A stretch of 64,000 nt of DNA, taken from positions 124,001 to 188,000 of the forward strand of contig NZ_LFIO01000381.1 of the NCBI RefSeq assembly GCF_001187535.1, read 5' to 3'. The DNA comes from Rhizobium ecuadorense. Lineage in GTDB: Bacteria > Pseudomonadota > Alphaproteobacteria > Rhizobiales > Rhizobiaceae. The notes under the pieces are model-generated. The model had not been told where the DNA came from. It did not search any database and saw nothing but the letters and a program-made list of their open reading frames with translations. Positions 1 to 64,000 of the stretch are shown one piece after another. The stretch's first letter is position 1; the number at the start of each line of letters is the position of its first letter. A program made the translations under genes and the position numbers.

Positions 1-2
1 TC

Positions 3-260
3 CTGGCAGACATGGGCGACGGCATGACGGTGCGCAACAATCTGAGGATCGAGATCCTCCGGCGCTTCAAGGCCGAGGGCATCGAGATCCCGCTGCCGCA
101 GAGCGACCTCACCATCCATCGCGATGCCGCGCCGGTCCTTGCCAATGCCGCCAAGGAGCGGACGGACGGCCAGGACGATCCAAAGAACAAGCCCATCGAG
201 GACGAGGAGCGGCCGGTGCGGCAGCTGCGTGGGCGGACTGCGGATGGCCTGAAGAGCTGA
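3..260 (+). CDS. MscS-type mechanosensitive channel, C-terminal end only
   Basis: The reading frame is already open at the first bases of the window, so only the last 85 or so residues of a longer protein are present. The segment LADMGDGMTVRNN followed by an Ile/Arg-rich helix and the ending IPLPQSDLTIH is typical of the C-terminal cytoplasmic alpha/beta domain of MscS-family channels, which release solutes under hypo-osmotic shock. About 45 residues follow that are charged and of low complexity (many Asp, Glu, Lys and Arg), a common poorly conserved tail. The membrane part lies upstream and cannot be seen. Family call is fairly safe; the exact subfamily is not. Confidence 0.75.
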   Translation: MADMGDGMTVRNNLRIEILRRFKAEGIEIPLPQSDLTIHRDAAPVLANAAKERTDGQDDPKNKPIEDEERPVRQLRGRTADGLKS

Positions 261-372
261 ACGGCTCATTCAGCCATCATTCACAGGTCTATGTGCATGA
301 TCTCCACCATCGGGATTGCTGCCGAGGGCAGCACCGATCGTTCGAGGGGAGGGCGCGCCCGCGCCGCCGCAC

Positions 373-639
373 ATGATGGCAAGGTTTGCCGCCGTTCTGC
401 TTATCCCGCTGCTTGCCGCGCCCGCGGCGGAAGCCGCATCCATCACCAACACCGATCCGGCAGCCGTGGTGCTCGTCATCACCGAGAGCGGCCAGCGCGT
501 CGAAGTCGTGGTCGATGCCGGCGCTTCGGAAAACCTCTGCGCCTCCGGCTGCTTCATGACGACGCCCGACGGCGACCGCATCGGGCTCGACGGCGGCGAG
601 ACGATCGAAATCGTCAAGGGCTCGGCCGTCGTCAAGTAA
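373..639 (+). CDS. Small exported protein of unknown function
   Basis: An 88-residue product (87 from the second in-frame ATG at 376). It opens with a clear Sec signal peptide: Met-Met-Ala-Arg, a hydrophobic Ala/Leu/Val core, and an AxA-type site near AAEAAS. The mature part of about 65 residues contains one close Cys pair (ENLCASGCF) and otherwise looks like a small periplasmic beta-rich domain. I do not recognise the family. The longer frame opening at 316 gives a poor Arg/Pro-rich leader, so the ATG at 373 or 376 is preferred. It is followed tail-to-tail by arsC on the other strand. Confidence 0.6.
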   Translation: MMARFAAVLLIPLLAAPAAEAASITNTDPAAVVLVITESGQRVEVVVDAGASENLCASGCFMTTPDGDRIGLDGGETIEIVKGSAVVK

Positions 640-645
640 GCGGGA

Positions 646-1068
646 TCAGACGATCCGCTTGCCCGCGGCGTCGAGCACTTTCTCGCCGTCTTCCTTGGTG
701 AAGGCGCCCTTGTGGGTCTCCGGCAGGATTTCCAGAACCAGCTCGGAGGGCCGGGACAGACGGGTGCCGAGCGGTGTCACGACGAACGGCCGGTTGATCA
801 GGATCGGATGCGTGAGCATGGCGTCGAGCAGCTGGTCGTCGGTCAGATCGGGATTGTCGAGGCCGAGGTCGGCGTAGGGCGTATCCTTCTCGCGAATGGC
901 TTCCCGCACGGTGAGGCCGGCATCGGCAATCATCCGGGCCAGTTCCTGACGCGACGGCGGGGTTTCCAGATAATCGACGACGGTGGGTTCGATGCCGGCA
1001 TTGCGGATCATCGCCAGCGTGTTGCGCGAGGTGCCGCATGCCGGGTTGTGGTAGATGGTGACGTTCAT
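646..1068 (-). CDS. arsC: Arsenate reductase, glutaredoxin-dependent ArsC family
   Basis: A 140-residue cytoplasmic enzyme reducing arsenate to arsenite so that the efflux pump can export it. The N-terminus shows the ArsC signature IYHNPACGTSRNTL with the catalytic Cys at residue 11. Further on, the segment RPFVVTPLGTRLSRP contains the family's substrate-binding arginines. Length matches the E. coli R773 type. The ATG at 1068 was chosen because the family begins directly at MNVTIYHN; the frame is open further upstream but that part overlaps acr3. It starts 2 bp after the acr3 stop and is the last gene of the arsR-arsN2-acr3-arsC operon. Confidence 0.93.
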   Translation of the reverse strand: MNVTIYHNPACGTSRNTLAMIRNAGIEPTVVDYLETPPSRQELARMIADAGLTVREAIREKDTPYADLGLDNPDLTDDQLLDAMLTHPILINRPFVVTPLGTRLSRPSELVLEILPETHKGAFTKEDGEKVLDAAGKRIV

Positions 1069-1070
1069 GA

Positions 1071-2144
1071 TCAGGCTTTCGTCGTTGAGGTGATTTTCGA
1101 AGCGGACACCGAGCGCACAGCTGCGCCGCGCTCGTACCAACCTTTGCTCCGGTTGACGATCCAGACCACGGACAACATCACGGGCACCTCAATGAGCACA
1201 CCGACGACGGTGGCCAAGGCTGCACCCGAGTTGAAGCCGAACAGGCTAATGGCCGCCGCAACGGCGAGTTCGAAGAAATTCGATGCGCCAATCAGCGCTG
1301 ATGGTCCGGCAACGCAATGTTCCTCGCCGGTCGCCCGGTTCAGCAGATAGGCCAGTCCCGAATTGAAGTAGACTTGGATCAGGATCGGAACGGCCAGCAT
1401 CCCGATCACTGCGGGCTGCGCGATGATCTGTTCACCCTGGAAGCCGAACAACAGCACCAAAGTTGCCAGCAGCGCCAAAAGCGAAAGCGGCTGGAGAATG
1501 TTCAGGAGGCGGTGGAGGGAAGCGGCCGAGCCACCGGCGAGGACACTTCGGCGCAGAAGCTGTGCGGCGGCGACCGGTAGCACGATATAGAGCACCACGG
1601 AAATCATCAACGTGTCCCAAGGTACGGTAATCGCCGAAAGACCGAGTAGCAGTCCGACGATCGGGGCGAAGGCGACGACCATGATGGCGTCGTTGAGCGC
1701 CACCTGAGACAGCGTGAAATGCGGCTCACCCTTGGTAAGGTTCGACCAGACGAACACCATGGCGGTGCAGGGTGCAGCTGCGAGGATAATCAGGCCTGCG
1801 ATGTAGCTGTCGATCTGGTCGGCCGGTAGCATCGACCGGAAAAGATAACCGATGAACACCCAGCCGAGCAGCGCCATTGAAAAGGGCTTCACGGTCCAGT
1901 TGATGAGGAGGGTCACACCAATTCCGCGCCAGTGGCGGCCGACCTGGCCCAGCGCCGCGAAGTCGATCTTGATCAGCATTGGAATAATCATCAGCCAAAT
2001 CAGTGCCGCCATCGGAATATTGACCTGCGCAATCTCGGTCGATCCAATGAGATGGAACACGCCGGGCATCAAATGCCCAAGAGTGACGCCGACCGCAATG
2101 CAGAGAAACACCCAGACGGTGAGATAACGTTCAAAGCTGGACAT
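1071..2144 (-). CDS. acr3: Arsenite efflux permease, ACR3 family
   Basis: A 357-residue inner membrane protein with about ten hydrophobic segments, exporting arsenite made by ArsC. Family hallmarks seen are VFLCIAVGVTLGHLMPG at the N-terminus, MLIKIDF, the conserved Cys in AAAPCTAMVFVWSNL, and NDAIMVVAFAP. This is the ACR3 type, not the E. coli ArsB type, as usual in rhizobia. The start at MSSFERYLTVW fits the family; an in-frame extension upstream would run into the neighbouring gene. It lies 5 bp after the GNAT gene and 2 bp before arsC, so it is translated from the same message. Confidence 0.93.
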   Translation of the reverse strand: MSSFERYLTVWVFLCIAVGVTLGHLMPGVFHLIGSTEIAQVNIPMAALIWLMIIPMLIKIDFAALGQVGRHWRGIGVTLLINWTVKPFSMALLGWVFIGYLFRSMLPADQIDSYIAGLIILAAAPCTAMVFVWSNLTKGEPHFTLSQVALNDAIMVVAFAPIVGLLLGLSAITVPWDTLMISVVLYIVLPVAAAQLLRRSVLAGGSAASLHRLLNILQPLSLLALLATLVLLFGFQGEQIIAQPAVIGMLAVPILIQVYFNSGLAYLLNRATGEEHCVAGPSALIGASNFFELAVAAAISLFGFNSGAALATVVGVLIEVPVMLSVVWIVNRSKGWYERGAAVRSVSASKITSTTKA

Positions 2145-2149
2145 GGTCG

Positions 2150-2608
2150 TTATCCCTCCAACGTTTTGGCGAGCAATAGTGCTGAGGCTGGGCACAGGCT
2201 AATTGCTTGGCGGGTTTGCAGGATAGCGGCGGGTGCTCTCGCGCGGTCGATCGGCGTGAAGCCAAGCGTCTCAAAGAACGGAGCAGCGTTGGTGGTCAGC
2301 AGGTAGGCGGTGCGAGCGCCCTCTGCGTAGGCGCGTCTGAATAGGAGATCGGTAGCACGGCGGCCTAGGCCTATGTGACGATTGGCCGGGGTAATGACCA
2401 CGGATCGCAAAAGCACACTGTCTCCATACAATTCATATCCACAATAACCCACGGTATCGACGCCCTGTGCAATTCGGAAAAAAGTCCGCCCGGTTTCGTC
2501 AATATCATCAGTCGGGAGGTCGGCGCTTTCGAGGGCGCTGCGTAGGTCGTCTTCATGTCCCGCAATTGGCAGGAGCGCCAGCAAGGTGTCGATTCGGTCC
2601 GCGGTCAT
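2150..2608 (-). CDS. arsN2: GNAT acetyltransferase of the arsenic operon, ArsN2-like
   Basis: A 152-residue GNAT-fold protein. The acetyl-CoA loop appears as RHIGLGRRATDLLFRRA, followed by the beta-bulge region TAYLLTTNAAPFFETLGF, which is standard for GNAT enzymes. Proteins of this type sit inside rhizobial and other proteobacterial ars operons and are called ArsN2; their substrate is not settled (ArsN1 acetylates phosphinothricin-like arsenicals). The start codon overlaps the arsR stop codon (ATGA type), so it is translationally coupled to arsR. The call rests on family features plus context; the substrate is inference. Confidence 0.8.
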   Translation of the reverse strand: MTADRIDTLLALLPIAGHEDDLRSALESADLPTDDIDETGRTFFRIAQGVDTVGYCGYELYGDSVLLRSVVITPANRHIGLGRRATDLLFRRAYAEGARTAYLLTTNAAPFFETLGFTPIDRARAPAAILQTRQAISLCPASALLLAKTLEG

Positions 2609-2961
2609 TGGAATTTCCCCTCAATTTTAGGGGAACAACAGGCGGCGACCTTCGCGGCAGGTGCGCAGATCTCGGGGTTTCCACCGCAGCAATCTTCCAT
2701 CAGAAAGCGGATCAAGCCGCCGAGCCTCTCATAATTGGCGGTGTAGATGATCGAGCGGGATTCGCGCTGCTGGGCAATCAGGCCGGCCCGTTCCAGCTCC
2801 TTCAGATGGAAGGAGACGTTGGATGGCGAGACCTCCGCCTTTTCGGCGATGGCGCCCGCCGCCATTCCGTCCGGACCGGAGACAACCAGCATGCGGATGA
2901 TGTGCAGGCGCGTTTCCTGCGAAAGCGCGCTGAATGCGGCGAGGGCTTGACGTTGATCCAT
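2605..2961 (-). CDS. arsR: ArsR-family arsenic-responsive repressor
   Basis: A 118-residue winged-helix repressor. The N-terminal two thirds carry the ArsR HTH (ALSQETRLHIIRML, then AIAEKAEVSPSNVSFHLKEL and a wing at ESRSIIYTAN). The C-terminus has clustered cysteines (EDCCGGNPEIC and later ACC), the layout of the alphaproteobacterial/Acidithiobacillus type where As(III) binds near the C-terminus instead of in the DNA-recognition helix. It is the first gene of the minus-strand ars operon, and a long perfect palindrome lies immediately upstream of its start, as expected for autorepression that also covers the divergent DUF6428 gene. Confidence 0.92.
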   Translation of the reverse strand: MDQRQALAAFSALSQETRLHIIRMLVVSGPDGMAAGAIAEKAEVSPSNVSFHLKELERAGLIAQQRESRSIIYTANYERLGGLIRFLMEDCCGGNPEICAPAAKVAACCSPKIEGKFQ

Positions 2962-2989
2962 ATTTCAATAATCCTTGAATAATTGAAAT
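2962..2989. promoter_or_regulatory. Palindromic operator between arsR and the divergent DUF6428 gene
   Basis: The arms ATTTCAAT (2962-2969) and ATTGAAAT (2982-2989) are a perfect inverted repeat with a 12-bp spacer, starting one base from the arsR start codon and ending 14 bp before the divergent gene at 3004. ArsR proteins commonly bind AT-rich dyads of this kind; binding here is inferred from position and symmetry. Confidence 0.65.
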
Positions 2990-3003
2990 GAGGATTAGCC
3001 GAT

Positions 3004-3528
3004 ATGAACGCTATCGACAACCGAAAAATCCAAGAAAACGATATCAGCCTCGGCACACTGCTCGATATGCTCGCCGGTCAAAAGGACGTGCCGCTGATTT
3101 TCTACTACGATGGGGAGCCGGTGAAATCAGGCTACCATATCACCGAGGTCAAGGCGGGCCAATTCGCGGGTCTCGATTGCGGCGCCAATCCCGAGGCTTG
3201 GACGGAGATCTTCATCCAGCTCTGGGATATCGAGGAAGACAACCGCAAGCACATGCCGGCCGGCAAGTTCTGCGCCATCGTCCGCAAGGTGACGGAGCAT
3301 GTGCGGCTCGACGCTTCGGCCAAGCTCACCTTCGAAGTCAGCAACGGCGTGCGGCCGATGCAGCTCTATTGCGCGGCGATGCCGGTTCTCCGCGCCGGCG
3401 CCGTGCATGTGGCGCTTTCACCGCGGCCGGCAAGCTGCAAGCCGCGTGACCGGTGGCTTGCCGAAGAAAATAGGCAGGCCGCGGCCTGCTGCGGCCCATC
3501 AGCGGCAGGAAGCGCCTGCTGCGCCTAA
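3004..3528 (+). CDS. DUF6428 family protein of the arsenic cluster
   Basis: A 174-residue soluble protein. The core (about residues 15-125) begins LGTLLDMLAGQKDVPLIFYY and matches the DUF6428 type found beside arsR in rhizobia; its function is unknown. After about residue 135 the protein continues into a basic, Cys-containing tail with CK, ACCGPS and a final CCA, a plausible soft-metal or arsenite ligand set. It is divergent from arsR and shares the palindromic operator, so arsenite induction is likely. Family recognition is moderate; any role in arsenic handling is inferred from position and cysteines. Confidence 0.7.
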   Translation: MNAIDNRKIQENDISLGTLLDMLAGQKDVPLIFYYDGEPVKSGYHITEVKAGQFAGLDCGANPEAWTEIFIQLWDIEEDNRKHMPAGKFCAIVRKVTEHVRLDASAKLTFEVSNGVRPMQLYCAAMPVLRAGAVHVALSPRPASCKPRDRWLAEENRQAAACCGPSAAGSACCA

Positions 3529-3569
3529 GAAGGGACGAAATAGCGACTTGACGCGGCAGATCATCCATT

Positions 3570-3588
3570 GACTGACCATCAGTCAGTC
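3570..3588. promoter_or_regulatory. Operator-like inverted repeat upstream of dinB-tetR
   Basis: GACTGA (3570-3575) and TCAGTC (3579-3584) form a perfect dyad with a 3-bp centre, continued by another AGTC step to 3588. Such TGAC/GTCA dyads are typical TetR-family operators. It lies about 60 bp upstream of the DinB gene, which is followed by a tetR gene with overlapping codons, so autoregulation of the pair is likely. Confidence 0.6.
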
Positions 3589-3646
3589 GGATAAATGGAG
3601 GCGCCGGCGACATGTCGGCGCCGCCCGTTTCATCCCGGAGATCGCC

Positions 3647-4150
3647 ATGAGCGCCAAGACCCTGTTGAACTCCCTGTTCCGCTACAAAGCCAGCGCCGAC
3701 GGCGAGCTTCTCGACGCGCTGAGCGCGCTCGGCGAGGAGGCGCGGTCGGATGTGTTTCGGTCGGCCCTTCGCGTGCTCAATCATGCCCACCTCGTTGACC
3801 GCATCTTCGCCGCCAATCTTCAGCGGCTGGATCATTCCTTCACCGCGAGCTGGAGCAGCGAAGCGCCGCCATTGGCGCAGCTGGCCTCCGATATCCGCGA
3901 GACGGACCGCTGGTATATCGACTACACCGCGCGCATAGCGCCTGACGAAATGGAGGAGGTCGTCGGCTTCACCTTCACCGATGGCGGGCGCGGGCGTATG
4001 TCCCGCGAGGAGATGCTGGCGCATGTGGTGACGCATGCCGGTTATCATCGCGGCGAGGTCGGCCGGCTGCTGCCTGATATCGAGAGCACCGCGATGCGCG
4101 ACGTGTTTACCGGCTACCTGCACAGGGCCGATCCCGCGCGCCGTCAATGA
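3647..4150 (+). CDS. DinB-family (DUF664-like) metal-binding four-helix protein
   Basis: A 167-residue four-helix-bundle protein of the DinB/YfiT superfamily, whose members are often bacillithiol- or glutathione-type thiol transferases or metal-dependent hydrolases. The three-histidine metal site is visible: the first His in VLNHAHLVDRIF and the last two in VVTHAGYHRGEVGRLL. The start has ATG at 3647 after a purine-rich stretch. The stop overlaps the tetR start (ATGA), so the two genes form a coupled pair under the palindrome at 3570. The substrate is unknown; a detoxification role is inferred from the family and from the TetR partner. Confidence 0.8.
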   Translation: MSAKTLLNSLFRYKASADGELLDALSALGEEARSDVFRSALRVLNHAHLVDRIFAANLQRLDHSFTASWSSEAPPLAQLASDIRETDRWYIDYTARIAPDEMEEVVGFTFTDGGRGRMSREEMLAHVVTHAGYHRGEVGRLLPDIESTAMRDVFTGYLHRADPARRQ

Positions 4151-4839
4151 GCGCGAATCCAGTCCCGCCGATGTCGATCGATCCTGTTGCAAAACCGAGA
4201 ACCAAGCCTGCTGAAGAGCGGCGCGACGAACTGATGCACTCGGCCGAGCGGCTTTTCATGGAGAAGGGCCTGGAGCAGACCACTATCGAGGAGATCACGG
4301 CCGGGGCCGGGGTCGCCAAAGGCACCTTCTACCTGCAGTTTTCCTCGAAGGCCGATGTTCTCCTGGCACTGCGCACTCGTTTCGTGCAGGGCGTGCTCGA
4401 TGGCATCGTCGCGGCGGTCGCGGAACGACAGCAAACGGATTGGCGCGGCAAGCTCGCCGCCTGGTCGATGGCATGCGCCACCGGCTATCTCGACGCGGCC
4501 GGGCTGCATCATCTGGCCTTCGTGGCCGAGCCCCCGGCAACGCGGGAAGGGCTTTCGCGCAACATCCTGATCGACCATCTGAGCGAACTGCTCGCCGCCG
4601 GGGCAGGCGGGGATGGCTGGTCGGTCGATGATCCCGGCTTTACGGCGGTATTCCTGTTCAATGCCCTGCATGGCGTCGTCACTCAGCCGATCGGCGAGAC
4701 ACCGGCTGATCGCGCCGAATTGCTGCGCAAGATCGAGGCGCATTTCCTGCGCACGCTGGGCTTGGCGTCAGGCATCGATTGCGAACTGAGCGTCCCACCA
4801 TTTGAGCACCCGCATCGCACGGAGCGTGATCCATCGTGA
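4147..4839 (+). CDS. TetR-family transcriptional regulator
   Basis: A 230-residue TetR repressor. The HTH occupies about residues 30-75 with the hallmark TTIEEITAGAGVAKGTFYLQF, followed by an alpha-helical ligand domain. Translation may start at 4147 (overlapping the DinB stop) or at the in-frame ATG at 4171. It probably binds the dyad at 3570-3588 and controls itself and the DinB gene. The last 72 bp overlap, antisense, the 3' end of the cyclase-like gene on the opposite strand, which is unusual for this otherwise loosely packed region. The inducing ligand cannot be guessed. Confidence 0.9.
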   Translation: MSANPVPPMSIDPVAKPRTKPAEERRDELMHSAERLFMEKGLEQTTIEEITAGAGVAKGTFYLQFSSKADVLLALRTRFVQGVLDGIVAAVAERQQTDWRGKLAAWSMACATGYLDAAGLHHLAFVAEPPATREGLSRNILIDHLSELLAAGAGGDGWSVDDPGFTAVFLFNALHGVVTQPIGETPADRAELLRKIEAHFLRTLGLASGIDCELSVPPFEHPHRTERDPS

Positions 4840-5751
4840 GGGCTCGCCTTGCCCGTCGTCGACATCGAACCACACACGCCCCGGCAGGCTCCAGTCGAGC
4901 GGCCAGCGGCCGTCCTGAAGGCGCCGGGAGCGCAGATGCTCGATCGCCTCGCCGAGGCGCGGATCGGGAGCGGCACCGGTCAGGATGGCACTGGCGCGGA
5001 AATAATCGAGGGCGCGCAGGATGTCGTAGCGCCAGCGGTTCGGATGCAGGAACTGCAGGAAATTTTTGTCGGCCGGCTCGCCGGTGCCGAGACGGCAGAA
5101 GAGGTGACGCTCGAGCAGGAATTCCTCGCCCGTCCGGCGCGCCTCGCGAGATCGTAGCGTGCCGCCGGTCCATTTCTCGAGCTCCAGCAGTCCCTCCAGC
5201 ACATTGATGGTGCTGGCGAAGGAGGAGCGGTGAGAGCCGTTGATCCTCTCGCAGTTCCAGCCGCCGTCGTCGAGACGCTCGCCGACCAGCCTGTCGACGA
5301 TCGGCGAGACATCAATGCCGAAATAAGCGCCGTCCGCGACGGTGCGACCGTTGATACATTCTTCGACTTCGCCTTGCCAATAGGGCTGGCCGCCTTCTTC
5401 CCAACGGGCATTGGCGCCGATCAATTCGACGGTGCGTCTGGCCTGCTCGCAGGCGGGATCGAGACCGAATTCCCTGAGTTGCGACAGCGAAAAGGTCGTG
5501 GCCGTCCACGGCTGGCCGTGCTCGCGCCACTCCTGGGGATCGAAACCGGCGGGCAGGAAGGCGCCGCCCGCCCATTGCCCATCCTCGTCCCGGCAGGCAA
5601 GCAGCCTAGCGCCCCAACCTTCGGTCTCGACTTTCGCCCGCTCGGCCATCCAATTTCGCTCCGGGGCGTCAAGCAGGTCGCGCATCACCTGCCACCGGAT
5701 CGACGGGTCGGAATCGAGGAGCCATTCGATCACCGGTTCGGATTGGGTCAT
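4768..5751 (-). CDS. Terpenoid-cyclase/prenyltransferase-fold (alpha-alpha toroid) protein
   Basis: A 327-residue soluble protein. Repeated QW-like elements characteristic of the squalene-cyclase/prenyltransferase toroid are visible (DGQWAGGAF, DGGWNCERINGSHRSSF, DGRWPLDW). The start MTQSEPVIEWLLDSDPSIRWQVMRDLL is typical of a subfamily annotated as squalene cyclase-like but much shorter than true squalene-hopene cyclases (over 600 residues). I see no DxDD catalytic motif, so real cyclase activity is doubtful. It may be a carbohydrate- or lipid-acting toroid enzyme. The gene is convergent with tetR and overlaps its end by 72 bp. Confidence 0.75.
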   Translation of the reverse strand: MTQSEPVIEWLLDSDPSIRWQVMRDLLDAPERNWMAERAKVETEGWGARLLACRDEDGQWAGGAFLPAGFDPQEWREHGQPWTATTFSLSQLREFGLDPACEQARRTVELIGANARWEEGGQPYWQGEVEECINGRTVADGAYFGIDVSPIVDRLVGERLDDGGWNCERINGSHRSSFASTINVLEGLLELEKWTGGTLRSREARRTGEEFLLERHLFCRLGTGEPADKNFLQFLHPNRWRYDILRALDYFRASAILTGAAPDPRLGEAIEHLRSRRLQDGRWPLDWSLPGRVWFDVDDGQGEPSRWITLRAMRVLKWWDAQFAIDA

Positions 5752-6002
5752 GGGGGAACCTCTCGGAGGGTCGGTCGCAGCGTGTTTATAATCGCTTCGC
5801 AGGGTGATGGCTGATCGGTGTGCCCTGCGGCTGGAGTTGATCGGCGTACCGCGGCTGATTTCTTAATCATATCTGCAAGAAATCCGAGGCAGCCTCTTCC
5901 GGCCGCTTCTTCGGTTCATATCCAGGCGCGCCGATTAATAATTACTCAAATCAATTGATGTACCAATTTGATCCGGGGACAGATTTACATCAAAGGTTTG
6001 CT

Positions 6003-6833
6003 ATGGCGTTTCTAGGTATTTCGGGGATGCAATATTCCGGGGAGATGTTTGCCGGTGCGCGTATTATTGTCGCGGAAGATTCCAACGTATTCACCTCGAT
6101 GATCAGCAAACGTCTCAAGGAGCTGTTCGACATTGACGTCGAGATCTGCCGCAGCTTCGAGGATCTGCAGTTTTCCTACGACAAGTCTTCCGATCCGATC
6201 ACGCTGGCAATCTCGAACATCAACCTGCCGGGCGCCGAAAACGGCGAGGCGCTCGAATATCTGGTCGATCTTTCCATACCCACAATCGTCTTTACCGGCA
6301 CCTTCCATGAAAGCATGCGCGACAAGCTGATGGCCAAGGACATTGTCGATTATATCCTCAAGGACAACATCTTCGCCGTCGACCTTCTGGCGGAATCGAT
6401 CTGCCGGTTCCTGACCAATCATCGTCACCACGTGCTGATCGTCGACGACAGCGCGACGGCCCGCGCGCTGTTGTCGAGCCGGCTGAAACGCTACAATTTC
6501 CGTGTCAGTACCGCCGAGAACGGCGCCAAGGCGCTGGAGATCCTGAAGGCCAACCGCGATATCGGCCTGATGATCACCGACTACAACATGCCCGACATCG
6601 ACGGCTTCGAGCTGACGCGGCGCATTCGCTCCAATATCGGCTCGCACGAGCTGCGCATCATCGGCGTTTCCTCCTCCTCGAACCGGTTGCTTTCGGCGCG
6701 TTTCCTGAAGGCCGGCGGCAATGATTTCATGCTGCGCCCGTTCATCGACGAGGAGTTCTACTGCCGCGTCAACCAGAACCTCGACACGCTGTTGCAAATC
6801 CAGTCGATGCGCAAGGAGCGGGCGGTTGCCTGA
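6003..6833 (+). CDS. Double-receiver response regulator, first receiver degenerate
   Basis: A 276-residue cytoplasmic protein of two tandem REC domains and no visible output domain. In REC2 the phospho-acceptor is present (IVDDSATAR, then MITDYNMPDIDGFELTRR), but the usual KPF is RPF. In REC1 the acceptor Asp is replaced by Asn (LAISNINLPG), although the acidic pair region (VAEDSN), the Thr (VFTGTF) and the Lys (YILKDN) remain, so REC1 probably cannot be phosphorylated. The ATG at 6003 was chosen because MAFLGISG matches the start of the next gene (VAFQADF) at the same distance from REC1. The downstream gene is a paralogue with an added GGDEF domain. Confidence 0.85.
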   Translation: MAFLGISGMQYSGEMFAGARIIVAEDSNVFTSMISKRLKELFDIDVEICRSFEDLQFSYDKSSDPITLAISNINLPGAENGEALEYLVDLSIPTIVFTGTFHESMRDKLMAKDIVDYILKDNIFAVDLLAESICRFLTNHRHHVLIVDDSATARALLSSRLKRYNFRVSTAENGAKALEILKANRDIGLMITDYNMPDIDGFELTRRIRSNIGSHELRIIGVSSSSNRLLSARFLKAGGNDFMLRPFIDEEFYCRVNQNLDTLLQIQSMRKERAVA

Positions 6834-7019
6834 CGGCCCTTCCAGTATCGGCGTCGCCACAGGCGCGGAGACGACGGCAGTACACCGTCGTCGAATTTCT
6901 GCAATTGCAAGTAACGCCGCTATTTGTCCCCTTCACGCGCGCAGGCCTCTCGGTTATCGTTCGCCCCGCCGGGAAGAGGGCCGAGTCGAGGCCATCGGAC
7001 GCATGGGAGATTAGCGGCT

Positions 7020-8351
7020 GTGGCTTTTCAAGCGGATTTTCAGCGGGATGGCATCGGGCTCCGCTCCGGGGGGCTCAAAATACTTCTGGTTGAAGATTCC
7101 CGGATGTTTTCCGCCGTGCTTTGCCATCGGTTCCAGACCGAACTGGGCCTTGCGGTCAAATCCTGCCCCTCGCTAAAGGCGCTTCGCAAAGAACTTGCCG
7201 AGGACGGTCACGGCTACACCATGGCTGTCGTCGATCTCAACCTGCCGGATTCGCCCTATGGCGAAGCGCTCGACTGCACGATCGAGCACGATATCCCGGC
7301 AATCGTCTTCACCGCCACGTTCGATCTCAACACGCGCAACAAGATCATGGAGCGCAATGTCATCGATTACGTGCTGAAGGACAATGAATTCGCGCTCGAC
7401 AATCTGGTCGCCACCGTCCGCCGCGCGATCTCCAACCGCAAGACGCGGGTGTTGGTCGTCGATGATGTCGTCTCCGCGCGCCGGGTGCTGGTCGATCTGC
7501 TGAAGGCGCAGCAATATCTCGTCGTCGAGGCAAGCTCAGGGCTTGAGGCGCTGGCCGCTCTCGAGGCCTACAGCGATATCGAACTGGTCGTCACCGACCA
7601 CCACATGCCCGATATGAGCGGCTATGAACTGACGCGGCGTATCCGCCATCGTTTCGGTTCCGACAGGCTGCGCGTCATCGGCGTTTCCGCCTCCAACGAC
7701 CGCATGCTGTCTGCCAGTTTCCTCAAGGCCGGCGCCAGCGATTTCGTCTACCGGCCTTTCGTCGCCGAGGAGCTGCAATGCCGCATCGCCAACAATGCCG
7801 AGACGCTGGCGCAGATGCGGCAGCTGAGGGCGGCGGCGGCCTGCGACTACCTGACCGGCCTCTACAACCGCCGCTATTTTTACGACAACGGCCCGAAGCT
7901 GGTGAACGAGTGTCTGCGGCTGAAAGTGCCGAGTTCGGTGGCCATTCTCGATATCGATCATTTCAAGCGGCTGAATGACACCTATGGCCACGAGATCGGC
8001 GACAAGGTGCTGAAGGCTGTCGCAAACAGGCTGTTCACGATCTTCGACGGCAGCGACAATCTTCTCTCGCGGCTTGGCGGCGAGGAATTCGCCATCCTTT
8101 TCCCGCAGATGGATTCCCTTGCTGCGACCAAGCTTTGCGACGAAATTCGCTCCGACATTTCCCGGCTGAAAGTCACCGCCGACGACGAGGAACTCGGCGT
8201 CACGATTTCGATCGGCATCGCCGAAATCGAGGGCTACGAAACCTTCGAAAACTATCTCAACGCCGCCGACCAGTTCCTCTATATGGCTAAGCACAGGGGC
8301 CGCAACCAGGTCTATTCCGACGCCAGGATGACGGAAGAAGCGGCGCAATAA
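7020..8351 (+). CDS. PleD-like diguanylate cyclase (REC-REC-GGDEF)
   Basis: About 443 residues: REC1 (ILLVEDSRMF, acceptor Asp in AVVDLNLPD, Lys in VLKDN), REC2 (VLVVDDVVSARR, acceptor in VVTDHHMPD, with RPF in place of KPF), then a GGDEF domain (DYLTGLYNRRYF, active-site RLGGEEFAIL, GVTISIGIAE). The signature GGEEF predicts active synthesis of cyclic di-GMP; no RxxD inhibitory site is visible before it. The architecture is that of Caulobacter PleD. The GTG at 7020 is preferred over upstream ATGs because a GGGAGA ribosome site precedes it and its N-terminus aligns with the paralogue just upstream. The two genes probably act in one signalling branch. Confidence 0.88.
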   Translation: MAFQADFQRDGIGLRSGGLKILLVEDSRMFSAVLCHRFQTELGLAVKSCPSLKALRKELAEDGHGYTMAVVDLNLPDSPYGEALDCTIEHDIPAIVFTATFDLNTRNKIMERNVIDYVLKDNEFALDNLVATVRRAISNRKTRVLVVDDVVSARRVLVDLLKAQQYLVVEASSGLEALAALEAYSDIELVVTDHHMPDMSGYELTRRIRHRFGSDRLRVIGVSASNDRMLSASFLKAGASDFVYRPFVAEELQCRIANNAETLAQMRQLRAAAACDYLTGLYNRRYFYDNGPKLVNECLRLKVPSSVAILDIDHFKRLNDTYGHEIGDKVLKAVANRLFTIFDGSDNLLSRLGGEEFAILFPQMDSLAATKLCDEIRSDISRLKVTADDEELGVTISIGIAEIEGYETFENYLNAADQFLYMAKHRGRNQVYSDARMTEEAAQ

Positions 8352-8406
8352 GGTATTCAGGCGAGGCGCCCCCCTTTCATGTCAGGCGGCGCGCTCTTTC
8401 AAACTC

Positions 8407-9441
8407 TCAGGCCGCGACCGCCTGCTGGCGCGCGGTCGCCATGGTCATCTTGCGCTCAGCGCGCTCCTGCTGCGGCGAGCGATGGTAGAGTTCGCGATAA
8501 CACTTGGAGAAATGCGAGGCCGAGACGAAGCCGCAGGCGACCGCGACCTCGACAACGGGCATCGAGGACTGCACCAGAAGATGGCGGGCACGGTCGAGGC
8601 GGATTTCCAAATAGTAGCGGGCCGGCGAGCGGCCCATCTCCTGGCGGAACAGCCGCTCGATCTGGCGGCGCGAGAGGCCGGCACCGTCGGCGATCTCGAT
8701 CAGCGACAGCGGCTCGGCCAGATTGCCTTCCATCAGTTCGATGATCGACAGCACCTTGGCGTTCTGCACGCCGAGACGGGCGCGAAGCGGCAGGCGCTGG
8801 CGGTCGTGCGGGTTGCGCACGCGGTCGGTCAGGTGCTGTTCGCAGATGCGGTTGACGAGGCTTTCGCCGAAATCCTCGCCGACGAGGTTCAGCATCATGT
8901 CGAGCGAGGCGGTGCCGCCGGCGCAGGTATAGAGATTGCCGTCGATCTCATAGAGATCGGCATAGACTTCCGCCTGCGGAAAGGCTTCCGAAAAGCCCGG
9001 CAGGTTTTCCCAGTGGATGGCGCAGCGCTTGCCGTTCAAAAGCCCTGCCTGGGCCAGCACATGCGCGCCCGTACAGAGGCTGCCGACGGCGACGCCGCGA
9101 TTGTAGCATTCGCGCAGCCAGGCATTGACCGACTTGTTGTTGAATTGCTCGACATCGATGCCGGAACAGACGAGCACCATGCCCGGCCGGTTTTCGCCGC
9201 CGAGATGGCGGCGCTCCTCGGCGAGCGAGGAATTCGCCTCGACGCCGATGCCGCAGGAGGAATAGACCTTCTCCCCGTCGAGGGAGGCGAGCCGCCAGCT
9301 ATAGGCCTGATAGCCGAGCATGCGATTGGCGATGCGCAAAGTGTCCACGGCCGCCGAAAAGGGCAGCATGGTGAATTGCGGTACCATAAAGAAGACCAGC
9401 GAACGCTTCTTGATCTGCATCCTGTTCATAGCGAAATCCAT
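8407..9441 (-). CDS. GlxA-type AraC regulator with DJ-1/PfpI-like sensor domain
   Basis: A 344-residue regulator. The N-terminal half is a class I glutamine amidotransferase-like (DJ-1/PfpI) domain with VGSLCTGAHVLAQAGLL around the conserved Cys. The C-terminal quarter is a double AraC HTH (EIADGAGLSRRQIERLFRQEMGRSP and VACGFVSASHFSKCYRELYH). Rhizobial and pseudomonad relatives control catabolism of glycine betaine, carnitine or similar amines; the ligand here is unknown. The first ATG (9441) is used, but in-frame ATGs at 9429 and 9420 are equally possible since no clear ribosome site decides. No obvious catabolic target is adjacent. Confidence 0.85.
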   Translation of the reverse strand: MDFAMNRMQIKKRSLVFFMVPQFTMLPFSAAVDTLRIANRMLGYQAYSWRLASLDGEKVYSSCGIGVEANSSLAEERRHLGGENRPGMVLVCSGIDVEQFNNKSVNAWLRECYNRGVAVGSLCTGAHVLAQAGLLNGKRCAIHWENLPGFSEAFPQAEVYADLYEIDGNLYTCAGGTASLDMMLNLVGEDFGESLVNRICEQHLTDRVRNPHDRQRLPLRARLGVQNAKVLSIIELMEGNLAEPLSLIEIADGAGLSRRQIERLFRQEMGRSPARYYLEIRLDRARHLLVQSSMPVVEVAVACGFVSASHFSKCYRELYHRSPQQERAERKMTMATARQQAVAA

Positions 9442-9840
9442 GCTCGAGGAACGATGACATATTCGTTGCGCGGAATGCGTCGCGCCGATGTCCTGAAAGC
9501 GACACTGACATGGAAAAATGCGGCCGGGAAGAGCAAATATGCGACATTGACCGCGTTTTGACCGGTTAAACCGCTGGAATAGGGACGGGCCGGATGCGGG
9601 TTGCGTTATAGAGGACTGAAATTCAAGTCTGAAGACGGCTGAGGAACGAATGGGCGCGCACGAAAAAGGCGGCGTTGCGTGATGCTGACGCCGCCCTCAT
9701 CTTGGGAGGCGGATGCCGTTGAAACTTCCTCTAGACACTGACGTTGCATGAACCACGCCAAGATGATGCAATGCCACTGAAGAATTTTAGTCGCAGTTTT
9801 CACAGTGGCTCGTCGCATTTAATCTAAAGGGCAGAATTGA
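9442..9840. other. Intergenic region upstream of the helicase gene
   Basis: I see no convincing gene in these 399 bp. The region holds the left copy of the 46-bp direct repeat (9664-9709). It also has two short dyads before the helicase start: TTGCAT (9744-9749) with ATGCAA (9766-9771), and GCCACTG (9773-9779) with CAGTGGC (9803-9809). These may be the helicase promoter or operator region. Confidence 0.4.
9664..9709 (-). repeat. Left copy of a 46-bp imperfect direct repeat, terminator-like on the minus strand
   Basis: It matches 12668-12713 at 40 of 46 positions with no gap. The core is a hairpin with arms GGCGGCG (9668-9674) and CGCCGCC (9689-9695). Read on the minus strand the hairpin is followed by a run of T, so it looks like an intrinsic terminator. 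Unlike the right copy, no minus-strand gene ends at it; the helicase gene lies on its other side. Confidence 0.7.
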
Positions 9841-12633
9841 ATGAAGGACCTCGCTTTTCAGGGCACCTGGCGAGCTTATCAGCAGAAGATACTTGATGAT
9901 CTGACAAATCTCATGAGCGATGATGGTTTGCATATCGTCGCAGCGCCCGGCTCAGGCAAAACGATTTTGGGCCTTGAAGTGATGCGCAGGCTTGGTGAGG
10001 CGACCTTGATCTTGGCCCCGAGCAAGACCATCAGGGATCAATGGTCGCAGCGGCTACGCATGATGTTCCTGCCCGCCAATGCTGGTGAACCGGACTGGAT
10101 TTCTCATGATGTAAGAGCGCCTCGCACTATCACGATTATCACCTATCAGGCTCTGCATGCGGCGTTCTCGGGTCATACGGCCGAGGAAGAAATTATAGAC
10201 AGTGAAGAGGAGGGCAGCGACGGCGTGCAATCCGTCGAAACGGGCAAGCAGGAGACGGAGAGGGCGAGAAAGAAAATCATCGCGAAGCTGCGCGAAGAGA
10301 AGGTTCGCACCCTTGTGCTCGATGAAGCGCACCACCTTAGAAACGAGTGGTGGAAAGCGCTGACGATGCTCAAGGAAGCATTGGGCAAGCCCACGGTCGT
10401 AGCGCTAACCGCTACACCGCCCTATGATGTGGATCCCCTGGAGTGGGACCGTTATCAGGCGCTTTGCGGGCCGATCGACGGTGAAATTTCCGTGCCGGAA
10501 CTTGTGCTGCAAGGCGATCTTTGCCCGCATCAGGACTATGTCCACTTCAGCCTGCCGAGCGAGTTGGAAGCACAGAAGCTGGCAGAGTTTCGCGCGCAGA
10601 TCGGAGACTTCATCGAGGCGCTGCTCAAAAGTGCAGAATTCAAGCAGGCAATTCTGCACCATCCATGGATTACCCAGCCGCTCGAGAATGTGGAGCATAT
10701 ACTGGATGATGCACGCTTTTTCTCCAGCATGCTGGTCTTCCTGAATGCGCAATATGTCGACTTGCCGCAATCGACTCTCGACATTCTCGGCGTCAAGGCG
10801 CGCGAAATACCGGATCTGACGCTTGAATGGATAGAGGTGTTGCTGAACGGCGTCATCTACACCTATCGCAACGATTTCGAAGAAGCGGAACAAGTACTCC
10901 GCCTCCAAGAAGGCAAGCTGAGGGACATCAGGGGAGTCGAGCACGGCAGAGTGCGGCTAACGGATGCGCGGTCGGTTCAGAAGCTGCTGGTATCGAGTGT
11001 CAGCAAGCTCAACGCGATCGTCGATATCACCCGGCTCGAAAGCGCGTCGATGCGTGACGAACTCCGTATGGTTATCCTTTCCGACTACATCAGGAAGGAT
11101 GCGTTGCCCACCGGCCCCGCGGACCTTCCGCCCATCGAGAGGATGGGTGTCGTGCCGATCTTCGAGACGCTGCGGCGGTCCGGACTTGATCTCAAGCTCG
11201 GAATTCTGACCGGGAGTCTCATTCTCATTCCGGCGGAATCAAAAGTAATTCTTGATGAGATCGCAGGCCATCTTGGCATCGGTAGGGAACATATCCGTTA
11301 CCAACAAACGGCATTCGATGCCGGCTTTCTAGCCGTTGAAATCAGCGGTGCCCTGAGCCGCAATAGCGTTCATATGATCACCGAATTGTTCAATCGCGGT
11401 GGGATCACGGTTTTGGTCGGCACGCAGGCATTGCTGGGTGAAGGATGGGACGCCCCCTCCGTAAACACTTTGATACTGGCAAGTACGGTGGGATCATATG
11501 TACTCTCCAATCAGATGCGAGGCCGCGCCATTCGCACAGACCCCCGAAGCCCTCAGAAGGCCGCGAACGTCTGGCATCTGGCGGTCATCGACCCTGAGAA
11601 GTTTGAGCAGAGAATACCGCTGCGGTTCGGGAGGAAATCGACCGATAGAAAGGCGCCCGATCCATTTGATACCATGACGATAGACTTGGGCAGCGACGTC
11701 GATGCGCTGAAACGCCGATTTTATACCTTCGAGGGTTTGTCCTTCGGTGAGCATCCGTCGATCGAAAGCGGCTTTCACCGGCTGATGCTCGGTGCCGCAA
11801 AATGGAATGCGCGGGGTGTCGACGACATTAACAAAATAATGGAACGCGGCGCTGCAGACCGCGAATCACTGAAAGTCCGATGGCATAGCGCGCTGCGTAG
11901 CTATCGTGCTTTTCCGAGGATGCAGGAAACATTGGAAAGCAACTATGCCCCCAAGGGGCTGCTCAACTGGAATACGACCAAATTTCTTTATGCGCAAAGC
12001 GCCGCCCTTGCGGGAATGATCTTAAGCGCATTCCTGGACACGCTTTCGGATATGGATATTCGTTTACTCGAACAACTGGCGCTGTTCCTATTCGTTATGT
12101 TCTCAATGATGGCTATCTATTGTTTGCCGGGCGCATTCAAAGCCAGTCTGTTGCTGCTGCGGAATGGCTCCCTTGAGGGAAGCATGAAGCAGGTGGGGAA
12201 AACCGTTCTGGAGACGCTGCATAATATGAGCGTCATAAGGAGCGAGCTTGGAAAAATGAGCGTCGAGGCAACGCTCGACCAAAACGGCATCATTTACTGC
12301 CGGCTTGAGGGTGCTACGACGATCGAACGATCTCACTTTCTCGACGCTCTGCGAGAAGTTCTCGTTCCACCACAGAATCCTCGCTACATTCTCGTCAGGT
12401 CGTCAAAATTCTGGCGGCTGAACCGGGTGGATTATCATGCAGTCCCTTCGATCATCGGTCGGAAAAGGGAGGATGCCATGCATTTCGCCCAGCTGTGGGA
12501 TCGCTACGTCGGCCCTTCGGATCTCGTCTACACGCGCAGCGCACAGGGCCGCCTGACGCTACTCCAATTTCGCGCGAAATCGTTTGCTTCGGCATTTACC
12601 AGGAAAACAGATAGAGTCAGCCGTTGGGAGTGA
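9841..12633 (+). CDS. Membrane-anchored SF2 DEAD/DEAH-box helicase of unknown role
   Basis: A 930-residue protein. RecA-like domain 1: Walker A AAPGSGKT (residues 34-41), ILAPSKTIRDQW, Walker B LVLDEAHHL (DEAH at 161-164), motif III ALTATPP (188-194), with an acidic, charged insertion at about 114-145. RecA-like domain 2 runs from roughly 420: GTQALLGEGWDAPS (about 528-541) and the motif VI type QMRGRAIR (about 558-565). Two hydrophobic helices follow (about 717-736 and 742-766), then about 165 residues I cannot assign. The gene stands alone, is visibly less GC-rich than its neighbours, and lies between two 46-bp direct repeats. The N-terminal ATPase layout resembles restriction- and defence-type SF2 helicases; a phage-defence or nucleic-acid-sensing role is inference only. 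Confidence 0.85.
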   Translation: MKDLAFQGTWRAYQQKILDDLTNLMSDDGLHIVAAPGSGKTILGLEVMRRLGEATLILAPSKTIRDQWSQRLRMMFLPANAGEPDWISHDVRAPRTITIITYQALHAAFSGHTAEEEIIDSEEEGSDGVQSVETGKQETERARKKIIAKLREEKVRTLVLDEAHHLRNEWWKALTMLKEALGKPTVVALTATPPYDVDPLEWDRYQALCGPIDGEISVPELVLQGDLCPHQDYVHFSLPSELEAQKLAEFRAQIGDFIEALLKSAEFKQAILHHPWITQPLENVEHILDDARFFSSMLVFLNAQYVDLPQSTLDILGVKAREIPDLTLEWIEVLLNGVIYTYRNDFEEAEQVLRLQEGKLRDIRGVEHGRVRLTDARSVQKLLVSSVSKLNAIVDITRLESASMRDELRMVILSDYIRKDALPTGPADLPPIERMGVVPIFETLRRSGLDLKLGILTGSLILIPAESKVILDEIAGHLGIGREHIRYQQTAFDAGFLAVEISGALSRNSVHMITELFNRGGITVLVGTQALLGEGWDAPSVNTLILASTVGSYVLSNQMRGRAIRTDPRSPQKAANVWHLAVIDPEKFEQRIPLRFGRKSTDRKAPDPFDTMTIDLGSDVDALKRRFYTFEGLSFGEHPSIESGFHRLMLGAAKWNARGVDDINKIMERGAADRESLKVRWHSALRSYRAFPRMQETLESNYAPKGLLNWNTTKFLYAQSAALAGMILSAFLDTLSDMDIRLLEQLALFLFVMFSMMAIYCLPGAFKASLLLLRNGSLEGSMKQVGKTVLETLHNMSVIRSELGKMSVEATLDQNGIIYCRLEGATTIERSHFLDALREVLVPPQNPRYILVRSSKFWRLNRVDYHAVPSIIGRKREDAMHFAQLWDRYVGPSDLVYTRSAQGRLTLLQFRAKSFASAFTRKTDRVSRWE

Positions 12634-12667
12634 AAGCCGGGGCGAATCCTACGCGTTCTGAAGATGG

Positions 12668-12713
12668 AAAAGGCGGCGCCGCTTGATGCAGACGCCGCCG
12701 TCATCTTGAGAGG
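12668..12713 (-). repeat. Right copy of the 46-bp direct repeat; likely terminator of the DUF1127 gene
   Basis: It carries the hairpin GGCGGCG (12672-12678) and CGCCGCC (12693-12699). On the minus strand this is followed by TTTTCC, placed 14 bp after the stop of the DUF1127 gene, the right position for an intrinsic terminator. The sequence is 40/46 identical to 9664-9709. Confidence 0.72.
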
Positions 12714-12726
12714 AATGTCGCATTCA

Positions 12727-12927
12727 TTAAACGGTCCGGTGTTTGTTGTCGTCCGTGCTCGGCCAGCCAATGTCCTTGCGGATGTCGAAGGGCATGGCTT
12801 CGATTTCGCGGGCGGTCCGCCAGCGTGTCCAGGCAAGCACGAGCTTGCGGGCATGATATGCAAGATCGAAGCGGCCTGCGCCGGAGGTGAAGGGCTTGCC
12901 GCCACCGCGATAGGTGAGCGTGGTCAT
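12727..12927 (-). CDS. DUF1127 small basic protein
   Basis: A 66-residue protein with the DUF1127 core near its C-terminus: WTRWRTAREIEAMPFDIRKDIGWPS, the family's R..RE...MP.D...DIG pattern. Small Arg-rich DUF1127 proteins in alphaproteobacteria affect phosphate/carbon metabolism and RNA turnover; this paralogue's role is not known. The ATG at 12927 was chosen because an AAAGGAAC ribosome site lies just upstream; a longer in-frame version to 12963 lacks one. A terminator hairpin follows directly. It lies next to the repeat that marks the right edge of the helicase segment. Confidence 0.85.
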   Translation of the reverse strand: MTTLTYRGGGKPFTSGAGRFDLAYHARKLVLAWTRWRTAREIEAMPFDIRKDIGWPSTDDNKHRTV

Positions 12928-13142
12928 TTTCCGGTTCCTTTCTTTAGGTCGGGGCATGGTCATCGATGGGAGGTTCGTCCATGTCCGTGATCACAATATG
13001 GGCCTCCGGGACCCATCATTCAAACGAATAGAGCTTATGGATAACATCAGAGATATTGAATGATCAGCGTTTGCCCGAGGGGCCGACGCGCTGAACTTTG
13101 CGGGGTTGCAAAATGCCAAATCGAGGCACGGAGAGGCGACTC

Positions 13143-13167
13143 GGAACTAAGTCCGCTCCACCTCGTT
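13143..13167 (+). promoter_or_regulatory. EcfG (general stress sigma factor) promoter
   Basis: GGAAC at 13143-13147 and CGTT at 13164-13167 are separated by exactly 16 bp, matching the alphaproteobacterial EcfG/RpoE2 consensus GGAAC-N16/17-CGTT in full. The -10 element lies 38 bp before the DUF2171 start codon, so transcription would begin about 30 bp before the gene. The three downstream small genes fit a general-stress regulon. Confidence 0.75.
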
Positions 13168-13205
13168 GCCGCTTCGTAGTTGACAATGACGCAAAGGAGG
13201 AAACG

Positions 13206-13439
13206 ATGATTTCCGCAGATCAGATTCGCGAACATATGGAAGTGCTGACGGCCGACGGCACTCATGTCGGGACGGTCGATCATCTCGATGGTCCCACCCG
13301 CATCAAGCTGACGAAAACCGACTCGGAGGACGGCAAGCATCACCTGATCCCGATCGATTGGGTCGATCACGTCGACGCGCATGTTCACCTGTCGAAAAAC
13401 GCCAGGGATGTCCGCAGCCAGTGGGCCACCATCAACTGA
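13206..13439 (+). CDS. DUF2171 family protein
   Basis: A 77-residue protein of the DUF2171/PRC-barrel-like type: IREHMEVLTADGTHVGTVDHLDG, then a basic strand and IPIDWVDHVDAHVHL. The fold is a small beta barrel of unknown function. A strong AAAGGAGG ribosome site at 13193-13200 fixes the ATG at 13206. It is the first gene behind the EcfG-type promoter and is followed by two more small stress-type genes on the same strand. Genes of this family are often part of the general stress response in rhizobia, in line with the promoter. Confidence 0.85.
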   Translation: MISADQIREHMEVLTADGTHVGTVDHLDGPTRIKLTKTDSEDGKHHLIPIDWVDHVDAHVHLSKNARDVRSQWATIN

Positions 13440-13448
13440 CGAGCGGTC

Positions 13449-13470
13449 GGCTGCGGCTTTTGCCGCAGCC
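13449..13470 (+). terminator. Perfect intergenic hairpin after the DUF2171 gene
   Basis: GGCTGCGGC (13449-13457) and GCCGCAGCC (13462-13470) form a 9-bp perfect stem with a TTTT loop, 9 bp after the DUF2171 stop. There is no T-run after it, so it is more likely a partial terminator or mRNA-stabilising stem than a full intrinsic terminator. Confidence 0.5.
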
Positions 13471-13492
13471 TCCTCGCCGCAAGGAAACCCAC

Positions 13493-13702
13493 ATGTCCAG
13501 GCAATTGAAAAAGGGCGACGAAGTGAGCTGGGATACCAGCCAGGGAAAGACCGAGGGCAGGGTGGTCAAGAAGCAGACCAGCCCGACGAAGATCAAAGAT
13601 CACACGGTGAAAGCGTCGCCGGCGGAACCGCAATATATCGTCCAGAGCGACAAATCGGGAAAACGAGCCGCGCACAAGCCAGACGAACTCAGGAAGCTTT
13701 GA
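13493..13702 (+). CDS. DUF2945 / HVA1-type small Tudor-like protein
   Basis: A 69-residue basic protein starting MSRQLKKGDEVSWDTSQGKTEGRVVKK and ending in a Lys/Arg-rich segment. This is the hypervirulence-associated (HVA1) Tudor-like family: a short beta barrel with the conserved GD.V.W....G...G.V pattern. The ATG at 13493 has AAGGAAA upstream; the frame is open further upstream but overlaps the previous gene. Function unknown; the positive charge suggests nucleic-acid contact. It lies between the DUF2171 and DUF3008 genes and probably shares the EcfG promoter. Confidence 0.8.
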   Translation: MSRQLKKGDEVSWDTSQGKTEGRVVKKQTSPTKIKDHTVKASPAEPQYIVQSDKSGKRAAHKPDELRKL

Positions 13703-13734
13703 GAGCGGTTGATGCCAACGAGAAGGAGATCGAT

Positions 13735-13920
13735 ATGCCGGCCAAGTCCAAGGCCCAGCAGAAGGCGGCGGGTGCCGCACTCTCGGCCAAGCGCGGCGAG
13801 ACGCCCAAGAGGGAGCTGAAGGGTGCTTCGAAGCAGATGGAGGAATCCATGAGCGAGAAGCAGCTCGAGGAGTTCGCATCCACCAAAAGAAAGGGTAAAC
13901 CGGAGCACGCCTCCAAATAG
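13735..13920 (+). CDS. DUF3008 family small protein
   Basis: A 61-residue, highly charged protein: MPAKSKAQQKAAGAALSAKR at the start, then a helical Glu/Lys-rich middle and the ending STKRKGKPEHASK. This matches the DUF3008 family, which is annotated only as hypothetical. It looks intrinsically disordered or helical and resembles small stress proteins induced by osmotic or oxidative stress. AAGGAG lies 8 bp before the ATG. It is the third gene of the stress-type cluster, 32 bp after the Tudor-like gene. Confidence 0.8.
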   Translation: MPAKSKAQQKAAGAALSAKRGETPKRELKGASKQMEESMSEKQLEEFASTKRKGKPEHASK

Positions 13921-13955
13921 GTCGAGACAGCGGTAGCGACGGCGGCGGCGTCCGT

Positions 13956-14675
13956 TCACGTCGTCGTAGAATGCATCGAAAAATTCGCGACCTCGTGCGT
14001 CTCGGCGACGGCGAAAAGAATTGCGCGTGCTGATGCATCCGGATCTTTCGCCATCCAACGCAATTCGAACGTCACCCCGATCCGGCCATCTTCGGTCTGT
14101 CCCAGCGAAACGAACAATGCGCTGCATTCAAGAGATCCCAGCACATCTGACAGGTCGGGAATATCGGCGCTCGAGCCGTAGACGACGAGCGTCGCCTTGC
14201 GTTCGCAGCGCAGCCAGGTGTCCAGGCGTTTCAGCGGCGACAGCACGATGAAGGCAACGACGGTTGCCACTGTCCCTGTGACGATCTGGCCGCCGCCGAA
14301 GCAGAGACCGACCACCGTCATGAACCACAGGGTCGCCGCCGTGGTGACGCCGGTCATCATGTCGCCGCGCCTGAGGATTGCTCCGCCGCCGATGAAGCCG
14401 ACGCCTGTGAGGACGCCGAGGGGAAAGCGCAGCACGTCCATCTGCGTGAAATAACTGAAGGTTTTCCCGTAGGTCGACAGAAGCAGGTTCGCCTGGACCA
14501 TCGCAATGCAGGCGGCAAGCGCCACCAGGATCGTGGTCCTGAAGCCCGCGGCATGGCCGCCGCGCTCGCGGTCGAGGCCGATAAGGCCGCCGGCAATCAC
14601 CGTCAGCATGATGCGGGCGGCGATATCCCACCAGCTAGGCGTCAGCGGCATGACGTCGGTCAGGAGCGAAGGCAT
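13956..14675 (-). CDS. mgtC: MgtC/SapB family membrane protein
   Basis: A 239-residue inner membrane protein. The N-terminal half has four to five hydrophobic helices with the MgtC/SapB signature: GGLIGLDRERGGHAAGFRT, then GVLTGVGFIGGGAILRRG and GVTTAATLWFMTVVGLCFG. The C-terminal 80 residues form a soluble, ACT-like domain. MgtC proteins support growth in low magnesium and in hosts; in Salmonella MgtC acts on the F-type ATPase. Position relative to the stress genes (convergent, with little space) suggests separate transcription. No magnesium leader element was recognised upstream. Confidence 0.88.
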   Translation of the reverse strand: MPSLLTDVMPLTPSWWDIAARIMLTVIAGGLIGLDRERGGHAAGFRTTILVALAACIAMVQANLLLSTYGKTFSYFTQMDVLRFPLGVLTGVGFIGGGAILRRGDMMTGVTTAATLWFMTVVGLCFGGGQIVTGTVATVVAFIVLSPLKRLDTWLRCERKATLVVYGSSADIPDLSDVLGSLECSALFVSLGQTEDGRIGVTFELRWMAKDPDASARAILFAVAETHEVANFSMHSTTT

Positions 14676-14909
14676 GTCTCGCTCCAGACTTCGTCATGGC
14701 CTTTCCGCTGCTCGCCGGGCATTCGATCCTCCTCAGCCTCGATGCATCAGGGGTCTGAACGCCATGCGGCGCAGGACGCTCCCCATTGCCGGCGTCGCCG
14801 CCGACAGGTCGAGATTGGCGGTTCGGCTGCAGCCGGTGTATGTATGGTCTCAAATATGGGCGGTTCGCCCGTCAACTAAAGGGCACCGCGCCCAAAACGG
14901 AGTATAGAA

Positions 14910-15392
14910 TTGGCCGTCGCCTTCACCAAGGAAGAGAGTTTCGAAACCGCTTCGGAAACCCTGCTGCCCGATCGTCCGGTTTCGCCGCATCTGAACCTGG
15001 TCACGGAGGCGGGGTTGAAGGCACTGGAATTGCAGTTCCAGCGGGCGCGCGAGGCCTATGATGCAGCGAACCCCATCGAAGACGTCAACGAACGGCGGCG
15101 GCAGGCGGCGGGTCCTTTGCGCGATCTGCGCTACCTCGCGGCAAGGCTGCGCACCGCCCAGCTCATGCCTGACCCCACGTCAATTGCCATTGTCGCCTTC
15201 GGCAGCACGGTGACCTTCAGCCGTGACGACGGGCGCGTGCAGACCTATCGGATCGTCGGCGAGGACGAAGCCGATCCCAAGGCCGGATCGATTTCCTATG
15301 TCTCGCCGGTGGCCCGGTTGCTGATGGGAAAGGCGGTTGGCGATGTGGTGGAAACGGGTGGCCAGGAGCTGGAGATTATCGCTATCGCGTAG
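14910..15392 (+). CDS. GreA/GreB-family transcription elongation factor-like protein
   Basis: A 160-residue protein. The C-terminal half (from about residue 85) is the FKBP-like Gre domain: VAFGSTVTFSRDDGRVQTYRIVGEDEADPKAGSISYVSPVARLLMGKAVGDVV. The N-terminal part is a shortened helical hairpin (LVTEAGLKALELQFQRA). It is clearly not the housekeeping GreA but one of the extra Gre-like factors common in rhizobia, which may bind the RNA polymerase secondary channel. The start is TTG at 14910, with CGGAG 8 bp upstream and no ATG nearby in frame. Confidence is good for the family, low for the role. Confidence 0.82.
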   Translation: MAVAFTKEESFETASETLLPDRPVSPHLNLVTEAGLKALELQFQRAREAYDAANPIEDVNERRRQAAGPLRDLRYLAARLRTAQLMPDPTSIAIVAFGSTVTFSRDDGRVQTYRIVGEDEADPKAGSISYVSPVARLLMGKAVGDVVETGGQELEIIAIA

Positions 15393-15517
15393 GGGCGCAA
15401 AGCGCACCGGGTTTGGCGATGCGCAATGATCAATACAAAAATGGTACCGAGAAGTGCTTTATTCGTCGGACGTTTCCCGATCGCGGCCTAGAAGGTGACA
15501 TTCCACCATCGAAAGTC

Positions 15518-15790
15518 ATGCTTATGGTCAGCGCAATTTCCAGTTCTGCGTCCACCCTTTTGAGTTCAGCCGCGTCAACCTCGTCTTCCAGTTCGTCCGA
15601 TCAGCTCGCTTCTCTCGATGCGCAACTTGCCGGAAAGAAAGCAGCGCTGTCGCAGACACAGGACGAGGAGAAGAAGGCCACAATCGAAAAATCCATCGAG
15701 ACGCTGGAAGCCAGGATTGCCAAGCTCGAGGCGTCCGAGAGCAGCAAGACCGAGGCCAGCGAGTTCGGCAGCCGCACGGCTTACGTATGA
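15518..15790 (+). CDS. Small Ser-rich coiled-coil protein, FlxA-like
   Basis: A 90-residue product. The first 30 residues are Ser/Ala-rich (runs such as SSSASTLLSSAAST), followed by a heptad-like helix of alternating Gln/Lys/Glu (SLDAQLAGKKAALSQTQDEE and a second segment) and a short tail. The pattern of a disordered Ser-rich start with a helical hairpin resembles FlxA-like proteins. ATG codons at 15518 and 15524 are both possible; the frame opening at 15413 gives an unlikely leader. It faces argP convergently with 40 bp between them. Function unknown. Confidence 0.65.
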   Translation: MLMVSAISSSASTLLSSAASTSSSSSSDQLASLDAQLAGKKAALSQTQDEEKKATIEKSIETLEARIAKLEASESSKTEASEFGSRTAYV

Positions 15791-15830
15791 CAGCGCCTGC
15801 TTTGAGCCGCTGTTTGTTCTGAGCGACGCT

Positions 15831-16724
15831 TCAGAGATTGCGCTTGGCCACGGTGATGACCTCGCGCGTCAGTTCCGCCAGGCGATCGGCGGCGAGACGG
15901 TTTATCTGCCAGTAGAGCGGGACATCGAGCGGCGTGTCGGGAACGAGTTCGACGAGCCGTCCCGAGGCGAGATGCTCGCGGGTCAGCTGGGTCGGGTTCA
16001 TGCCCCAGGCCATGCCCGAAAGGGTGGCCTCGACGAAACTTTGCGGCGACGGCAGCCAGTGGGTGGGATAATCGAGATCGTGTCCGAATGTCTGCCTCAC
16101 CCAACTGCTCTGCAGCCTGTCCTTCTGGTTGAAGGTCAGGGCAGGCGCGTTGCGGATCGCCTCGTCGGTGACGCCATTCGGAAAGTGGCGGGTGACGAAG
16201 TCCGGTGTTGCTGTGGCGTGGTAGCGCAACACGCCGAGGGCAAAGCGCCGGCATCCGCGGACCGGTTTTTCCAGGCTGGTGACGGCTGCTATCACCCGCC
16301 CGCGCTGCAGCCATTCGGCGGTGTGATCCTGGTCGTCGACGGCGATGTTCAAGAGATGGGAAGAGTTCCTGGCGAAGTTCGACATGGCCTCGACGAACCA
16401 TGTCCCGAGGCTGTCGGCATTGGTCGCGATCTGGAGCGTCACCCTTTGGCGTGGCTCGTCGGGATGGACGAGAGCCGGCAGCTGCCCGAAGAGTTCGGCT
16501 TCGAGCATGCCGACATTCTCCATATGGCGGCAGAGCCATTCTCCCTTTTCGGTCGCTGTGCAGGGAGCGCCTCTGACGATGAGGACAGTGCCGAGGCGCT
16601 CTTCAAGCTGCTTGACACGCTGCGATATGGCCGACGGCGTGACGTTCAGCACGGTCGCAGCTTTCTCGAAGCTGCCCGTCTGGACGATTGTTGCGACGGC
16701 GCGGAGAGCGGGATAGTCGAGCAT
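15831..16724 (-). CDS. argP: LysR-type regulator ArgP/LysG, controls lysine/arginine export
   Basis: A 297-residue LysR regulator. The HTH is at the N-terminus (LRAVATIVQTGSFEKAATVLNVTPSAISQRVKQLEERLG), with TPSAISQRVKQLE typical of ArgP/IciA. The substrate-binding domain follows, including NADSLGTWFVEAM, which is characteristic of ArgP. It is divergent from lysE, the usual arrangement of LysG-lysE in Corynebacterium and argP-lysE in many bacteria, so it most likely activates lysE when lysine or arginine accumulates. A palindrome lies in the intergenic region. Confidence 0.9.
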   Translation of the reverse strand: MLDYPALRAVATIVQTGSFEKAATVLNVTPSAISQRVKQLEERLGTVLIVRGAPCTATEKGEWLCRHMENVGMLEAELFGQLPALVHPDEPRQRVTLQIATNADSLGTWFVEAMSNFARNSSHLLNIAVDDQDHTAEWLQRGRVIAAVTSLEKPVRGCRRFALGVLRYHATATPDFVTRHFPNGVTDEAIRNAPALTFNQKDRLQSSWVRQTFGHDLDYPTHWLPSPQSFVEATLSGMAWGMNPTQLTREHLASGRLVELVPDTPLDVPLYWQINRLAADRLAELTREVITVAKRNL

Positions 16725-16758
16725 GGATTAGATATGCTTACTTTGGATAAGTTGGTTT

Positions 16759-16771
16759 AATTAGCCTAATT
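16759..16771. promoter_or_regulatory. Palindrome in the argP-lysE intergenic region
   Basis: AATTAGCCTAATT is a near-perfect dyad centred between the divergent argP (start 16724) and lysE (start 16826). The AT-rich position and the LysR-type T-N11-A spacing around it make it a candidate ArgP binding site. The claim rests on position and symmetry only. Confidence 0.45.
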
Positions 16772-16825
16772 CAACGAATGGCGATACTGCAACCCCCACC
16801 GAAGTCTGGGGCGTTTGCCGAAACG

Positions 16826-17434
16826 ATGAATTTTTCGATCTATTTTACCGGCCTGATGGTGGGCCTCAGCCTGATCGTTGCGATTGGCGCACAGAACGCC
16901 TTCATCTTGCGCCAGGGCCTGCGCAACGAACACGTGTTCGCCGTCTGCTTCGCCTGCGCCTTGTCGGATGCAGTGCTGATCGTGCTCGGCGTCACCAGCC
17001 TGCAGCAGATCGCCCGCTTCATGCCGTGGCTCGATCCGGTCATGCGTTATGGGGGAGCGGCGTTTCTGGCCTGGTATGGGGCGAAAAGCCTCTATTCCGC
17101 CCTCCGGTCATCCGCGACCCTGGCCGCAGCGGAGACCAAAACGGCGAGTTTCCGGCAGACGCTCGCGACCTGCCTGGCGCTCACCTGGCTCAATCCGCAT
17201 GTCTATCTCGATACGGTCGTGCTGCTCGGCACGATCTCGACGCGCTATCCCGGGCAACAGGCTTCGTTTGCCGCGGGGGCGGTGACAGGTTCCTTCCTGT
17301 TCTTCTTTTCCCTCGGCTATGGCGCGACATGGCTGCGGCCGATCTTCTCGAAACCTTCATCCTGGCGGATGCTGGAAACGCTCGTCGCTTTCATCATGTG
17401 GATCATCGCGTTCAAGCTGCTGGGCGGGATGTGA
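16826..17434 (+). CDS. lysE: LysE/ArgO-type amino acid exporter
   Basis: A 202-residue inner membrane protein with about six hydrophobic helices. The LysE signature IVAIGAQNAFILRQGLRNEHVF is clear, followed by SDAVLIVLG and the conserved TWLNPHVYLDTVVLLG. It exports lysine and/or arginine. The ATG at 16826 (MNFSIYFTGLMVG) is preferred over 16778 because the extra 16 residues are Pro-rich and not family-like. It is divergent from argP and probably activated by it. Confidence 0.9.
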   Translation: MNFSIYFTGLMVGLSLIVAIGAQNAFILRQGLRNEHVFAVCFACALSDAVLIVLGVTSLQQIARFMPWLDPVMRYGGAAFLAWYGAKSLYSALRSSATLAAAETKTASFRQTLATCLALTWLNPHVYLDTVVLLGTISTRYPGQQASFAAGAVTGSFLFFFSLGYGATWLRPIFSKPSSWRMLETLVAFIMWIIAFKLLGGM

Positions 17435-17478
17435 TCGCCGCTCGACCGGCGAGATCTGCTGGATCCGGCGGTTAATGG

Positions 17479-17763
17479 TCAGGGGGTGCGGACGATCAGA
17501 AGGGCGCGCAAGCTTTTTGATGGACGGATGTTTCCGGATGTGCGCATCCGATAAGGCACGCCGATCCTACAATCTTCAGCAGCGGTTCGGCTAGCGGCGG
17601 AGGCGGCGACCGTCAACTCTATCTTGGGCTGACAATCAGCCAGCAGATGCGACGGAAAACGCCTCAGCTGCCGGAGCGCATGCTCATGGTTCGCATCCCT
17701 GCGCCTCTGCGACTTGAACGCGGAAAGAGCCTGTACGATATTCCAGATGCTCATGTTCCACAT
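17479..17763 (-). CDS. Possible DUF1127-like small protein, perhaps with a damaged end
   Basis: The frame from 17763 gives MWNMSIWNIVQALSAF, then SQRRRDANHEHALRQLRRFPSHLLAD, which resembles a DUF1127 core (Arg-rich helix, then L..FPSHLLAD). Where the family continues with IG and an acidic helix, this frame reads CQPKIELTV and then about 45 residues of no recognisable character. An AAAGAGG ribosome site precedes the start. It may be a real small gene, a DUF1127 gene with a small deletion or frameshift after LAD, or chance. It occupies most of the 446-bp gap between lysE and the LysR gene. Confidence 0.4.
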   Translation of the reverse strand: MWNMSIWNIVQALSAFKSQRRRDANHEHALRQLRRFPSHLLADCQPKIELTVAASAASRTAAEDCRIGVPYRMRTSGNIRPSKSLRALLIVRTP

Positions 17764-17880
17764 GTCGGGGCCTCTTTTTGCTGCATCGGCTGCTGACCCC
17801 TCGAAATATGGCGCGCGATTGACATTCAATCAAACAAAATGATATTGGGTTATAAATCAGAAAAATTGAAAGATGCGACG

Positions 17881-18780
17881 ATGAGCCTTCCCTTTCGCCG
17901 TCCCATTCCGCTGCTTGACAACGATGTGCTGCGTACCTTCGTCGCCATCGCCGAGACAGGCAATTTTTCCACAGCCGCGGAGGCGGTCTTCCGCACGCCG
18001 TCGGCAGTGTCGATGCAGATCAAGAAGCTTGAGGAGCAACTGGGCGCGACGCTGTTTTTGCGTGACGCCCGCTCGGTATCGCTGACGCGCCATGGCGAAA
18101 TGCTGTTGTCCTACGCCCGCAATATCCTGGCACTGTCGAACGAGGCGGTGTCGCGCTTCATCATGCCGGAACTCAGCGGTGTCGTCAGGCTCGGCGCGCC
18201 GGAGGATATCGGCGAGCGGCTGCTGCCGAGCATCCTGAAGAGTTTCGCCGAGAGTTATCCCGGCATCATGGTCGACGTGACGATCGACATGAGTATGGGC
18301 TTGAAGAAGCGCATGGAGGAGCAGCGGCTCGACCTGGCCTTGATCAACTGTGCGACGCGGCCGTTCCCCACAGGCGGCGAGGTGGTATTCCGTGAGCGGC
18401 TGGTCTGGGCCGGCGCCCGGTGCGGTTCGGCACATCGTCGCGATCCGCTGCCGATCTCGATCTGGGAGGATGGCTGCATCTGGCGCCAGGAGGCTCTTTC
18501 CCAGCTCGAACGCAACAAGCGGCACTATCGCGTCGCCTATCTCAGCGGCCACACCATGGCGCAGCGCGCCGCCGTGCTCTCCGATCTCGCCATTGCGCCG
18601 CTGCCGCTGTCCTATATCAATGAGGACATGGCGATACTCGGCCCGCAGGAAGGCCTGCCGGAACTCGGCGCTTTCGATATCCGCCTGCTGACCGCTTCGC
18701 AGGTGTCGGGGCCGATCGAGACGGTGGCCGACAGCATTCGCGGCGCCTTCGCCGAGAGAGCGAAGGCGGTCGCCGCCTGA
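17881..18780 (+). CDS. LysR-family transcriptional regulator
   Basis: A 299-residue LysR regulator. The HTH is at the N-terminus (LRTFVAIAETGNFSTAAEAVFRTPSAVSMQIKKLEEQLG), with the typical substrate-binding domain afterwards (VRLGAPEDIGERLLPSILKSFAESYPGI). The start at 17881 (MSLPFRRPIPLLDNDV) fits the family; a 14-residue extension upstream is poor. No catabolic gene is adjacent, and the next gene on the same strand is an entericidin-like lipoprotein 99 bp away, so the target is unknown. Confidence 0.87.
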   Translation: MSLPFRRPIPLLDNDVLRTFVAIAETGNFSTAAEAVFRTPSAVSMQIKKLEEQLGATLFLRDARSVSLTRHGEMLLSYARNILALSNEAVSRFIMPELSGVVRLGAPEDIGERLLPSILKSFAESYPGIMVDVTIDMSMGLKKRMEEQRLDLALINCATRPFPTGGEVVFRERLVWAGARCGSAHRRDPLPISIWEDGCIWRQEALSQLERNKRHYRVAYLSGHTMAQRAAVLSDLAIAPLPLSYINEDMAILGPQEGLPELGAFDIRLLTASQVSGPIETVADSIRGAFAERAKAVAA

Positions 18781-18797
18781 TGATCTCGTTCAGGCGT

Positions 18798-18822
18798 TGA
18801 ACCTTTTGTCCCCTTGTGCGTT
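18798..18822 (+). promoter_or_regulatory. EcfG-like promoter upstream of the entericidin-like gene
   Basis: TGAAC (18798-18802) and CGTT (18819-18822) are separated by 16 bp, one mismatch from the EcfG consensus (first G of GGAAC). The site lies 57 bp before the lipoprotein start codon. Small entericidin-type lipoproteins are commonly stress-induced, so this is plausible but weaker than the site at 13143. Confidence 0.4.
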
Positions 18823-18879
18823 ATCGGCGCGAACGGCATAAGTCCCGTTCGGGGTTGATTTCAAACAAGGATATTCGAA

Positions 18880-19035
18880 ATGACGACAACGGCCAAAATT
18901 GCCGCAGCCTTGATGGTTCTTCTTGCCCTTTCCTCCTGCGGCAACACGATTCGCGGCATAGGAAAAGATACGGCAAACACCGTGAACGCTACCCAGGATG
19001 CCGGCCGCTCGGTTGACCGCGCCGCAAAGAAGTAA
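18880..19035 (+). CDS. Entericidin A/B-like small lipoprotein
   Basis: A 51-residue lipoprotein. It starts MTTTAKIAAALMVLLALSSCG: a short n-region, hydrophobic core and the lipobox LSSC with the lipidated Cys at residue 20. The mature 31 residues (GNTIRGIGKDTANTVNAT, then a basic end) match the entericidin (EcnA/EcnB) family, whose members in enterobacteria form a toxin-antidote pair of membrane lipoproteins. Only one copy is present here, so no pair is seen. The gene is short and easily missed. It is followed, 29 bp after its stop, by three tandem palindromes. Confidence 0.8.
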   Translation: MTTTAKIAAALMVLLALSSCGNTIRGIGKDTANTVNATQDAGRSVDRAAKK

Positions 19036-19064
19036 TGATCGTTCAGATTTCCTCTGGGGGATCG

Positions 19065-19128
19065 CCGGATCAATTAATTGACCGGGACCGGATCAAATTG
19101 ACCGGGCCGGATCAAGGGTTGACCGGGG
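19065..19128. repeat. Three tandem palindromic units between convergent genes
   Basis: Three consecutive units (19065-19086, 19088-19106, 19107-19128) each have the form CCGGATCAA-N(0-4)-TTGACCGGG, so each is itself an imperfect palindrome. They fill the gap between the lipoprotein gene and the convergent minus-strand gene, whose last codons lie in the third unit. They may act as a bidirectional terminator or a protein-binding array. Confidence 0.7.
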
Positions 19129-19462
19129 GATAAGCCTTTTCCAGGCCGCCGGATCGGTCAAGACCGGTCCGGAAGGCCTGGTAGGCGGGATGCTGGCTTG
19201 AGCGGGCAGTTTCCATCAGCCGGATCTGCAGTCGATCCGGCGCTTGAGCTCCGAGCCATACTCCGAGATTTTCGAGCTTCAGCGAGTTCAGGAACCGCGA
19301 ACCGGCTGCCAGATCGAGATGGCGGCGCAGGCCGTCAAGCAGGTTGTCGTCCTGAGCGACATTTTCCATGAGCAGCGTCAGATATGATTTGTCCGTCTCC
19401 GACAGCGCGGCGAGCTTTTCCGCAACGGTATCGCGGTCGGGAAAGGGAACGTTGCCTGTCAT
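19112..19462 (-). CDS. Hypothetical protein downstream of a betaine-type binding protein
   Basis: A 116-residue, mostly helical, acidic soluble protein without signal peptide or membrane segment. I do not recognise the family. It begins 34 bp after the stop of the OpuAC-type binding protein gene on the same strand, so the two are probably co-transcribed. Its last few residues (PPVNP) are encoded by the third palindromic unit, which suggests that the repeat has extended into or replaced its original end. Codon use looks like the neighbours. Confidence 0.6.
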   Translation of the reverse strand: MTGNVPFPDRDTVAEKLAALSETDKSYLTLLMENVAQDDNLLDGLRRHLDLAAGSRFLNSLKLENLGVWLGAQAPDRLQIRLMETARSSQHPAYQAFRTGLDRSGGLEKAYPPVNP

Positions 19463-19496
19463 CTCGAATCGTCCATGCTTGATGGTGTTTTCGCCG

Positions 19497-20492
19497 TTAT
19501 AAGCTCGCCTTGACCTTCTCGGCTATATCGGCGGGAACCCATTTCATCCATAGGCCCTCGTAATTGCGAAGGAAATGGATCGCGGCATCCTCGTTGCTCT
19601 CGCGGTTTTCGTCCTGCCAGGCAAGCACCTGGTTGATCGTCTGATTGTCCCATTTGCGGGTTTTGAGATAGGTGGTGACAGGCCCGGCACGGCTGGCAAA
19701 AGACCTGGTCATCAAGGTGAAGGCGCGCGACACCGGGTAGGAATTGAGTTCCGGCCTGATGCAGCCGGCAACCGCCGTGCAGCGGTCCCACTCGGCCTTG
19801 TTGTGGCCGACGCCGAAGCTCAGCCGCGTCATGTCGTATTTGCCGAGGATAGCCGTCGGCGCCCAGTAATAACCGAGCCAGCCGACCTTGTTGTCGAAGG
19901 CGTGGGCGATCGAAGCGTCCAACTGTTCGGGGCTGCCGGTCTCGACGAGTTCGAAGCCTTTCTTGTCCGCGGCAAGCGCCTTGAACAGGTTGGTGGTCGA
20001 TATCTGGCAGCTCCAGTCGGCGGGACAATTGTAGACCGCGCCCTTCGACGCACCGTCTTCGGCGGGGAAAAGTTCCGGATGCCTCATTGCATCTTCAACC
20101 GAGCGGATGTCGGGATTGGCGTCGGCGATGAATTTCGGGATCCACCAGCCCTCGACGGCGCCGTCGGCCAGGATCTCGGCTCCCTGCACCAGCCGGCCGG
20201 TGTTGACGGCCTGATCGAGCAAGGCCCTGACGGAATTGATCCAGTATTCCGAGGCAATGTCGGGGGTGCCCTTCTCGTTCATCGAGGCAAAGGTCGGCAG
20301 GGTGTCGCCGTCGACGATGGTGACGGAGCAGCCGTAGCCCTTTTCCAGGATGATCTTGTCGAAATTCGCCGCAATGCCGGCCGAGGCCCATTTCATCTCA
20401 GCGATCGAAACCTTGCCGCATTCTGCGGCTTCGGCCGGCACGACGGTAGAAAGAGCCGCGGCAAAGACGGCCGGAATCAGAAACGTCTTCAT
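19497..20492 (-). CDS. Periplasmic glycine betaine/proline-type substrate-binding protein (OpuAC domain)
   Basis: About 331 residues with a signal peptide (MKTFLIPAVFAAALSTVVPAEA) and an OpuAC/ProX-type binding domain: KVSIAEMKWASAGIAANFDKIILEKGYGC, GTPDIASEYW, and many Trp residues as in the aromatic cage for quaternary amines (EGWWIP, DWSCQ, GWLGYYWAP). It would deliver betaine- or choline-like compounds to an ABC transporter. The ATG at 20492 is preferred to the one 6 bp upstream because a GGGGA ribosome site is then 6 bp away. No permease or ATPase gene is adjacent, so it is an orphan binding protein, followed by one hypothetical gene. Confidence 0.87.
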   Translation of the reverse strand: MKTFLIPAVFAAALSTVVPAEAAECGKVSIAEMKWASAGIAANFDKIILEKGYGCSVTIVDGDTLPTFASMNEKGTPDIASEYWINSVRALLDQAVNTGRLVQGAEILADGAVEGWWIPKFIADANPDIRSVEDAMRHPELFPAEDGASKGAVYNCPADWSCQISTTNLFKALAADKKGFELVETGSPEQLDASIAHAFDNKVGWLGYYWAPTAILGKYDMTRLSFGVGHNKAEWDRCTAVAGCIRPELNSYPVSRAFTLMTRSFASRAGPVTTYLKTRKWDNQTINQVLAWQDENRESNEDAAIHFLRNYEGLWMKWVPADIAEKVKASL

Positions 20493-20498
20493 CGTCAT

Positions 20499-20949
20499 TC
20501 CCCGAATTCTTCTTTACAGCGCCGCGTCTTTTGCGATGCGCTGAGGACGCTGTGAGGCTTTGAATTTATGGACGCACAGCCGGGGCGGAAAATCAGCCGC
20601 AAGTTTCTCCGGCGCCCGAAGGGAAATGCCTTGCGGGCGATGCCGCGACAGACATTTCCGGTTCACGAGCGCCTTTCGTCCTTGCGGGCTCCGGCAGCTT
20701 ATCGCAGGTCATGGCTCGAAAATGGCGTTTTTGGGAAGCCTACGCGTTCGCGCGCAGAAATCAACTATCTTCTGCTGATGGTTGTAAGACTAAATGCTTG
20801 AATTCCAATAATTTATCTCAACATCCCGAAAATGGCCCCTTTGAGCGAACTGCACGCTCTTGGCGATCGCCGGCGGATCTTCGGCAGAAATTTCGGCGAG
20901 TAAGTCAAAAAAGATCGAAATTAACATTTGCGTAAGCCTTCAATAACTC
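20499..20949. other. Long intergenic region, left part
   Basis: I recognise no gene, terminator or riboswitch here. The part around 20770-20830 and 20890-20935 is AT-rich compared with the surroundings and may be promoter DNA for the structured segment that follows. Confidence 0.3.
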
Positions 20950-21110
20950 TCCGGTAAGAATGTGCCGTTATCAGTTGGGTCGTGGCGGCAATGACCGCCG
21001 CTTCTCCGGTTCAGGTAGTGCGTTCGGGGAAAGCGAGCTTCGCCGTGTAGGGGCGAAGACGCCAGAGTTTTCGGCAAACCGCGCAGAGCTAAGGCCATGC
21101 GCGGTTTTCG
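20950..21110 (+). ncRNA. Candidate structured RNA ending in a terminator-like hairpin
   Basis: Three successive hairpins can be read: GGCGG/CCGCC (20984-20999), CTTCGCC/GGCGAAG (21038-21058), and a 10-bp perfect stem AAACCGCGCA (21076-21085) with TGCGCGGTTT (21098-21107), followed by TCGCGTTT. This order, in a 733-bp gap with AT-rich DNA upstream, is what a small RNA with an intrinsic terminator looks like. It could also be the leader of cobQ, 120 bp downstream. I see no cobalamin riboswitch motif in it, and it does not match SRP RNA or another RNA I know. Confidence 0.35.
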
Positions 21111-21231
21111 CGTTTCTGCGGGAAGCTTGAGCAGGGTCACGTCCTGACTCAGGGCAGATCTTGACCGAGGGCACGCCTTGACCCGGCGTCGTCGCCCATT
21201 GTAGGCCTCGCCTCAGCGAAAGGCGGCCACC

Positions 21232-22686
21232 ATGGCAAGAGCGATCATGCTGCAGGGAACCGGCTCGGATGTCGGAAAGACGGTGCTGGTCGCCGGTCTT
21301 TGCCGGCTGGCGGCCAATCGCGGGCTTACTGTGCGGCCGTTCAAGCCGCAGAACATGTCGAACAATGCAGCGGTTGCCGATGACGGTGGCGAGATCGGCC
21401 GGGCGCAGTGGCTGCAGTCGCTGGCGGCGCGCGCGCCGTCCTCGGTGCACATGAACCCGGTGCTGCTCAAGCCGCAATCGGAAAACGGCAGCCAGATCAT
21501 CGTGCAGGGCAGGGTATTCGGGCAGGCGAAGGGGCGGGACTATCAGCGGCTGAAGCCGCAGCTGCTCGGCGCGGTGCTGGAAAGCTTCGAAAAAGTCGCT
21601 GCGGGCGCCGATCTCGTTATCGTCGAGGGTGCCGGATCGCCGGCCGAGATCAATCTCAGAGCCGGCGATATCGCCAATATGGGTTTTGCAACGCGTGCCG
21701 GCGTGCCTGTCGTGCTCGTCGGCGATATCGACCGCGGCGGTGTCATCGCCTCGCTGGTCGGCACGCATGCAATCCTCGATGAGGGCGACCGGGCGATGAT
21801 TGCGGGCTATATCATCAACAAGTTCCGCGGCGACATCTCGCTGTTTGACGACGGCATTCGCGCGGTCGAAGGCTTTACCGGCTGGCCGTGTTTCGGCGTC
21901 GTGCCGTGGCTGCCGGGTGCGGCACGCCTGCCGGCCGAAGATTCGGTCGTGCTCGAACGGCTGGCAAAGGGCGGGGCGGGCGCACTGAAGATCGCTGTGC
22001 CGGTGCTGCCGCGCATCGCCAATTTCGACGATCTCGACCCGCTGCGGGCTGAACCGGACGTCGAACTGGTCTTCGTGCGATCAGGCGAACGGCTGCCTGC
22101 CGATGCAGGCCTGGTCATTCTTCCCGGCTCGAAATCGACGATATCGGATCTCGCCGACTTCAGGGTTCAAGGCTGGGACCGGGATCTCCGGGCGCATGTC
22201 AGGCGCGGCGGCCGGGTGATCGGCATTTGCGGCGGTTACCAGATGCTCGGCCGCACGGTGCATGATCCGCTCGGTATCGAGGGCGGGACGCTCAAGGCGC
22301 CAGGGCTTGGGCTTCTCGACGTCGAGACCGAGATGGTGCCTGAAAAAATCGTGCGCAACAGCCATGCCCGCTCGACCGAATACGACGCGCCGCTTGTCGG
22401 CTACCAGATCCACCTCGGCATCACCCACGGCCCGGATTGCGACCGGCCTTCGTCCATCGTCGATGGAGCACCCGACGGGGCGCTTTCGGCCGACGGCCGG
22501 ATCATGGGCACCTATCTGCACGGGCTCTTCGACAGCGACGCCTATCGCGCCTGGCTGCTTCAAAGCTTCGGCCTCTCCGGCGAGCGGCGGAATTACCGCG
22601 AGAGCGTCGAGCGGGCGCTGGATGAGATCGCGAGCGACCTGGAGAAGCATCTCGATGCCCGCTGGCTTGCGGAGTTGCTGGGGTAG
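21232..22686 (+). CDS. cobQ: Cobyric acid synthase
   Basis: A 484-residue enzyme that amidates four side chains of adenosylcobyrinate a,c-diamide using glutamine and ATP. N-terminal synthetase domain: LQGTGSDVGKTVLVAGLCRL (P-loop) and PFKPQNMSNNAAV, a CobQ hallmark. C-terminal glutamine amidotransferase domain: GVIGICGGYQMLGRTVHDPLG-type segment with the nucleophile Cys in GICGGYQ, and a later His in GTYLHGLF. It is the first cobalamin gene of the window and stands apart from the others; the riboswitch is upstream of cobU, not here. Confidence 0.95.
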   Translation: MARAIMLQGTGSDVGKTVLVAGLCRLAANRGLTVRPFKPQNMSNNAAVADDGGEIGRAQWLQSLAARAPSSVHMNPVLLKPQSENGSQIIVQGRVFGQAKGRDYQRLKPQLLGAVLESFEKVAAGADLVIVEGAGSPAEINLRAGDIANMGFATRAGVPVVLVGDIDRGGVIASLVGTHAILDEGDRAMIAGYIINKFRGDISLFDDGIRAVEGFTGWPCFGVVPWLPGAARLPAEDSVVLERLAKGGAGALKIAVPVLPRIANFDDLDPLRAEPDVELVFVRSGERLPADAGLVILPGSKSTISDLADFRVQGWDRDLRAHVRRGGRVIGICGGYQMLGRTVHDPLGIEGGTLKAPGLGLLDVETEMVPEKIVRNSHARSTEYDAPLVGYQIHLGITHGPDCDRPSSIVDGAPDGALSADGRIMGTYLHGLFDSDAYRAWLLQSFGLSGERRNYRESVERALDEIASDLEKHLDARWLAELLG

Positions 22687-22905
22687 GGATGGATGTGTGT
22701 CGGGCGGGGATTGCTGCGCTGCCTTGCTCTCGCTGGAAGGAGGTCCCCTACGATATGTGTGGTTGATCAGAGGTGGGCGCTATCGAAAGAAGAGATGCTC
22801 AGAGCACCAATTTGCGTCCAACGTCTGCCTTTCCGCACTTGCCAAATTAGTTGACTGAGTCCATTAATTCTCCCCACGAGAATCCGGGCGAGAGCGACGA
22901 AAACC

Positions 22906-23676
22906 ATGAGCGTATTGGATAGATTTTCACTGGCAGGTCAGGTGGCGCTCGTGACCGGCGGCGGTCGTGGTCTGGGTTTCGAGATGGCACGTGCCCTTGC
23001 AGAGGCCGGTGCCCATGTCATCGTTACCGGACGCACGGCGGCGACGCTGGAAGACGCAGTCCGGATCATTCGTGCCGCCGGCGGCACAGCGGAGGCTGTC
23101 GCCTTCGACGTCGCCGACCGCGAGGCACAGCGTGCTGCGATGGCCGATATCGAAAGGCTTCACGGCCGTCTCGACATTCTGATCAATAATGTCGGCGCCC
23201 GTGACCGGCGGCCGCTGGCCGAATTCGATGATGATGCCATCATCGAACTGCTGCGCACCGACCTGGCCGCCGCCATGACGCTTTCGCGGGACGCTGCCGT
23301 GCTTATGAAGCGGCGCAATCACGGCCGCCTGATCGCGGTGACATCTATCAGCGGTCATGTCGTCATGCCCGGTGACTGTGTCTATCCTGCAGCAAAACTG
23401 GGTCTGACCGGCCTGATGCGCGGTATGGCGGTCGAATTCGGTCCGCATGGCATCACCAGCAACGCGATTGCGCCCGGCTGGTTTGCCACCGAGACGAACG
23501 CGGCGATGGCAGCGAACGAGGAACTGATGCCCTTCGTACGCCAACGCATCCCGGTCCAACGCTGGGGACGCCCGGACGAGATTGCCGGCGCGGCGCTGTT
23601 TCTTGCAAGCGGCGCCGCTTCCTTCGTCAACGGCCACGTGCTGACTGTCGACGGTGGCATGACAGTCAGGATGTGA
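22906..23676 (+). CDS. SDR-family oxidoreductase, gluconate 5-dehydrogenase-like
   Basis: A 256-residue short-chain dehydrogenase. Cofactor motif TGGGRGLG (residues 17-24), NNVG, catalytic Ser (VTSISGH) and Tyr-x3-Lys (VYPAAK), and C-terminal VTVDGG-type strand (LTVDGGMTVRM). Arg at TGRT suggests NADP preference. The closest named relatives of this motif set are gluconate 5-dehydrogenases; the true substrate is unknown. It lies between cobQ and the cyclase gene without an obvious functional link to cobalamin. Confidence 0.88.
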   Translation: MSVLDRFSLAGQVALVTGGGRGLGFEMARALAEAGAHVIVTGRTAATLEDAVRIIRAAGGTAEAVAFDVADREAQRAAMADIERLHGRLDILINNVGARDRRPLAEFDDDAIIELLRTDLAAAMTLSRDAAVLMKRRNHGRLIAVTSISGHVVMPGDCVYPAAKLGLTGLMRGMAVEFGPHGITSNAIAPGWFATETNAAMAANEELMPFVRQRIPVQRWGRPDEIAGAALFLASGAASFVNGHVLTVDGGMTVRM

Positions 23677-23809
23677 GCCGTCATCGACGGCTGGAAATAT
23701 CGACGGGGGGCGACTATCAATTGATAGGGCGGCAGCCCGGTTCGGCATCGCCGCCCATTTGCCCGATTTGCCGTCATAAGATTGCGCCGGCTCATGTGGA
23801 GGTTCGAAA

Positions 23810-24979
23810 ATTAGCGACCATATTCAATGGATTATAGAGCAGGGAATCACCAGCGAGCATATTGGCGACCTCGTTTCCGGCCTATGCGAGCGGCTGATTG
23901 CGGACGGGTTTCCGATCTGGCGGGCGAGTATCAGAATGCCGTCCCTGCATCCCATGTATCGCGGCGTCGCTGCCAATTTCATGCGGGGCGGTGAGACCGT
24001 CCTTGAAAATGCCGAGCACGGCAGCGAGACGGAGCGTGACTTCGAGAAGACGCCGATCTTCTACCTTTTGAGCCGCGGCGAAAGAACGGGGCGATGGAAT
24101 TTGGCGAACGGGGAGGGTCTCGATTATACCGAGCTGAACGAATTCGCGCTTTGCGGGGGCACGGATCACGTGATCAGCCTTTTCGAATTCCCGAAGGAAG
24201 TCGCGCTGCGCGGACTTGGCTTCTCGCTGACGAGCGATGCGCCGGGCGGATTTTCCGACGATCAACTGGCGATCGTTGCGGCGCTGTTCCCAGCGCTCGG
24301 GCTGGCGGCTTACCGCGTGGCGGTTTCGAAGACCGCGAGCGACATTCTCGCGGTCTATACCGGCGCCAGGACGAGCGCGCGCATCCTTGCCGGCGAAACC
24401 CGCAGGGGAATGGGCGGCTCCATCGATGCCGCCATCCTGCTGGCCGACCTGCGCAATTTCACGGCTTTGACCGAGGTTTATCAGCCAGGCGAGATCGTCG
24501 GGTTTCTCAACGAGCATTTCGAGCTGATCGGCCGGCATGTCGAGGAAAATTCCGGCGAGATCCTCAAATTCATGGGCGACAGCGTGCTGGCGATCTTTCC
24601 GACCGAGGCAGAGGACCCGCAAAAGGCCTGCAGGGCGGCATTGGCTTCGGCGCAGAATCTGCTGAAGGCCAACGAAGAGCTCAATCGCGAGCGGACATGC
24701 AACGGAGGCCCCGATATCGGCGTCGATGTGGTGCTGCATCTCGGCGAGGTCTTCTACGGAAATGTCGGCGCCCACGGCAGGCTCGACTTCACGGTGATCG
24801 GCAGGGCCGTCAACGAGGCTTCGCGGCTGGAGAAGCTCTGCGGCACGCTTGAGCAGCACCTGCTGCTGTCGGAGAGTTTCGCGGCGACCTGTGCCGTGGC
24901 TTGCGAGTATCTCGGATCGTTCGCATTGCGCGGGGTTTCGAAGCGGGCCGACGTGTTCAAGCTCGCCGACGCGGGGTAG
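23810..24979 (+). CDS. Class III adenylate/guanylate cyclase with an apparent ATT start
   Basis: About 389 residues. The C-terminal catalytic domain (from about residue 205) is class III: ILLADLRNFTALTE holds the first metal Asp, followed by FMGDSVLAIFP with the second and GEVFYGNVGAHGRLDFTVIGRAVNEASRLE. The N-terminal region is a GAF-like segment seen in this rhizobial cyclase group. The frame is coding-like upstream of the first ATG (23936): IQWIIEQGITSEHIGDLVSG and RLIADGFPIWRASIRMPSLH read as the conserved family start. A GGAGG site at 23798-23802 sits 7 bp before an ATT codon at 23810, with no in-frame ATG, GTG or TTG between, so ATT is the likely start. Confidence 0.82.
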   Translation: MSDHIQWIIEQGITSEHIGDLVSGLCERLIADGFPIWRASIRMPSLHPMYRGVAANFMRGGETVLENAEHGSETERDFEKTPIFYLLSRGERTGRWNLANGEGLDYTELNEFALCGGTDHVISLFEFPKEVALRGLGFSLTSDAPGGFSDDQLAIVAALFPALGLAAYRVAVSKTASDILAVYTGARTSARILAGETRRGMGGSIDAAILLADLRNFTALTEVYQPGEIVGFLNEHFELIGRHVEENSGEILKFMGDSVLAIFPTEAEDPQKACRAALASAQNLLKANEELNRERTCNGGPDIGVDVVLHLGEVFYGNVGAHGRLDFTVIGRAVNEASRLEKLCGTLEQHLLLSESFAATCAVACEYLGSFALRGVSKRADVFKLADAG

Positions 24980-24999
24980 CGGCGGCGCAAGCGATGGGA

Positions 25000-26790
25000 T
25001 CAGATCTCGCCTGAGACCTCGCGGCGGCGGCGGTCGAGTTCTTCGCTGTAGCGGCGCAGCGTATAACTTTCGCTGAGTTGGCCGATCACCTTGCGTTCGA
25101 TCAGGTTGTTGACGACGGCGAGCGCTTCGCTTTCGCTCTTGTCAAAGATCGCCGCCGCCTGCCTGGCATTCATCTGCGGCTGCAGGAAATCGTTGCGGTA
25201 GTGGATGAAATCGGCCAGCGTCTTGCCCTCGTCCTGGGTGTCGGTCGGGTTGGCGTAAATCTCCGGCACCAGCACGAGGCCGGCATATTTGTCGCTCTCC
25301 TCGACGAGGATGACGCGCTGGGCCGAGCCGATCGGGAAGGCCTGCTTGAATTCCTCCAGTGAAATGCCCGCTCTTGCCGTCTTGACGTCGGCGCGCATCA
25401 GCTTGTCCACCGTCAGGTTGCGGATCCAGCCGACGTCGTGGGCGCTGCGGATGCTTTCGCCGCGCAGATGGAAGCGCCATGTGGCGAAGGAATAGCCGAA
25501 GGTCGAGCGCACGACGAGCGAGGAGGTGATGACGGCGGCGAGCACCAGCACGGTGATCGGGAAATCGCCGGTGATTTCGAGCGCTAGGAAGGTCATCGTC
25601 AGCGGTCCGCCGATGACGGCGACGGCAAGCGAACTCATGCCGACTACGGCATAGATGACGGGCGTCAGCGTCGCAGCGGCGAAATAAGGGCCGCAATAGG
25701 CAAAGAGCTTGCCGAGCAGGGCGCCCATGAACAGCGAGGCGAAGAACAGGCCGCCCCTGAAGCCGGAGCCGATCGATATCGCCGAGGCCAAGGATTTCAA
25801 CAGGAAGAGGCCGATCAGCGCCGGGATCGCTACCTCGCGCGAGAGGTTGAGATGCAGCGCGCCGTGGCCGGCCGAAAGCACTTGCGGCGAGATCATCGCC
25901 AGCAGCCCGACGACGATGCCGCCGAGCGCGGGACGGAAGGGCGGGGCGATCGAGCTCTTACGGGCCAGTTCCTCGACGAAGGAGACGCCCTGCATGATCA
26001 GGATGCCGACGCCGGCGCAGAAGACGCCGAGCAGCAGCGCCGGGATATAATCGGCCGGCACGACCGAACCGAAGCTGCCGATATCGATGGTGAAATCGCC
26101 TTCGGCGAGCAGCCTTGCGATCAAAGTGGAAACGAGGGCGGAGACGACGACCGGGGTGAGCGACACAATCGTATAGGTGCCGATGATCAGCTCGAAGGCA
26201 TAGAAGGCGCCGGTCAGCGGCGCGTTGAAGGCGGCGGCGATCGCGCCGGCCGCGCCGCAGCCGACGAGGATGCGCAGATCCGAGCGGCGAAGCTGCAGCT
26301 TCAGGCCGAATTTCGATGCAAGGCCGGCGGCAAGCTGGGTATAGCCAGCTTCCAGGCCGACGGAGGCGCCGAAGCCGTTGGAGATCAGGTTCTGCACGGC
26401 GACGATAACGCTGTCGGTCAAGGACAGGCGGCCGCCATGCAGGGCATTGGCCTCGATCGGGTCGACCATCGGTTTCTTGCGGCGTTTGGCCAACACGAAG
26501 AGCAACAGTCCGAGCAGAATGCCGCCGATGACGGGGGCGGTCAACAGCAGCATCTTGTCGTCGATCACCGACGAGCTCAGCCTTTCACTGTCTGGTATGC
26601 CGAAGACCAGCTGATGCAGTTCGTTGGAGACGAAGCTCATGCCGGTGACGGCAAGCCCCGAGGCGATGCCGACGACGGCGCCCGCCAGCGACAGGCCGAC
26701 TTCGCTGCGTCGCGTCAGCGCCCGCAGCCGCCCCGGATCGAAGAAAACACGCAGCGCCCGGAACCGGCGCCGATCCAATTTCATAAGCAT
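25000..26790 (-). CDS. ClC-family chloride channel/antiporter with C-terminal CBS-like domain
   Basis: A 596-residue membrane protein with about ten to twelve hydrophobic helices. ClC elements are visible: FGIPDSERLSS in the early loop, GFGASVGLEAGYTQL in the position of the gating-Glu motif (the Glu is kept), and GSGFRGGLFFASLFMGALLG for the GxFxP region, here without the usual Pro. A cytoplasmic regulatory part of about 140 residues follows (VDKLMRADVKTARAG, then VVNNLIERKVIGQL), consistent with a CBS pair. Likely a Cl-/H+ transporter. It is divergent from the riboswitch-controlled cob operon. Confidence 0.88.
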   Translation of the reverse strand: MLMKLDRRRFRALRVFFDPGRLRALTRRSEVGLSLAGAVVGIASGLAVTGMSFVSNELHQLVFGIPDSERLSSSVIDDKMLLLTAPVIGGILLGLLLFVLAKRRKKPMVDPIEANALHGGRLSLTDSVIVAVQNLISNGFGASVGLEAGYTQLAAGLASKFGLKLQLRRSDLRILVGCGAAGAIAAAFNAPLTGAFYAFELIIGTYTIVSLTPVVVSALVSTLIARLLAEGDFTIDIGSFGSVVPADYIPALLLGVFCAGVGILIMQGVSFVEELARKSSIAPPFRPALGGIVVGLLAMISPQVLSAGHGALHLNLSREVAIPALIGLFLLKSLASAISIGSGFRGGLFFASLFMGALLGKLFAYCGPYFAAATLTPVIYAVVGMSSLAVAVIGGPLTMTFLALEITGDFPITVLVLAAVITSSLVVRSTFGYSFATWRFHLRGESIRSAHDVGWIRNLTVDKLMRADVKTARAGISLEEFKQAFPIGSAQRVILVEESDKYAGLVLVPEIYANPTDTQDEGKTLADFIHYRNDFLQPQMNARQAAAIFDKSESEALAVVNNLIERKVIGQLSESYTLRRYSEELDRRRREVSGEI

Positions 26791-27024
26791 GGCAAGACAA
26801 CTAGGCAGGAGGAGGCCCGGTCAAGGGCGATGGCGCAGACCGCTTGCGATGTAATTGCGGCGAAAAGCTGGCGCCCGGGTCAAATATTTATGACGTAAGT
26901 ATCTGATAAATGACGATGTTTTAGGTAGAGTAAGTCGTGTTGCAAGCGTTGCGCCGACTGGCTGGCCGTTCCCGATCGTATCGGCCGGTTGACTTCACCC
27001 CTGAGCTTGCCTAACCATCCTAGG

Positions 27025-27400
27025 ATATAACGGATGGTTCCGGATCGGTGTTACGCCATTCCGGATGAAAAGGGAATGTGACGGGGTGGACCCACACCGG
27101 GCGCCTTCATCACAGCCGACCCCGCGACTGTAGAGCGGTCAGGGTCTTCCATCCGGCATCGAGCCCTTTCGGCCGGCAGTCTGCAATGGTGCAGGCGGGC
27201 GGGACGGGCGACATGCCGGAAAAGCCACTGGACATGCATGGTGATCAACCGGGGTCGGACGCCTCTATTTCTACGAATCGTCCACCTCTTCTCCGATGCA
27301 GCCGGGAAGGCGAGGCAGATTCGCTGGCACGATCAGGGGCGACCGGATTCCGGTCTGCCCCGATCGCGGCCGACAACCGTGAGCCAGGAGACCTGCCATT
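27025..27400 (+). promoter_or_regulatory. Cobalamin (AdoCbl) riboswitch of the cobU operon
   Basis: Conserved elements occur in the right order: GAAAAGGGAA (27067-27076), CCCCGCGACTGTA (27120-27132), GCCACTG (27224-27230), GGGAAGG (27304-27310) and the B12 box AGCCAGGAGACCTGCC (27382-27397). It should shut down the cob operon when adenosylcobalamin is abundant. The stretch between GCCACTG and GGGAAGG is longer than in most examples, so the aptamer spans over 350 nt. The first gene begins about 320 nt after the B12 box. Confidence 0.9.
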
Positions 27401-27512
27401 CGTGCCGGGCGAGAAGCCCAACCCTGGGCAAGAGACCCGCTGCCAGCACGGAGGTTGTTTTGGCTGTACGATTGAATTCGGCGCTGCCTCGTGCGGTGCG
27501 ACGCTGCGATCT

Positions 27513-27674
27513 CACCTTTTCCCCCGCGGGGAGAAGGTGGCCCGAAGGGTCGGATGAGGGGGCCGCACGGCACCTCCGTCATTTTGCCCTTCGCTTGCGC
27601 TCAGTGCATTCGCGGCTTTGCCGCTCACCCCCTCAACCGCCTGCCGGCACCTTCTCCCTGCTGGGGAGAAGGTG
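27513..27674. repeat. Palindromic mosaic element (RIME-like) between riboswitch and cobU
   Basis: Two near-identical palindromes border the element, at 27513-27539 and 27648-27674; both have the form CACCTTyTCCC...GGGGAGAAGGTG. Between them are further inverted parts (GGATGAGGGGG near 27553 against CACCCCCTC near 27627). This is the look of rhizobial intergenic mosaic elements. It lies in the leader of the cob operon, after the riboswitch. Confidence 0.7.
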
Positions 27675-27716
27675 GATGTGGCACCGCCGCGCCCTCTCTA
27701 GCGGGAGCGCTTGCGC

Positions 27717-28241
27717 ATGACGACCGCTCTCTCGAACACCACCTTCATCCTCGGCGGCGCACGCTCCGGCAAATCCCGCTTCGCCGAATCTCTTGTCGTG
27801 TCGACCGGCCTCGATCGTCACTACCTCGCGACCGGCCGGGCGTGGGACGAGGAGATGCAGGCACGCATCGCCCAGCACAGGGCCGATCGCGGTCCGTCTT
27901 GGACCACACATGAGGAACCGCTCAATCTTGTCGGCACGCTCGCCGCCATCGACGGCGAGGGGCGTATCGTGCTGATCGACTGCCTGACGCTCTGGGTCAC
28001 CAATCTGATGATGGAGGGGCGCGAGATGGCGGGGGAATTTGCAGCACTCGCCGATTTTCTGCCGCGCGTAAAGGCGCGGCTCGTTTTCGTTTCCAACGAG
28101 GTCGGCCTTGGCATCGTGCCCGACAATCGCATGGCGCGGGATTTTCGCGATCATGCCGGCCGTCTCCACCAGATGATCGCGGCGAACGCCGCCGAAGTCT
28201 ATTTCATCGCGGCAGGCCTGCCGCTGAAAATGAAGGGTTAA
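27717..28241 (+). CDS. cobU: Adenosylcobinamide kinase / adenosylcobinamide-phosphate guanylyltransferase
   Basis: A 174-residue bifunctional enzyme (CobP of Pseudomonas denitrificans) that phosphorylates adenosylcobinamide and transfers GMP to it. P-loop [16 protein letters not shown] near the N-terminus, [19 protein letters not shown] with the guanylylated His, [12 protein letters not shown], and [21 protein letters not shown] are all diagnostic. The ATG at 27717 is preferred to a TTG two codons upstream. It is the first gene of the riboswitch-controlled block and is followed 4 bp later by cobW. Confidence 0.94.
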
Positions 28242-28245
28242 ATCC

Positions 28246-29295
28246 ATGAACCAGCAGAAGATTCCCGCAACCGTCATCACCGGCTTCCTCGGTGCCGGCA
28301 AGACGACGATGATCCGCAACCTGCTCACAAACGCCGGCGGCAAGAAGATCGCGCTCATCATCAACGAATTCGGCGATCTCGGCGTCGACGGCGACGTGCT
28401 GAAGGGCTGCGGCGCGGAGAATTGCACTGAGGACGACATCATCGAGCTGACCAATGGCTGCATCTGCTGCACGGTCGCCGACGACTTCATTCCGACGATG
28501 ACGAAACTGCTCGAACGCGAACAGCGCCCCGACCATATCGTCATCGAAACCTCGGGCCTTGCCTTGCCGCAGCCGCTGGTTGCGGCTTTCAACTGGCCTG
28601 ACATTCGCACCCAGGTGACCGTCGACGGCGTCATCACGGTGGTCGACAGCGCCGCTGTCGCCGCCGGCCGTTTCGCCGACGACCACGATGCGGTCGAGGC
28701 GGCGCGCGGCGCAGATGAATCGCTTGATCACGAAAGCCCGATCGAGGAGTTGTTCGAGGATCAGCTCACCTGCGCCGATCTGATCGTACTCAACAAGACC
28801 GACCTGATCGACGTGGCCGGACTCGGCCGGGTGCGTGATGAGGTCGCCTCCCGCACCGCACGAAAGCCTGCGATGATCGAGGCGAGGAACGGCGAGGTGC
28901 CGGCCGGCATCCTGCTCGGCCTCGGCATCGGCACGGAGGACGATATCGCCAACCGCAAGTCGCACCACGAGCTGGAGCACGAGGACGGTGTGGCGCACGA
29001 CCACGACGAATTCGACAGCTTCGTCGTCGAACTCGGCGCAGTCGCCGACATTGCCGGCTTCGTCGAGGCGCTGAAGGCCATCATATCAGCTCATGACGTG
29101 CTGCGCCTCAAGGGGTTCGTCGACGTTTCAGGCAAGCCGATGCGCCTACAGCTTCAGGCCGTCGGCAGCCGCATCGACCACTATTTCGACCGCGCCTGGA
29201 CGCCTGGTGAAAAGCGCGGCACGCGTCTCGTCGTTATCGGCCTGCACGAAATGGATCAGGATGCTGTGCGGATAGCGATCGAGGCGCTGGCGTAA
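28246..29295 (+). CDS. cobW: CobW, G3E GTPase metallochaperone for cobalt insertion
   Basis: A 349-residue G3E GTPase. Walker A VITGFLGAGKTTMIRN, metal-binding CxCC in TNGCICCTVADDF, ETSGLALPQPL, and base-recognition motif NKTDL are all present; the C-terminal CobW_C domain follows a His/Asp/Glu-rich linker (HHELEHEDGVAHDHDE). CobW binds Co(II) in the GTP state and is thought to deliver cobalt to the CobNST chelatase. It sits between cobU and cobN, with 4-bp gaps on both sides. Confidence 0.94.
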   Translation: MNQQKIPATVITGFLGAGKTTMIRNLLTNAGGKKIALIINEFGDLGVDGDVLKGCGAENCTEDDIIELTNGCICCTVADDFIPTMTKLLEREQRPDHIVIETSGLALPQPLVAAFNWPDIRTQVTVDGVITVVDSAAVAAGRFADDHDAVEAARGADESLDHESPIEELFEDQLTCADLIVLNKTDLIDVAGLGRVRDEVASRTARKPAMIEARNGEVPAGILLGLGIGTEDDIANRKSHHELEHEDGVAHDHDEFDSFVVELGAVADIAGFVEALKAIISAHDVLRLKGFVDVSGKPMRLQLQAVGSRIDHYFDRAWTPGEKRGTRLVVIGLHEMDQDAVRIAIEALA

Positions 29296-29299
29296 CCCC

Positions 29300-32200
29300 A
29301 TGCATCTGCTTCTGGCCCAGCAGGGAACGATCAGCGACGGCGAGGAGGCGATCGACCTCGGGCAGACGCCGGGCGATATCCTGTTCCTGTCGGCTGCCGA
29401 CAGCGAGCTTGCGGCGGTCGCGACCGCCCATCAAGCGCGTGGTGGACCGCATTCGCTGCGGCTCGCCAGCCTGATGAGCCTCAAGCACCCGATGTCGGTC
29501 GATACCTATGTCGAGCGCACGGCGCGACACGCCAGGCTCATCGTCGTACGTGCGCTCGGCGGCGCCAGCTATTTCCGCTATGCGCTGGAGGCGCTGCATG
29601 CGTGTGCGGCCCGCAATGGCACGCTGATTGCGGTGCTGCCGGGTGACTCCAGGCCGGATGCAGGGCTGGCGCCGTTTTCGAACATCGCCTCCGATGATCT
29701 CGATGCGCTCTGGGCCTATCTGATCGAGGGCGGTGATGCCAATGCGCGCGCCTTTCTCGATTATGCCGGGGCGATGCTGTCGGGTGCGGAGAAGCCGGCG
29801 CCGGCGGTGCCTCTGATGAAGGCCGGCATCTGGTGGCCGGGGCGGGGGCTGATCGGGGTCGATGAGTGGCGGCGGGTTGCCGCTAGTATGTCTTCTTCGT
29901 CTTCTGAGGTTGTGGCACCCCCCTCTGTCCTGCCGGACTATCGGGGTCGAGCCGCGGGTCTCGACCCGTCCTTCGGACCCCCCACAAGGGGGGAGATCAG
30001 GGATGAGAGGCCTCGCTCCATCTCTTCAGCCGAAAGTGCGGCATCTTCAGGCGTTTCTTTTGTTGGAGGCCCAAGCTACTTGCCGATCTCCCCCCTTGTG
30101 GGGGAGATGTCCGGCAGGACAGAGGGGGGCGCCCCAAGCTCTATGGAAGAGGTGGGATTTTCCCCCATCGTCGCGATCAGTTTCTACAGAGCCCTCGTGC
30201 AGAGCGGCGAAACCCAGCCAATCGAAGCGCTGATCCAATCCTTGCAAGCGCTCGGCCTCAGGCCGCTGCCAGTCTTTGCCTACAGCCTCAAGGATCCCGT
30301 CTCGACCGGCATTCTCGAAAGTGTGTTTGCCGCGGTGAAACCCGATGTCGTGATCAACACGACCGGCTTTGCGGTTTCCGCACCCGGCGCCGACCGGCAG
30401 CCGACAGTGCTGGAGGCGAACGGGGCTGTGGTGCTGCAGGCCATCCTGTCGGCCTCGTCGCGGGAGGCATGGGCCGCCTCCTCGCAAGGCCTGTCGGCGC
30501 GCGATCTCGGCATGAATGTGGCGCTGCCCGAGGTCGACGGCCGCGTGCTGGCGCGGGCGATCTCCTTCAAGACGGCGGCGCGTTACGACGCGGCCGTCGA
30601 GACCAACATCGTCTCCAGCGAACCGGATGCCGGCCGGGTGGGGTATACCGCGCAACTTGCCGCCAACTGGGCGCGGCTGCGCGCCACGCCGGCACGCGAC
30701 CGGCGCATCGCGCTTATTATGGCGAACTATCCGAACCGCGACGGCCGGCTCGGCAATGGGGTCGGCCTCGATACGCCGGCCGGCAGCGTCGAGGTGCTAC
30801 GGGCGATGGCGGCAGCGGATTATCCGCTCGCCGACATTCCAGCCGATGGCGATGCGCTGATCCGGCATCTGATGCAAGGGCCGACCAATTCGGGACATGA
30901 CGGCCGCGTCATCCGCGAGACGTTATCCCTGAGTCGTCACAACAGTTTCCTGGCGTCTCTTCCCAACAAGATTCAGGATGAGGTGAGAGGCCGTTGGGGC
31001 GATCCCGAGAACGATCCGTATTTTCGCGAGGGCGTGTTCGCCCTGCCTTTCGCCCGTTTCGGCGGCGTTCTGGTCGGCATTCAGCCGGCGCGCGGCTATA
31101 ATATCGATCCAAAGGAGAGTTATCATTCGCCGGATCTCGTGCCGCCGCACGGTTATCTCGCCTTCTATGCTTTTCTGCGGCGCGAGTTCGGCGCCGACGC
31201 CGTCATCCACATGGGCAAACACGGCAACCTCGAATGGCTGCCGGGCAAGGCGCTGGCGCTGTCGGACGCGTGTTATCCCGAGGCGATCCTCGGGCCGCTG
31301 CCGCATCTTTATCCCTTCATCGTCAACGATCCGGGCGAGGGCACGCAGGCCAAGCGCCGGACTGCCGCCGTCATCATCGATCACCTGACGCCGCCTTTGA
31401 CGCGGGCCGAGAGCTACGGGCCGCTCAAGGATCTGGAAGCGCTGGTCGACGAATACTACGAGGCATCCGGCGGCGATCCCCGCCGCATTCGCCTGCTCAG
31501 CCGGCAGATCCTCGATCTCGTCACCGATATCGGCCTCGACCGGGATGCCGGCATCGTCAGCGGCGAAAGCGAAGGCGAAGCGCTGAAGAAGCTCGACGCC
31601 TATCTCTGCGACCTCAAGGAAATGCAGATTCGCGATGGACTGCATGTGTTCGGCGTTTCGCCGGAGGGGCGGCTGCTGACCGATTTGACCGTGGCGTTGG
31701 CGCGGGTGCCGCGTGGTCTGGGCGAGGGCGGGGATGCGAGTTTGCAGCGGGCGATTGCGGGGGATGTGGGGGTGGGCGGCGTGCCTGTAGCTCCCACATT
31801 CGACCCCCTCGACTGCGACATGGCCGCCCTCTGGACCGGCCCACGTCCCGCCATCCTCGCAGACCTCCTCGACGCCCCCTGGCGCACCAACGGAGACACT
31901 GTCGAGCGCATCGAGCTGCTGGCGGCGAAGTTCGTTGCCGGTGAGATGGAATGCCCGACTCTCTGGTCCCAAACCAGATTGGTGCTTTCCGAGATCGAGA
32001 CCCGTCTCAAGCCTTCGATCCTTGCCTGCGGCCCGGCTGAGATATCGGGCCTGCTTGCCGGCCTCGACGGCCGCTTCGTGGCCCCTGGCCCCTCCGGCGC
32101 GCCGACGCGCGGGCGACCCGATGTGCTGCCTACCGGCCGAAATTTCTATTCGGTCGATAGCCGCGCCGTGCCGACGCCGGCGGCTTACGAACTCGGAAAA

Positions 32201-33325
32201 AAATCCGCCGAGCTGCTGGTGCGCCGCTATGTGCAGGATCATGGTGAATGGCCCGATACCTTCGGGCTGACCGCCTGGGGCACGTCGAACATGCGCACCG
32301 GCGGCGACGATATCGCCCAGGCGCTGGCGCTCATCGGCGTCAAGCCGCTCTGGGACATGAGTTCACGCCGCGTCACCGGCTATGAGATCATACCGCAGGC
32401 CGTGCTTGGGCGGCCGCGTGTCGACGTGACGCTCAGAATCTCCGGCTTCTTTCGCGACGCTTTTCCCGAGCAGATCGCCTTGTTCGATAAGGCGATCCGC
32501 GCTGTCGGCGCGCTTGAAGAGGACGAGACCGACAATCCGATAGCGGCGCGCATGCGCGGCGAAGCGGCAAGACTTGCGGAGACCGGCCTCGACGCGGCCT
32601 CGGCGAAACAGCGGGCCGGCTACCGGGTCTTCGGCTCGAAGCCCGGCGCCTACGGTGCCGGATTGCAGGCGCTGATCGACGAAAAGGGCTGGGAGCGGCG
32701 CGCCGATCTCGCCGAGGCCTATCTCGTCTGGGGCAGCTATGCCTATGGCGCCGGCGAGGAGGGCAAGGCCGAACGCGGCCTGTTCGAGGAGCGGCTGCGC
32801 TCGGTGCAGGCCGTCGTTCAGAACCAGGACAATCGCGAGCACGACCTGCTCGACAGCGACGACTATTACCAGTTCGAGGGCGGCATGGCGGCGGCGGCCG
32901 AACAACTGACCGGCGCGCGGCCCTCGATCTATCACAATGATCATTCCAGGCCGGAAAAGCCGGTGATCCGTTCGCTGGAGGAGGAGATCGGCCGCGTCGT
33001 GCGCGGGCGTGTCGTCAATCCGAAATGGATATCGGGCGTCATGCGCCACGGCTATAAGGGCGCGGCCGAGATCGCCGCCACCGTCGACTATCTCTTCGCT
33101 TTCGCGGCGACGACGGGCGCTGTCGGCGCCCATCATTTCGAGGCGGTCTATCAGGCTTTCGTCATCGATCCCGCTGTGCGCGATTTCATGATGGAAAAGA
33201 ATCCGGCGGCATTCGAAGAGATGACAGCGCGGCTGTGCGAAGCGATCGACCGCAGCCTCTGGACGCCGCGCAGCAATTCGGCCCGGTTCGACCTGGCCAT
33301 ACAACAGAATGAGGTGAGCCGATGA
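29300..33325 (+). CDS. cobN: Cobaltochelatase large subunit CobN
   Basis: A 1341-residue homologue of magnesium chelatase BchH/ChlH that inserts cobalt into hydrogenobyrinic acid a,c-diamide together with CobS and CobT (not in this window). Family segments are clear: MANYPNRDGRLGNGVGLDTP, FVIHMGKHGNLEWLPG-type (DAVIHMGKHGNLEWLPGKA), LNPKWI-type (VVNPKWISGVMRHGYKG) near the C-terminus. The protein is about 65 residues longer than P. denitrificans CobN. The extra length is explained by residues about 201-282, Ser/Pro/Gly-rich and encoded by a palindromic repeat. The stop overlaps the cobO start (ATGA). Confidence 0.95.
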   Translation: MHLLLAQQGTISDGEEAIDLGQTPGDILFLSAADSELAAVATAHQARGGPHSLRLASLMSLKHPMSVDTYVERTARHARLIVVRALGGASYFRYALEALHACAARNGTLIAVLPGDSRPDAGLAPFSNIASDDLDALWAYLIEGGDANARAFLDYAGAMLSGAEKPAPAVPLMKAGIWWPGRGLIGVDEWRRVAASMSSSSSEVVAPPSVLPDYRGRAAGLDPSFGPPTRGEIRDERPRSISSAESAASSGVSFVGGPSYLPISPLVGEMSGRTEGGAPSSMEEVGFSPIVAISFYRALVQSGETQPIEALIQSLQALGLRPLPVFAYSLKDPVSTGILESVFAAVKPDVVINTTGFAVSAPGADRQPTVLEANGAVVLQAILSASSREAWAASSQGLSARDLGMNVALPEVDGRVLARAISFKTAARYDAAVETNIVSSEPDAGRVGYTAQLAANWARLRATPARDRRIALIMANYPNRDGRLGNGVGLDTPAGSVEVLRAMAAADYPLADIPADGDALIRHLMQGPTNSGHDGRVIRETLSLSRHNSFLASLPNKIQDEVRGRWGDPENDPYFREGVFALPFARFGGVLVGIQPARGYNIDPKESYHSPDLVPPHGYLAFYAFLRREFGADAVIHMGKHGNLEWLPGKALALSDACYPEAILGPLPHLYPFIVNDPGEGTQAKRRTAAVIIDHLTPPLTRAESYGPLKDLEALVDEYYEASGGDPRRIRLLSRQILDLVTDIGLDRDAGIVSGESEGEALKKLDAYLCDLKEMQIRDGLHVFGVSPEGRLLTDLTVALARVPRGLGEGGDASLQRAIAGDVGVGGVPVAPTFDPLDCDMAALWTGPRPAILADLLDAPWRTNGDTVERIELLAAKFVAGEMECPTLWSQTRLVLSEIETRLKPSILACGPAEISGLLAGLDGRFVAPGPSGAPTRGRPDVLPTGRNFYSVDSRAVPTPAAYELGKKSAELLVRRYVQDHGEWPDTFGLTAWGTSNMRTGGDDIAQALALIGVKPLWDMSSRRVTGYEIIPQAVLGRPRVDVTLRISGFFRDAFPEQIALFDKAIRAVGALEEDETDNPIAARMRGEAARLAETGLDAASAKQRAGYRVFGSKPGAYGAGLQALIDEKGWERRADLAEAYLVWGSYAYGAGEEGKAERGLFEERLRSVQAVVQNQDNREHDLLDSDDYYQFEGGMAAAAEQLTGARPSIYHNDHSRPEKPVIRSLEEEIGRVVRGRVVNPKWISGVMRHGYKGAAEIAATVDYLFAFAATTGAVGAHHFEAVYQAFVIDPAVRDFMMEKNPAAFEEMTARLCEAIDRSLWTPRSNSARFDLAIQQNEVSR
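29914..30133. repeat. Palindromic mosaic element inserted in frame inside cobN
   Basis: The outer arms 29914-29937 and 30110-30133 are inverted repeats matching at 23 of 24 positions (core CTGTCCTGCCGGA against TCCGGCAGGACAG). Nested inside is a second inverted pair built on CCCCACAAGGGG (near 29980) and CCCCTTGTGGGG (near 30090). The reading frame of cobN stays open through all 220 bp and yields segments such as PLVGEMSGRTEGG, a peptide familiar from repeats translated in rhizobial genomes. Confidence 0.85.
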
Positions 33326-33957
33326 GCGACGAGATCCCGGACAACGCAACGGGCAAGGATGATGCGCGCCATGCCGAGAAGATGGCGAAGAAGAAGGCCG
33401 CGCGCGACAAGATCATGGCGACCAAGACCGACGGCAAGGGGCTGATCATCGTCCATACCGGTAAAGGCAAGGGCAAATCATCCGCTGCCTTCGGCATGAT
33501 CTTCCGCCATATCGCCCACGGCAAGCCGTCGGCCGTCGTGCAGTTCATCAAGGGCGCGATGTGGACCGGTGAACGCGATCTGATCGAGACGCATTTCTCC
33601 GATCTCTGCCAGTTCCACACGATGGGCGAGGGGTTCACATGGGAAACGCAGGACCGCGCCCGCGACGTCGCCGCGGCTTCGGCCGCCTGGGAAAAGGCCA
33701 AGGAACTGATCCGCGACGAGCGCAATTCCATGGTGCTCCTCGATGAAATCAATATCGCGCTGCGCTACGATTATCTCGACATCAACGAGGTCATCGCCTT
33801 CCTGAAGAGCGAGAAGCCTGCGATGACGCATGTCGTGCTGACGGGGCGCAACGCCAAGGAGGAACTGATCGAGATCGCCGATCTGGTGACCGAGATGGAG
33901 CTGGTCAAGCATCCCTTCCGCTCCGGCATCAAGGGTCAGCCGGGGGTGGAGTTCTGA
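33322..33957 (+). CDS. cobO: Cob(I)yrinic acid a,c-diamide adenosyltransferase
   Basis: A 211-residue ATP:corrinoid adenosyltransferase (CobA/BtuR type) that attaches the 5'-deoxyadenosyl ligand. The P-loop variant VHTGKGKGKSSAAFGM, then VQFIKGAMWTGERDL, VVLTGRNAKEELIEIADLVTEM and the C-terminal HPFRSGIKGQPGVEF are diagnostic. An extra Lys-rich N-terminus of about 35 residues precedes the P-loop, as usual in rhizobia. It overlaps cobN by 4 bp and ends the first cob block. Confidence 0.95.
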   Translation: MSDEIPDNATGKDDARHAEKMAKKKAARDKIMATKTDGKGLIIVHTGKGKGKSSAAFGMIFRHIAHGKPSAVVQFIKGAMWTGERDLIETHFSDLCQFHTMGEGFTWETQDRARDVAAASAAWEKAKELIRDERNSMVLLDEINIALRYDYLDINEVIAFLKSEKPAMTHVVLTGRNAKEELIEIADLVTEMELVKHPFRSGIKGQPGVEF

Positions 33958-33994
33958 GGCGTTCGACGACGATGGACGAGATTAGGTTCGGCGG

Positions 33995-34780
33995 CTAGAC
34001 GCCGAGCCAGACGCGCAGCGGATTTGCCGGATCGGCGAGCAGTTTGACCGCAAGGGCGACGCAGACGATGACGAGGAGCGGCTTGATCAGCTTCGAGCCG
34101 ATGCGCATGGCAAGCCGCGAACCGAGCTGCGCGCCGAGGAACTGGCAGGCACCCATCAACAGGCCGATCTTCCAGAGGATCGCGCCGAAACTTGCGAAGA
34201 CGATCAGCGCGCCGAAATTCGAGCCGAGATTGAGAAGCTTGGTGTGGGCGGTTGCCTTCAGCACGCCGAAGCCGGCGAGCGTGACGAAGGCGAGCATGAA
34301 GAAGGAACCGGTGCCAGGGCCGAAGACCCCGTCATAGAAGCCGATGGCCGGGACCAGCGTCAGGCCGAAGGCGAAGGGCGTGATGCGGCGATGGGTGTCG
34401 ACGTCGTTGAGGTTCGGCTTGACGGCAAAGAAGATCGCGATCGACAGCAGCAGCACCGGCATGATCGCCTGCAGCACCTGTCCGGGCACGATCGTGGCAA
34501 GGGCCGCGCCGAGCGCCCCGCCCATGACCGCCATCAACGCCATCGGCAGCTGTTCGTCAAGCTGCACATGGCCCTTGCGGGCATAGGCGAGCGTTGCCGA
34601 GGCTGCGCCGAAGATCGATTGCACCTTGTTGGTGCCGAGCGTCTGCAGCGGCGGAATGCCGGCGATTAGCATGGCGGGAACGGTGATGAGGCCGCCGCCG
34701 CCGGCAATCGAATCGACGAAACCGGCAAAGAAGGCCGCCGCGCAGAGCAGCAGAATCAGATGAAGAGCAATGTCAGGCAA
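33995..34780 (-). CDS. TauE/SafE (TSUP) family permease
   Basis: A 261-residue inner membrane protein with about eight hydrophobic helices and the two TSUP repeats: FAGFVDSIAGGGGLITVPAML with LQTLGTNKVQSIFG in the first and GFYDGVFGPGTGSFFMLAFV in the second. Members export sulfite, sulfonates or other organic anions. It is on the opposite strand between cobO and cobE. Similar genes sit in cob clusters of some alphaproteobacteria, but a cobalt role is only a guess; sulfur-compound transport is the family norm. Confidence 0.85.
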   Translation of the reverse strand: MPDIALHLILLLCAAAFFAGFVDSIAGGGGLITVPAMLIAGIPPLQTLGTNKVQSIFGAASATLAYARKGHVQLDEQLPMALMAVMGGALGAALATIVPGQVLQAIMPVLLLSIAIFFAVKPNLNDVDTHRRITPFAFGLTLVPAIGFYDGVFGPGTGSFFMLAFVTLAGFGVLKATAHTKLLNLGSNFGALIVFASFGAILWKIGLLMGACQFLGAQLGSRLAMRIGSKLIKPLLVIVCVALAVKLLADPANPLRVWLGV

Positions 34781-34928
34781 GATGGTATTCCGGAGGGGCT
34801 TTCGGGTGGCTTTGTTGCATTTCCCATCCCAAGCTGCAATGGCTGGCAGAGCATGATGCTGAAAAGCAGGAGCGGTTTTCCGACGGCATCATCTTCTGAG
34901 ACACAGCTGAGCGTATTCGACGGCTTCC

Positions 34929-35348
34929 ATGAGCGACATTCCCTTCGATCCTGTACGGCGCCACGTGCTCGGGCTCGGCTGCGAGCGCGGGACGGCGCCG
35001 GCCGAAATGCTGGCACTCGCCATCGCGGCGCTGGAGGCGGTGGGTATCGGCGGAGATGAGCTTGCTGCCGTCGCCTCCATCGACAGCCGCAGGCATGAGC
35101 CGGCAATCCTTGCCGTTGCCGAGCATTTTGCAGTGCCGGCGTTGTTCTTCGATGCGCGGCGGCTGGAAGAGGAAACGCCGCGGCTCAAAAATCCCTCCGA
35201 GATCGTCTTTGCCCGCGTCGGCTGCCACGGGGTGGCGGAATCGGCGGCACTGGCGGCTATTGGCCGGGATGCGGAACTCTTGCTCGGCAAGATCAAATCC
35301 GCGCATGCGACAGCGGCGGTCGCCCGCATCGGGTTGCAGAAAGCCTGA
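34929..35348 (+). CDS. cobE: CobE, CbiG-C-terminal-like cobalamin biosynthesis protein
   Basis: A 139-residue protein of the CobE/GbiG_C family: VLGLGCERGTAPAEMLALAIAAL, VASIDSRRHEPAILAVAEHF and VGCHGVAESAALAAIG are the conserved segments. CobE is needed for hydrogenobyrinic acid synthesis in P. denitrificans; the related C-terminal domain of CbiG belongs to the ring-contraction step. It stands 70 bp before the nucleoside hydrolase gene, and begins the second cob block with cobA-D further on. Confidence 0.88.
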   Translation: MSDIPFDPVRRHVLGLGCERGTAPAEMLALAIAALEAVGIGGDELAAVASIDSRRHEPAILAVAEHFAVPALFFDARRLEEETPRLKNPSEIVFARVGCHGVAESAALAAIGRDAELLLGKIKSAHATAAVARIGLQKA

Positions 35349-35417
35349 CGGGCGTTATGGTGGCGGCAATTCGCAGCGCCGTCCGGCAGCTCGCGGTTTA
35401 CATATAAAGGATATTTC

Positions 35418-36368
35418 ATGCACAAGGTCATTTATGACACGGACCCGGGCGTCGACGACGCCATGGCGCTTCTTTTCCTGCACCGCCATCCCGAAATCGA
35501 TCTGATCGGCATCACCACGGTTTTCGGCAATGCCTCGGTGGAGACGACGACGCGCAATGCGCTCTTCCTCAAGCGCGAATGGAATATTCCGGCACCCGTC
35601 GCCAAGGGCGCCAGCGTCACCATCGACCCCTCGCGCGCTGAGCGGGAATGGCCTTCCATGGTGCATGGCGACAACGGCCTCGGTGATATCGAGGTGCCCG
35701 GGACGATCGACCTGCCGCTCGATCCACGCCCGGCGCATCGCTTCATCATCGACACGGTCCGCGCCCATCCGGGCGAGGTGCGCCTTGTGGCCGTCGGGCG
35801 GATGACCAATCTGGCGCGGGCGCTGAAGGAAGACCCGGAGATTGCGAGGCTGGTCAAGGACGTTGTCATCATGGGCGGCAACTTTTATGTGCCGGGCAAT
35901 GTCTCGCCGGTCGCCGAGGCCAATATCCATGGCGACCCAGAAGCCGCCGACATCGTCATGACCGCGCCCTGGAAGGTCACCGTCATCGGCCTCGACGTCA
36001 CCTCGATCACCACGATGAGCCGCAGCTATCTCGGCGAGATGGCTGCCAGGGGCGACGGGGCGGTGAAGCTGCTAAACGCGCTGTCGCAGTCCTACATCGA
36101 TTTCTACAAGCATGCGGTCGAGGACGGCATGATGGTGCATGACAGCTGCGCCTCGGTCTATGTCGTGGCGCCGGAGCTGTTTTCGTCGATATCGGGCGCG
36201 GTGCGCGTCGTCTGCGGCGGCGTTGCCGACGGTCAGACCATCGTCAAGCCGGACGGCCGCCGTTTCCCGCCGGGCGACTGGGATGGCCTGCCCAGCCAGG
36301 TCGTCTGCACCGGCATCGAATCGGGGAAGGTCATCGATCTCATCCGCGACACGCTGCTTACCGCTTGA
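35418..36368 (+). CDS. Nucleoside hydrolase (IunH type)
   Basis: A 316-residue enzyme that cleaves ribonucleosides to base and ribose. The calcium-binding motif IYDTDPGVDDAMAL near the N-terminus is diagnostic, with GITTVFGNASVETTTRNAL and the later VVIMGGNFYVPGNVSPVAEANIHGDPEAADIV completing the metal and ribose site. Purine/pyrimidine specificity cannot be told. It is preceded by AAGGATA and lies inside the cobE-cobA interval; a link to cobalamin is not obvious, though nucleotide-loop chemistry makes one conceivable. Confidence 0.92.
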   Translation: MHKVIYDTDPGVDDAMALLFLHRHPEIDLIGITTVFGNASVETTTRNALFLKREWNIPAPVAKGASVTIDPSRAEREWPSMVHGDNGLGDIEVPGTIDLPLDPRPAHRFIIDTVRAHPGEVRLVAVGRMTNLARALKEDPEIARLVKDVVIMGGNFYVPGNVSPVAEANIHGDPEAADIVMTAPWKVTVIGLDVTSITTMSRSYLGEMAARGDGAVKLLNALSQSYIDFYKHAVEDGMMVHDSCASVYVVAPELFSSISGAVRVVCGGVADGQTIVKPDGRRFPPGDWDGLPSQVVCTGIESGKVIDLIRDTLLTA

Positions 36369-36377
36369 CGCTTGGGA

Positions 36378-36400
36378 GGCCGGCTGCATTGCGGCCGGCC
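36378..36400 (+). terminator. Hairpin after the nucleoside hydrolase gene
   Basis: GGCCGGC (36378-36384) and GCCGGCC (36394-36400) form a 7-bp GC stem 10 bp after the stop codon. There is only TTC after it, so it is a weak or factor-assisted terminator. It separates the hydrolase from cobA, whose upstream region (36405-36440) is AT-rich and may hold a promoter. Confidence 0.5.
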
Positions 36401-36557
36401 TTCGCGACCATATGATAATATATTCATATTGTTATTCGGGTTTTTCGAGAATTCGAATCCGCTTCCTCGCAAAGTGAGTCACGGTCATCTCAGCAACTTC
36501 AAGTGAGGCGGGGCGCGCGGCGTTGACCTTGGCCTTTCCGGGGCCTAGATCAACAAA

Positions 36558-37397
36558 ATGCTGAATAGCCAACTCTCCCATCTTCCGGCGCTGGAGCCGG
36601 GCAGCGTCTGGCTCGTTGGCGCCGGTCCCGGCGATCCAGGCCTCCTGACCCTGCTTGCCGCCAAGGGGCTTTCCCAGGCCGACGTCATCGTGCACGACGC
36701 GCTGGTCAACGAGGAATGCCTGGCGCTGGCGCGGCCGGAAGCGGTGGTGGAATATGCGGGTAAACGCGGCGGCAAGCCTTCGGCAAAACAGCGCGACATT
36801 TCGCTGCGGCTGGTGGAGCTGGCGCGCGCCGGCAAGCGGGTGCTGCGGCTGAAAGGCGGCGATCCTTTCGTCTTCGGCCGCGGCGGCGAGGAAGCACTGA
36901 TGCTGGTCGAGCATAACATCCCCTTCCGCATCGTGCCCGGCATCACCGCCGGCATCGGCGGGCTCGCCTATGCCGGCATTCCGGTGACGCATCGCGACAT
37001 CAACCACGCCGTCACCTTCCTCACCGGCCATGATTCCTCCGGCATCGTGCCCGATAGAATCGACTGGGATTCGATCGGCCGGGGCTCGCCCGTGATCGTC
37101 ATGTATATGGCGATGAAACATATCGCAGAGATCAGTGCCAATCTCATCGCCGCCGGCCGGCCGCCGACCGAACCGGTCGCCTTCGTCTGCAATGCCGCCA
37201 CCGGCCGGCAACAGGTGCTGGAAACGACGCTGGGGGAGGCGTCCGAAGCCATCGCCGCCTCCGGCTTCGAGCCGCCGGCGGTGGTCGTTGTCGGTGAGGT
37301 GGTGCGGCTCAGAGCTTCGCTCGACTGGCTCGGTGCGCTCGCCGGCCGGCGCCTGCAGCCCGATCCGTTCCGCCAGGCCGGCAAGGTGCTGATATGA
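36558..37397 (+). CDS. cobA: Uroporphyrinogen-III C-methyltransferase
   Basis: A 279-residue SAM-dependent enzyme that methylates uroporphyrinogen III at C2 and C7 to give precorrin-2. Family motifs are VWLVGAGPGDPGLLTLLAAKGL near the N-terminus, VVEYAGKRGGKPS, RLKGGDPFVFGRGGEEA, and FRIVPGITAGIGGLAYAGIPVTHRD. This is the CobA of P. denitrificans and not the siroheme CysG. It overlaps cobB by 4 bp and opens the tightly coupled cobA-cobB-cobC-cobD run. It also supplies siroheme precursor. Confidence 0.95.
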   Translation: MLNSQLSHLPALEPGSVWLVGAGPGDPGLLTLLAAKGLSQADVIVHDALVNEECLALARPEAVVEYAGKRGGKPSAKQRDISLRLVELARAGKRVLRLKGGDPFVFGRGGEEALMLVEHNIPFRIVPGITAGIGGLAYAGIPVTHRDINHAVTFLTGHDSSGIVPDRIDWDSIGRGSPVIVMYMAMKHIAEISANLIAAGRPPTEPVAFVCNAATGRQQVLETTLGEASEAIAASGFEPPAVVVVGEVVRLRASLDWLGALAGRRLQPDPFRQAGKVLI

Positions 37398-38701
37398 GCG
37401 GCCTCCTGATCGCAGCCCCTTCCTCCGGCGCCGGCAAGACGACGGTGACGCTCGGGCTGCTGAGGGCACTGCGCCGGCGCGGCATCGCGGTCGCGCCCGG
37501 CAAGGCCGGCCCCGATTACATCGATCCCGCCTTCCATGCGGCAGCGAGCGGCACGCCTTGCCTGAATTTCGATCCTTGGGCGATGCGCCCGGAACTGATC
37601 TCGGCCAATTCAGCCCTTCACCGCTCCGGCGACCGCATACTCGTCATCGAGGCGATGATGGGTCTGTTCGACGGAGCGGCCGACGGAAAGGGAACCGCGG
37701 CCGATCTTGCCGCCCAGCTCGGTCTTTCCGTGGTACTCGTCGTCGACGCCTCGCGCATGTCGCAGTCGGTGGCGCCGCTGGTCTCGGGCTTTGCCGGCTT
37801 CCGCGCCGATGTCCGTGTTGCCGGCATCATCCTCAACAAGGTCGGCAGCGAGCGGCATGAGGCGATGCTGCGTCAGGCGCTCGAAGCGATCCGCATGCCT
37901 GTTGTCGCCATGATCGGCAGCGACAAGGCGCTTTCCCTGCCGGAGCGTCATCTCGGTCTCGTCCAGGCCGGCGAGCACGCGACCCTTGAGAATTTCATCG
38001 ATCACGCGGCGGATGCCGTGTCCCAGAAGTGCAATTTCGAATTCCTGCTGCGCATTGCAAGGCAGGGGCTCAACCGGCCGTCGGCTGCCAATATCGATCG
38101 GCTGATGCCGTTGGGCGCCCGCATCGCCGTGGCGCGCGATGTCGCCTTCGCCTTTTCCTATGAGCATATGCTGCTTGGGTGGCGCCGCCGCGGGGCTGCT
38201 ATATCCTTCTTCTCGCCGCTCGCCGATGAGGCGCCGGCCGGCGACGCCGATGCGATCTATCTGCCGGGCGGTTATCCCGAGCTGCATGCCGAGCGGCTCT
38301 CGCAAGCGCAGAATTTCCGTGCCGGCATGCTTGATGCGGCGGCGCGCGGCATTAGGATCTACGGCGAGTGCGGCGGATACATGGTGCTGGGCGATGGGTT
38401 GATCGATGCGGCGGGCAAGCGCCACGAAATGCTTGGGCTGCTGCCTGTGGTCACCAGCTATGCCGAGCGCCGGCGCCATCTCGGCTATCGCCGCGTGACG
38501 CCGCTCGACGGGGCCTTCTTCGCGCGGACAATGACGGCACATGAATTCCACTATTCCACCGTTGTCTCCGAGGGTGAAGGAAAGCGGCTGTTTGCCGCGC
38601 AAGATGCGCTGGGAACCGATCTCGGCACTGTCGGGCTCCGACGTGGCCAGGTGGCGGGATCCTATATGCACCTGATCGATCTTGCGAGAGCGGCCGTATG
38701 A
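37394..38701 (+). CDS. cobB: Hydrogenobyrinic acid a,c-diamide synthase (cobyrinate a,c-diamide synthase)
   Basis: A 435-residue ATP-dependent amidotransferase acting on side chains a and c. The dethiobiotin-synthetase-like N-terminus has the P-loop APSSGAGKTTVTLGLLRAL and KAGPDYIDPAFHAAASG. The C-terminal glutamine amidotransferase domain has the nucleophile in IYGECGGYMVLGDGL and MTAHEFHYS near the end. It overlaps both neighbours by 4 bp (37394-37397 and 38698-38701). Confidence 0.95.
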   Translation: MSGLLIAAPSSGAGKTTVTLGLLRALRRRGIAVAPGKAGPDYIDPAFHAAASGTPCLNFDPWAMRPELISANSALHRSGDRILVIEAMMGLFDGAADGKGTAADLAAQLGLSVVLVVDASRMSQSVAPLVSGFAGFRADVRVAGIILNKVGSERHEAMLRQALEAIRMPVVAMIGSDKALSLPERHLGLVQAGEHATLENFIDHAADAVSQKCNFEFLLRIARQGLNRPSAANIDRLMPLGARIAVARDVAFAFSYEHMLLGWRRRGAAISFFSPLADEAPAGDADAIYLPGGYPELHAERLSQAQNFRAGMLDAAARGIRIYGECGGYMVLGDGLIDAAGKRHEMLGLLPVVTSYAERRRHLGYRRVTPLDGAFFARTMTAHEFHYSTVVSEGEGKRLFAAQDALGTDLGTVGLRRGQVAGSYMHLIDLARAAV

Positions 38702-39720
38702 GCGCGCCCATCGTCCATGGCGGTGGCATCACCGCCGCTGCCGCCGCCTTCGGCGGCAGGCCGGAAGACTGGCTCGACCTTTCCACCGGCATCAATCCGT
38801 GCCCCGTTGCCCTGCCTGACATTCCGCCAGGGGCATGGCACCGACTGCCGGACAGGCATCTCTTCGACGAGGCGAGGTTCGCGGCCCGCTCTCATTATGG
38901 CAGCGGAGAGATCCTGCCGCTGCCGGTGCCCGGAACGCAATCGGTGATCCAGCTTCTGCCGCGCCTGCTTTCGCAGGACAGGCAGGTTGTCGTGACGGAC
39001 GATCGTATCGCCGTGGTGTCGCCGACCTATGGCGAATATGCGCGCGCTTTTACATCGGCCGGTTTTGCCGTCGATGCGGTCGGCGATGTCGCCGAAATCG
39101 GGGGCGAGCATCGGCTGGCCGTCGTCGTCAATCCGAACAATCCGGACGGCAGGGTCTGGCCAGTGGAAATGCTGATTGCCCTGCACGACAGGATGACGGC
39201 GGCAGGTGGACTTCTCGTCGTCGATGAGGCCTTCGGTGATACCGATCCGGCGCTTAGCCTCGCTGCCCGCGCGCAGGAGCTTCCCAACCTGATCATCTTC
39301 CGCTCCTTCGGAAAGTTTTTCGGGCTTGCCGGCCTGCGGCTCGGTTTTGCGATTGCGCGCGAGGATATTCTCGCCCGTTTCGAGAACTGGCTCGGCCCCT
39401 GGGCGGTCTCAGGCCCGGCGCTTTCGCTGGCCGCCTCACTGCTGCGGTCCGACGTCTCCGCGATCCGCCACTCTCTGGATGAACGCAGTGCCGCCCTGCA
39501 GGCGACGCTGGCCTCGGCCGGATTGCGGATCAGGGGAGGGACCGCGTTGTTCACCCTTGTCGCCGATAGCAGGGCGAGCGACATCTACACGCATCTTTGC
39601 CGGCATCATATTCTCGTCCGCAAGTTCGATTATGCGCTGGATTGGCTGCGTTTCGGCCTGACGCCGGATCCGGCGGCGGACAGGCGGCTTGGCGAAGCCC
39701 TTCAGGGATTTGAACGATGA
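38698..39720 (+). CDS. cobC: CobC, threonine-phosphate decarboxylase-like PLP enzyme
   Basis: A 340-residue fold-type I aminotransferase-like enzyme supplying the aminopropanol linker (called CobD in Salmonella). The start VHGGGITAAAAAFGGRPEDWLDLSTGINP is characteristic. The PLP Lys lies in IIFRSFGKFFGLAGLRLGFAI, and VVVNPNNPDGR and LVVDEAFGD mark the cofactor pocket. It overlaps cobB and cobD by 4 bp each. It is the next-to-last gene of the block. Confidence 0.94.
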   Translation: MSAPIVHGGGITAAAAAFGGRPEDWLDLSTGINPCPVALPDIPPGAWHRLPDRHLFDEARFAARSHYGSGEILPLPVPGTQSVIQLLPRLLSQDRQVVVTDDRIAVVSPTYGEYARAFTSAGFAVDAVGDVAEIGGEHRLAVVVNPNNPDGRVWPVEMLIALHDRMTAAGGLLVVDEAFGDTDPALSLAARAQELPNLIIFRSFGKFFGLAGLRLGFAIAREDILARFENWLGPWAVSGPALSLAASLLRSDVSAIRHSLDERSAALQATLASAGLRIRGGTALFTLVADSRASDIYTHLCRHHILVRKFDYALDWLRFGLTPDPAADRRLGEALQGFER

Positions 39721-40697
39721 CGATCGACGAAAACCTCCTCGTGCTGCTTCTGGCGCTGCTGCTCGACCGGATCGCCGGCGATCCGCAATGGCTGTGGTCG
39801 CGCATGCCGCATCCTGTTGTCATTTTCGGCGCGGCGATCTCTTACGCCGACCAGCAGCTCAATCCCTCAAGTCTTACGGGCACCCAGCGCCGGATGAACG
39901 GCGTCGCAGCGATCGTGGCGCTGCTTCTGCTGTCGATCGCCGCAGGGCTCGTGTTCGACCGGTTCTTCGCGCTCTTCGGCCTTGCCGGCCTCGTGCTGGA
40001 GGCCGGGCTGGTGGCGATCTTTCTGGCGCAGAAGAGTCTTGCCGATCATGTCGCAGCCGTCGCTGCGGCCTTGCGCGGCGAGGGGCTGGCCGGCGGCCGG
40101 AGCGCCGTCTCCCGCATCGTCGGGCGCGATCCGGAGACGCTCGACGAGCCGGCCGTCTGCCGCGCGGCGATCGAAAGCCTTGCGGAAAATTTCTCCGACG
40201 GCGTCGTGGCGCCGGCCATCTGCTATGCGGTCTTTGGCCTGCCGGGCCTGCTCGCCTATAAGATGCTGAACACGGCGGATTCGATGATCGGCCACAGGTC
40301 GGAAAAATACATCGATTTCGGCTGGGCCGCGGCCCGGCTGGACGATATCGCCAACTGGCCGGCCGCGCGGCTCTCCATCCTGCTGATCGCCGCCGGCGCC
40401 TGGATCCGACGCGGCATGAGCCCCTGCCGCGAGGCGATCCGGGTGGCGGTGCGCGACGGCGGCCTGCACCGCTCGCCGAATTCCGGCCGGCCGGAGGCGG
40501 CAATGGCTGGTGCCCTCAACGTCCAGCTCGCCGGCCCGCGCATCTATGGTGGTGTCGTCGTGACGGAGCCGATGATCAACAATGCCGGCCGCGACGTCGC
40601 CACCGCCGGCGACATCGAGGACGGCGTGTCGGTGTTTTATGCCAGTTGCATGGTGCTTGCCGGTCTGATCTTCGGGTTGTTTCTGTGTTTTTTGTAG
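39717..40697 (+). CDS. cobD: CobD, adenosylcobinamide-phosphate synthase
   Basis: A 326-residue inner membrane enzyme (CbiB in Salmonella) that joins the aminopropanol phosphate linker to cobyric acid. Hydrophobic helices are seen near residues 7-20, 60-80, 85-105 and at the C-terminus (ASCMVLAGLIFGLFLCF). Family motifs are LLDRIAGDPQWLWSRMPHPVV, SLAENFSDGVVAPAICYAVF, and MLNTADSMIGHRSEKYIDFGWAAARLDD. It is the last gene of the cob run. Confidence 0.94.
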   Translation: MTIDENLLVLLLALLLDRIAGDPQWLWSRMPHPVVIFGAAISYADQQLNPSSLTGTQRRMNGVAAIVALLLLSIAAGLVFDRFFALFGLAGLVLEAGLVAIFLAQKSLADHVAAVAAALRGEGLAGGRSAVSRIVGRDPETLDEPAVCRAAIESLAENFSDGVVAPAICYAVFGLPGLLAYKMLNTADSMIGHRSEKYIDFGWAAARLDDIANWPAARLSILLIAAGAWIRRGMSPCREAIRVAVRDGGLHRSPNSGRPEAAMAGALNVQLAGPRIYGGVVVTEPMINNAGRDVATAGDIEDGVSVFYASCMVLAGLIFGLFLCFL

Positions 40698-40790
40698 GGT
40701 GCCACGCACTGCGTCTATGCCCCAGTGGACAGCTCCGGCTCAAACGTTTATGCGAAGCGCCTCGTATCTCATCAGACCGGAAGCAGAGCG

Positions 40791-40991
40791 ATGACAGTTC
40801 AGGTTGAATTACCGTGCCCGAAGTGCAAGAGCACCAAGATGAAGTTCGAGCGGCCGGAGATCCGCGAGACGGATATCATCACCTGTGCCGCCTGCGGTCA
40901 TAATCTCGGCACGATGGCCTCCATCCGCGAGAAGATGAACAAGGCTTACCAGCGGCTCAACCGGCCTGCGGCGCCACGCAAGCTCCAGTGA
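40791..40991 (+). CDS. Small zinc-ribbon-like protein
   Basis: A 66-residue protein with two CxxC knuckles, LPCPKCKSTKM and ITCAACGHNLG, spaced about 25 residues apart, a zinc ribbon. The C-terminus is basic (KAYQRLNRPAAPRKLQ). I recognise the general type (small hypothetical ribbon protein widespread in Rhizobiaceae) but no function. The ATG at 40791 is preferred to an earlier frame start at 40725, since the extra part is Ser/Gly-rich and overlaps no ribosome site. Confidence 0.72.
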   Translation: MTVQVELPCPKCKSTKMKFERPEIRETDIITCAACGHNLGTMASIREKMNKAYQRLNRPAAPRKLQ

Positions 40992-41139
40992 GGCGGGCCG
41001 CTGTCTTGCGGCGGCGCTTCCGGCTGAAACGTGTTAAAATTGTGATTACCATTCGGATTAAAGCAATATAGAAAGTATTGCCGTAGTCTCTCTATCGTGA
41101 GGGCGCAATTAAACTGCGCGGGTGCGAAGAGGGGTTATC

Positions 41140-41568
41140 ATGAAGACGATTTTAGCGGCCGCGGCCGCAAGTTTATTGCTGCAGTTTTCTCCCGTTGCCG
41201 CCGAGGCGGCGACGCTGGTCGCCAATATCAGCATCGGCAAGCAGACGATGACCGTCACCGAGAACGGCTTCGTCAAGTATCGCTGGAAGGTTTCGACCGC
41301 GCGCAACGGCTATGTCACGCCGACCGGTTCGTGGAGCGCCAAGTGGTTGTCACGCGACCACCGTTCCCGGAAATACGACAATGCGCCGATGCCCTATGCG
41401 GTGTTCTTCAACGGTGGTTACGCCGTTCACGCCACCTTCGACCTGAAGCGCCTGGGCCGGCCAGCCTCGCATGGCTGCGTCCGCCTGCATCCCGACAATG
41501 CCGCCGAGTTCTTCTCGCTGGCGCGCCAGGCCGGCCTTGCCAATACCCGTGTGGTGATTACGCGCTGA
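41140..41568 (+). CDS. L,D-transpeptidase (YkuD domain)
   Basis: A 142-residue exported enzyme that forms 3-3 cross-links in peptidoglycan or attaches outer membrane proteins to it. The signal peptide is MKTILAAAAASLLLQFSP...AEA. The YkuD domain has HATFDLKRLG and the catalytic His/Cys in RPASHGCVRLHPDNAAEF. Rhizobia carry many such genes; this is one of the minimal type without added binding domain. AAGAGGGG precedes the ATG at 41140. Its 3' end overlaps that of the convergent fnrN gene by 11 bp. Confidence 0.92.
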   Translation: MKTILAAAAASLLLQFSPVAAEAATLVANISIGKQTMTVTENGFVKYRWKVSTARNGYVTPTGSWSAKWLSRDHRSRKYDNAPMPYAVFFNGGYAVHATFDLKRLGRPASHGCVRLHPDNAAEFFSLARQAGLANTRVVITR

Positions 41569-42280
41569 TTTTCTTTTCCAGTTCATCCATATCGGGGACG
41601 ACGATATGCCGGATGTTCTCGATGCGGATGACGCCGCTCTTGCGCAGCCGGGTCAACTGGCGGCTGACGGTTTCGATCGTCAGCCCGAGAAAATCGGCGA
41701 TCTCGGTGCGCGATAGCGGTAGGTCGAAGGCGGTGCTGGTGGCCGTTTCCGGCTCGGCGTGCGTGGCGATGAGGTAGAGCAGGCTTGCGACCTTCTCCTC
41801 GGCGGTGCGCCGGCCGAGCGTCAGCATCCATTCGCGCGCGGCATCCAGTTCCTTCAACGCCTGACCGTGCAGGCTGCGCTGCAGTTTCGGCGTCTCCAAT
41901 ATCATGCGGTCGAGCAGATTGCGGGGGAAGACGCAGATCTCCGCATCGGTCGCAGCCTCGGCCGACAGCGTGCTTTCGCGCATGAAGGGCCTGCCGACGA
42001 AATCGGGGGCGAATTGCAGGCCGACGATCTGCTGGCGGCCGTCCGGCATCACCTTGCAGAGCTTCACCACCCCGCGCATGATGTTCGAATAGAAAGAGCT
42101 TTCCGACCCCTGAGCGACGATCTCTGAGCCGGCATCGATTTTGCGGCGCAGCGAGTGGCGGCCGAGTTCTCGCAGCTGGCTGCTCGACAAGGCGCCGCAG
42201 ACGACGCCGTGCCGCGCCTGGCAGGAACGGCAAGCGACAGGCGTGCCGGCCTCGGAAACCTCACGGCGTGCGACGTCCAT
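41558..42280 (-). CDS. fnrN: FnrN, oxygen-sensing Fnr/Crp-family regulator
   Basis: A 240-residue Fnr-type regulator. The N-terminal Cys cluster CRSCQARHGVVC (C17, C20, C28) and a central Cys in DAEICVFP would carry the [4Fe-4S] cluster. The cNMP-fold domain and the HTH LSRTEIADFLGLTIETVSRQLTRL with the E..SR reading motif follow. In R. leguminosarum FnrN activates fixNOQP and hemN and regulates itself through two upstream anaeroboxes; both are present here. The ATG at 42280 fits the family length; a 9-residue extension exists. Cluster geometry and boxes make this call strong. Confidence 0.92.
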   Translation of the reverse strand: MDVARREVSEAGTPVACRSCQARHGVVCGALSSSQLRELGRHSLRRKIDAGSEIVAQGSESSFYSNIMRGVVKLCKVMPDGRQQIVGLQFAPDFVGRPFMRESTLSAEAATDAEICVFPRNLLDRMILETPKLQRSLHGQALKELDAAREWMLTLGRRTAEEKVASLLYLIATHAEPETATSTAFDLPLSRTEIADFLGLTIETVSRQLTRLRKSGVIRIENIRHIVVPDMDELEKKISA

Positions 42281-42406
42281 CTCCTGATCCCTTCGAAATC
42301 CTGGCATGCCCGGGCATGGCCAGCATGCCGAGAGGCATGGCTGACGCTTCCGAGACGATGACGCCGCGATTGCGGGTTCGGATATCCCGATCTCTTCCCG
42401 CGCCGC

Positions 42407-42420
42407 TTGATGATTATCAA
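42407..42420. promoter_or_regulatory. Proximal anaerobox upstream of fnrN
   Basis: TTGATGATTATCAA is a perfect match to the Fnr/FixK consensus TTGAT-N4-ATCAA, 126 bp upstream of the fnrN start codon. In R. leguminosarum the proximal of the two fnrN boxes mediates self-repression. Confidence 0.88.
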
Positions 42421-42438
42421 ATTCGCCGGGCTTGCGAT

Positions 42439-42452
42439 TTGATCCAGATCAA
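42439..42452. promoter_or_regulatory. Distal anaerobox upstream of fnrN
   Basis: TTGATCCAGATCAA is a second perfect TTGAT-N4-ATCAA site, 18 bp beyond the first. In the R. leguminosarum arrangement this distal box mediates activation of fnrN in low oxygen. The rest of the 441-bp gap up to acpXL shows no other feature I can name. Confidence 0.88.
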
Positions 42453-42721
42453 CTGTCCGTGCTTGCGGCTCCGGCCGGGAAGGGCGCTCGCGCCGAGGCG
42501 AGACCGTATGCGGCTTCGATTCGGACGGCTTGTTTACGCCGCCGGCGCAGGGGGCTGCAGCGGCATCGCCGCGCCTCGGGTGATTGCAACGGCCTGCATT
42601 CCATTGCTGTTTAGGCAACACCCGATCGCCAAATTGCCGCAACGCCCGGACGAAAGCATTGGCTTTTGAAATGGATTTGCCTATGAGGGGATTTAAATCG
42701 TCATTTCATGAGGTACAGCGC

Positions 42722-43000
42722 GTGACCGCTACATTCGATAAAGTTGCCGACATTATTGCAGAAACCAGCGAGATCGACCGCGCGACGATCACGCCGGAGA
42801 GCCATACGATCGACGACCTCGGTATCGACAGCCTCGATTTCCTCGACATCGTCTTTGCGATCGACAAGGAATTCGGCATCAAGATTCCGCTCGAAAAGTG
42901 GACGCAGGAAGTCAACGAGGGCAAGGTTTCCACCGAAGAATATTTCGTGCTGAAGAACCTCTGTGCCAAGATCGACGAGCTTAAAGCAGCCAAGGCCTGA
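42722..43000 (+). CDS. acpXL: AcpXL, acyl carrier protein for very-long-chain fatty acids
   Basis: A 92-residue acyl carrier protein dedicated to the C28 hydroxy fatty acid of rhizobial lipid A. The phosphopantetheine Ser is in [21 protein letters not shown], and the extended C-terminus ([21 protein letters not shown]) is what separates AcpXL from housekeeping AcpP. The start is GTG at 42722, giving [12 protein letters not shown], the known N-terminus; the frame open further upstream has no family-like sequence. It is the first gene of the XL operon. A stem-loop follows that may lower expression of downstream genes relative to acpXL. Confidence 0.95.
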
Positions 43001-43020
43001 GGACATAATCGTCTTTTTTG

Positions 43021-43055
43021 ACCGCCCTGCCGCCTGACTATGGCGGCCGGGCGGT
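43021..43055 (+). terminator. Stem-loop after acpXL
   Basis: ACCGCCC (43021-43027) pairs with GGGCGGT (43049-43055), enclosing CCGCC (43030-43034) and GGCGG (43042-43046). No long T-run follows, so partial read-through is expected. That would fit an abundant carrier protein with less of the downstream enzymes. Confidence 0.55.
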
Positions 43056-43115
43056 TTCGTTCCTAACTAGGCGTCACCGGCGGGCGGATCTGGCCTGTCG
43101 GGCCGGAGGATCCGA

Positions 43116-43598
43116 ATGCTGCTGGAATATTTCCAGATGATTGACCGCGTCGAAGCGGTGGACCTGAAGAAGGGCACGCTGAAGGCGCGATCCGTCGTGC
43201 CGGCCAAGAGCCCTGTCTTCGAGGGTCATTTTCCCGGCATGCCGCTCGTTCCCGGTGTGCTTTTGATCGAGACCATGGCGCAGGCCTCCGGCATGCTGGT
43301 GCTTGCCGTCACCAATTTTGCCGCCATGCCCTTCCTGATGACGGTCGATGGCGCCAAGATGCGCACCTTCGTCGAACCGGAAGCCGTGCTCGATATCGAG
43401 GCGGTGCTCGAACACGACGGTTCGGGTTTCGCGGTTACCAAGGCTAAAATCACCAGCGCCGGCAAGAAGGTCTGCGATGCGCAGCTAAAGCTTCGCACTA
43501 TGCCGTTTTCCGAGGTGCCGCTCGGCGATATCGTGAAAAAACGTGCCGGCGAGATCGGGCTTCTCGAAGCGATCGCGGCGCAGGGAGTGATTGGATGA
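43116..43598 (+). CDS. fabZXL: FabZXL, 3-hydroxyacyl-ACP dehydratase of the AcpXL pathway
   Basis: A 160-residue hotdog-fold dehydratase. The catalytic His lies in VFEGHFPGMPLVPGVLLIE and the Glu in LIETMAQASG, the standard FabZ pair. It removes water from 3-hydroxyacyl-AcpXL during elongation to C26-C28. The length agrees with FabZ proteins. It starts 115 bp after acpXL and overlaps fabF2XL by 4 bp. Confidence 0.92.
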   Translation: MLLEYFQMIDRVEAVDLKKGTLKARSVVPAKSPVFEGHFPGMPLVPGVLLIETMAQASGMLVLAVTNFAAMPFLMTVDGAKMRTFVEPEAVLDIEAVLEHDGSGFAVTKAKITSAGKKVCDAQLKLRTMPFSEVPLGDIVKKRAGEIGLLEAIAAQGVIG

Positions 43599-44800
43599 GC
43601 AAGGCTGCAAACGACGTCGTCATCTCGGGCATCGGCATCGTCACCTGTCAGGGCGTCGGCAAGGATGCGCATATCGCCCTTCTCCAGGCCGACAAAGCTC
43701 CGAAGGCGATCGTCGAAACCGAGAAGTTCAAGCCCTATCCGGTGCATCCGCTGCCCGAGATCGACTGGTCGCAGCAGATCGCCAAGCGCGGCGACCAGCG
43801 CCAGATGGAAAACTGGCAGCGCATCGGCGTCTTCGCCGCCGGCTTGGCACTCGACGATGCCGGCTTTAAGGACGATCTCGAGGCCTGCGGCACGATGGAC
43901 ATGATCGTGGCGGCCGGCGGCGGCGAGCGCGACATCAATGTCGATACGCTGATCGTGGACGAGGCGCTGAAGCGCAACGACCGCGAATTGCTGCTGAACG
44001 AGAAGCTGACGACGGAGCTCAGGCCGACGCTGTTCCTCGCCCAGCTTTCCAACCTGCTCGCAGGCAATATCTCGATCGTGCACAAGGTCACCGGTTCGTC
44101 GCGCACCTTCATGGGCGAGGAAGCGGCAGGCATTTCAGCCGTCGAGACCGCCTTCTACCGTATCAAATCGGGCGAATCCTCGCATGCGCTGGTTGGCGGC
44201 GCCTTTGCGGCGGAGCGGCCTGATATGATCCTGCTCACCGAAGCGATCGGCGCTCATGCACGCGGCGACTGGGTGCCGCTCTGGTCACGCAAATCAAGCG
44301 ACGGCGGCGGGATGATCACCGGTTCGGCCGGCGCCTTCCTGGTGATGGAATCGCGCCAGCATGCGGAAGCGCGCGGCGCTCACATCTATGCCGTCATCGA
44401 CGCGGTCGAGGGCGACCGCGGCAACCGCAATGCCGGCAATCTCGAGGTCCGGTTGGAGCGGCTTTTAGCACCCGCCGCCGAGCTTGCCGCCGAAAGCACG
44501 GCGATTTTTTCCGGCTCGACCGGCATGCACGACCTTGCCGCCCGCGAGCGGGCGGTGCTCGAACACCAGCTGCCGGGGGCCGCCATCCGCGGCTTCGGCG
44601 GCGTCACCGGCCATACGATCGAAACGCAGTTCACGCTGGGTCTGGCGCTTGCAGCACTTGCCGTCGACGGCAAGGCCAAGGTTCCGCCCTTCGATGCCGC
44701 CCATGAGGCGCCGATGCGGGCAGGCGCCACCGCCGCCGTCGTGACCGCGGTCGGACACCAGCGCGGCGAGGGCGTCGCCGTCCTTTCCGCAAATGCGTGA
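43595..44800 (+). CDS. fabF2XL: FabF2XL, ketoacyl synthase homologue lacking the catalytic Cys
   Basis: A 401-residue thiolase-fold protein in the place of the known fabF2XL gene. Aligned to FabF1XL, the nucleophile elbow TACASGVTAI reads GEEAAGISAV, so the catalytic Cys is Glu176. The first His motif (AHGTS) is lost (IFSGSTGMHD); the second His is kept in GVTGHTIETQF (H340). The only Cys residues are at 18 and 98, outside the active site. It is therefore unlikely to condense by itself and resembles the chain-length factor partner of type II polyketide synthases. Coupled to fabZXL by a 4-bp overlap. Confidence 0.9.
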   Translation: MSKAANDVVISGIGIVTCQGVGKDAHIALLQADKAPKAIVETEKFKPYPVHPLPEIDWSQQIAKRGDQRQMENWQRIGVFAAGLALDDAGFKDDLEACGTMDMIVAAGGGERDINVDTLIVDEALKRNDRELLLNEKLTTELRPTLFLAQLSNLLAGNISIVHKVTGSSRTFMGEEAAGISAVETAFYRIKSGESSHALVGGAFAAERPDMILLTEAIGAHARGDWVPLWSRKSSDGGGMITGSAGAFLVMESRQHAEARGAHIYAVIDAVEGDRGNRNAGNLEVRLERLLAPAAELAAESTAIFSGSTGMHDLAARERAVLEHQLPGAAIRGFGGVTGHTIETQFTLGLALAALAVDGKAKVPPFDAAHEAPMRAGATAAVVTAVGHQRGEGVAVLSANA

Positions 44801-44812
44801 GGAGTGAAAGAT

Positions 44813-46099
44813 ATGACAGCTTCCGCTTACAGGGATCATCTCGGCCGCCCTATCGTGGCCGTGACCGGCATGGGTATCATCACCTCCCTCGGTCAGGGTC
44901 TCAGCGATAACTGGGCAGCGCTTTCGTCAGGCACGTCGGGTATTCACGAGATCAATCGTTTCCCGACCGAGGGACTGTCGACGCGGATCGCCGGCACCGT
45001 TGATTTTATCGGCATCCCGGCCCCGAATGCCGTCGAGCGCTCCTACGCCTTCGCCCGCGAGACGACGATCGAGGCGCTTGCCGATGCCGGCCTTTCCGGC
45101 GATTTCAACGGCCCGCTGTTCCTGGCCGCCCCGCCGATCGAGCCGGAATGGAGCGCGCGTTTCGAACTTGCCGACCGTTCGCCGGCCTCCGAGCGTCCCG
45201 GCGACGCCTATGAGCGTTTCCTGACGGCGCTACGCCAGCGGCCGGACCCGGCCTTCCATGAGGCGGCCCTGTTCGGCGCTATTTCCGAGCGGCTTGCCGA
45301 CCGGTTCGGCACACGCGGCCTTCCCGTCACGCTGTCGACGGCCTGTGCTTCCGGCGTCACCGCGATCCAGCTCGGCATCGAGGCGATCCGCCAGGGCCGG
45401 ACAACCCGCGCGCTGACGGTTGCAACCGACGGCTCTCTGAGCGCCGAAGCGCTGATCCGTTTCTCACTGCTCTCGGCTCTTTCGACGCAGAACGATCCGC
45501 CGACCAAGGCCTCCAAGCCGTTCAGCAAGGATCGCGATGGTTTCGTCATCGCCGAAGGTGCGGCGACCCTGGTGCTGGAATCGCTGGAAGCGGCGGTCGC
45601 CCGCGGCGCCAAGGTGCTCGGCATCATGAAGGGCGCCGGCGACAAGGCCGACAGCTTCCACCGCACGCGGTCGTCGCCGGATGGCGGACCGGCGATCGCG
45701 ACGATCCGCGCAGCCCTTGCCGATGCCGGCATCGACGAGAGCGGCATCGGCTATATCAATGCCCATGGCACGTCGACGCCCGAGAACGACAAGATGGAAT
45801 ATGGGGCGATGTCGGCCGTCTTCGGCGAACGGATCGCCGGCATCCCGGTTTCCTCGAACAAGTCGATGATCGGCCATACGCTGACGGCGGCGGGCGCAGT
45901 CGAGGCGGTGTTCTCGCTGCAGACGATGCTGACAGGCACGCTGCCGCCGACGATCAACTATACCAATCCCGATCCGTCGATCGTTCTCGATGTCGTGCCG
46001 AACAAGAAGCGGCAAGCGCAGGTTTCCGCCGTGCTTTCCAACTCCTTCGGCTTCGGCGGGCAGAATGCCAGCCTTGTCATGGCGCTCGAACCGGCTTAG
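44813..46099 (+). CDS. fabF1XL: FabF1XL, active ketoacyl synthase of the AcpXL pathway
   Basis: A 428-residue beta-ketoacyl-ACP synthase that elongates acyl-AcpXL toward C28. The full triad is present: Cys178 in TLSTACASGVTAIQ, His318 in INAHGTSTPEND and His355 in NKSMIGHTLTAAG. The ATG at 44813 (after GAGTGAAAGAT) is preferred to a GTG three codons upstream. It begins 12 bp after fabF2XL; the pair is likely to form a heterodimer given the missing residues of its neighbour. Confidence 0.93.
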   Translation: MTASAYRDHLGRPIVAVTGMGIITSLGQGLSDNWAALSSGTSGIHEINRFPTEGLSTRIAGTVDFIGIPAPNAVERSYAFARETTIEALADAGLSGDFNGPLFLAAPPIEPEWSARFELADRSPASERPGDAYERFLTALRQRPDPAFHEAALFGAISERLADRFGTRGLPVTLSTACASGVTAIQLGIEAIRQGRTTRALTVATDGSLSAEALIRFSLLSALSTQNDPPTKASKPFSKDRDGFVIAEGAATLVLESLEAAVARGAKVLGIMKGAGDKADSFHRTRSSPDGGPAIATIRAALADAGIDESGIGYINAHGTSTPENDKMEYGAMSAVFGERIAGIPVSSNKSMIGHTLTAAGAVEAVFSLQTMLTGTLPPTINYTNPDPSIVLDVVPNKKRQAQVSAVLSNSFGFGGQNASLVMALEPA

Positions 46100-46135
46100 A
46101 GACCCTCCTTGATTTTGGGACGAAGTGGTTTTTAA

Positions 46136-46219
46136 CGTCATCCTCGGGCTTGTCCCGAGGATCTACTTGCATCACTCAATGACCGCTGGCAGATGCTCGG
46201 GACAAGCCCGAGCATGACG
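46136..46219. repeat. Palindromic repeat between fabF1XL and adhXL
   Basis: Arms 46136-46162 and 46193-46219 are inverted copies, and each is itself a palindrome around CTCGGGCTTGTCCCGAG. Elements of this form (CGTCATCCTCGGGCTTG...) recur between genes in rhizobia and related bacteria. It lies inside the XL operon, 37 bp after the fabF1XL stop, where it could act as a processing or attenuation site. Confidence 0.8.
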
Positions 46220-46250
46220 ACGATCCACGTAGAAGAAAGAACTATAAATC

Positions 46251-47279
46251 ATGCGCGCTTTGCAACTGATCGATGACCGCAAGCTTGAGATCACCGACCT
46301 GCCGGAACCGGATGCGCCTGCCGCCGGCGAGGTGACGCTGCGCGTCAAGGCGGTGGCGCTCAACCATATCGACGTCTGGGGCTGGCGCGGCATGGCTTTC
46401 GCCAAGCGCAAGATGCCGCTGGTCATCGGTGCCGAGGCTTCCGGCGTCGTGGAAGCGATCGGCGCGGGTGTCGCCAATGTGCTGCCGGGCCAGCTCGTCT
46501 CGATCTACGGCGCGCGCACCTGCGGTCTCTGCCGCCCCTGCCGCGAAGGCCGCGACAATCTCTGCGAACATGTCTCCGGCGTGCACGGCTTCCATCTCGA
46601 CGGCTTCGCGCAGGAGAAGGTCAACCTTCCCGCGCGGCTGCTCGTGCCGGCTCCTCCCGGTGTCGATGCGATCGGTGCTGCACTTGCGCCCGTCACCTTC
46701 GGCACCGTCGAGCACATGCTGTTCGACAATGCCAGGCTCGAGCCCGGCGAGACGATCCTCGTCCACGCCGGCGGCTCGGGTATCGGCACGGCGGCGATCC
46801 AGCTGGCCAAGAAGATCGGCTGCACTGTCATCACCACGGTTGGTTCGGACGACAAGATCGAAAAGGCCAAGGCTCTCGGCGCCGATCACGTCATCAACTA
46901 CCGCACCGACCGCTTCGAGGGCGTGGTGCGCAAGCTCACCAAGAAGAAGGGCGTCGACGTCGTCTTCGAACATGTCGGCAAGGATACCTGGGCAGGCTCG
47001 ATGCTCTGCATGAAGCGCGGCGGGCGGCTCGTCACCTGCGGCTCGACCTCGGGTGTTTCCACGGAGATGAACCTGATGATGCTGTTCCAGCAGCAGCTGA
47101 AGCTCTTCGGTTCCTTCGGCTGCCGGATGGAGAACATGGCCGATGCGATGCAGAAGATGGGCCGCGGGCTCGTGCATCCCGTCATCGACACCGAGGTCAG
47201 CTTCAGCGATATCGACCGGGCGCTGGAGCGGATGGAATCGCGCCAGATCTTCGGCAAGATCATCCTGAAGATGGATTGA
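46251..47279 (+). CDS. adh2XL: AdhXL, zinc-binding alcohol dehydrogenase-like protein of the XL operon
   Basis: A 342-residue medium-chain dehydrogenase. The structural-zinc cysteines are in ARTCGLCRPCREGRDNLCEH, and the cofactor fold has ILVHAGGSGIGTAAIQLAKKIG. The likely role is the reductase/dehydrogenase step in the C28 chain pathway, but its precise reaction is not established. It is separated from fabF1XL by the 84-bp palindromic repeat and starts 7 bp before lpxXL after its own stop, so the two are co-translated. Confidence 0.9.
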   Translation: MRALQLIDDRKLEITDLPEPDAPAAGEVTLRVKAVALNHIDVWGWRGMAFAKRKMPLVIGAEASGVVEAIGAGVANVLPGQLVSIYGARTCGLCRPCREGRDNLCEHVSGVHGFHLDGFAQEKVNLPARLLVPAPPGVDAIGAALAPVTFGTVEHMLFDNARLEPGETILVHAGGSGIGTAAIQLAKKIGCTVITTVGSDDKIEKAKALGADHVINYRTDRFEGVVRKLTKKKGVDVVFEHVGKDTWAGSMLCMKRGGRLVTCGSTSGVSTEMNLMMLFQQQLKLFGSFGCRMENMADAMQKMGRGLVHPVIDTEVSFSDIDRALERMESRQIFGKIILKMD

Positions 47280-47286
47280 GCCCCAA

Positions 47287-48222
47287 GTGAAGCTCTTCAT
47301 CACCCGGATCGTTCTGGCGCTCAGGCACTTCCAGCAATGGCTGGTGGCGCAGGTGATGTTCGGTTTTCTGAACGTGCTGAAGCTGTTTCCGGCTGATGGC
47401 GCGATTCGCTTCGCCGACAGGATGATGCGCCGCCTCGGCCGGCGGACACGCCGCCACAGGCTGATGCTCGTCAATCTGCGCAACGCCTTTCCCGAGAAGA
47501 GCGAGGCCGAGATCGAAGAGATCGCGCTCGGAAGCTGGGGCAATATGGGCCGGCTTGCGGCCGAATACGTGTTCCTCGACCAGTTGTTCGACTACGACCC
47601 TGAAAAATCGGAGCCGGGCAGGGTGGAGGTGTCGGGTATCCCGATCTTCCTCGATCTGCGCGACAATCCGCGCCCCTTCATCGTCTTTACCGGCCATACC
47701 GCCAATTTCGAGCTGCTGCCGGTGGCCGGCGCCGCCTTCGGGCTTCATGTGACCGTGCTCTTCCGGCCGCCGAACAATCCCTATGTCGCCAAGAAGGTCT
47801 TCGATTTCAGGAGCGCGCGGATGGGCAAGCTGGTGCCCTCGCATGCGGGCTCCTCCTTCGCGCTCGCCCGTCAGCTGGAAGCCGGCCAGGGCGTGGGCGT
47901 GCTCGTCGACCAGAAATTCCGCAAGGGGCTGAAGGGCACTTTCTTCGGGCGCGACGTCAAGACCAATCCGCTGCTGCCGAAGCTGGTGCGCCAGTTCGAC
48001 TGCGAGGTCTATCCGGCGCGCTGCGTCCGGCTGCCCGACAACCGCTACCGGCTGGAAATCGAGCCGCGGCTGGACATGCCGCGCGATGCCAAGGGCAATC
48101 TCGACCTGCCGGCGGCAGCCCAACTGCTCAACGACAAGGTGGAAAGCTGGGTGCGGGAATACCCGGAACAGTGGCTCTGGTATCATGACCGCTGGCAGAT
48201 CAAGCAGACGCTCGACTCCTAG
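47287..48222 (+). CDS. lpxXL: LpxXL, lipid A C28 acyltransferase
   Basis: A 311-residue inner-membrane-associated acyltransferase that moves 27-hydroxyoctacosanoate from AcpXL onto lipid A. The late-acyltransferase signature H-x4-E is in VFTGHTANFELLP. GVLVDQKFRKGLKGTFFGR and YPARCVRLPDNRYRLEIEPRL are also family-like. The start is GTG at 47287 (MKLFITRIVLALRHFQQWL). It is the last gene of the operon. A palindromic element follows its stop. Confidence 0.94.
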   Translation: MKLFITRIVLALRHFQQWLVAQVMFGFLNVLKLFPADGAIRFADRMMRRLGRRTRRHRLMLVNLRNAFPEKSEAEIEEIALGSWGNMGRLAAEYVFLDQLFDYDPEKSEPGRVEVSGIPIFLDLRDNPRPFIVFTGHTANFELLPVAGAAFGLHVTVLFRPPNNPYVAKKVFDFRSARMGKLVPSHAGSSFALARQLEAGQGVGVLVDQKFRKGLKGTFFGRDVKTNPLLPKLVRQFDCEVYPARCVRLPDNRYRLEIEPRLDMPRDAKGNLDLPAAAQLLNDKVESWVREYPEQWLWYHDRWQIKQTLDS

Positions 48223-48270
48223 CACGCGTCGCGATCTTTCGGATTCGCTCTTCGCGCTTCTTGTTTTGAC

Positions 48271-48315
48271 GCATGTCGTTATCGCAAAACCGCGACGCAC
48301 TTTTGCGAGACATGC
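48271..48315. repeat. Palindromic intergenic repeat after lpxXL
   Basis: GCATGTC (48271-48277) pairs with GACATGC (48309-48315), and inside it TCGCAAAA (48282-48289) pairs with TTTTGCGA (48301-48308). This form is familiar from rhizobial intergenic DNA. It probably serves as a transcription end or RNA-processing element after the operon. Confidence 0.7.
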
Positions 48316-48505
48316 TCCAGGAATATCCACCCTCATTTATCAGCGGTGAAAAGCGGCAGGTGCTCGCGGATTGAAACTGAGTGTAAATTCATGGTACCCG
48401 TCGCTACCAAAACGCGAACAATGTCTACCGAAAGGCGCATTTTTCGAAAGATGCAGCCATGTCAGGTCTCGGACATGTCTCTTGGGCCAATGGGAGTTGG
48501 GCGTC

Positions 48506-49222
48506 TTGCTGGAGCTTTTTCGAGCTTTTTCCTTGCGTTGCACGCAGATAGAGGAAGCCATACGCTTGGGTGACGATCAGCGCGTCACGGCGCTCGACGG
48601 CCATGTCGAGCCGCTGGTCGAGGCAATCCTCGCCCATCAAGCGGTCAATCTGCTCGAAGCCTACATGCAGCTGCAGTTTGTGACTCATCTGATCGGCCAG
48701 GACGCCGACGACAGCGCCAGCGTCGCCGAGCACACGACGGTCCTTTCCTACCTGCTCGACCGCTATTTCGGCACGCATGGGCCGGACTGGCGTGTGCCGT
48801 CGCCGCAGGACGTGCGCATCGAGCCGCCGCCGGCCTATGTGCCGGATACCGACAACGGCCAGTTCCTCAATTCGGCGATCCTCGAAAGCCTGCCGGACCG
48901 GGTGGCGGTGCTGACCAAGGACTATCGCTTCCTCTATTCCAATCCAGCCAACTGCGCCCATCTCAACAAGAAGCCGATGGAGCTTATCGGCCGCCATCTT
49001 TCCGAATTCATCGGAGAGGAGCTGTTTGCCGCGTGCGCCAAATACAAGCTCGACGCCTGCTTTGCCGGTGAGCAGATCGACTATGCCTATAAATGTCCGG
49101 ACGGCAACGGCGGATCAGGGCAGGTGCGCTGTCGCATGTCGCCGCTGCGCGATGCCGGCGGTACCGTGATTGGCGCGCTGCTCGTCATGGAGGATATCGA
49201 TCGACAGCGGCCAACTGGCTGA
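48506..49222 (+). CDS. PAS-domain signalling protein
   Basis: About 238 residues from a TTG at 48506, placed 9 bp after a GGGAG site. An earlier start at 48371 is possible but its extra 45 residues look non-coding. The N-terminal half is helical (LLELFRAFSLRCTQIEEAIRL, then LDGHVEPLVEAILAHQAVN). The C-terminal half is a PAS domain (ILESLPDRVAVLTKDYRFLYSNPANCAHLNKKP with IGRHLSEFIGEELF and a final GTVIGALLVMEDI). No kinase or cyclase output is attached, so it probably senses and relays by binding a partner. Role unknown. Confidence 0.72.
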   Translation: MLELFRAFSLRCTQIEEAIRLGDDQRVTALDGHVEPLVEAILAHQAVNLLEAYMQLQFVTHLIGQDADDSASVAEHTTVLSYLLDRYFGTHGPDWRVPSPQDVRIEPPPAYVPDTDNGQFLNSAILESLPDRVAVLTKDYRFLYSNPANCAHLNKKPMELIGRHLSEFIGEELFAACAKYKLDACFAGEQIDYAYKCPDGNGGSGQVRCRMSPLRDAGGTVIGALLVMEDIDRQRPTG

Positions 49223-49236
49223 TCAATCGGCCGCCT

Positions 49237-49596
49237 TCAGGCGGCCGCCCAGACGGCGAGCTCATACCCGTCGCGGTCGAGGAAGTGGAAGCGCCGGCCG
49301 CCTGGGAAATCGGTGATCGGCCGGACGATCGTGCCGCCAGCCCTCTCGACCGAGATCAGCACCTCTTCGAGATTCCTGGCATAGACGACGACCAGCGGGC
49401 CGCCCGGCCGCACGGGGCCGAAATCGGTGAAGCCGCCCTTCAGCCGGCCATCGTCGAATTCGCAGTAGTTCGGGCCGTAATCGGTGAAACGCCAGCCGAA
49501 GGCCGAGCCGTAAAAGGCTTTGGCGGCGGCGATGTCGGCGACGTTGAATTCGACATAATCGATGCGGCGGTCGTTGTTGTCTGATTTGACGGTCAT
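49237..49596 (-). CDS. VOC-family (glyoxalase-like) protein
   Basis: A 119-residue single vicinal-oxygen-chelate domain: IDYVEFNVADIAAAKAFYGSAFGWRF, YCEFDDG and DPDG-type end (LDRDGYELAVW). The ligand His of true glyoxalase I is replaced at the N-terminal strand (DYVEF), so it may bind a ligand instead of being a hydrolytic or isomerising enzyme. It begins at the base after the stop of the SRPBCC gene, so both are one transcript. Confidence 0.85.
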   Translation of the reverse strand: MTVKSDNNDRRIDYVEFNVADIAAAKAFYGSAFGWRFTDYGPNYCEFDDGRLKGGFTDFGPVRPGGPLVVVYARNLEEVLISVERAGGTIVRPITDFPGGRRFHFLDRDGYELAVWAAA

Positions 49597-49995
49597 CTAT
49601 CTCTCCATCAGGGCTTTCAGCATGTCGAGATCCTTCTCGACATGGGCGGCATCGGCTGAAAACTGCGCATCGGTCATGCCGGGCAGCCGCAACAGCGTGA
49701 ACATGACCTCGCAGCCATCGCCGTTCGGCACAATGCGCAGCGCATTATAGACCCTGAGGCCGGATTCGATCGTCACCGTGTGGTCGATCACACCGAATTC
49801 ATTGCCGGGCACGAAGCTGATCTTGATGGTTCCGAGAGGGCCGTCGGCGATCCAGTCGGCGCCGTGAGGCTCGAGGCCGCTTGCAAGGCCGGAGGCCCAG
49901 AGCGGCATGTTCTCCGGCTTGCCGGCGAAGTCGTAGACGTCGCGCCAGTCGCGCTCGATCGATTGGTGGATGATTTTCGCGGGCATCGTCGACAT
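49597..49995 (-). CDS. SRPBCC-family (START-like) protein
   Basis: About 132 residues with the SRPBCC/polyketide-cyclase fold: IHQSIERDWRDVYDFAGKPENMPLW at the start, then a curved beta sheet and a long C-terminal helix (FSADAAHVEKDLDMLKALME). The ATG at 49995 (MSTMPAKIIHQ) is preferred; the longer frame reaches into the neighbouring AraC gene. It is directly followed by the VOC gene, and both follow an AraC-type gene on the same strand, a typical small-molecule handling group. Confidence 0.82.
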   Translation of the reverse strand: MSTMPAKIIHQSIERDWRDVYDFAGKPENMPLWASGLASGLEPHGADWIADGPLGTIKISFVPGNEFGVIDHTVTIESGLRVYNALRIVPNGDGCEVMFTLLRLPGMTDAQFSADAAHVEKDLDMLKALMER

Positions 49996-50065
49996 GGCTT
50001 GCAGGTCCTTGATATCGGGTCTCGCTGTCGTAGCAGGCTGATCTGCGGCGTCTTGAACAAAACGG

Positions 50066-50977
50066 TCAGCCTGGTCTTTTCGGCATGCCGAGTTGGCCGA
50101 CAATGACGGCGGGTGTCAGGCTCGAGAGTTCGCCGACCTCGCGCGTCATGTGGGCCTGATCGGCAAAGCCCGCTTCGAGCGCAAGGCGGGCAAGCGGCAT
50201 CGTGCCCGCCTTGCGGCAGAGATCGAGGAAACGCTGGAACCGGCGGATGCGTTCCAGCGTCTTGGCGCCATAGCCGAAATGGTGGTGGCAGCGGCGGCGC
50301 AACTCCCTTTCGCTCACGCCGAGCCGGCTGAGCAGCTCGGACGCCGGACGGCCGCCATCGGCGGCGGCGAAGATAACCGCGGCGTCCCGGGCCGGTTCGT
50401 CGGTATCGCGCGCGGCCTCTTCGAGCAAGCGGGCGAATAGCGCCATGGCATTCGAGGGATCGGGACAATCGCCAAGCCGTGCCTCGAATTCGGCCGTGTC
50501 CTTCCAGCCGATTTCGGCAAGCGGCACCGAGCAGCCGACCAGCGCCGAGAGCGGCGTCTTCAGCCAGGGCGCGGCGGCGCCCGGCGCAAAACGTGCGCCG
50601 ATGATGGTCGCGTCCGGCCGGAGAACGGGAAAGGCCGCCGTCCTGTCGGGTCCGGCAACGGCCAGCCGGCCGTCGATCCAGAGGAGGTCGCAATAGCCGT
50701 CCGGCACGATTGCCACATGTGCCGGCGGTCCGTCATGGAGCGTATGTGACCAGAACCGGCTGAAATGGCGCCGCAGCGGCGGCGACGGCGCATATTCGCG
50801 GTAGCGGCCGGCACGGGCGGCGAGCAGGGCCGTATCTTTTCGTCTTCCCGATTCCAAGGCGAGATCTCCCGAAATGCCGATGATACCACCAGATAGGGCA
50901 TCAAGGGCAGGTCGCGAAAAAACTTGGTTGCCGATCAGCCGGCGCAAGCGGTTGTCGGACAAGTCGCGATATTGCAA
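50066..50977 (-). CDS. AraC-family transcriptional regulator
   Basis: A 303-residue regulator. The C-terminal AraC HTH lies at about 220-295 (SELLSRLGVSERELRRRCHHHFGYGAKTLERIRRFQRFLDL, then LALEAGFADQAHMTREV). The N-terminal sensor half begins REYAPSPPLRRHFSRFWSHTL and resembles DUF6597-type ligand domains. It precedes the SRPBCC and VOC genes on the same strand and may control them. The exact start is uncertain; the first ATG is used. Confidence 0.85.
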   Translation of the reverse strand: MQYRDLSDNRLRRLIGNQVFSRPALDALSGGIIGISGDLALESGRRKDTALLAARAGRYREYAPSPPLRRHFSRFWSHTLHDGPPAHVAIVPDGYCDLLWIDGRLAVAGPDRTAAFPVLRPDATIIGARFAPGAAAPWLKTPLSALVGCSVPLAEIGWKDTAEFEARLGDCPDPSNAMALFARLLEEAARDTDEPARDAAVIFAAADGGRPASELLSRLGVSERELRRRCHHHFGYGAKTLERIRRFQRFLDLCRKAGTMPLARLALEAGFADQAHMTREVGELSSLTPAVIVGQLGMPKRPG

Positions 50978-51082
50978 GCTTCATTTCATTGTTTTTGCGA
51001 ACCGATTAGACCCTTGCGAGACTTGCCGTTTGACCGAGACAGTGCCACAACACCGGTCCAAATGACACATCGGAGGTTTGTC

Positions 51083-52513
51083 GTGGAAAAGGCAGAAATC
51101 GGACTGATCGGTCTTGCGGTCATGGGCTCAAACTTGGCGCTCAACATCGCGGAGAAAGGCAATAAAATTGCGGTCTTCAACCGTACGCCTGAGAAAACCG
51201 ACGAATTCTACGAAAGCGCCGGCGATCTGAAAAAGCAGATCATTCCCTGCAAGACGATCGAAGAGTTCGTCGATGCGATCCGGCCGCCGCGCCCGATCAT
51301 CATCATGATCAAGGCCGGCGATGCCGTCGATCAGCAGATGGAGGCGTTGCGCCCGCATCTGTCCAAGGGCGACATCATGATCGATGCCGGCAACGCCAAT
51401 TTCCGCGATACCGTCGCCCGCTTCGACCGCCTCAAGGACACGGATCTGACCTTCATCGGCATGGGCGTTTCCGGCGGCGAAGAAGGTGCGCGCCACGGCC
51501 CGTCGATCATGGTCGGCGGCACCGAGGAATCCTGGAAGCGCGTCGAGAAGGTGCTGACCTCGATTGCCGCCCGCTACAATGACGAGCCCTGCGTTGCCTG
51601 GCTCGGCAATGACGGCGCCGGCCATTTCGTCAAGACCATCCATAACGGCATCGAATATGCCGACATGCAGATGATCGCCGAAATCTACGGCATCCTGCGC
51701 GACGGTCTCGGCAAGAGCGCCTCCGACATCTCCGGCATCTTCGGCGAGTGGAACAAGGGCCGGCTGAACTCCTACCTGATCGAGATTTCCGAGAAGGTGC
51801 TTGCCGCGACCGATCCGGTTTCCGGCGGGCCGATGGTCGACATGATCCTCGACAAGGCCGGCCAGAAGGGCACCGGCAAATGGTCGGCGATCGAAGCGCA
51901 GAACATGGGCATTCCGGCAACGGCAATCGAGGCCGCGGTCGCCGCTCGCAGCCTCTCCTCGATGAAGTCGCAGCGCGAAGCCGCCGAAAAGATTTTCGGC
52001 ACGCAGGCCGCATCCTTCCCGATCGCTTACGGTCCCGAACTCAACAAGGATCTGGAGCTGGCGCTGTTTGCCGCCAAGATCGGCGCCTATGCGCAGGGCT
52101 TCGCGGTGATGGCGGAAGCCTCGCGCGAATTCAACTGGTCGCTGCCGATGCCGACGATTGCCAGGATCTGGCGCGCCGGCTGCATCATCCGCTCGCAGTT
52201 CCTCGACGAGATCACCTCGGCCTTCACCAAGGCGCCTGATGCCGCCAACCTGATCGTCACGCCGGCCTTCTCCGACATGGTCAAGGAATCGATCCCGGCG
52301 CTGCGCCGCGTCGTCGCCGCCGCCATTTCCTCTGGCCTGCCGGTGCCGGCGCTGACCTCGGCGCTGACCTATTTCGATGCCTACCGCCAGGGCAGGGGAA
52401 CGGCCAACCTCATCCAGGCTCAGCGCGACTTCTTCGGCGCCCACGGCTTCGACCGCCTGGATGGCAAGGACTTCCACCACGGCCCCTGGGGCAGCGGTGC
52501 GGCGAGCTTCTAA
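51083..52513 (+). CDS. gnd: 6-phosphogluconate dehydrogenase, decarboxylating
   Basis: A 476-residue NADP-dependent enzyme of the pentose phosphate pathway, making ribulose 5-phosphate and CO2. Family hallmarks are IGLIGLAVMGSNLALNIAEKG, the substrate loop FIGMGVSGGEEGARHGPSIMVGG and VKTIHNGIEYADMQMIAE near the catalytic Lys. The GTG at 51083 has GGAGG 6 bp upstream and gives the expected length; earlier in-frame ATGs at 50924 and 51062 are not supported by a ribosome site. An intrinsic terminator follows. Confidence 0.96.
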   Translation: MEKAEIGLIGLAVMGSNLALNIAEKGNKIAVFNRTPEKTDEFYESAGDLKKQIIPCKTIEEFVDAIRPPRPIIIMIKAGDAVDQQMEALRPHLSKGDIMIDAGNANFRDTVARFDRLKDTDLTFIGMGVSGGEEGARHGPSIMVGGTEESWKRVEKVLTSIAARYNDEPCVAWLGNDGAGHFVKTIHNGIEYADMQMIAEIYGILRDGLGKSASDISGIFGEWNKGRLNSYLIEISEKVLAATDPVSGGPMVDMILDKAGQKGTGKWSAIEAQNMGIPATAIEAAVAARSLSSMKSQREAAEKIFGTQAASFPIAYGPELNKDLELALFAAKIGAYAQGFAVMAEASREFNWSLPMPTIARIWRAGCIIRSQFLDEITSAFTKAPDAANLIVTPAFSDMVKESIPALRRVVAAAISSGLPVPALTSALTYFDAYRQGRGTANLIQAQRDFFGAHGFDRLDGKDFHHGPWGSGAASF

Positions 52514-52540
52514 GGTTTGCCGAGGGAAGACATCAAGGAA

Positions 52541-52566
52541 GAGCCCGGCCGTCGCGCCGGGCTTTT
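52541..52566 (+). terminator. Intrinsic terminator of gnd
   Basis: GCCCGGC (52542-52548) and GCCGGGC (52555-52561) form a 7-bp GC stem followed directly by five T. It begins 28 bp after the gnd stop codon, and the next gene starts 50 bp beyond it, so gnd is a separate transcript. Confidence 0.85.
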
Positions 52567-52615
52567 TCGTAGCTTTGGCCGCTCGGACGGTGAGACGTTC
52601 GAAAGGGAGATCGAC

Positions 52616-53374
52616 GTGGGAAGCATCCGGATAGCCGCTGCGCAGACGCCGGAATTTCGGGAAAATGTCGGGGCGGCCTTGGATTATGCCATTGGGATCG
52701 CAGCACTGGCCGAGACCGATGGCGTGGCCTTGCTGCTCTTTCCCGAGGGGTTTCTCCAGGGCTACCTGACCGATGAACCGTCGGCACGTCGCGTTGCCCT
52801 CGATCTCGCATCGCCTGCGTTCGTGGCGGTCCTGGATCGGTTACCGAAGTCAGGACCGATGCTGGTCATGGGGCTGATCGAGATCGATGACGGGCGATTG
52901 TTCAACACAGCCATCGTCGTCGAACGCGGCGTTCTCCTCGGCCGCTACCGGAAAGCCCATTTGCTGCGTGGCGAACAGGCCTTCGAAGCGGGGGAAGAGA
53001 GTCCACTCTTTGCGATCGGCGATCTGCGCTTTGGTATAAACATCTGCTACGACACCAACTTTCCTGAAGCGGCCGCAAAGCTCGAAGCGCTGGGTGCATC
53101 CCTGATCTTATGTTGCTCCAACAATATGATGCCACGAGATAAGGCGGAAATATTCAAGGAGCGGCACAATGTGGTCCGCGCCGAGAGATGCCGTGAAACA
53201 GGCCTATGGATGATATCGTCCGATGTGACGGGCGAGCGCGACGGGCGCGTCGCCTGGGGACCGACGGCGGTGCTGAACGCGGAAGGGCAGATCGTGGCGC
53301 AATTGCCGCTGGAAGAACCCGGCTTGCTGATTTTCGACTATCACTGCACGGCATCCGCGGTAGATCAGGCATGA
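52616..53374 (+). CDS. Carbon-nitrogen hydrolase (nitrilase superfamily)
   Basis: A 252-residue nitrilase-superfamily amidohydrolase. The Glu-Lys-Cys triad is visible in LLFPEGFLQGY, GRYRKAHLL and INICYDTNFPE. The start is GTG at 52616 with AAGGGAG just upstream; the longer frame to 52517 runs through the gnd terminator and is not credible. Substrate unknown; relatives cleave omega-amides or carbamoyl compounds. Its stop is followed 13 bp later by a GNAT gene, and the two look co-transcribed. Confidence 0.88.
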   Translation: MGSIRIAAAQTPEFRENVGAALDYAIGIAALAETDGVALLLFPEGFLQGYLTDEPSARRVALDLASPAFVAVLDRLPKSGPMLVMGLIEIDDGRLFNTAIVVERGVLLGRYRKAHLLRGEQAFEAGEESPLFAIGDLRFGINICYDTNFPEAAAKLEALGASLILCCSNNMMPRDKAEIFKERHNVVRAERCRETGLWMISSDVTGERDGRVAWGPTAVLNAEGQIVAQLPLEEPGLLIFDYHCTASAVDQA

Positions 53375-53387
53375 GGAGTTGACCGCG

Positions 53388-53894
53388 ATGCTCATCCGAT
53401 ATGAAACACCGGCGGATATCGATGCGATCCATGATCTGACCGAGGTAGCGTTCAAGCCAATGCCCTACAGCGACGGTACCGAAGCGGAGATTGTCAGCAG
53501 GCTTCGCGCAGCGGGCGATCTGACGATATCGCTGGTTGCTGAAGAAGAAGGCGAGATCCTGGGGCATGTCGCATTTTCGCCGGTGACGATCGACGGCGTG
53601 CATGGTGGCTGGTTCGGACTGGGTCCGATATCCGTCAAACCGGAGAGACAGCGGCAGGGGATCGGCAAGGCGTTGATTGTCAGGGGATTTGACCTGTTGA
53701 AGGAGAGCGGTGCCGCCGGCTGTGCGTTGATCGGAAACCCAGACATCTATAGCCGCGTCGGTTTCAGCAACGATGGGCAGCTGACGTATCTCGACTTCGA
53801 TAGGCGGCTCGTACAACGGATTGTTTTCCGCGGGACCACGCCAAGCGGAATGCTGCAATTTGCCCCAGCCTTTGAAACGCCAAACCCCATCTGA
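53388..53894 (+). CDS. GNAT N-acetyltransferase (YhbS-like)
   Basis: A 168-residue GNAT protein. Acetyl-CoA loop VKPERQRQGIGKALIVRGF followed by CALIGNPDIYSRVGF, which is the form seen in the YhbS/eis-like group of predicted acetyltransferases. The ATG at 53388 has GAGGAG 9 bp upstream. It follows the nitrilase-type gene at 13 bp and precedes another GNAT gene by 13 bp, so it belongs to a small operon of uncertain function. Confidence 0.87.
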   Translation: MLIRYETPADIDAIHDLTEVAFKPMPYSDGTEAEIVSRLRAAGDLTISLVAEEEGEILGHVAFSPVTIDGVHGGWFGLGPISVKPERQRQGIGKALIVRGFDLLKESGAAGCALIGNPDIYSRVGFSNDGQLTYLDFDRRLVQRIVFRGTTPSGMLQFAPAFETPNPI

Positions 53895-53907
53895 CAGAGG
53901 CGACGAC

Positions 53908-54417
53908 ATGTCCGAAACCGGCGCGATAAAAATCCGAACCGAGCGTCTGAGACTTCGCATGCCTAGTATAGACGATTTCGCCGCCTATGCGCGGCTCATG
54001 GCCTCGCCGCGGTCGGCCGGGATGGGCGGGCCGTTCGATCTGCGCGCGGCCTGGGGAATGTTCTGTCACGACGTGGCGCTCTGGCAACTGTTCGGGCACG
54101 GGGCGCTGATGATCGACCTTGCCGAGACCGGCGAATGCGTCGGTCAGGTGGGGATCAATCACGGGCCGCTCTTTCCGGAAAAGGAGCTGGGCTGGTTCGT
54201 CTATGAGAGCCATGAGGGCAGGGGGTATGCGACCGAGGCGGTCATGACGTTACGAGACTGGGCCTTTGCGACGCTCGGCCTGCCGTCGCTCGTCAGCTAT
54301 ATCGCCCCCGGCAACAAAGCCTCGATTGCCGTGGCGGAGCGGCTGGGGGCGCGTCTCGATCCGACGGCATCTCGAACCGATCCCGCGGATCTCGTTTATC
54401 GTCATTCCGCTTCCTGA
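53908..54417 (+). CDS. RimJ/RimL-type GNAT N-acetyltransferase
   Basis: A 169-residue GNAT of the RimJ/RimL group: IRTERLRLRMPSIDDFAAYARLM at the start, ELGWFVYESHEGRGYATEAVM for the cofactor loop, and YIAPGNKASIAVAERLGAR for the family end. Members acetylate protein N-termini or small amines. The ATG at 53908 is preceded by AGAGGCGAC. It is unlike the previous GNAT in sequence and is not a recent duplicate. Confidence 0.87.
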   Translation: MSETGAIKIRTERLRLRMPSIDDFAAYARLMASPRSAGMGGPFDLRAAWGMFCHDVALWQLFGHGALMIDLAETGECVGQVGINHGPLFPEKELGWFVYESHEGRGYATEAVMTLRDWAFATLGLPSLVSYIAPGNKASIAVAERLGARLDPTASRTDPADLVYRHSAS

Positions 54418-54511
54418 TAAAATGGTCATGGGAACGGCGCTTGGAGGCAGACGTCTCAATCCTTACATGTTGATCGGTCAGGATCGGGCGCTGCAAAAAT
54501 GGGGATGCCGG

Positions 54512-55129
54512 ATGACGGAGGCGAAGCGGGAGCATTGGGACGCGGTCTACCGCACGAAAGCTGCCGACAGCGTCAGCTGGTATCAGCCGACGCCCGAGCC
54601 TTCCCTGCGGGCGCTTGACGCGCTGCAACTGCCGGTCACGGCTTCGCTGATCGATGTCGGCGGCGGCGCATCGAGCCTTGTCGATCGTCTTCTCGAGCGC
54701 GGATGGTCCGATCTCACCGTTCTCGACATCGCTGCGCCGGCGCTCGATGTTGCCAAGGCGCGGCTGGGGGACGAGGCGGCCCGCATCGCCTGGATGATTG
54801 AAGATGTCACCGTGTGGCGACCAGGACGTCAGTACGATGTGTGGCACGACCGCGCCGTCTTTCACTTCCTCACCGAGCGCGAGCAGCGGCTGGCTTATCG
54901 CCGCGCACTCGAAACCGGCACGGCGCCGGGCAGCGCCGTGATCATTGCCTCTTTCGCACCGGACGGGCCGGAACGATGCAGCGGCCTGCCGGTCGAACGT
55001 TACGACGCGGCCGCTCTTGCACGCGAAGTCTCGTCCGCCTTCGCGCTTCAACGCGACTGGCGCGAGGAGCACACGACCCCCGGCGGTGGCCGGCAGTCGT
55101 TTCAGTGGTGCGTCTTCCGCAGGCGCTGA
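54512..55129 (+). CDS. Class I SAM-dependent methyltransferase
   Basis: A 205-residue methyltransferase. The SAM-binding glycines are in LIDVGGGASSLVDRLLERGW and the acidic ribose contact in LTVLDIAAPAL; the start EAKREHWDAVYRTKAADSVSWYQP is characteristic of a small-molecule (thiopurine/tellurite-type) methyltransferase group. The ATG at 54512 fits this start; the frame is open further up but overlaps the GNAT gene. Substrate unknown. It ends 31 bp before the convergent AAA ATPase gene. Confidence 0.86.
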   Translation: MTEAKREHWDAVYRTKAADSVSWYQPTPEPSLRALDALQLPVTASLIDVGGGASSLVDRLLERGWSDLTVLDIAAPALDVAKARLGDEAARIAWMIEDVTVWRPGRQYDVWHDRAVFHFLTEREQRLAYRRALETGTAPGSAVIIASFAPDGPERCSGLPVERYDAAALAREVSSAFALQRDWREEHTTPGGGRQSFQWCVFRRR

Positions 55130-55160
55130 GGTTCCCCTTGAGAAAGCAGCCGAGAGGCGG

Positions 55161-55694
55161 CTACCTCGTTTTTAGTCGATCGAGGATGAAATCCGCCCGG
55201 TCGGCGACCGCGATTTTCGGCAGCATGACGACGTCGTAGCCAAGCGCCGGATAGATTGCGACAAGCCGGTCATATTCGGCGACCGCCTCGTCGAAGCCAT
55301 GGCGCCGCTCGCGATCGGTGACGTAGATTTCCGGCCATGGCGGGGTGAGAAAAACGCTGCTGTTATAACGGTGGAGGGCGCTTAGTCTTTCCAGGACCGG
55401 TTCCCCGGTCAGGTGCTGAAGCGCTGCTGCGGCATCGATCAGCCCTCGGTCGAAAAACGTCCAGCCGGCCCGCCCGCACGCCGCCGCGTGGTCGGCCGTT
55501 GCGAACTCGATGGCGCGGCGGGCGAAGGCCGCCATGTCGATCCAGGGCAGGGCTGAACCGTCGCTTTCGAGCTCCTGCCTGACGATCCGTCGGCCCGGTT
55601 CTTCGACGATCGCATGACCGCGACGGCCAAGTTCGGCCAGCAGCGTCGATTTCCCGCCGCCGGAACAGCCTGAAATCAGGACCGACCTGTTCAT
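55161..55694 (-). CDS. AAA-family P-loop kinase/ATPase (NadR-like)
   Basis: A 177-residue P-loop protein. Walker A LISGCSGGGKSTLLAEL at the N-terminus, an early EEPGRRIVRQEL and a Walker B-like FFDRGLIDAAAAL, with Arg residues in TDRERRHGFDEAV. This matches the AAA_28/NadR-kinase-like group, often small nucleotide or nucleoside kinases of unknown substrate. It begins 2 bp after the ddl stop and is the last gene of the C39-ddl-AAA operon. Confidence 0.82.
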   Translation of the reverse strand: MNRSVLISGCSGGGKSTLLAELGRRGHAIVEEPGRRIVRQELESDGSALPWIDMAAFARRAIEFATADHAAACGRAGWTFFDRGLIDAAAALQHLTGEPVLERLSALHRYNSSVFLTPPWPEIYVTDRERRHGFDEAVAEYDRLVAIYPALGYDVVMLPKIAVADRADFILDRLKTR

Positions 55695-55696
55695 GC

Positions 55697-56773
55697 TCAG
55701 GCAGCCCGGCCGGCGCGCGCCAGGCCGTGATCGACGAGGCGGTCGATGATCTCGGCGTAACCGACGCCGCTTGCCGCCATCGCCTTGGAATACATGCTGA
55801 TATCGGTGAAGCCGGGGATGGTATTGAGCTCGTTGACGAGGAACCGCATGTCATCCGTCAGGAAGAAATCGACGCGGGCCATGCCGTCGCAGCCGACCGC
55901 CCGGAAAGCTCTCGCGGCCATGTCGCGCATGGCGGCCTCGACCTCCTCAGGCAGGTCGGCCGGGACTTTCAGCGCCGCGCCCTGTTCGTCGATATATTTG
56001 GCATCGTAGCTGTAGAAGCCATGGCTTTCGGCCGGCACGATCTCGCCCGGCCGGGAGACGAAGAGTTCGCCGGCCGCATCCTCCAGCACGCTGAATTCGA
56101 TCTCGCGGCCGGCAACGAACTCCTCGGCGAGCAGTATCCGATCGTGGCGGAAGGCCTCGGCAAGGGCGCCTGCGAATTCCTGGCTGGCATGGACCTTGGC
56201 GACGCCGACCGACGATCCCTGCCGCGCCGGCTTGATGAAGAGCGGCAGTCCAAGCTCGCTTTCGAGAGCTGCCAGCGAGGGGGCAGTATCCTCGCGCACC
56301 GTCACGGCACGCGCCACCGGCAGGCCGGCCGCCCTGAGCAGGCGTTTGGCGATGTCCTTGTCGAGCGCCGCGGCCGAGCCAAGAATGCCGCAGCCGGCGA
56401 GCGGCACGCGCGCCACCTCCGCCAGACCCTGCACCGATCCGTCTTCGCCATGCAGGCCGTGCAGCACGGGAAACAGGATGTCGATCCCCGGCAATTCATG
56501 GGCCGCGCCATGGGCCGGGATCGCTAGCATCCGGCCGCGTCCGCCCGGCACGAGGCAGATTTCGACGCCTGATGACGGTGTCGCCAATATGCCGTCCTCA
56601 AAATTGCTCAGCAGCCATTGTCCCTCGCGGGTGATGAAAACGGGGATGGCATCATATTTCTCGGGCTTGAGCGCGCCCATGACATTGGTTGCCGAAAGGA
56701 TGGAAACCTCATGCTCGGCCGAGCGGCCGCCGAAGAGCACGGCGATGCGCAGCCTGTTTGGGGAAGGGGTCAT
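55697..56773 (-). CDS. ddl: D-alanine--D-alanine ligase
   Basis: A 358-residue ATP-grasp ligase making the D-Ala-D-Ala end of the peptidoglycan stem. Motifs are VLFGGRSAEHEVSILSATNV, LPLFIKPARQGSSVGVAKV, EFSVLEDAAG, FYSYDAKYIDEQGA and the metal site VNELNTIPGFTDISMY. All residues expected of a D-Ala-D-Ala (not D-Ala-D-Lac) enzyme seem present. It is away from the division (dcw) cluster, where the usual ddlB lies, and sits between a C39-like peptidase and an ATPase, so it may be an accessory copy. Confidence 0.92.
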   Translation of the reverse strand: MTPSPNRLRIAVLFGGRSAEHEVSILSATNVMGALKPEKYDAIPVFITREGQWLLSNFEDGILATPSSGVEICLVPGGRGRMLAIPAHGAAHELPGIDILFPVLHGLHGEDGSVQGLAEVARVPLAGCGILGSAAALDKDIAKRLLRAAGLPVARAVTVREDTAPSLAALESELGLPLFIKPARQGSSVGVAKVHASQEFAGALAEAFRHDRILLAEEFVAGREIEFSVLEDAAGELFVSRPGEIVPAESHGFYSYDAKYIDEQGAALKVPADLPEEVEAAMRDMAARAFRAVGCDGMARVDFFLTDDMRFLVNELNTIPGFTDISMYSKAMAASGVGYAEIIDRLVDHGLARAGRAA

Positions 56774-56805
56774 GCAAGCCTCCGAAACGATCTGGTGTTG
56801 AAAGG

Positions 56806-57420
56806 TCAGGCGTCGACAGATATGCCGCGATTGGCGAAGAAGCGGTCGAAGACGGCAAGCGGCAGCGTCACATCAGCCTGGCTCGCCTCATCATGGCCGG
56901 ACGGGTTGTGGAAGCGGATCGTCTCGTCGCTTGCTGCTGTCACCAGCACCAGATGCCCGCCCTTCGAAGGTGGCTGGCGCTCCGGCCAGCGGATGCCCGA
57001 ATGCACAGAGGCGATGAAGAAGCGCCGTTTCGATAGAAGCTCTGGAATGGCCGATGTCTCGACGCCTGTCATCGTCTCCGCATTCAGCGCGAATCGGTCG
57101 GCGGCGAAGCGGACGAAGGGTGCGTAGATCAGCCCCTTGATCGAGGCATCGATCTCGCTGACGACATAACCGCCATATCTAGTGCAGGCCCGGGCAAGCT
57201 CGAGGGTCGGATGGGTCTCACCGCGGGCGGCCAGGATCATCTTCAAGCAGGCCATGCCGCAGACATTGACGGCCCAGCGCGCATATTCCTCGATCGTCGC
57301 GGCGCCGGAATGGCGCCAGAGCGGATCGCCGAGCAAGGCCTGCGACCCCTCGGCAAGCACCGGCAGCGTCATGCCCGGTGTTTCCCATTGGCTGAAATAG
57401 GGCACGCTGCTTTCTTGCAT
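56806..57420 (-). CDS. C39-like papain-fold peptidase or inactive relative
   Basis: About 204 residues. The papain-like core has a Cys in WAVNVCGMACLKMIL, a His in SKGGHLVLVTAA and Asn in RFHNPSGHD, the order and spacing of C39-like peptidases. No signal peptide or membrane helix is apparent from the ATG at 57420, which has GGAGA about 10 bp upstream; an upstream GTG at 57501 and ATG at 57462 are possible. It precedes ddl by 32 bp on the same strand, so a link to D-Ala-containing peptides or to the cell wall is likely but unproven. Confidence 0.75.
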   Translation of the reverse strand: MQESSVPYFSQWETPGMTLPVLAEGSQALLGDPLWRHSGAATIEEYARWAVNVCGMACLKMILAARGETHPTLELARACTRYGGYVVSEIDASIKGLIYAPFVRFAADRFALNAETMTGVETSAIPELLSKRRFFIASVHSGIRWPERQPPSKGGHLVLVTAASDETIRFHNPSGHDEASQADVTLPLAVFDRFFANRGISVDA

Positions 57421-57593
57421 TCTGTCGATATCTCCGTAACTGGCTGCGAGATGGCGGAACATCTTGGCTTTTTTCGAGTCAGGCCGTTTGCGATTTTCCA
57501 CGCTAGGAAGAGATTTTCTTCAGGTCCACTTAATTAAAATAAGAATATAGTTTAGAAATTTTGGCTGATTGATCGGCTGGAGAGGAGCAGGGT

Positions 57594-58511
57594 TTGGACT
57601 TTTTCAGATTGCGCACACTTCGCGAACTCTCACGCCGCGAAACGATGGCGGCGGTCGCCGATGCGCTCGGCATTTCGTCGTCTGCGGTTTCCCAACAGAT
57701 CGCCCAGCTCGAGGATGAAGTCGGCATTGCACTTGTCGAGCGGCGCGGGCGAGGGGTGACGCTGACACCGGCCGGCCAGCGGCTCGTCCTGCATGCCGAC
57801 CGGATATTTGCCGTCGTCGAGGAAGCCAGAACCGATATTGCCGAGCTGCAAAACATTGTCGCGGGTGAACTCCGGATCGCCGCCCAACCCTCGGCGGCGT
57901 CATCCTTCATTCCGGTTGCGATGCGTCAGCTTGCGCTCGACCATCCGCATCTCGACATCGTCATGACGACGATGGGACCTGCTGAAGGGGTCGCGGCGCT
58001 TAGAGCTTGGCAGGCCAATATCGTCATTGCCGACGACATATCGTTCGATCCGCATACCTTGGCGGACACGGTCGATCCGCTGTTCCTGTGCCGAGACCAA
58101 CTCTTCGTGCTTCTACCCCCCGGCCACAGGCTGGAAGCCGAGGCGGTCATCGACCTCGCACAGTTGAGGAATGAATGCTGGGCGCTCGACGTCGCCTCCA
58201 GCGCATATTGCCAGATGATGCGCCAAGTGTGCCGCGATACGGGTTTCGAGCCTGTCATCAACGGTTTCAGCGACAGTTTCGAAGTGGTGTTTGCGCTTGT
58301 CGAAGCCGGTTGCTCGATTTCGGTGATGCCGGGACTGGCGCTTCGGGAGTTTGGCGAAAGCCTGATCGTCAAACCGCTCGCGCCACCGGTCTATCGCGGT
58401 ATCCATGCCATCACGCGGCGCGGCGAGGGACGCAACCCGAAGATCGCGGCGGTGCTGGGGCAGTTGGCGAGGAGCGCACCGCGCGGTCTGGAGGCGGTTC
58501 AAACAGGCTGA
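57594..58511 (+). CDS. LysR-family transcriptional regulator
   Basis: A 305-residue LysR protein. The HTH is at the start (LRTLRELSRRETMAAVADALGISSSAVSQQIAQLEDEVG) and the effector domain follows. The start is TTG at 57594, with AGAGGAG 7 bp upstream. It is divergent from the C39-ddl-AAA operon across about 170 bp of AT-rich DNA, the usual geometry for a LysR regulator and its target, so control of that operon is likely. Effector unknown. Confidence 0.87.
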   Translation: MDFFRLRTLRELSRRETMAAVADALGISSSAVSQQIAQLEDEVGIALVERRGRGVTLTPAGQRLVLHADRIFAVVEEARTDIAELQNIVAGELRIAAQPSAASSFIPVAMRQLALDHPHLDIVMTTMGPAEGVAALRAWQANIVIADDISFDPHTLADTVDPLFLCRDQLFVLLPPGHRLEAEAVIDLAQLRNECWALDVASSAYCQMMRQVCRDTGFEPVINGFSDSFEVVFALVEAGCSISVMPGLALREFGESLIVKPLAPPVYRGIHAITRRGEGRNPKIAAVLGQLARSAPRGLEAVQTG

Positions 58512-58541
58512 GATCAGCCGTCCACCTCCGCCAATCCCAAC

Positions 58542-59579
58542 TTACTTCCCGCCCTCCGGCCAGATCGGCTGGCTGATGCTCTGCAGCAGTTCCGGTTCGA
58601 CGCCGTCGATGCGGGCGATGACGGCTTTGGCCATTTCGCGGCCGGCCTGGCGCACGTCTTCCTGGACGGTGATGATCTCGGGGCGGATCCAGTTGAGGAT
58701 CGGCACCGATTGCTTCGACACCATGTCGAGATCGCGGCCGAGCGCCTTGCCGGCAGCCTCGATGCCGGCATTGACGGCGATTGCCGCGCTGCCGGCGGAA
58801 CAGACGATGCCGTCGGGGGCATTGGGTGAGCGCATCATCACCTCGACGACATCGCGGATGTCGGCGAGCGGCGCATCGCTGTTGATGCGCAGCGGCACTT
58901 CCTCGGCGCCGTAGTCATGCAGGCCGGTCTGGAAGCCGATGCGGATATGGGCGTAATAGGTGAGCTTGCTCGGCGGCTGCAGCAGGGCAATGCGCCGCCG
59001 GCCGCGCTTGACCAGCCGCTCCACCGCCTGGTGGGCGAAGGCTTCGTTGTTGAAATCGTGGAAGGGGTGGGTCAGACCCGCATCGGTGCGCCCATGAGTG
59101 GCGAAGGGCATGCCGCGCTCGGTCAGCAGCCGCACGCGCGGATCGTCCGGCTCGATGCGCGAGATGATGACGCCGTCGGCCGAGCCGGTATCGAGGATAT
59201 AGCGCACCGGCAGCATCGGATCCTTGCTGTGGGAATGCGGCGTGACGACAATATGATAGGGCGTGCCGGACAATACCTCGGAGATGCCGAAGACCATCTG
59301 GCTGGAGAATCCCATGATCTCCTCGTCGATGCTGAGGACCAGGGCGATGACGTTGGTCTTGCCGGTGCGCAGGCGCACACCCGCCCTGTTCGGCTGGTAA
59401 CCGAGCTGGCGGGCGACCATGCGCACCCGCTCCTTGGTCTCAGCCCCGATGTCGGGCGCATCCTTCAGCGCACGCGACACCGTGGTCACGCCAAGGCCGG
59501 TCATGAAGGCGATCGTCTTCAGCGTGGGGCGCTCGCGCGACGCCGGCGCCGCTTGCCCGAAATTTCCGTTGTTTTCCAT
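58542..59579 (-). CDS. LacI-family repressor of the adjacent sugar transporter
   Basis: A 345-residue LacI/GalR repressor. The HTH is [20 protein letters not shown] with the hinge [17 protein letters not shown]; the periplasmic-binding-like sugar domain follows. It is divergent from the ABC operon starting at 60033. Its layout recalls AglR of Sinorhizobium (alpha-glucoside genes), but the binding protein next door is of the glucose/mannose type, so the sugar is uncertain. A palindromic site lies upstream of its start. Confidence 0.88.
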
Positions 59580-60032
59580 CCCTGTAGGCCTGCCTCGCGC
59601 GAATTGGTGTCGCTTATAGAGGCTTTTTCAAGCGCCGTAAGCCCGCCGCCTGCCAAAATCGCGCCTCCCTAAGGGATACAATCTGTAACGATACAGTAGA
59701 AATGTCGAGGGCTTTTTCGTGTGTGCGCTGCGGTGTTGTGCGCATAGGTTGAATTTTTGATTCATCTCTATTTTTCTGCACTTGCGAAGAGGGTGAAGCG
59801 GATGAAGAAGCCAATAACAAAAAATTTATACATATTTTCAATGTGATAAATTGATTGTGCATATGCGGAATCGTGGGGCCGGATGTGCGTTAGAAGGCTC
59901 TTATGATCCGACTGGAAACAGGTACAAGTAGCAATTCCCGTTCTCGCGGAAAAATTTGGAGGCGGACGGTTGCGCGCTCAAATCGATTGATCTAAGTTTT
60001 TCCGGCAACGTTTCAGTGAGGGAGGAAAACTC
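59580..60032. other. Regulatory region between lacI and the ABC operon
   Basis: This 453-bp gap contains no gene I can see. It has the LacI-type palindrome at 59683-59696, an AT-rich stretch around 59800-59850 likely to be promoter DNA, and a strong GGGAGGA ribosome site just before the binding protein start at 60033. Confidence 0.5.
59683..59696. promoter_or_regulatory. LacI-type operator
   Basis: CTGTAACGATACAG is a 14-bp dyad centred on CG, as usual for LacI-family operators, with perfect 5-bp arms (CTGTA/TACAG). It lies 104 bp upstream of the repressor gene, so it probably serves autoregulation; no second copy was found nearer the transporter promoter. Confidence 0.65.
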
Positions 60033-61268
60033 ATGAAAATCCGTATCACGGTGGCCGTGCTTGCCGCTTCGGTCGCGCTTCCGTTCGGCGCCGCCAATGC
60101 TACCGATCTCGAAGTCACGCATTGGTGGACTTCAGGCGGCGAATCGGCTGCCGTCGCCGAGCTGGCAAAGGCGTTCGACGCCACCGGCAATCACTGGGTC
60201 GACGGCGCTATCGCCGGTTCCGGCGGTACTGCCCGTCCGATCATGATCAGCCGCATCACCGGCGGCGACCCGATGGGCGCCACCCAGTTCAACCACGGCC
60301 GTCAGGCCGAGGAACTCGTCCAGGCCGGGCTGATGCGCGACCTGACCGACGTGGCGACCGCCGAGCACTGGAAGGACATCATTCGTCCGGCAAGCCTGCT
60401 CGATTCCTGCACTATCGACGGCAAGATCTACTGCGCCCCCGTCAACATCCACTCCTGGCAGTGGCTGTGGCTTTCGAACGCCGCCTTCAAGAAGGCCGGC
60501 GTGGAGGTTCCGAAGAACTGGGACGAGTTCGTCGCTGCCGCTCCGGCTCTCGAAAAGGCCGGCATCATTCCGCTCGCCGTCGGCGGCCAGCCGTGGCAGG
60601 CGACAGGCGCCTTCGACGTGCTGATGGTCGCCGTCGCCGGCAAGGATACCTTCAACAAGGTCTTCAAGGACAAGGATGCGGAAGTTGCTGCCGGTCCTGA
60701 GATCGCCAAGGTGTTCAAGGCGGCCGACGATGCACGGCGCATGGCCAAGGGCAGCAACGTACAGGACTGGAACCAGGCCACCAACCTCGTCATCACAGGC
60801 AAGGCCGGCGGCCAGATCATGGGTGACTGGGCGCAGGGCGAGTTCGCGCTTGCCGGCCAGAAGGCCGGCGCCGACTATACCTGCCTGCCGGGCCTCGGCG
60901 TCAACGAGATCATCTCGACCGGCGGCGACGCCTTCTACTTCCCGCTGCTGAAGGACGAGGAAAAGTCCAAGGCGCAGGCCGTTCTTGCCAAGACCCTGCT
61001 GGATCCCAAGACCCAGGTTGCCTTCAACCTGAAGAAGGGCTCTCTGCCGGTTCGCGGCGATGTCGATCTCGCCGCCGCCAATGATTGCATGAAGAAGGGT
61101 CTCGATATCCTGGCGAAGGGCAACGTGATTCAGGGCACCGACCAGCTGCTTTCGGCCGATAGCCAGAAGCAGAAGGAAGACCTCTTCTCCGAATTCTTCG
61201 CCAACCCATCGATGACGCCGGAAGACGCTCAGAAGCGCTTCGCCGGGATCATCGCTTCGGCTGACTGA
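60033..61268 (+). CDS. CUT1 sugar ABC transporter, substrate-binding protein
   Basis: A 411-residue periplasmic binding protein. Signal peptide MKIRITVAVLAASVALPFGAA, then DLEVTHWWTSGGESAAVAELAKAF and GGDPMGATQFNHGRQAEELVQAG, which match the GtsA-type glucose/mannose binding proteins of pseudomonads better than AglE. Cys residues in DSCTIDGKIYCAP may form a disulfide. It is the first gene of the operon and followed by a 12-bp stem that may keep its mRNA more abundant than that of the permeases. Confidence 0.9.
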   Translation: MKIRITVAVLAASVALPFGAANATDLEVTHWWTSGGESAAVAELAKAFDATGNHWVDGAIAGSGGTARPIMISRITGGDPMGATQFNHGRQAEELVQAGLMRDLTDVATAEHWKDIIRPASLLDSCTIDGKIYCAPVNIHSWQWLWLSNAAFKKAGVEVPKNWDEFVAAAPALEKAGIIPLAVGGQPWQATGAFDVLMVAVAGKDTFNKVFKDKDAEVAAGPEIAKVFKAADDARRMAKGSNVQDWNQATNLVITGKAGGQIMGDWAQGEFALAGQKAGADYTCLPGLGVNEIISTGGDAFYFPLLKDEEKSKAQAVLAKTLLDPKTQVAFNLKKGSLPVRGDVDLAAANDCMKKGLDILAKGNVIQGTDQLLSADSQKQKEDLFSEFFANPSMTPEDAQKRFAGIIASAD

Positions 61269-61288
61269 TCGATAGATACGCTGCCTTC

Positions 61289-61317
61289 ACGATCCGGCTC
61301 CGCAAGAGCCGGATCGT
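61289..61317 (+). promoter_or_regulatory. Stem-loop between binding protein and permease genes
   Basis: ACGATCCGGCTC (61289-61300) and GAGCCGGATCGT (61306-61317) form a perfect 12-bp stem with a 5-nt loop, 20 bp after the stop codon. No T-run follows. Such stems after ABC binding-protein genes protect the upstream message and cause unequal expression within the operon. Confidence 0.75.
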
Positions 61318-61434
61318 ACCCGGACAAATGTTCGGGCGGCGGCGTCTCTCCGACATCCCGGCAAGCCGGGCAGGGATGGCAGACGGCAAATCCGCTCTGT
61401 CACGGTCGCGGCTGCGATTTGAGGAGAAGAGTTC

Positions 61435-62343
61435 ATGACGACGGGTCAAGCGCAAGCAGGCCGGCCAATCAAGTTACTGCGCAATCTGAATGCCAAGATT
61501 GCGTCCATACCGATGATCCTGACGGCGCTGGTGATTTTTGTCGGCGGCACGTTCTGGACGGTCTTTTATTCCTTCACCAATTCCAAGCTCCTTCCGCGGT
61601 TGAGTTTCGTCGGCATCGATCAGTACGAACGCCTCTGGGCGGCACCCCGCTGGGTGACGGCGATCGAGAACCTGGCTCTCTACGGCGTGCTCTCGCTGAT
61701 CTTCAGCCTGGTCATCGGTTTCATGCTCGCCGCGCTGATGGACCAGAAGATCCGTTTCGAAAACACCTTCCGCACCATCTTCCTCTATCCCTTCGCGCTG
61801 TCCTTCATCGTGACGGGCCTCGTCTGGCAATGGGTTCTGAACCCGGATTTCGGCATTCAGTCGGTCGTGCGTTCGATGGGCTGGACGAGCTTTACCTTCA
61901 ATCCGCTCTATACGCCTGAAATCGTCATCTACGGCATTCTGATCGCCGCGCTGTGGCAGGGAACGGGTCTCGTTATGTGCCTGATGCTGGCCGGCCTGCG
62001 CGGCATCGACGAGGATATCTGGAAGGCCGCGCGCGTCGACGGTATCCCGATGTGGAAGACCTATCTCCAGATCGTCATTCCCATGATGCGGCCGGTTTTC
62101 ATCACGACGATCGTCATCATCGCCTCCGGTATCGTCAAGGTCTACGACCTCGTCGTGGCGCAGACTTCGGGCGGACCGGGCATTTCGTCGGAAGTGCCGG
62201 CGAAATATGTCTACGACTACATGTTCCAGGCGCAGAACCTGGGGCAGGGCTTTGCTGCCTCGACCATGATGCTCGTCACCGTCGCGATCATCATCGTTCC
62301 GTGGGCCTATCTGGAATTCGGCGGAGGGCGCAAGCGTGGCTGA
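61435..62343 (+). CDS. CUT1 sugar ABC transporter, permease 1 (MalF type)
   Basis: A 302-residue inner membrane permease with six predicted helices. The EAA loop that contacts the ATPase is DEDIWKAARVDGIPMWKTYLQIVIPMM. GLVWQWVLNPDFGIQSVVRS is typical of sugar permeases of this group. AGGAGAAGA precedes the ATG at 61435. Its end overlaps the start of the next permease by 8 bp. Confidence 0.92.
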   Translation: MTTGQAQAGRPIKLLRNLNAKIASIPMILTALVIFVGGTFWTVFYSFTNSKLLPRLSFVGIDQYERLWAAPRWVTAIENLALYGVLSLIFSLVIGFMLAALMDQKIRFENTFRTIFLYPFALSFIVTGLVWQWVLNPDFGIQSVVRSMGWTSFTFNPLYTPEIVIYGILIAALWQGTGLVMCLMLAGLRGIDEDIWKAARVDGIPMWKTYLQIVIPMMRPVFITTIVIIASGIVKVYDLVVAQTSGGPGISSEVPAKYVYDYMFQAQNLGQGFAASTMMLVTVAIIIVPWAYLEFGGGRKRG

Positions 62344-63280
62344 TGTAGGAACTCTCAACACCACCGCTGCCGGCATCGATGCCGTCGCACCGAGACTCGG
62401 CGAAGGCCCGAGCGGCGCGAAACCGCGCCCGGCGCTGTCGTCGCGCAACATCGTGCTCTACGGCACGCTGACCGTCGCCGCGCTCTACTATCTGCTGCCG
62501 CTCTACGTGATGGTCGTGACGTCGCTGAAGGGCATGCCGGAAATCCGTCTCGGCAACATCTTCTCGCCGCCGATGGAGATCACTTTCGAGCCTTGGGTGA
62601 AAGCCTGGGCCGAAGCCTGCACCGGCCTCAACTGCGATGGCCTGTCGCGCGGTTTCTGGAACTCGGTGCGCATCACGGTGCCATCGGTGATCATCTCGAT
62701 CGCGATCGCCTCTGTGAACGGCTACGCGCTGGCGAACTGGCGTTTTAAAGGATCCGAGCTTTTCTTCTCGATCCTCATCATCGGGGCGTTCATTCCCTAT
62801 CAGGTGATGATCTATCCGATCGTCATCATCCTGCGCGAAATCGGCATCTACGGCACGCTGACCGGCCTCGTCATCGTGCATTCGATTTTCGGCATGCCGA
62901 TCCTGACATTGCTGTTCCGCAATTATTTCGTCTCGCTGCCGGAAGAACTGTTCAAGGCGGCGCGTGTCGATGGGGCGGGCTTCTGGCAGATCTTCCTGAA
63001 GATCATGCTGCCGATGTCGCTGCCGATCTTCGTCGTGGCGATGATCCTGCAGGTGACCGGCATCTGGAACGACTTCCTGTTCGGCGTCGTCTTCACCCGG
63101 CCGGATACCTATCCGATGACCGTGCAGCTCAACAATATCGTCAATTCCGTCCAGGGCGTGAAGGAATACAACGTCAACATGGCGGCAACGATCCTGACGG
63201 GTCTGGTGCCGCTGATCGTCTATTTCGTGTCGGGACGGCTTTTCGTCCGCGGCATCGCCGCCGGCGCAGTGAAGGGTTGA
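62336..63280 (+). CDS. CUT1 sugar ABC transporter, permease 2 (MalG type)
   Basis: A 314-residue inner membrane permease. The EAA loop is EELFKAARVDGAGFWQIFLKIMLPM, preceded by six helices starting with IVLYGTLTVAALYYLLPLYVMVVTSL. The start is GTG at 62336 (MADVGTLNTTAAG) after GGAGGG, overlapping permease 1 by 8 bp. It ends 4 bp before the ATPase gene. Confidence 0.92.
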   Translation: MADVGTLNTTAAGIDAVAPRLGEGPSGAKPRPALSSRNIVLYGTLTVAALYYLLPLYVMVVTSLKGMPEIRLGNIFSPPMEITFEPWVKAWAEACTGLNCDGLSRGFWNSVRITVPSVIISIAIASVNGYALANWRFKGSELFFSILIIGAFIPYQVMIYPIVIILREIGIYGTLTGLVIVHSIFGMPILTLLFRNYFVSLPEELFKAARVDGAGFWQIFLKIMLPMSLPIFVVAMILQVTGIWNDFLFGVVFTRPDTYPMTVQLNNIVNSVQGVKEYNVNMAATILTGLVPLIVYFVSGRLFVRGIAAGAVKG

Positions 63281-63284
63281 TCGC

Positions 63285-64000
<716 letters not shown>

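What the first reader, a model, noticed from the sequence alone, without database searches (positions are those of the whole stretch)
9664..12713. Solitary SF2 helicase gene between 46-bp direct repeats, a candidate mobile or defence insert
The sequence shows a 930-codon gene, visibly less GC-rich than its neighbours, with a direct repeat matching at 40 of 46 positions on each side (9664-9709 and 12668-12713). The right copy is the natural terminator of the DUF1127 gene; the left copy terminates nothing now. This suggests either an insertion that duplicated the terminator or replacement of a second DUF1127 gene between two terminators. Known SF2 helicases with this ATPase layout occur in restriction and phage-defence systems; a defence role here is inference.
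Basis: partly seen in the sequence, partly recalled or inferred. Interest (0 to 1): 0.75.

Follow-up and report, generated by a model that had tools for sequence, protein, structure and literature searches.

The report
One-gene helicase insert in Rhizobium
A single gene for what looks like a membrane-anchored DNA motor protein, possibly a virus-defence gene but not yet tested, sits as an insert beside a small gene in some Rhizobium strains, while related strains without it show a clean empty site.

Summary
The 930-codon SF2 helicase gene (9841-12633) lies between direct repeats 9664-9709 and 12668-12713 (40 of 46 match). Its third-position GC is 0.64, against 0.835 for the left neighbour. Among 148 genus genomes, 9 carry the gene here and a tenth has a 64% relative elsewhere. 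All 9 sites have two repeat copies; 41 of 41 compared sites without the gene have one (exact junction shown in 8 of 8). The repeat is a terminator plus, in the other carriers, the 3' end of the small right-hand gene. So this is a 3.0-kb one-gene insert with target duplication and no integrase. The DUF1127 label is not supported by Pfam.

The protein belongs to a full-length family that I could not match to a described one: XPB/Hef-like motor, helical insertion, hydrophobic helix pair, and a C-terminal domain without Pfam or convincing PDB match. Relatives (33-50% identity) are scattered over several phyla. The gene is under purifying selection and has no fixed partner. In 13 of 30 streptococcal loci (13 of 17 at one site) restriction-modification genes follow it. 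Best reading: a mobile, stand-alone, probably anti-phage, membrane-tethered DNA translocase. The insertion is well supported; defence is inferred.

The parts
9664..9709 (.). Left direct repeat: extra copy of the small gene's terminator (hairpin reads on the minus strand). In the eight other carriers it is longer (64-113 nt) and reaches into the small gene's 3' coding end
9710..12713 (.). The insert as defined against empty sites (3004 bp; equivalently 9664-12667), one repeat copy included
   Evidence: in 8 of 8 helicase-free loci the left flank ends at 9708-9709 and the right flank starts at 12667-12668
9841..12633 (+). Stand-alone SF2 helicase, 930 aa
   Evidence: purifying selection
9943..9963 (+). 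Walker A (APGSGKT, residues 35-41)
10321..10335 (+). DEAHH motif II (residues 161-165)
11512..11535 (+). Motif VI, QMRGRAIR (residues 558-565)
11962..12165 (+). Two long helices (residues 708-735 and 741-775), read as a membrane hairpin. In this protein only the second passes the hydrophobicity threshold
12190..12630 (+). C-terminal domain (residues 784-930), no Pfam family, no convincing PDB fold match
12668..12713 (.). Right direct repeat: terminator directly downstream of the small gene (minus strand)
12727..12927 (-).
8407..9441 (-). Left neighbour: DJ-1/PfpI + AraC-type regulator (GlxA-like by eye); left-flank DNA matches in 148 of 148 genus genomes

Best explanation
A 3.0-kb, one-gene insert that entered at the 3' end of a small gene in an ancestor of part of Rhizobium. 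It duplicated that gene's 3' end and terminator, left the gene intact, and has since been lost or exchanged several times, leaving a clean single-copy site. The gene encodes a stand-alone SF2 motor (XPB/Hef-like, probably a double-stranded DNA translocase) probably tethered to the inner membrane by a helix pair, with motor and C-terminal domain facing the cytoplasm. Its most likely job is defence against phages or other incoming DNA: it meets foreign DNA at the membrane, and ATP-driven translocation either strips or blocks that DNA or triggers the C-terminal domain. Shown: the insertion, the empty sites, intact motifs, purifying selection, a hydrophobic helix region, full-length conservation across phyla, transfer, and restriction-modification neighbours at one streptococcal site. 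Inferred: DNA as substrate, membrane topology, defence function, and every step of the mechanism.
For: Two copies at 9 of 9 occupied sites, one at 41 of 41 compared empty sites, with exact junctions in 8 of 8. Presence is scattered on the flank tree: 8 changes, at least 6 forced by well-supported branches. In G033/G030 the helicase dS is 0.029 against 0.178 for the flank gene, i.e. recent sharing. dN/dS is 0.13-0.18 in 8 of 8 pairs with the window's gene. The motor's best fold matches are XPB, up to Z 18.7, rmsd 3.6, 374 aligned; profile matches are archaeal XPB and Hef. At least one hydrophobic segment in the helix-pair region in 40 of 41 family members, two in 22 of 41. Full-length relatives in several phyla but only 3 of 385 Alphaproteobacteria genomes, own included. 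98.6%-identical genes in two Pseudovibrio at unrelated places. Of 17 Streptococcus loci with the same left neighbour, 13 have restriction-modification genes within four genes downstream, of five distinguishable kinds.
Against: No phage test exists. No nuclease or other effector domain was recognised. The Rhizobium neighbours scanned with Pfam are not defence genes. Elsewhere neighbours are mostly ordinary: no PADLOC family is matched by more than 2 of 131 neighbours from 48 loci, and of ten large ones three match. The other 13 of 30 streptococcal loci matched none of the five restriction-modification reference proteins, and the 13 positive loci share one site, so they are not independent. No PADLOC model fits the family; its PADLOC matches are to the shared motor. 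In the window's own protein only one of the two helices is hydrophobic enough, and similar weak peaks occur in the soluble core of some members; no membrane predictor was run. No integrase or transposase was found, so the route of insertion is unknown.
Confidence: 0.6

Rival explanations
1. The gene is a DNA repair or replication-restart helicase that happens to be accessory, not a defence gene.
For: Motor closest to XPB/Hef; strong purifying selection; mostly ordinary gene neighbours.
Against: Patchiness (10 of 148 genus genomes, 3 of 385 class genomes, own included), scattered presence, occurrence at different sites and the restriction-modification site in streptococci fit a defence gene better. 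NCBIfam repair equivalogs score far below their cut-offs.
Confidence: 0.2
2. A selfish single-gene mobile unit: the helicase itself promotes its own movement, and the duplication is its target-site signature.
For: Same gene at unrelated sites with homology borders at the start and stop codon in Pseudovibrio. A Balneola relative also lies between two 38-nt copies (92%) of a hairpin. Exact duplication in Rhizobium.
Against: No recombinase, transposase or nuclease domain was found. The duplication is long. Of 52 non-Rhizobium loci scanned, only L117 has a clear flanking direct repeat (E 6e-9); L104 (31 nt, 84%) and L139 (44 nt, 73%) are weak.
Confidence: 0.1
3. The gene is the last remnant of a larger integrated island (integrase-bearing, integrating at the small gene's 3' end) whose other genes were deleted. 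This concerns the route of insertion and is compatible with a defence function.
For: The arrangement (intact gene with its terminator on one side, a 3'-end fragment on the far side) is that of integration at a gene's 3' end. The spacer between the helicase stop and the right repeat varies in length.
Against: All 9 occupied sites have single-gene-sized inserts (flank gap 3.05-3.29 kb), and no site among the 50 compared holds a larger one.
Confidence: 0.3
4. Two tandem copies of the small gene existed and the helicase replaced one of them.
For: The left copy includes part of the small gene's coding end (G083, 113 nt).
Against: No helicase-free site compared has two terminators (41 of 41 single). 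No convincing 5' half of the small gene is seen on the left; in G030, G032 and G033 the best alignments run further but only with many gaps.
Confidence: 0.1

Closest known systems
XPB / Hef class of SF2 helicases (XPB-Bax1, TFIIH XPB, archaeal Hef, FANCM)
   Same: Two RecA-like domains; profile and fold matches to the motor
   Different: 930 aa with a large helical insertion, a hydrophobic helix pair and a separate C-terminal domain; no conserved partner gene
Hachiman HamB, type I restriction HsdR, PbeA (PADLOC models)
   Same: SF2 motor with weak partial matches; HamB and HsdR genes occur beside some family members
   Different: Matches cover the motor only; no conserved HamA, HsdM or HsdS partner; no nuclease domain recognised
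Genomic islets integrated at gene 3' ends with target duplication (recalled category, no call)
   Same: Direct repeats containing a gene's 3' end and terminator, precise empty sites
   Different: No integrase, one gene only, target is a small protein gene rather than a tRNA gene (one search finds no tRNA in the window)

Membership tests
SF2 helicase superfamily | Walker A, DEAH, motif III (TATPP), motif V/VI residues | tested here: met
   core residues invariant or nearly invariant in 41 aligned members; ResIII 1.7e-19, Helicase_C 2.9e-7
XPB equivalog | score above NCBIfam cut-off (610 bits) | tested here: not met
   39.8 bits
Hachiman (HamAB) | HamB full-length match with a HamA partner | tested here: not met
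   1 of 41 members matches one HamB model, E 1.9e-4; no conserved partner gene
Type I/III restriction enzyme | nuclease domain plus methylase/specificity genes in the operon | tested here: not met
   no nuclease domain in Pfam scans; no conserved partner
Any known anti-phage defence system | protects against phage | not testable with these tools
   no experiment
Integrase-driven genomic island | repeat pair flanking the element and empty sites with one copy | tested here: met
   9 of 9 and 41 of 41
Integrase-driven genomic island | site-specific recombinase encoded by the element | tested here: not met
   the helicase is the only long ORF between the repeats
DUF1127 (right-hand small gene) | match to PF06568 | tested here: not met
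   (one search scored 150 of 196 candidates)

The most novel reading that the evidence does not exclude
A previously undescribed one-gene immune family in several bacterial phyla: a membrane-tethered XPB-like DNA translocase that meets invading DNA at the inner membrane and spreads as a bare coding sequence, with homology borders at start and stop codon, between gene-exchange sites.
Probability: 0.35. Interest if true: 0.8.

Novelty: new variant of a known kind. Interest (0 to 1): 0.55.

Why it matters
If the defence reading is right, this is a stand-alone immune protein conserved end to end across distant phyla and probably anchored in the membrane, which would point to DNA entry as the stage attacked. 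No PADLOC model fits it and its C-terminal domain is unclassified. The Rhizobium site also offers natural matched pairs, with and without the gene at the same place, that make the function directly testable.

Tried and rejected
Larger cargo at the same Rhizobium site: none among the 50 sites compared. tRNA as target: none in the window. Rfam family in 8000-14500: none at the gathering threshold. Viral carriers: in viral contigs 11 stretches matched a pattern and none encodes a relative (narrow patterns). Two short 'Bacteriophage sp.' records from faeces match over 98% of the query, origin unknown, not pursued. Four plasmid records match, three over at least 80%. C-terminal domain: best Pfam E 0.013 in 1 of 41 members, no PDB match at E <= 0.001, best VIA Z 3.0; I do not claim a new fold. 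Conserved partner gene: the largest neighbour cluster touches 10 of 58 loci, at varying positions. Which repeat copy is the original: not resolved; in 8 of 9 carriers the left stretch is closest to another carrier's left stretch, in G083 to its own right copy (the aligned stretch runs into the insert, which favours left with left).

Papers: the listings showed no title on this family. These are word searches of open papers and several listings were capped, so absence from print is not claimed beyond them. I saw search passages of three papers. PMC11514479: four passages on 'helicase', about Gabija and Hachiman. PMC12458937: 'transmembrane', 'solitary', 'stand-alone', 'standalone', 'XPB', no occurrence. 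PMC12839542: 'transmembrane', 'PbeA', 'solitary', 'XPB', no occurrence. PMC13092281 (DefensePredictor) was seen as a listing only. None was read whole. The comparison with integration at gene 3' ends and the name 'mitis group' are from general knowledge, no call.

Rows dropped: one apparent left repeat in G018 (51% to its partner) was set aside as spurious; one search shows one copy there. Of 165 neighbour proteins listed (48 loci) went into. G111's short 36% match and the six short matches in other Rhizobiaceae genera were not counted as family members. Of 148 genus genomes, 50 were compared at the site in detail and 98 were not.
Full report
What is there. ORF 9841-12633 (+) encodes 930 aa. 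It lies between direct repeats 9664-9709 and 12668-12713, 40 of 46 identical. Flank-to-flank alignment beats 100 shuffles in this genome and in the eight other carriers. The hairpin pattern occurs only at these two places in the genome. Both copies fold as terminator-like hairpins on the minus strand, although the consensus scan lists neither. The gene's GC3 is 0.641 against 0.835 for the left neighbour.

The insertion. In 148 genomes of the genus, own included, the protein is found full length in 10, plus one short spurious match. Nine are 85-100% identical and sit at this place; the tenth (G042, 64%) has the gene on contig C99 and the left flank on C77. In helicase-free loci the left flank ends at window 9708-9709 and the right flank starts at 12667-12668 (8 of 8 loci). 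In the 50 sites compared, 9 of 9 carriers have two repeat copies and a flank gap of 3050-3287 nt, and 41 of 41 non-carriers have one copy and a gap of 46-161 nt. The other 98 of 148 genomes were not compared at this level. In the eight other carriers the repeat is longer: 64-66 nt in G033, G030 and G032, 78-82 nt in G112, G068, G084 and G080, and 113 nt at 92% in G083; it reaches into the 3' coding end of the small right-hand gene. So the event duplicated the small gene's 3' end and terminator and left the gene whole. No integrase lies between the repeats.

History in Rhizobium. Carriers are scattered on a tree of the left flank: 8 changes, at least 6 forced by well-supported branches, no clustering beyond shuffled labels (200 of 500 as low). 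The helicase tree has well-supported groups (G000, G112, G068), (G033, G030, G032) and (G084, G080) that agree in part with the flank tree. G033/G030 share a helicase with dS 0.029 while the flank gene has 0.178, and G084/G080 0.041 against 0.108. Pairs between groups have 1.23-2.57 times the flank's dS, pairs within groups 0.16-1.08 times. In 8 of 9 carriers the left stretch is closest to another carrier's left stretch. I read this as one old insertion, several losses (recombination between the repeats would give the empty site seen) and some transfer between species. Repeated independent insertion is not excluded. dN/dS of 0.13-0.18 in 8 of 8 pairs shows that the protein is kept for its function.

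The protein. Pfam finds ResIII and Helicase_C. No PADLOC or NCBIfam model fits the whole; matches are to the shared motor. In a pattern scan of genome contigs 139 stretches matched, 111 encode relatives and 80 were kept, most of them over nearly the full length. They come from Rhizobium, Pseudovibrio, Phycisphaerae/Sedimentisphaerales, Balneola, Bacteroidota, Elusimicrobia, Clostridia, Streptococcus, Grimontia/Enterovibrio, Saccharibacteria and others. 3 of 385 Alphaproteobacteria genomes, own included, have it at E <= 1e-40, and of 394 Rhizobiaceae genomes sampled only the window's own has a full-length match. The 41-member alignment keeps the motor motifs. The model (mean pLDDT 82, pTM 0.79) shows an XPB-like motor (best Z 18.7, rmsd 3.6, 374 aligned) with a mostly helical stretch at 241-407, a pair of long helices at 708-775, and a C-terminal domain (784-930, own model pLDDT 88.7) without Pfam family or convincing PDB match. 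By a Kyte-Doolittle scan 40 of 41 members have at least one hydrophobic segment in the helix-pair region and 22 of 41 have two; the window's own protein has one, and one member (L133) has none. No membrane predictor was available, and weaker peaks also occur in the soluble core, so membrane anchoring is likely but not shown. A hairpin would put both soluble parts on the same side, taken as the cytoplasm (inference).

Neighbours and movement. No neighbour family is shared by more than 10 of 58 loci. Among 131 of 165 near neighbours, from 48 loci, no PADLOC family is matched by more than 2 and Pfam hits are mostly ordinary. Of ten large neighbours three are defence-like: HsdR in L149, a mad3-like ATPase in L131 and HamB in L171. 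In 17 of 30 streptococcal loci the left neighbour is the same gene of about 206 aa. After the helicase there come type I HsdR of one kind (5 loci), HsdR of another kind (4), an Eco57I-like type IIG enzyme (1), fused EcoRI-type and C5 methylases (1), HsdM (2), the core metE (2), or unclassified genes (2). Representatives were identified with PADLOC and Pfam, the rest by BLAST to them. That is 13 of 17 with restriction-modification genes. The other 13 of 30 streptococcal loci matched none of these references. The 17 loci share one site, so the five kinds are a better count of events than 13. In many pairs of these loci homology stops exactly at the helicase stop codon. In Pseudovibrio sp. Ad37 and P. 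ascidiaceicola the genes are 98.6% identical at DNA level from 3 nt before the start codon to the last coding codon, while the flanks held share no match. P. ascidiaceicola has, at the Ad37 site, a different gene (676 aa with Sel1-like repeats, my reading of the sequence) between flanks 95-98% identical.

Mechanism. Shown: intact motor motifs, selection, presence at several sites, empty sites, restriction-modification company at one streptococcal site. Likely: membrane anchoring. Inferred: that it acts on double-stranded DNA, at the membrane, against incoming phage or plasmid DNA, by translocation alone or by signalling through the C-terminal domain. I give about 0.95 to the insertion account and about 0.6 to the defence account.

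Observation right; insertion right; replacement of a second small gene unlikely; defence plausible and somewhat better supported than before but unproven; 'DUF1127' not supported by Pfam.

Noticed in passing
L103:7983-10747 and L108:7983-10747 (Pseudovibrio): Helicase genes 98.6% identical with homology borders almost exactly at start and stop codon and unrelated flanks; how a bare coding sequence moves is unexplained.
   Followed up: partly
L117, 73-36 nt before the start and 28-65 nt after the end of the helicase (Balneola sp. EhC07): A distant relative also sits between two direct copies (38 nt, 92%) of a terminator-like hairpin, as in Rhizobium.
   Followed up: partly
L145-L174, right of the helicase stop codon: A streptococcal exchange site next to a gene of about 206 aa, with five kinds of restriction-modification genes after the helicase in 13 of 17 loci.
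   Followed up: partly
L198 (G919:C31:245500-250200): At the place of the Pseudovibrio Ad37 helicase another species has a 676-aa protein with Sel1-like repeats on the other strand: a gene-for-gene swap.
   Followed up: partly
window 12727-12927 (-): The small target gene looks like DUF1127 by eye but is missed by PF06568, although six members above the cut-off are found elsewhere in the genome.
   Followed up: yes
L006 (G083), 113-nt repeats: In this carrier the two copies are 92% identical over 113 nt and share about 10 nt of chromosomal flank, suggesting gene conversion or a younger duplication.
   Followed up: partly
G033 and G030 (L004, L005): Helicase dS 0.029 against flank dS 0.178: recent transfer of the helicase between two species, strongest over the coding sequence.
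   Followed up: partly
phage records MT836806.1 (4967-7666) and MT838455.1 (3398-6037): Two short unannotated 'Bacteriophage sp.' records from human faeces encode near-full-length relatives; phage origin not checked.
   Followed up: no
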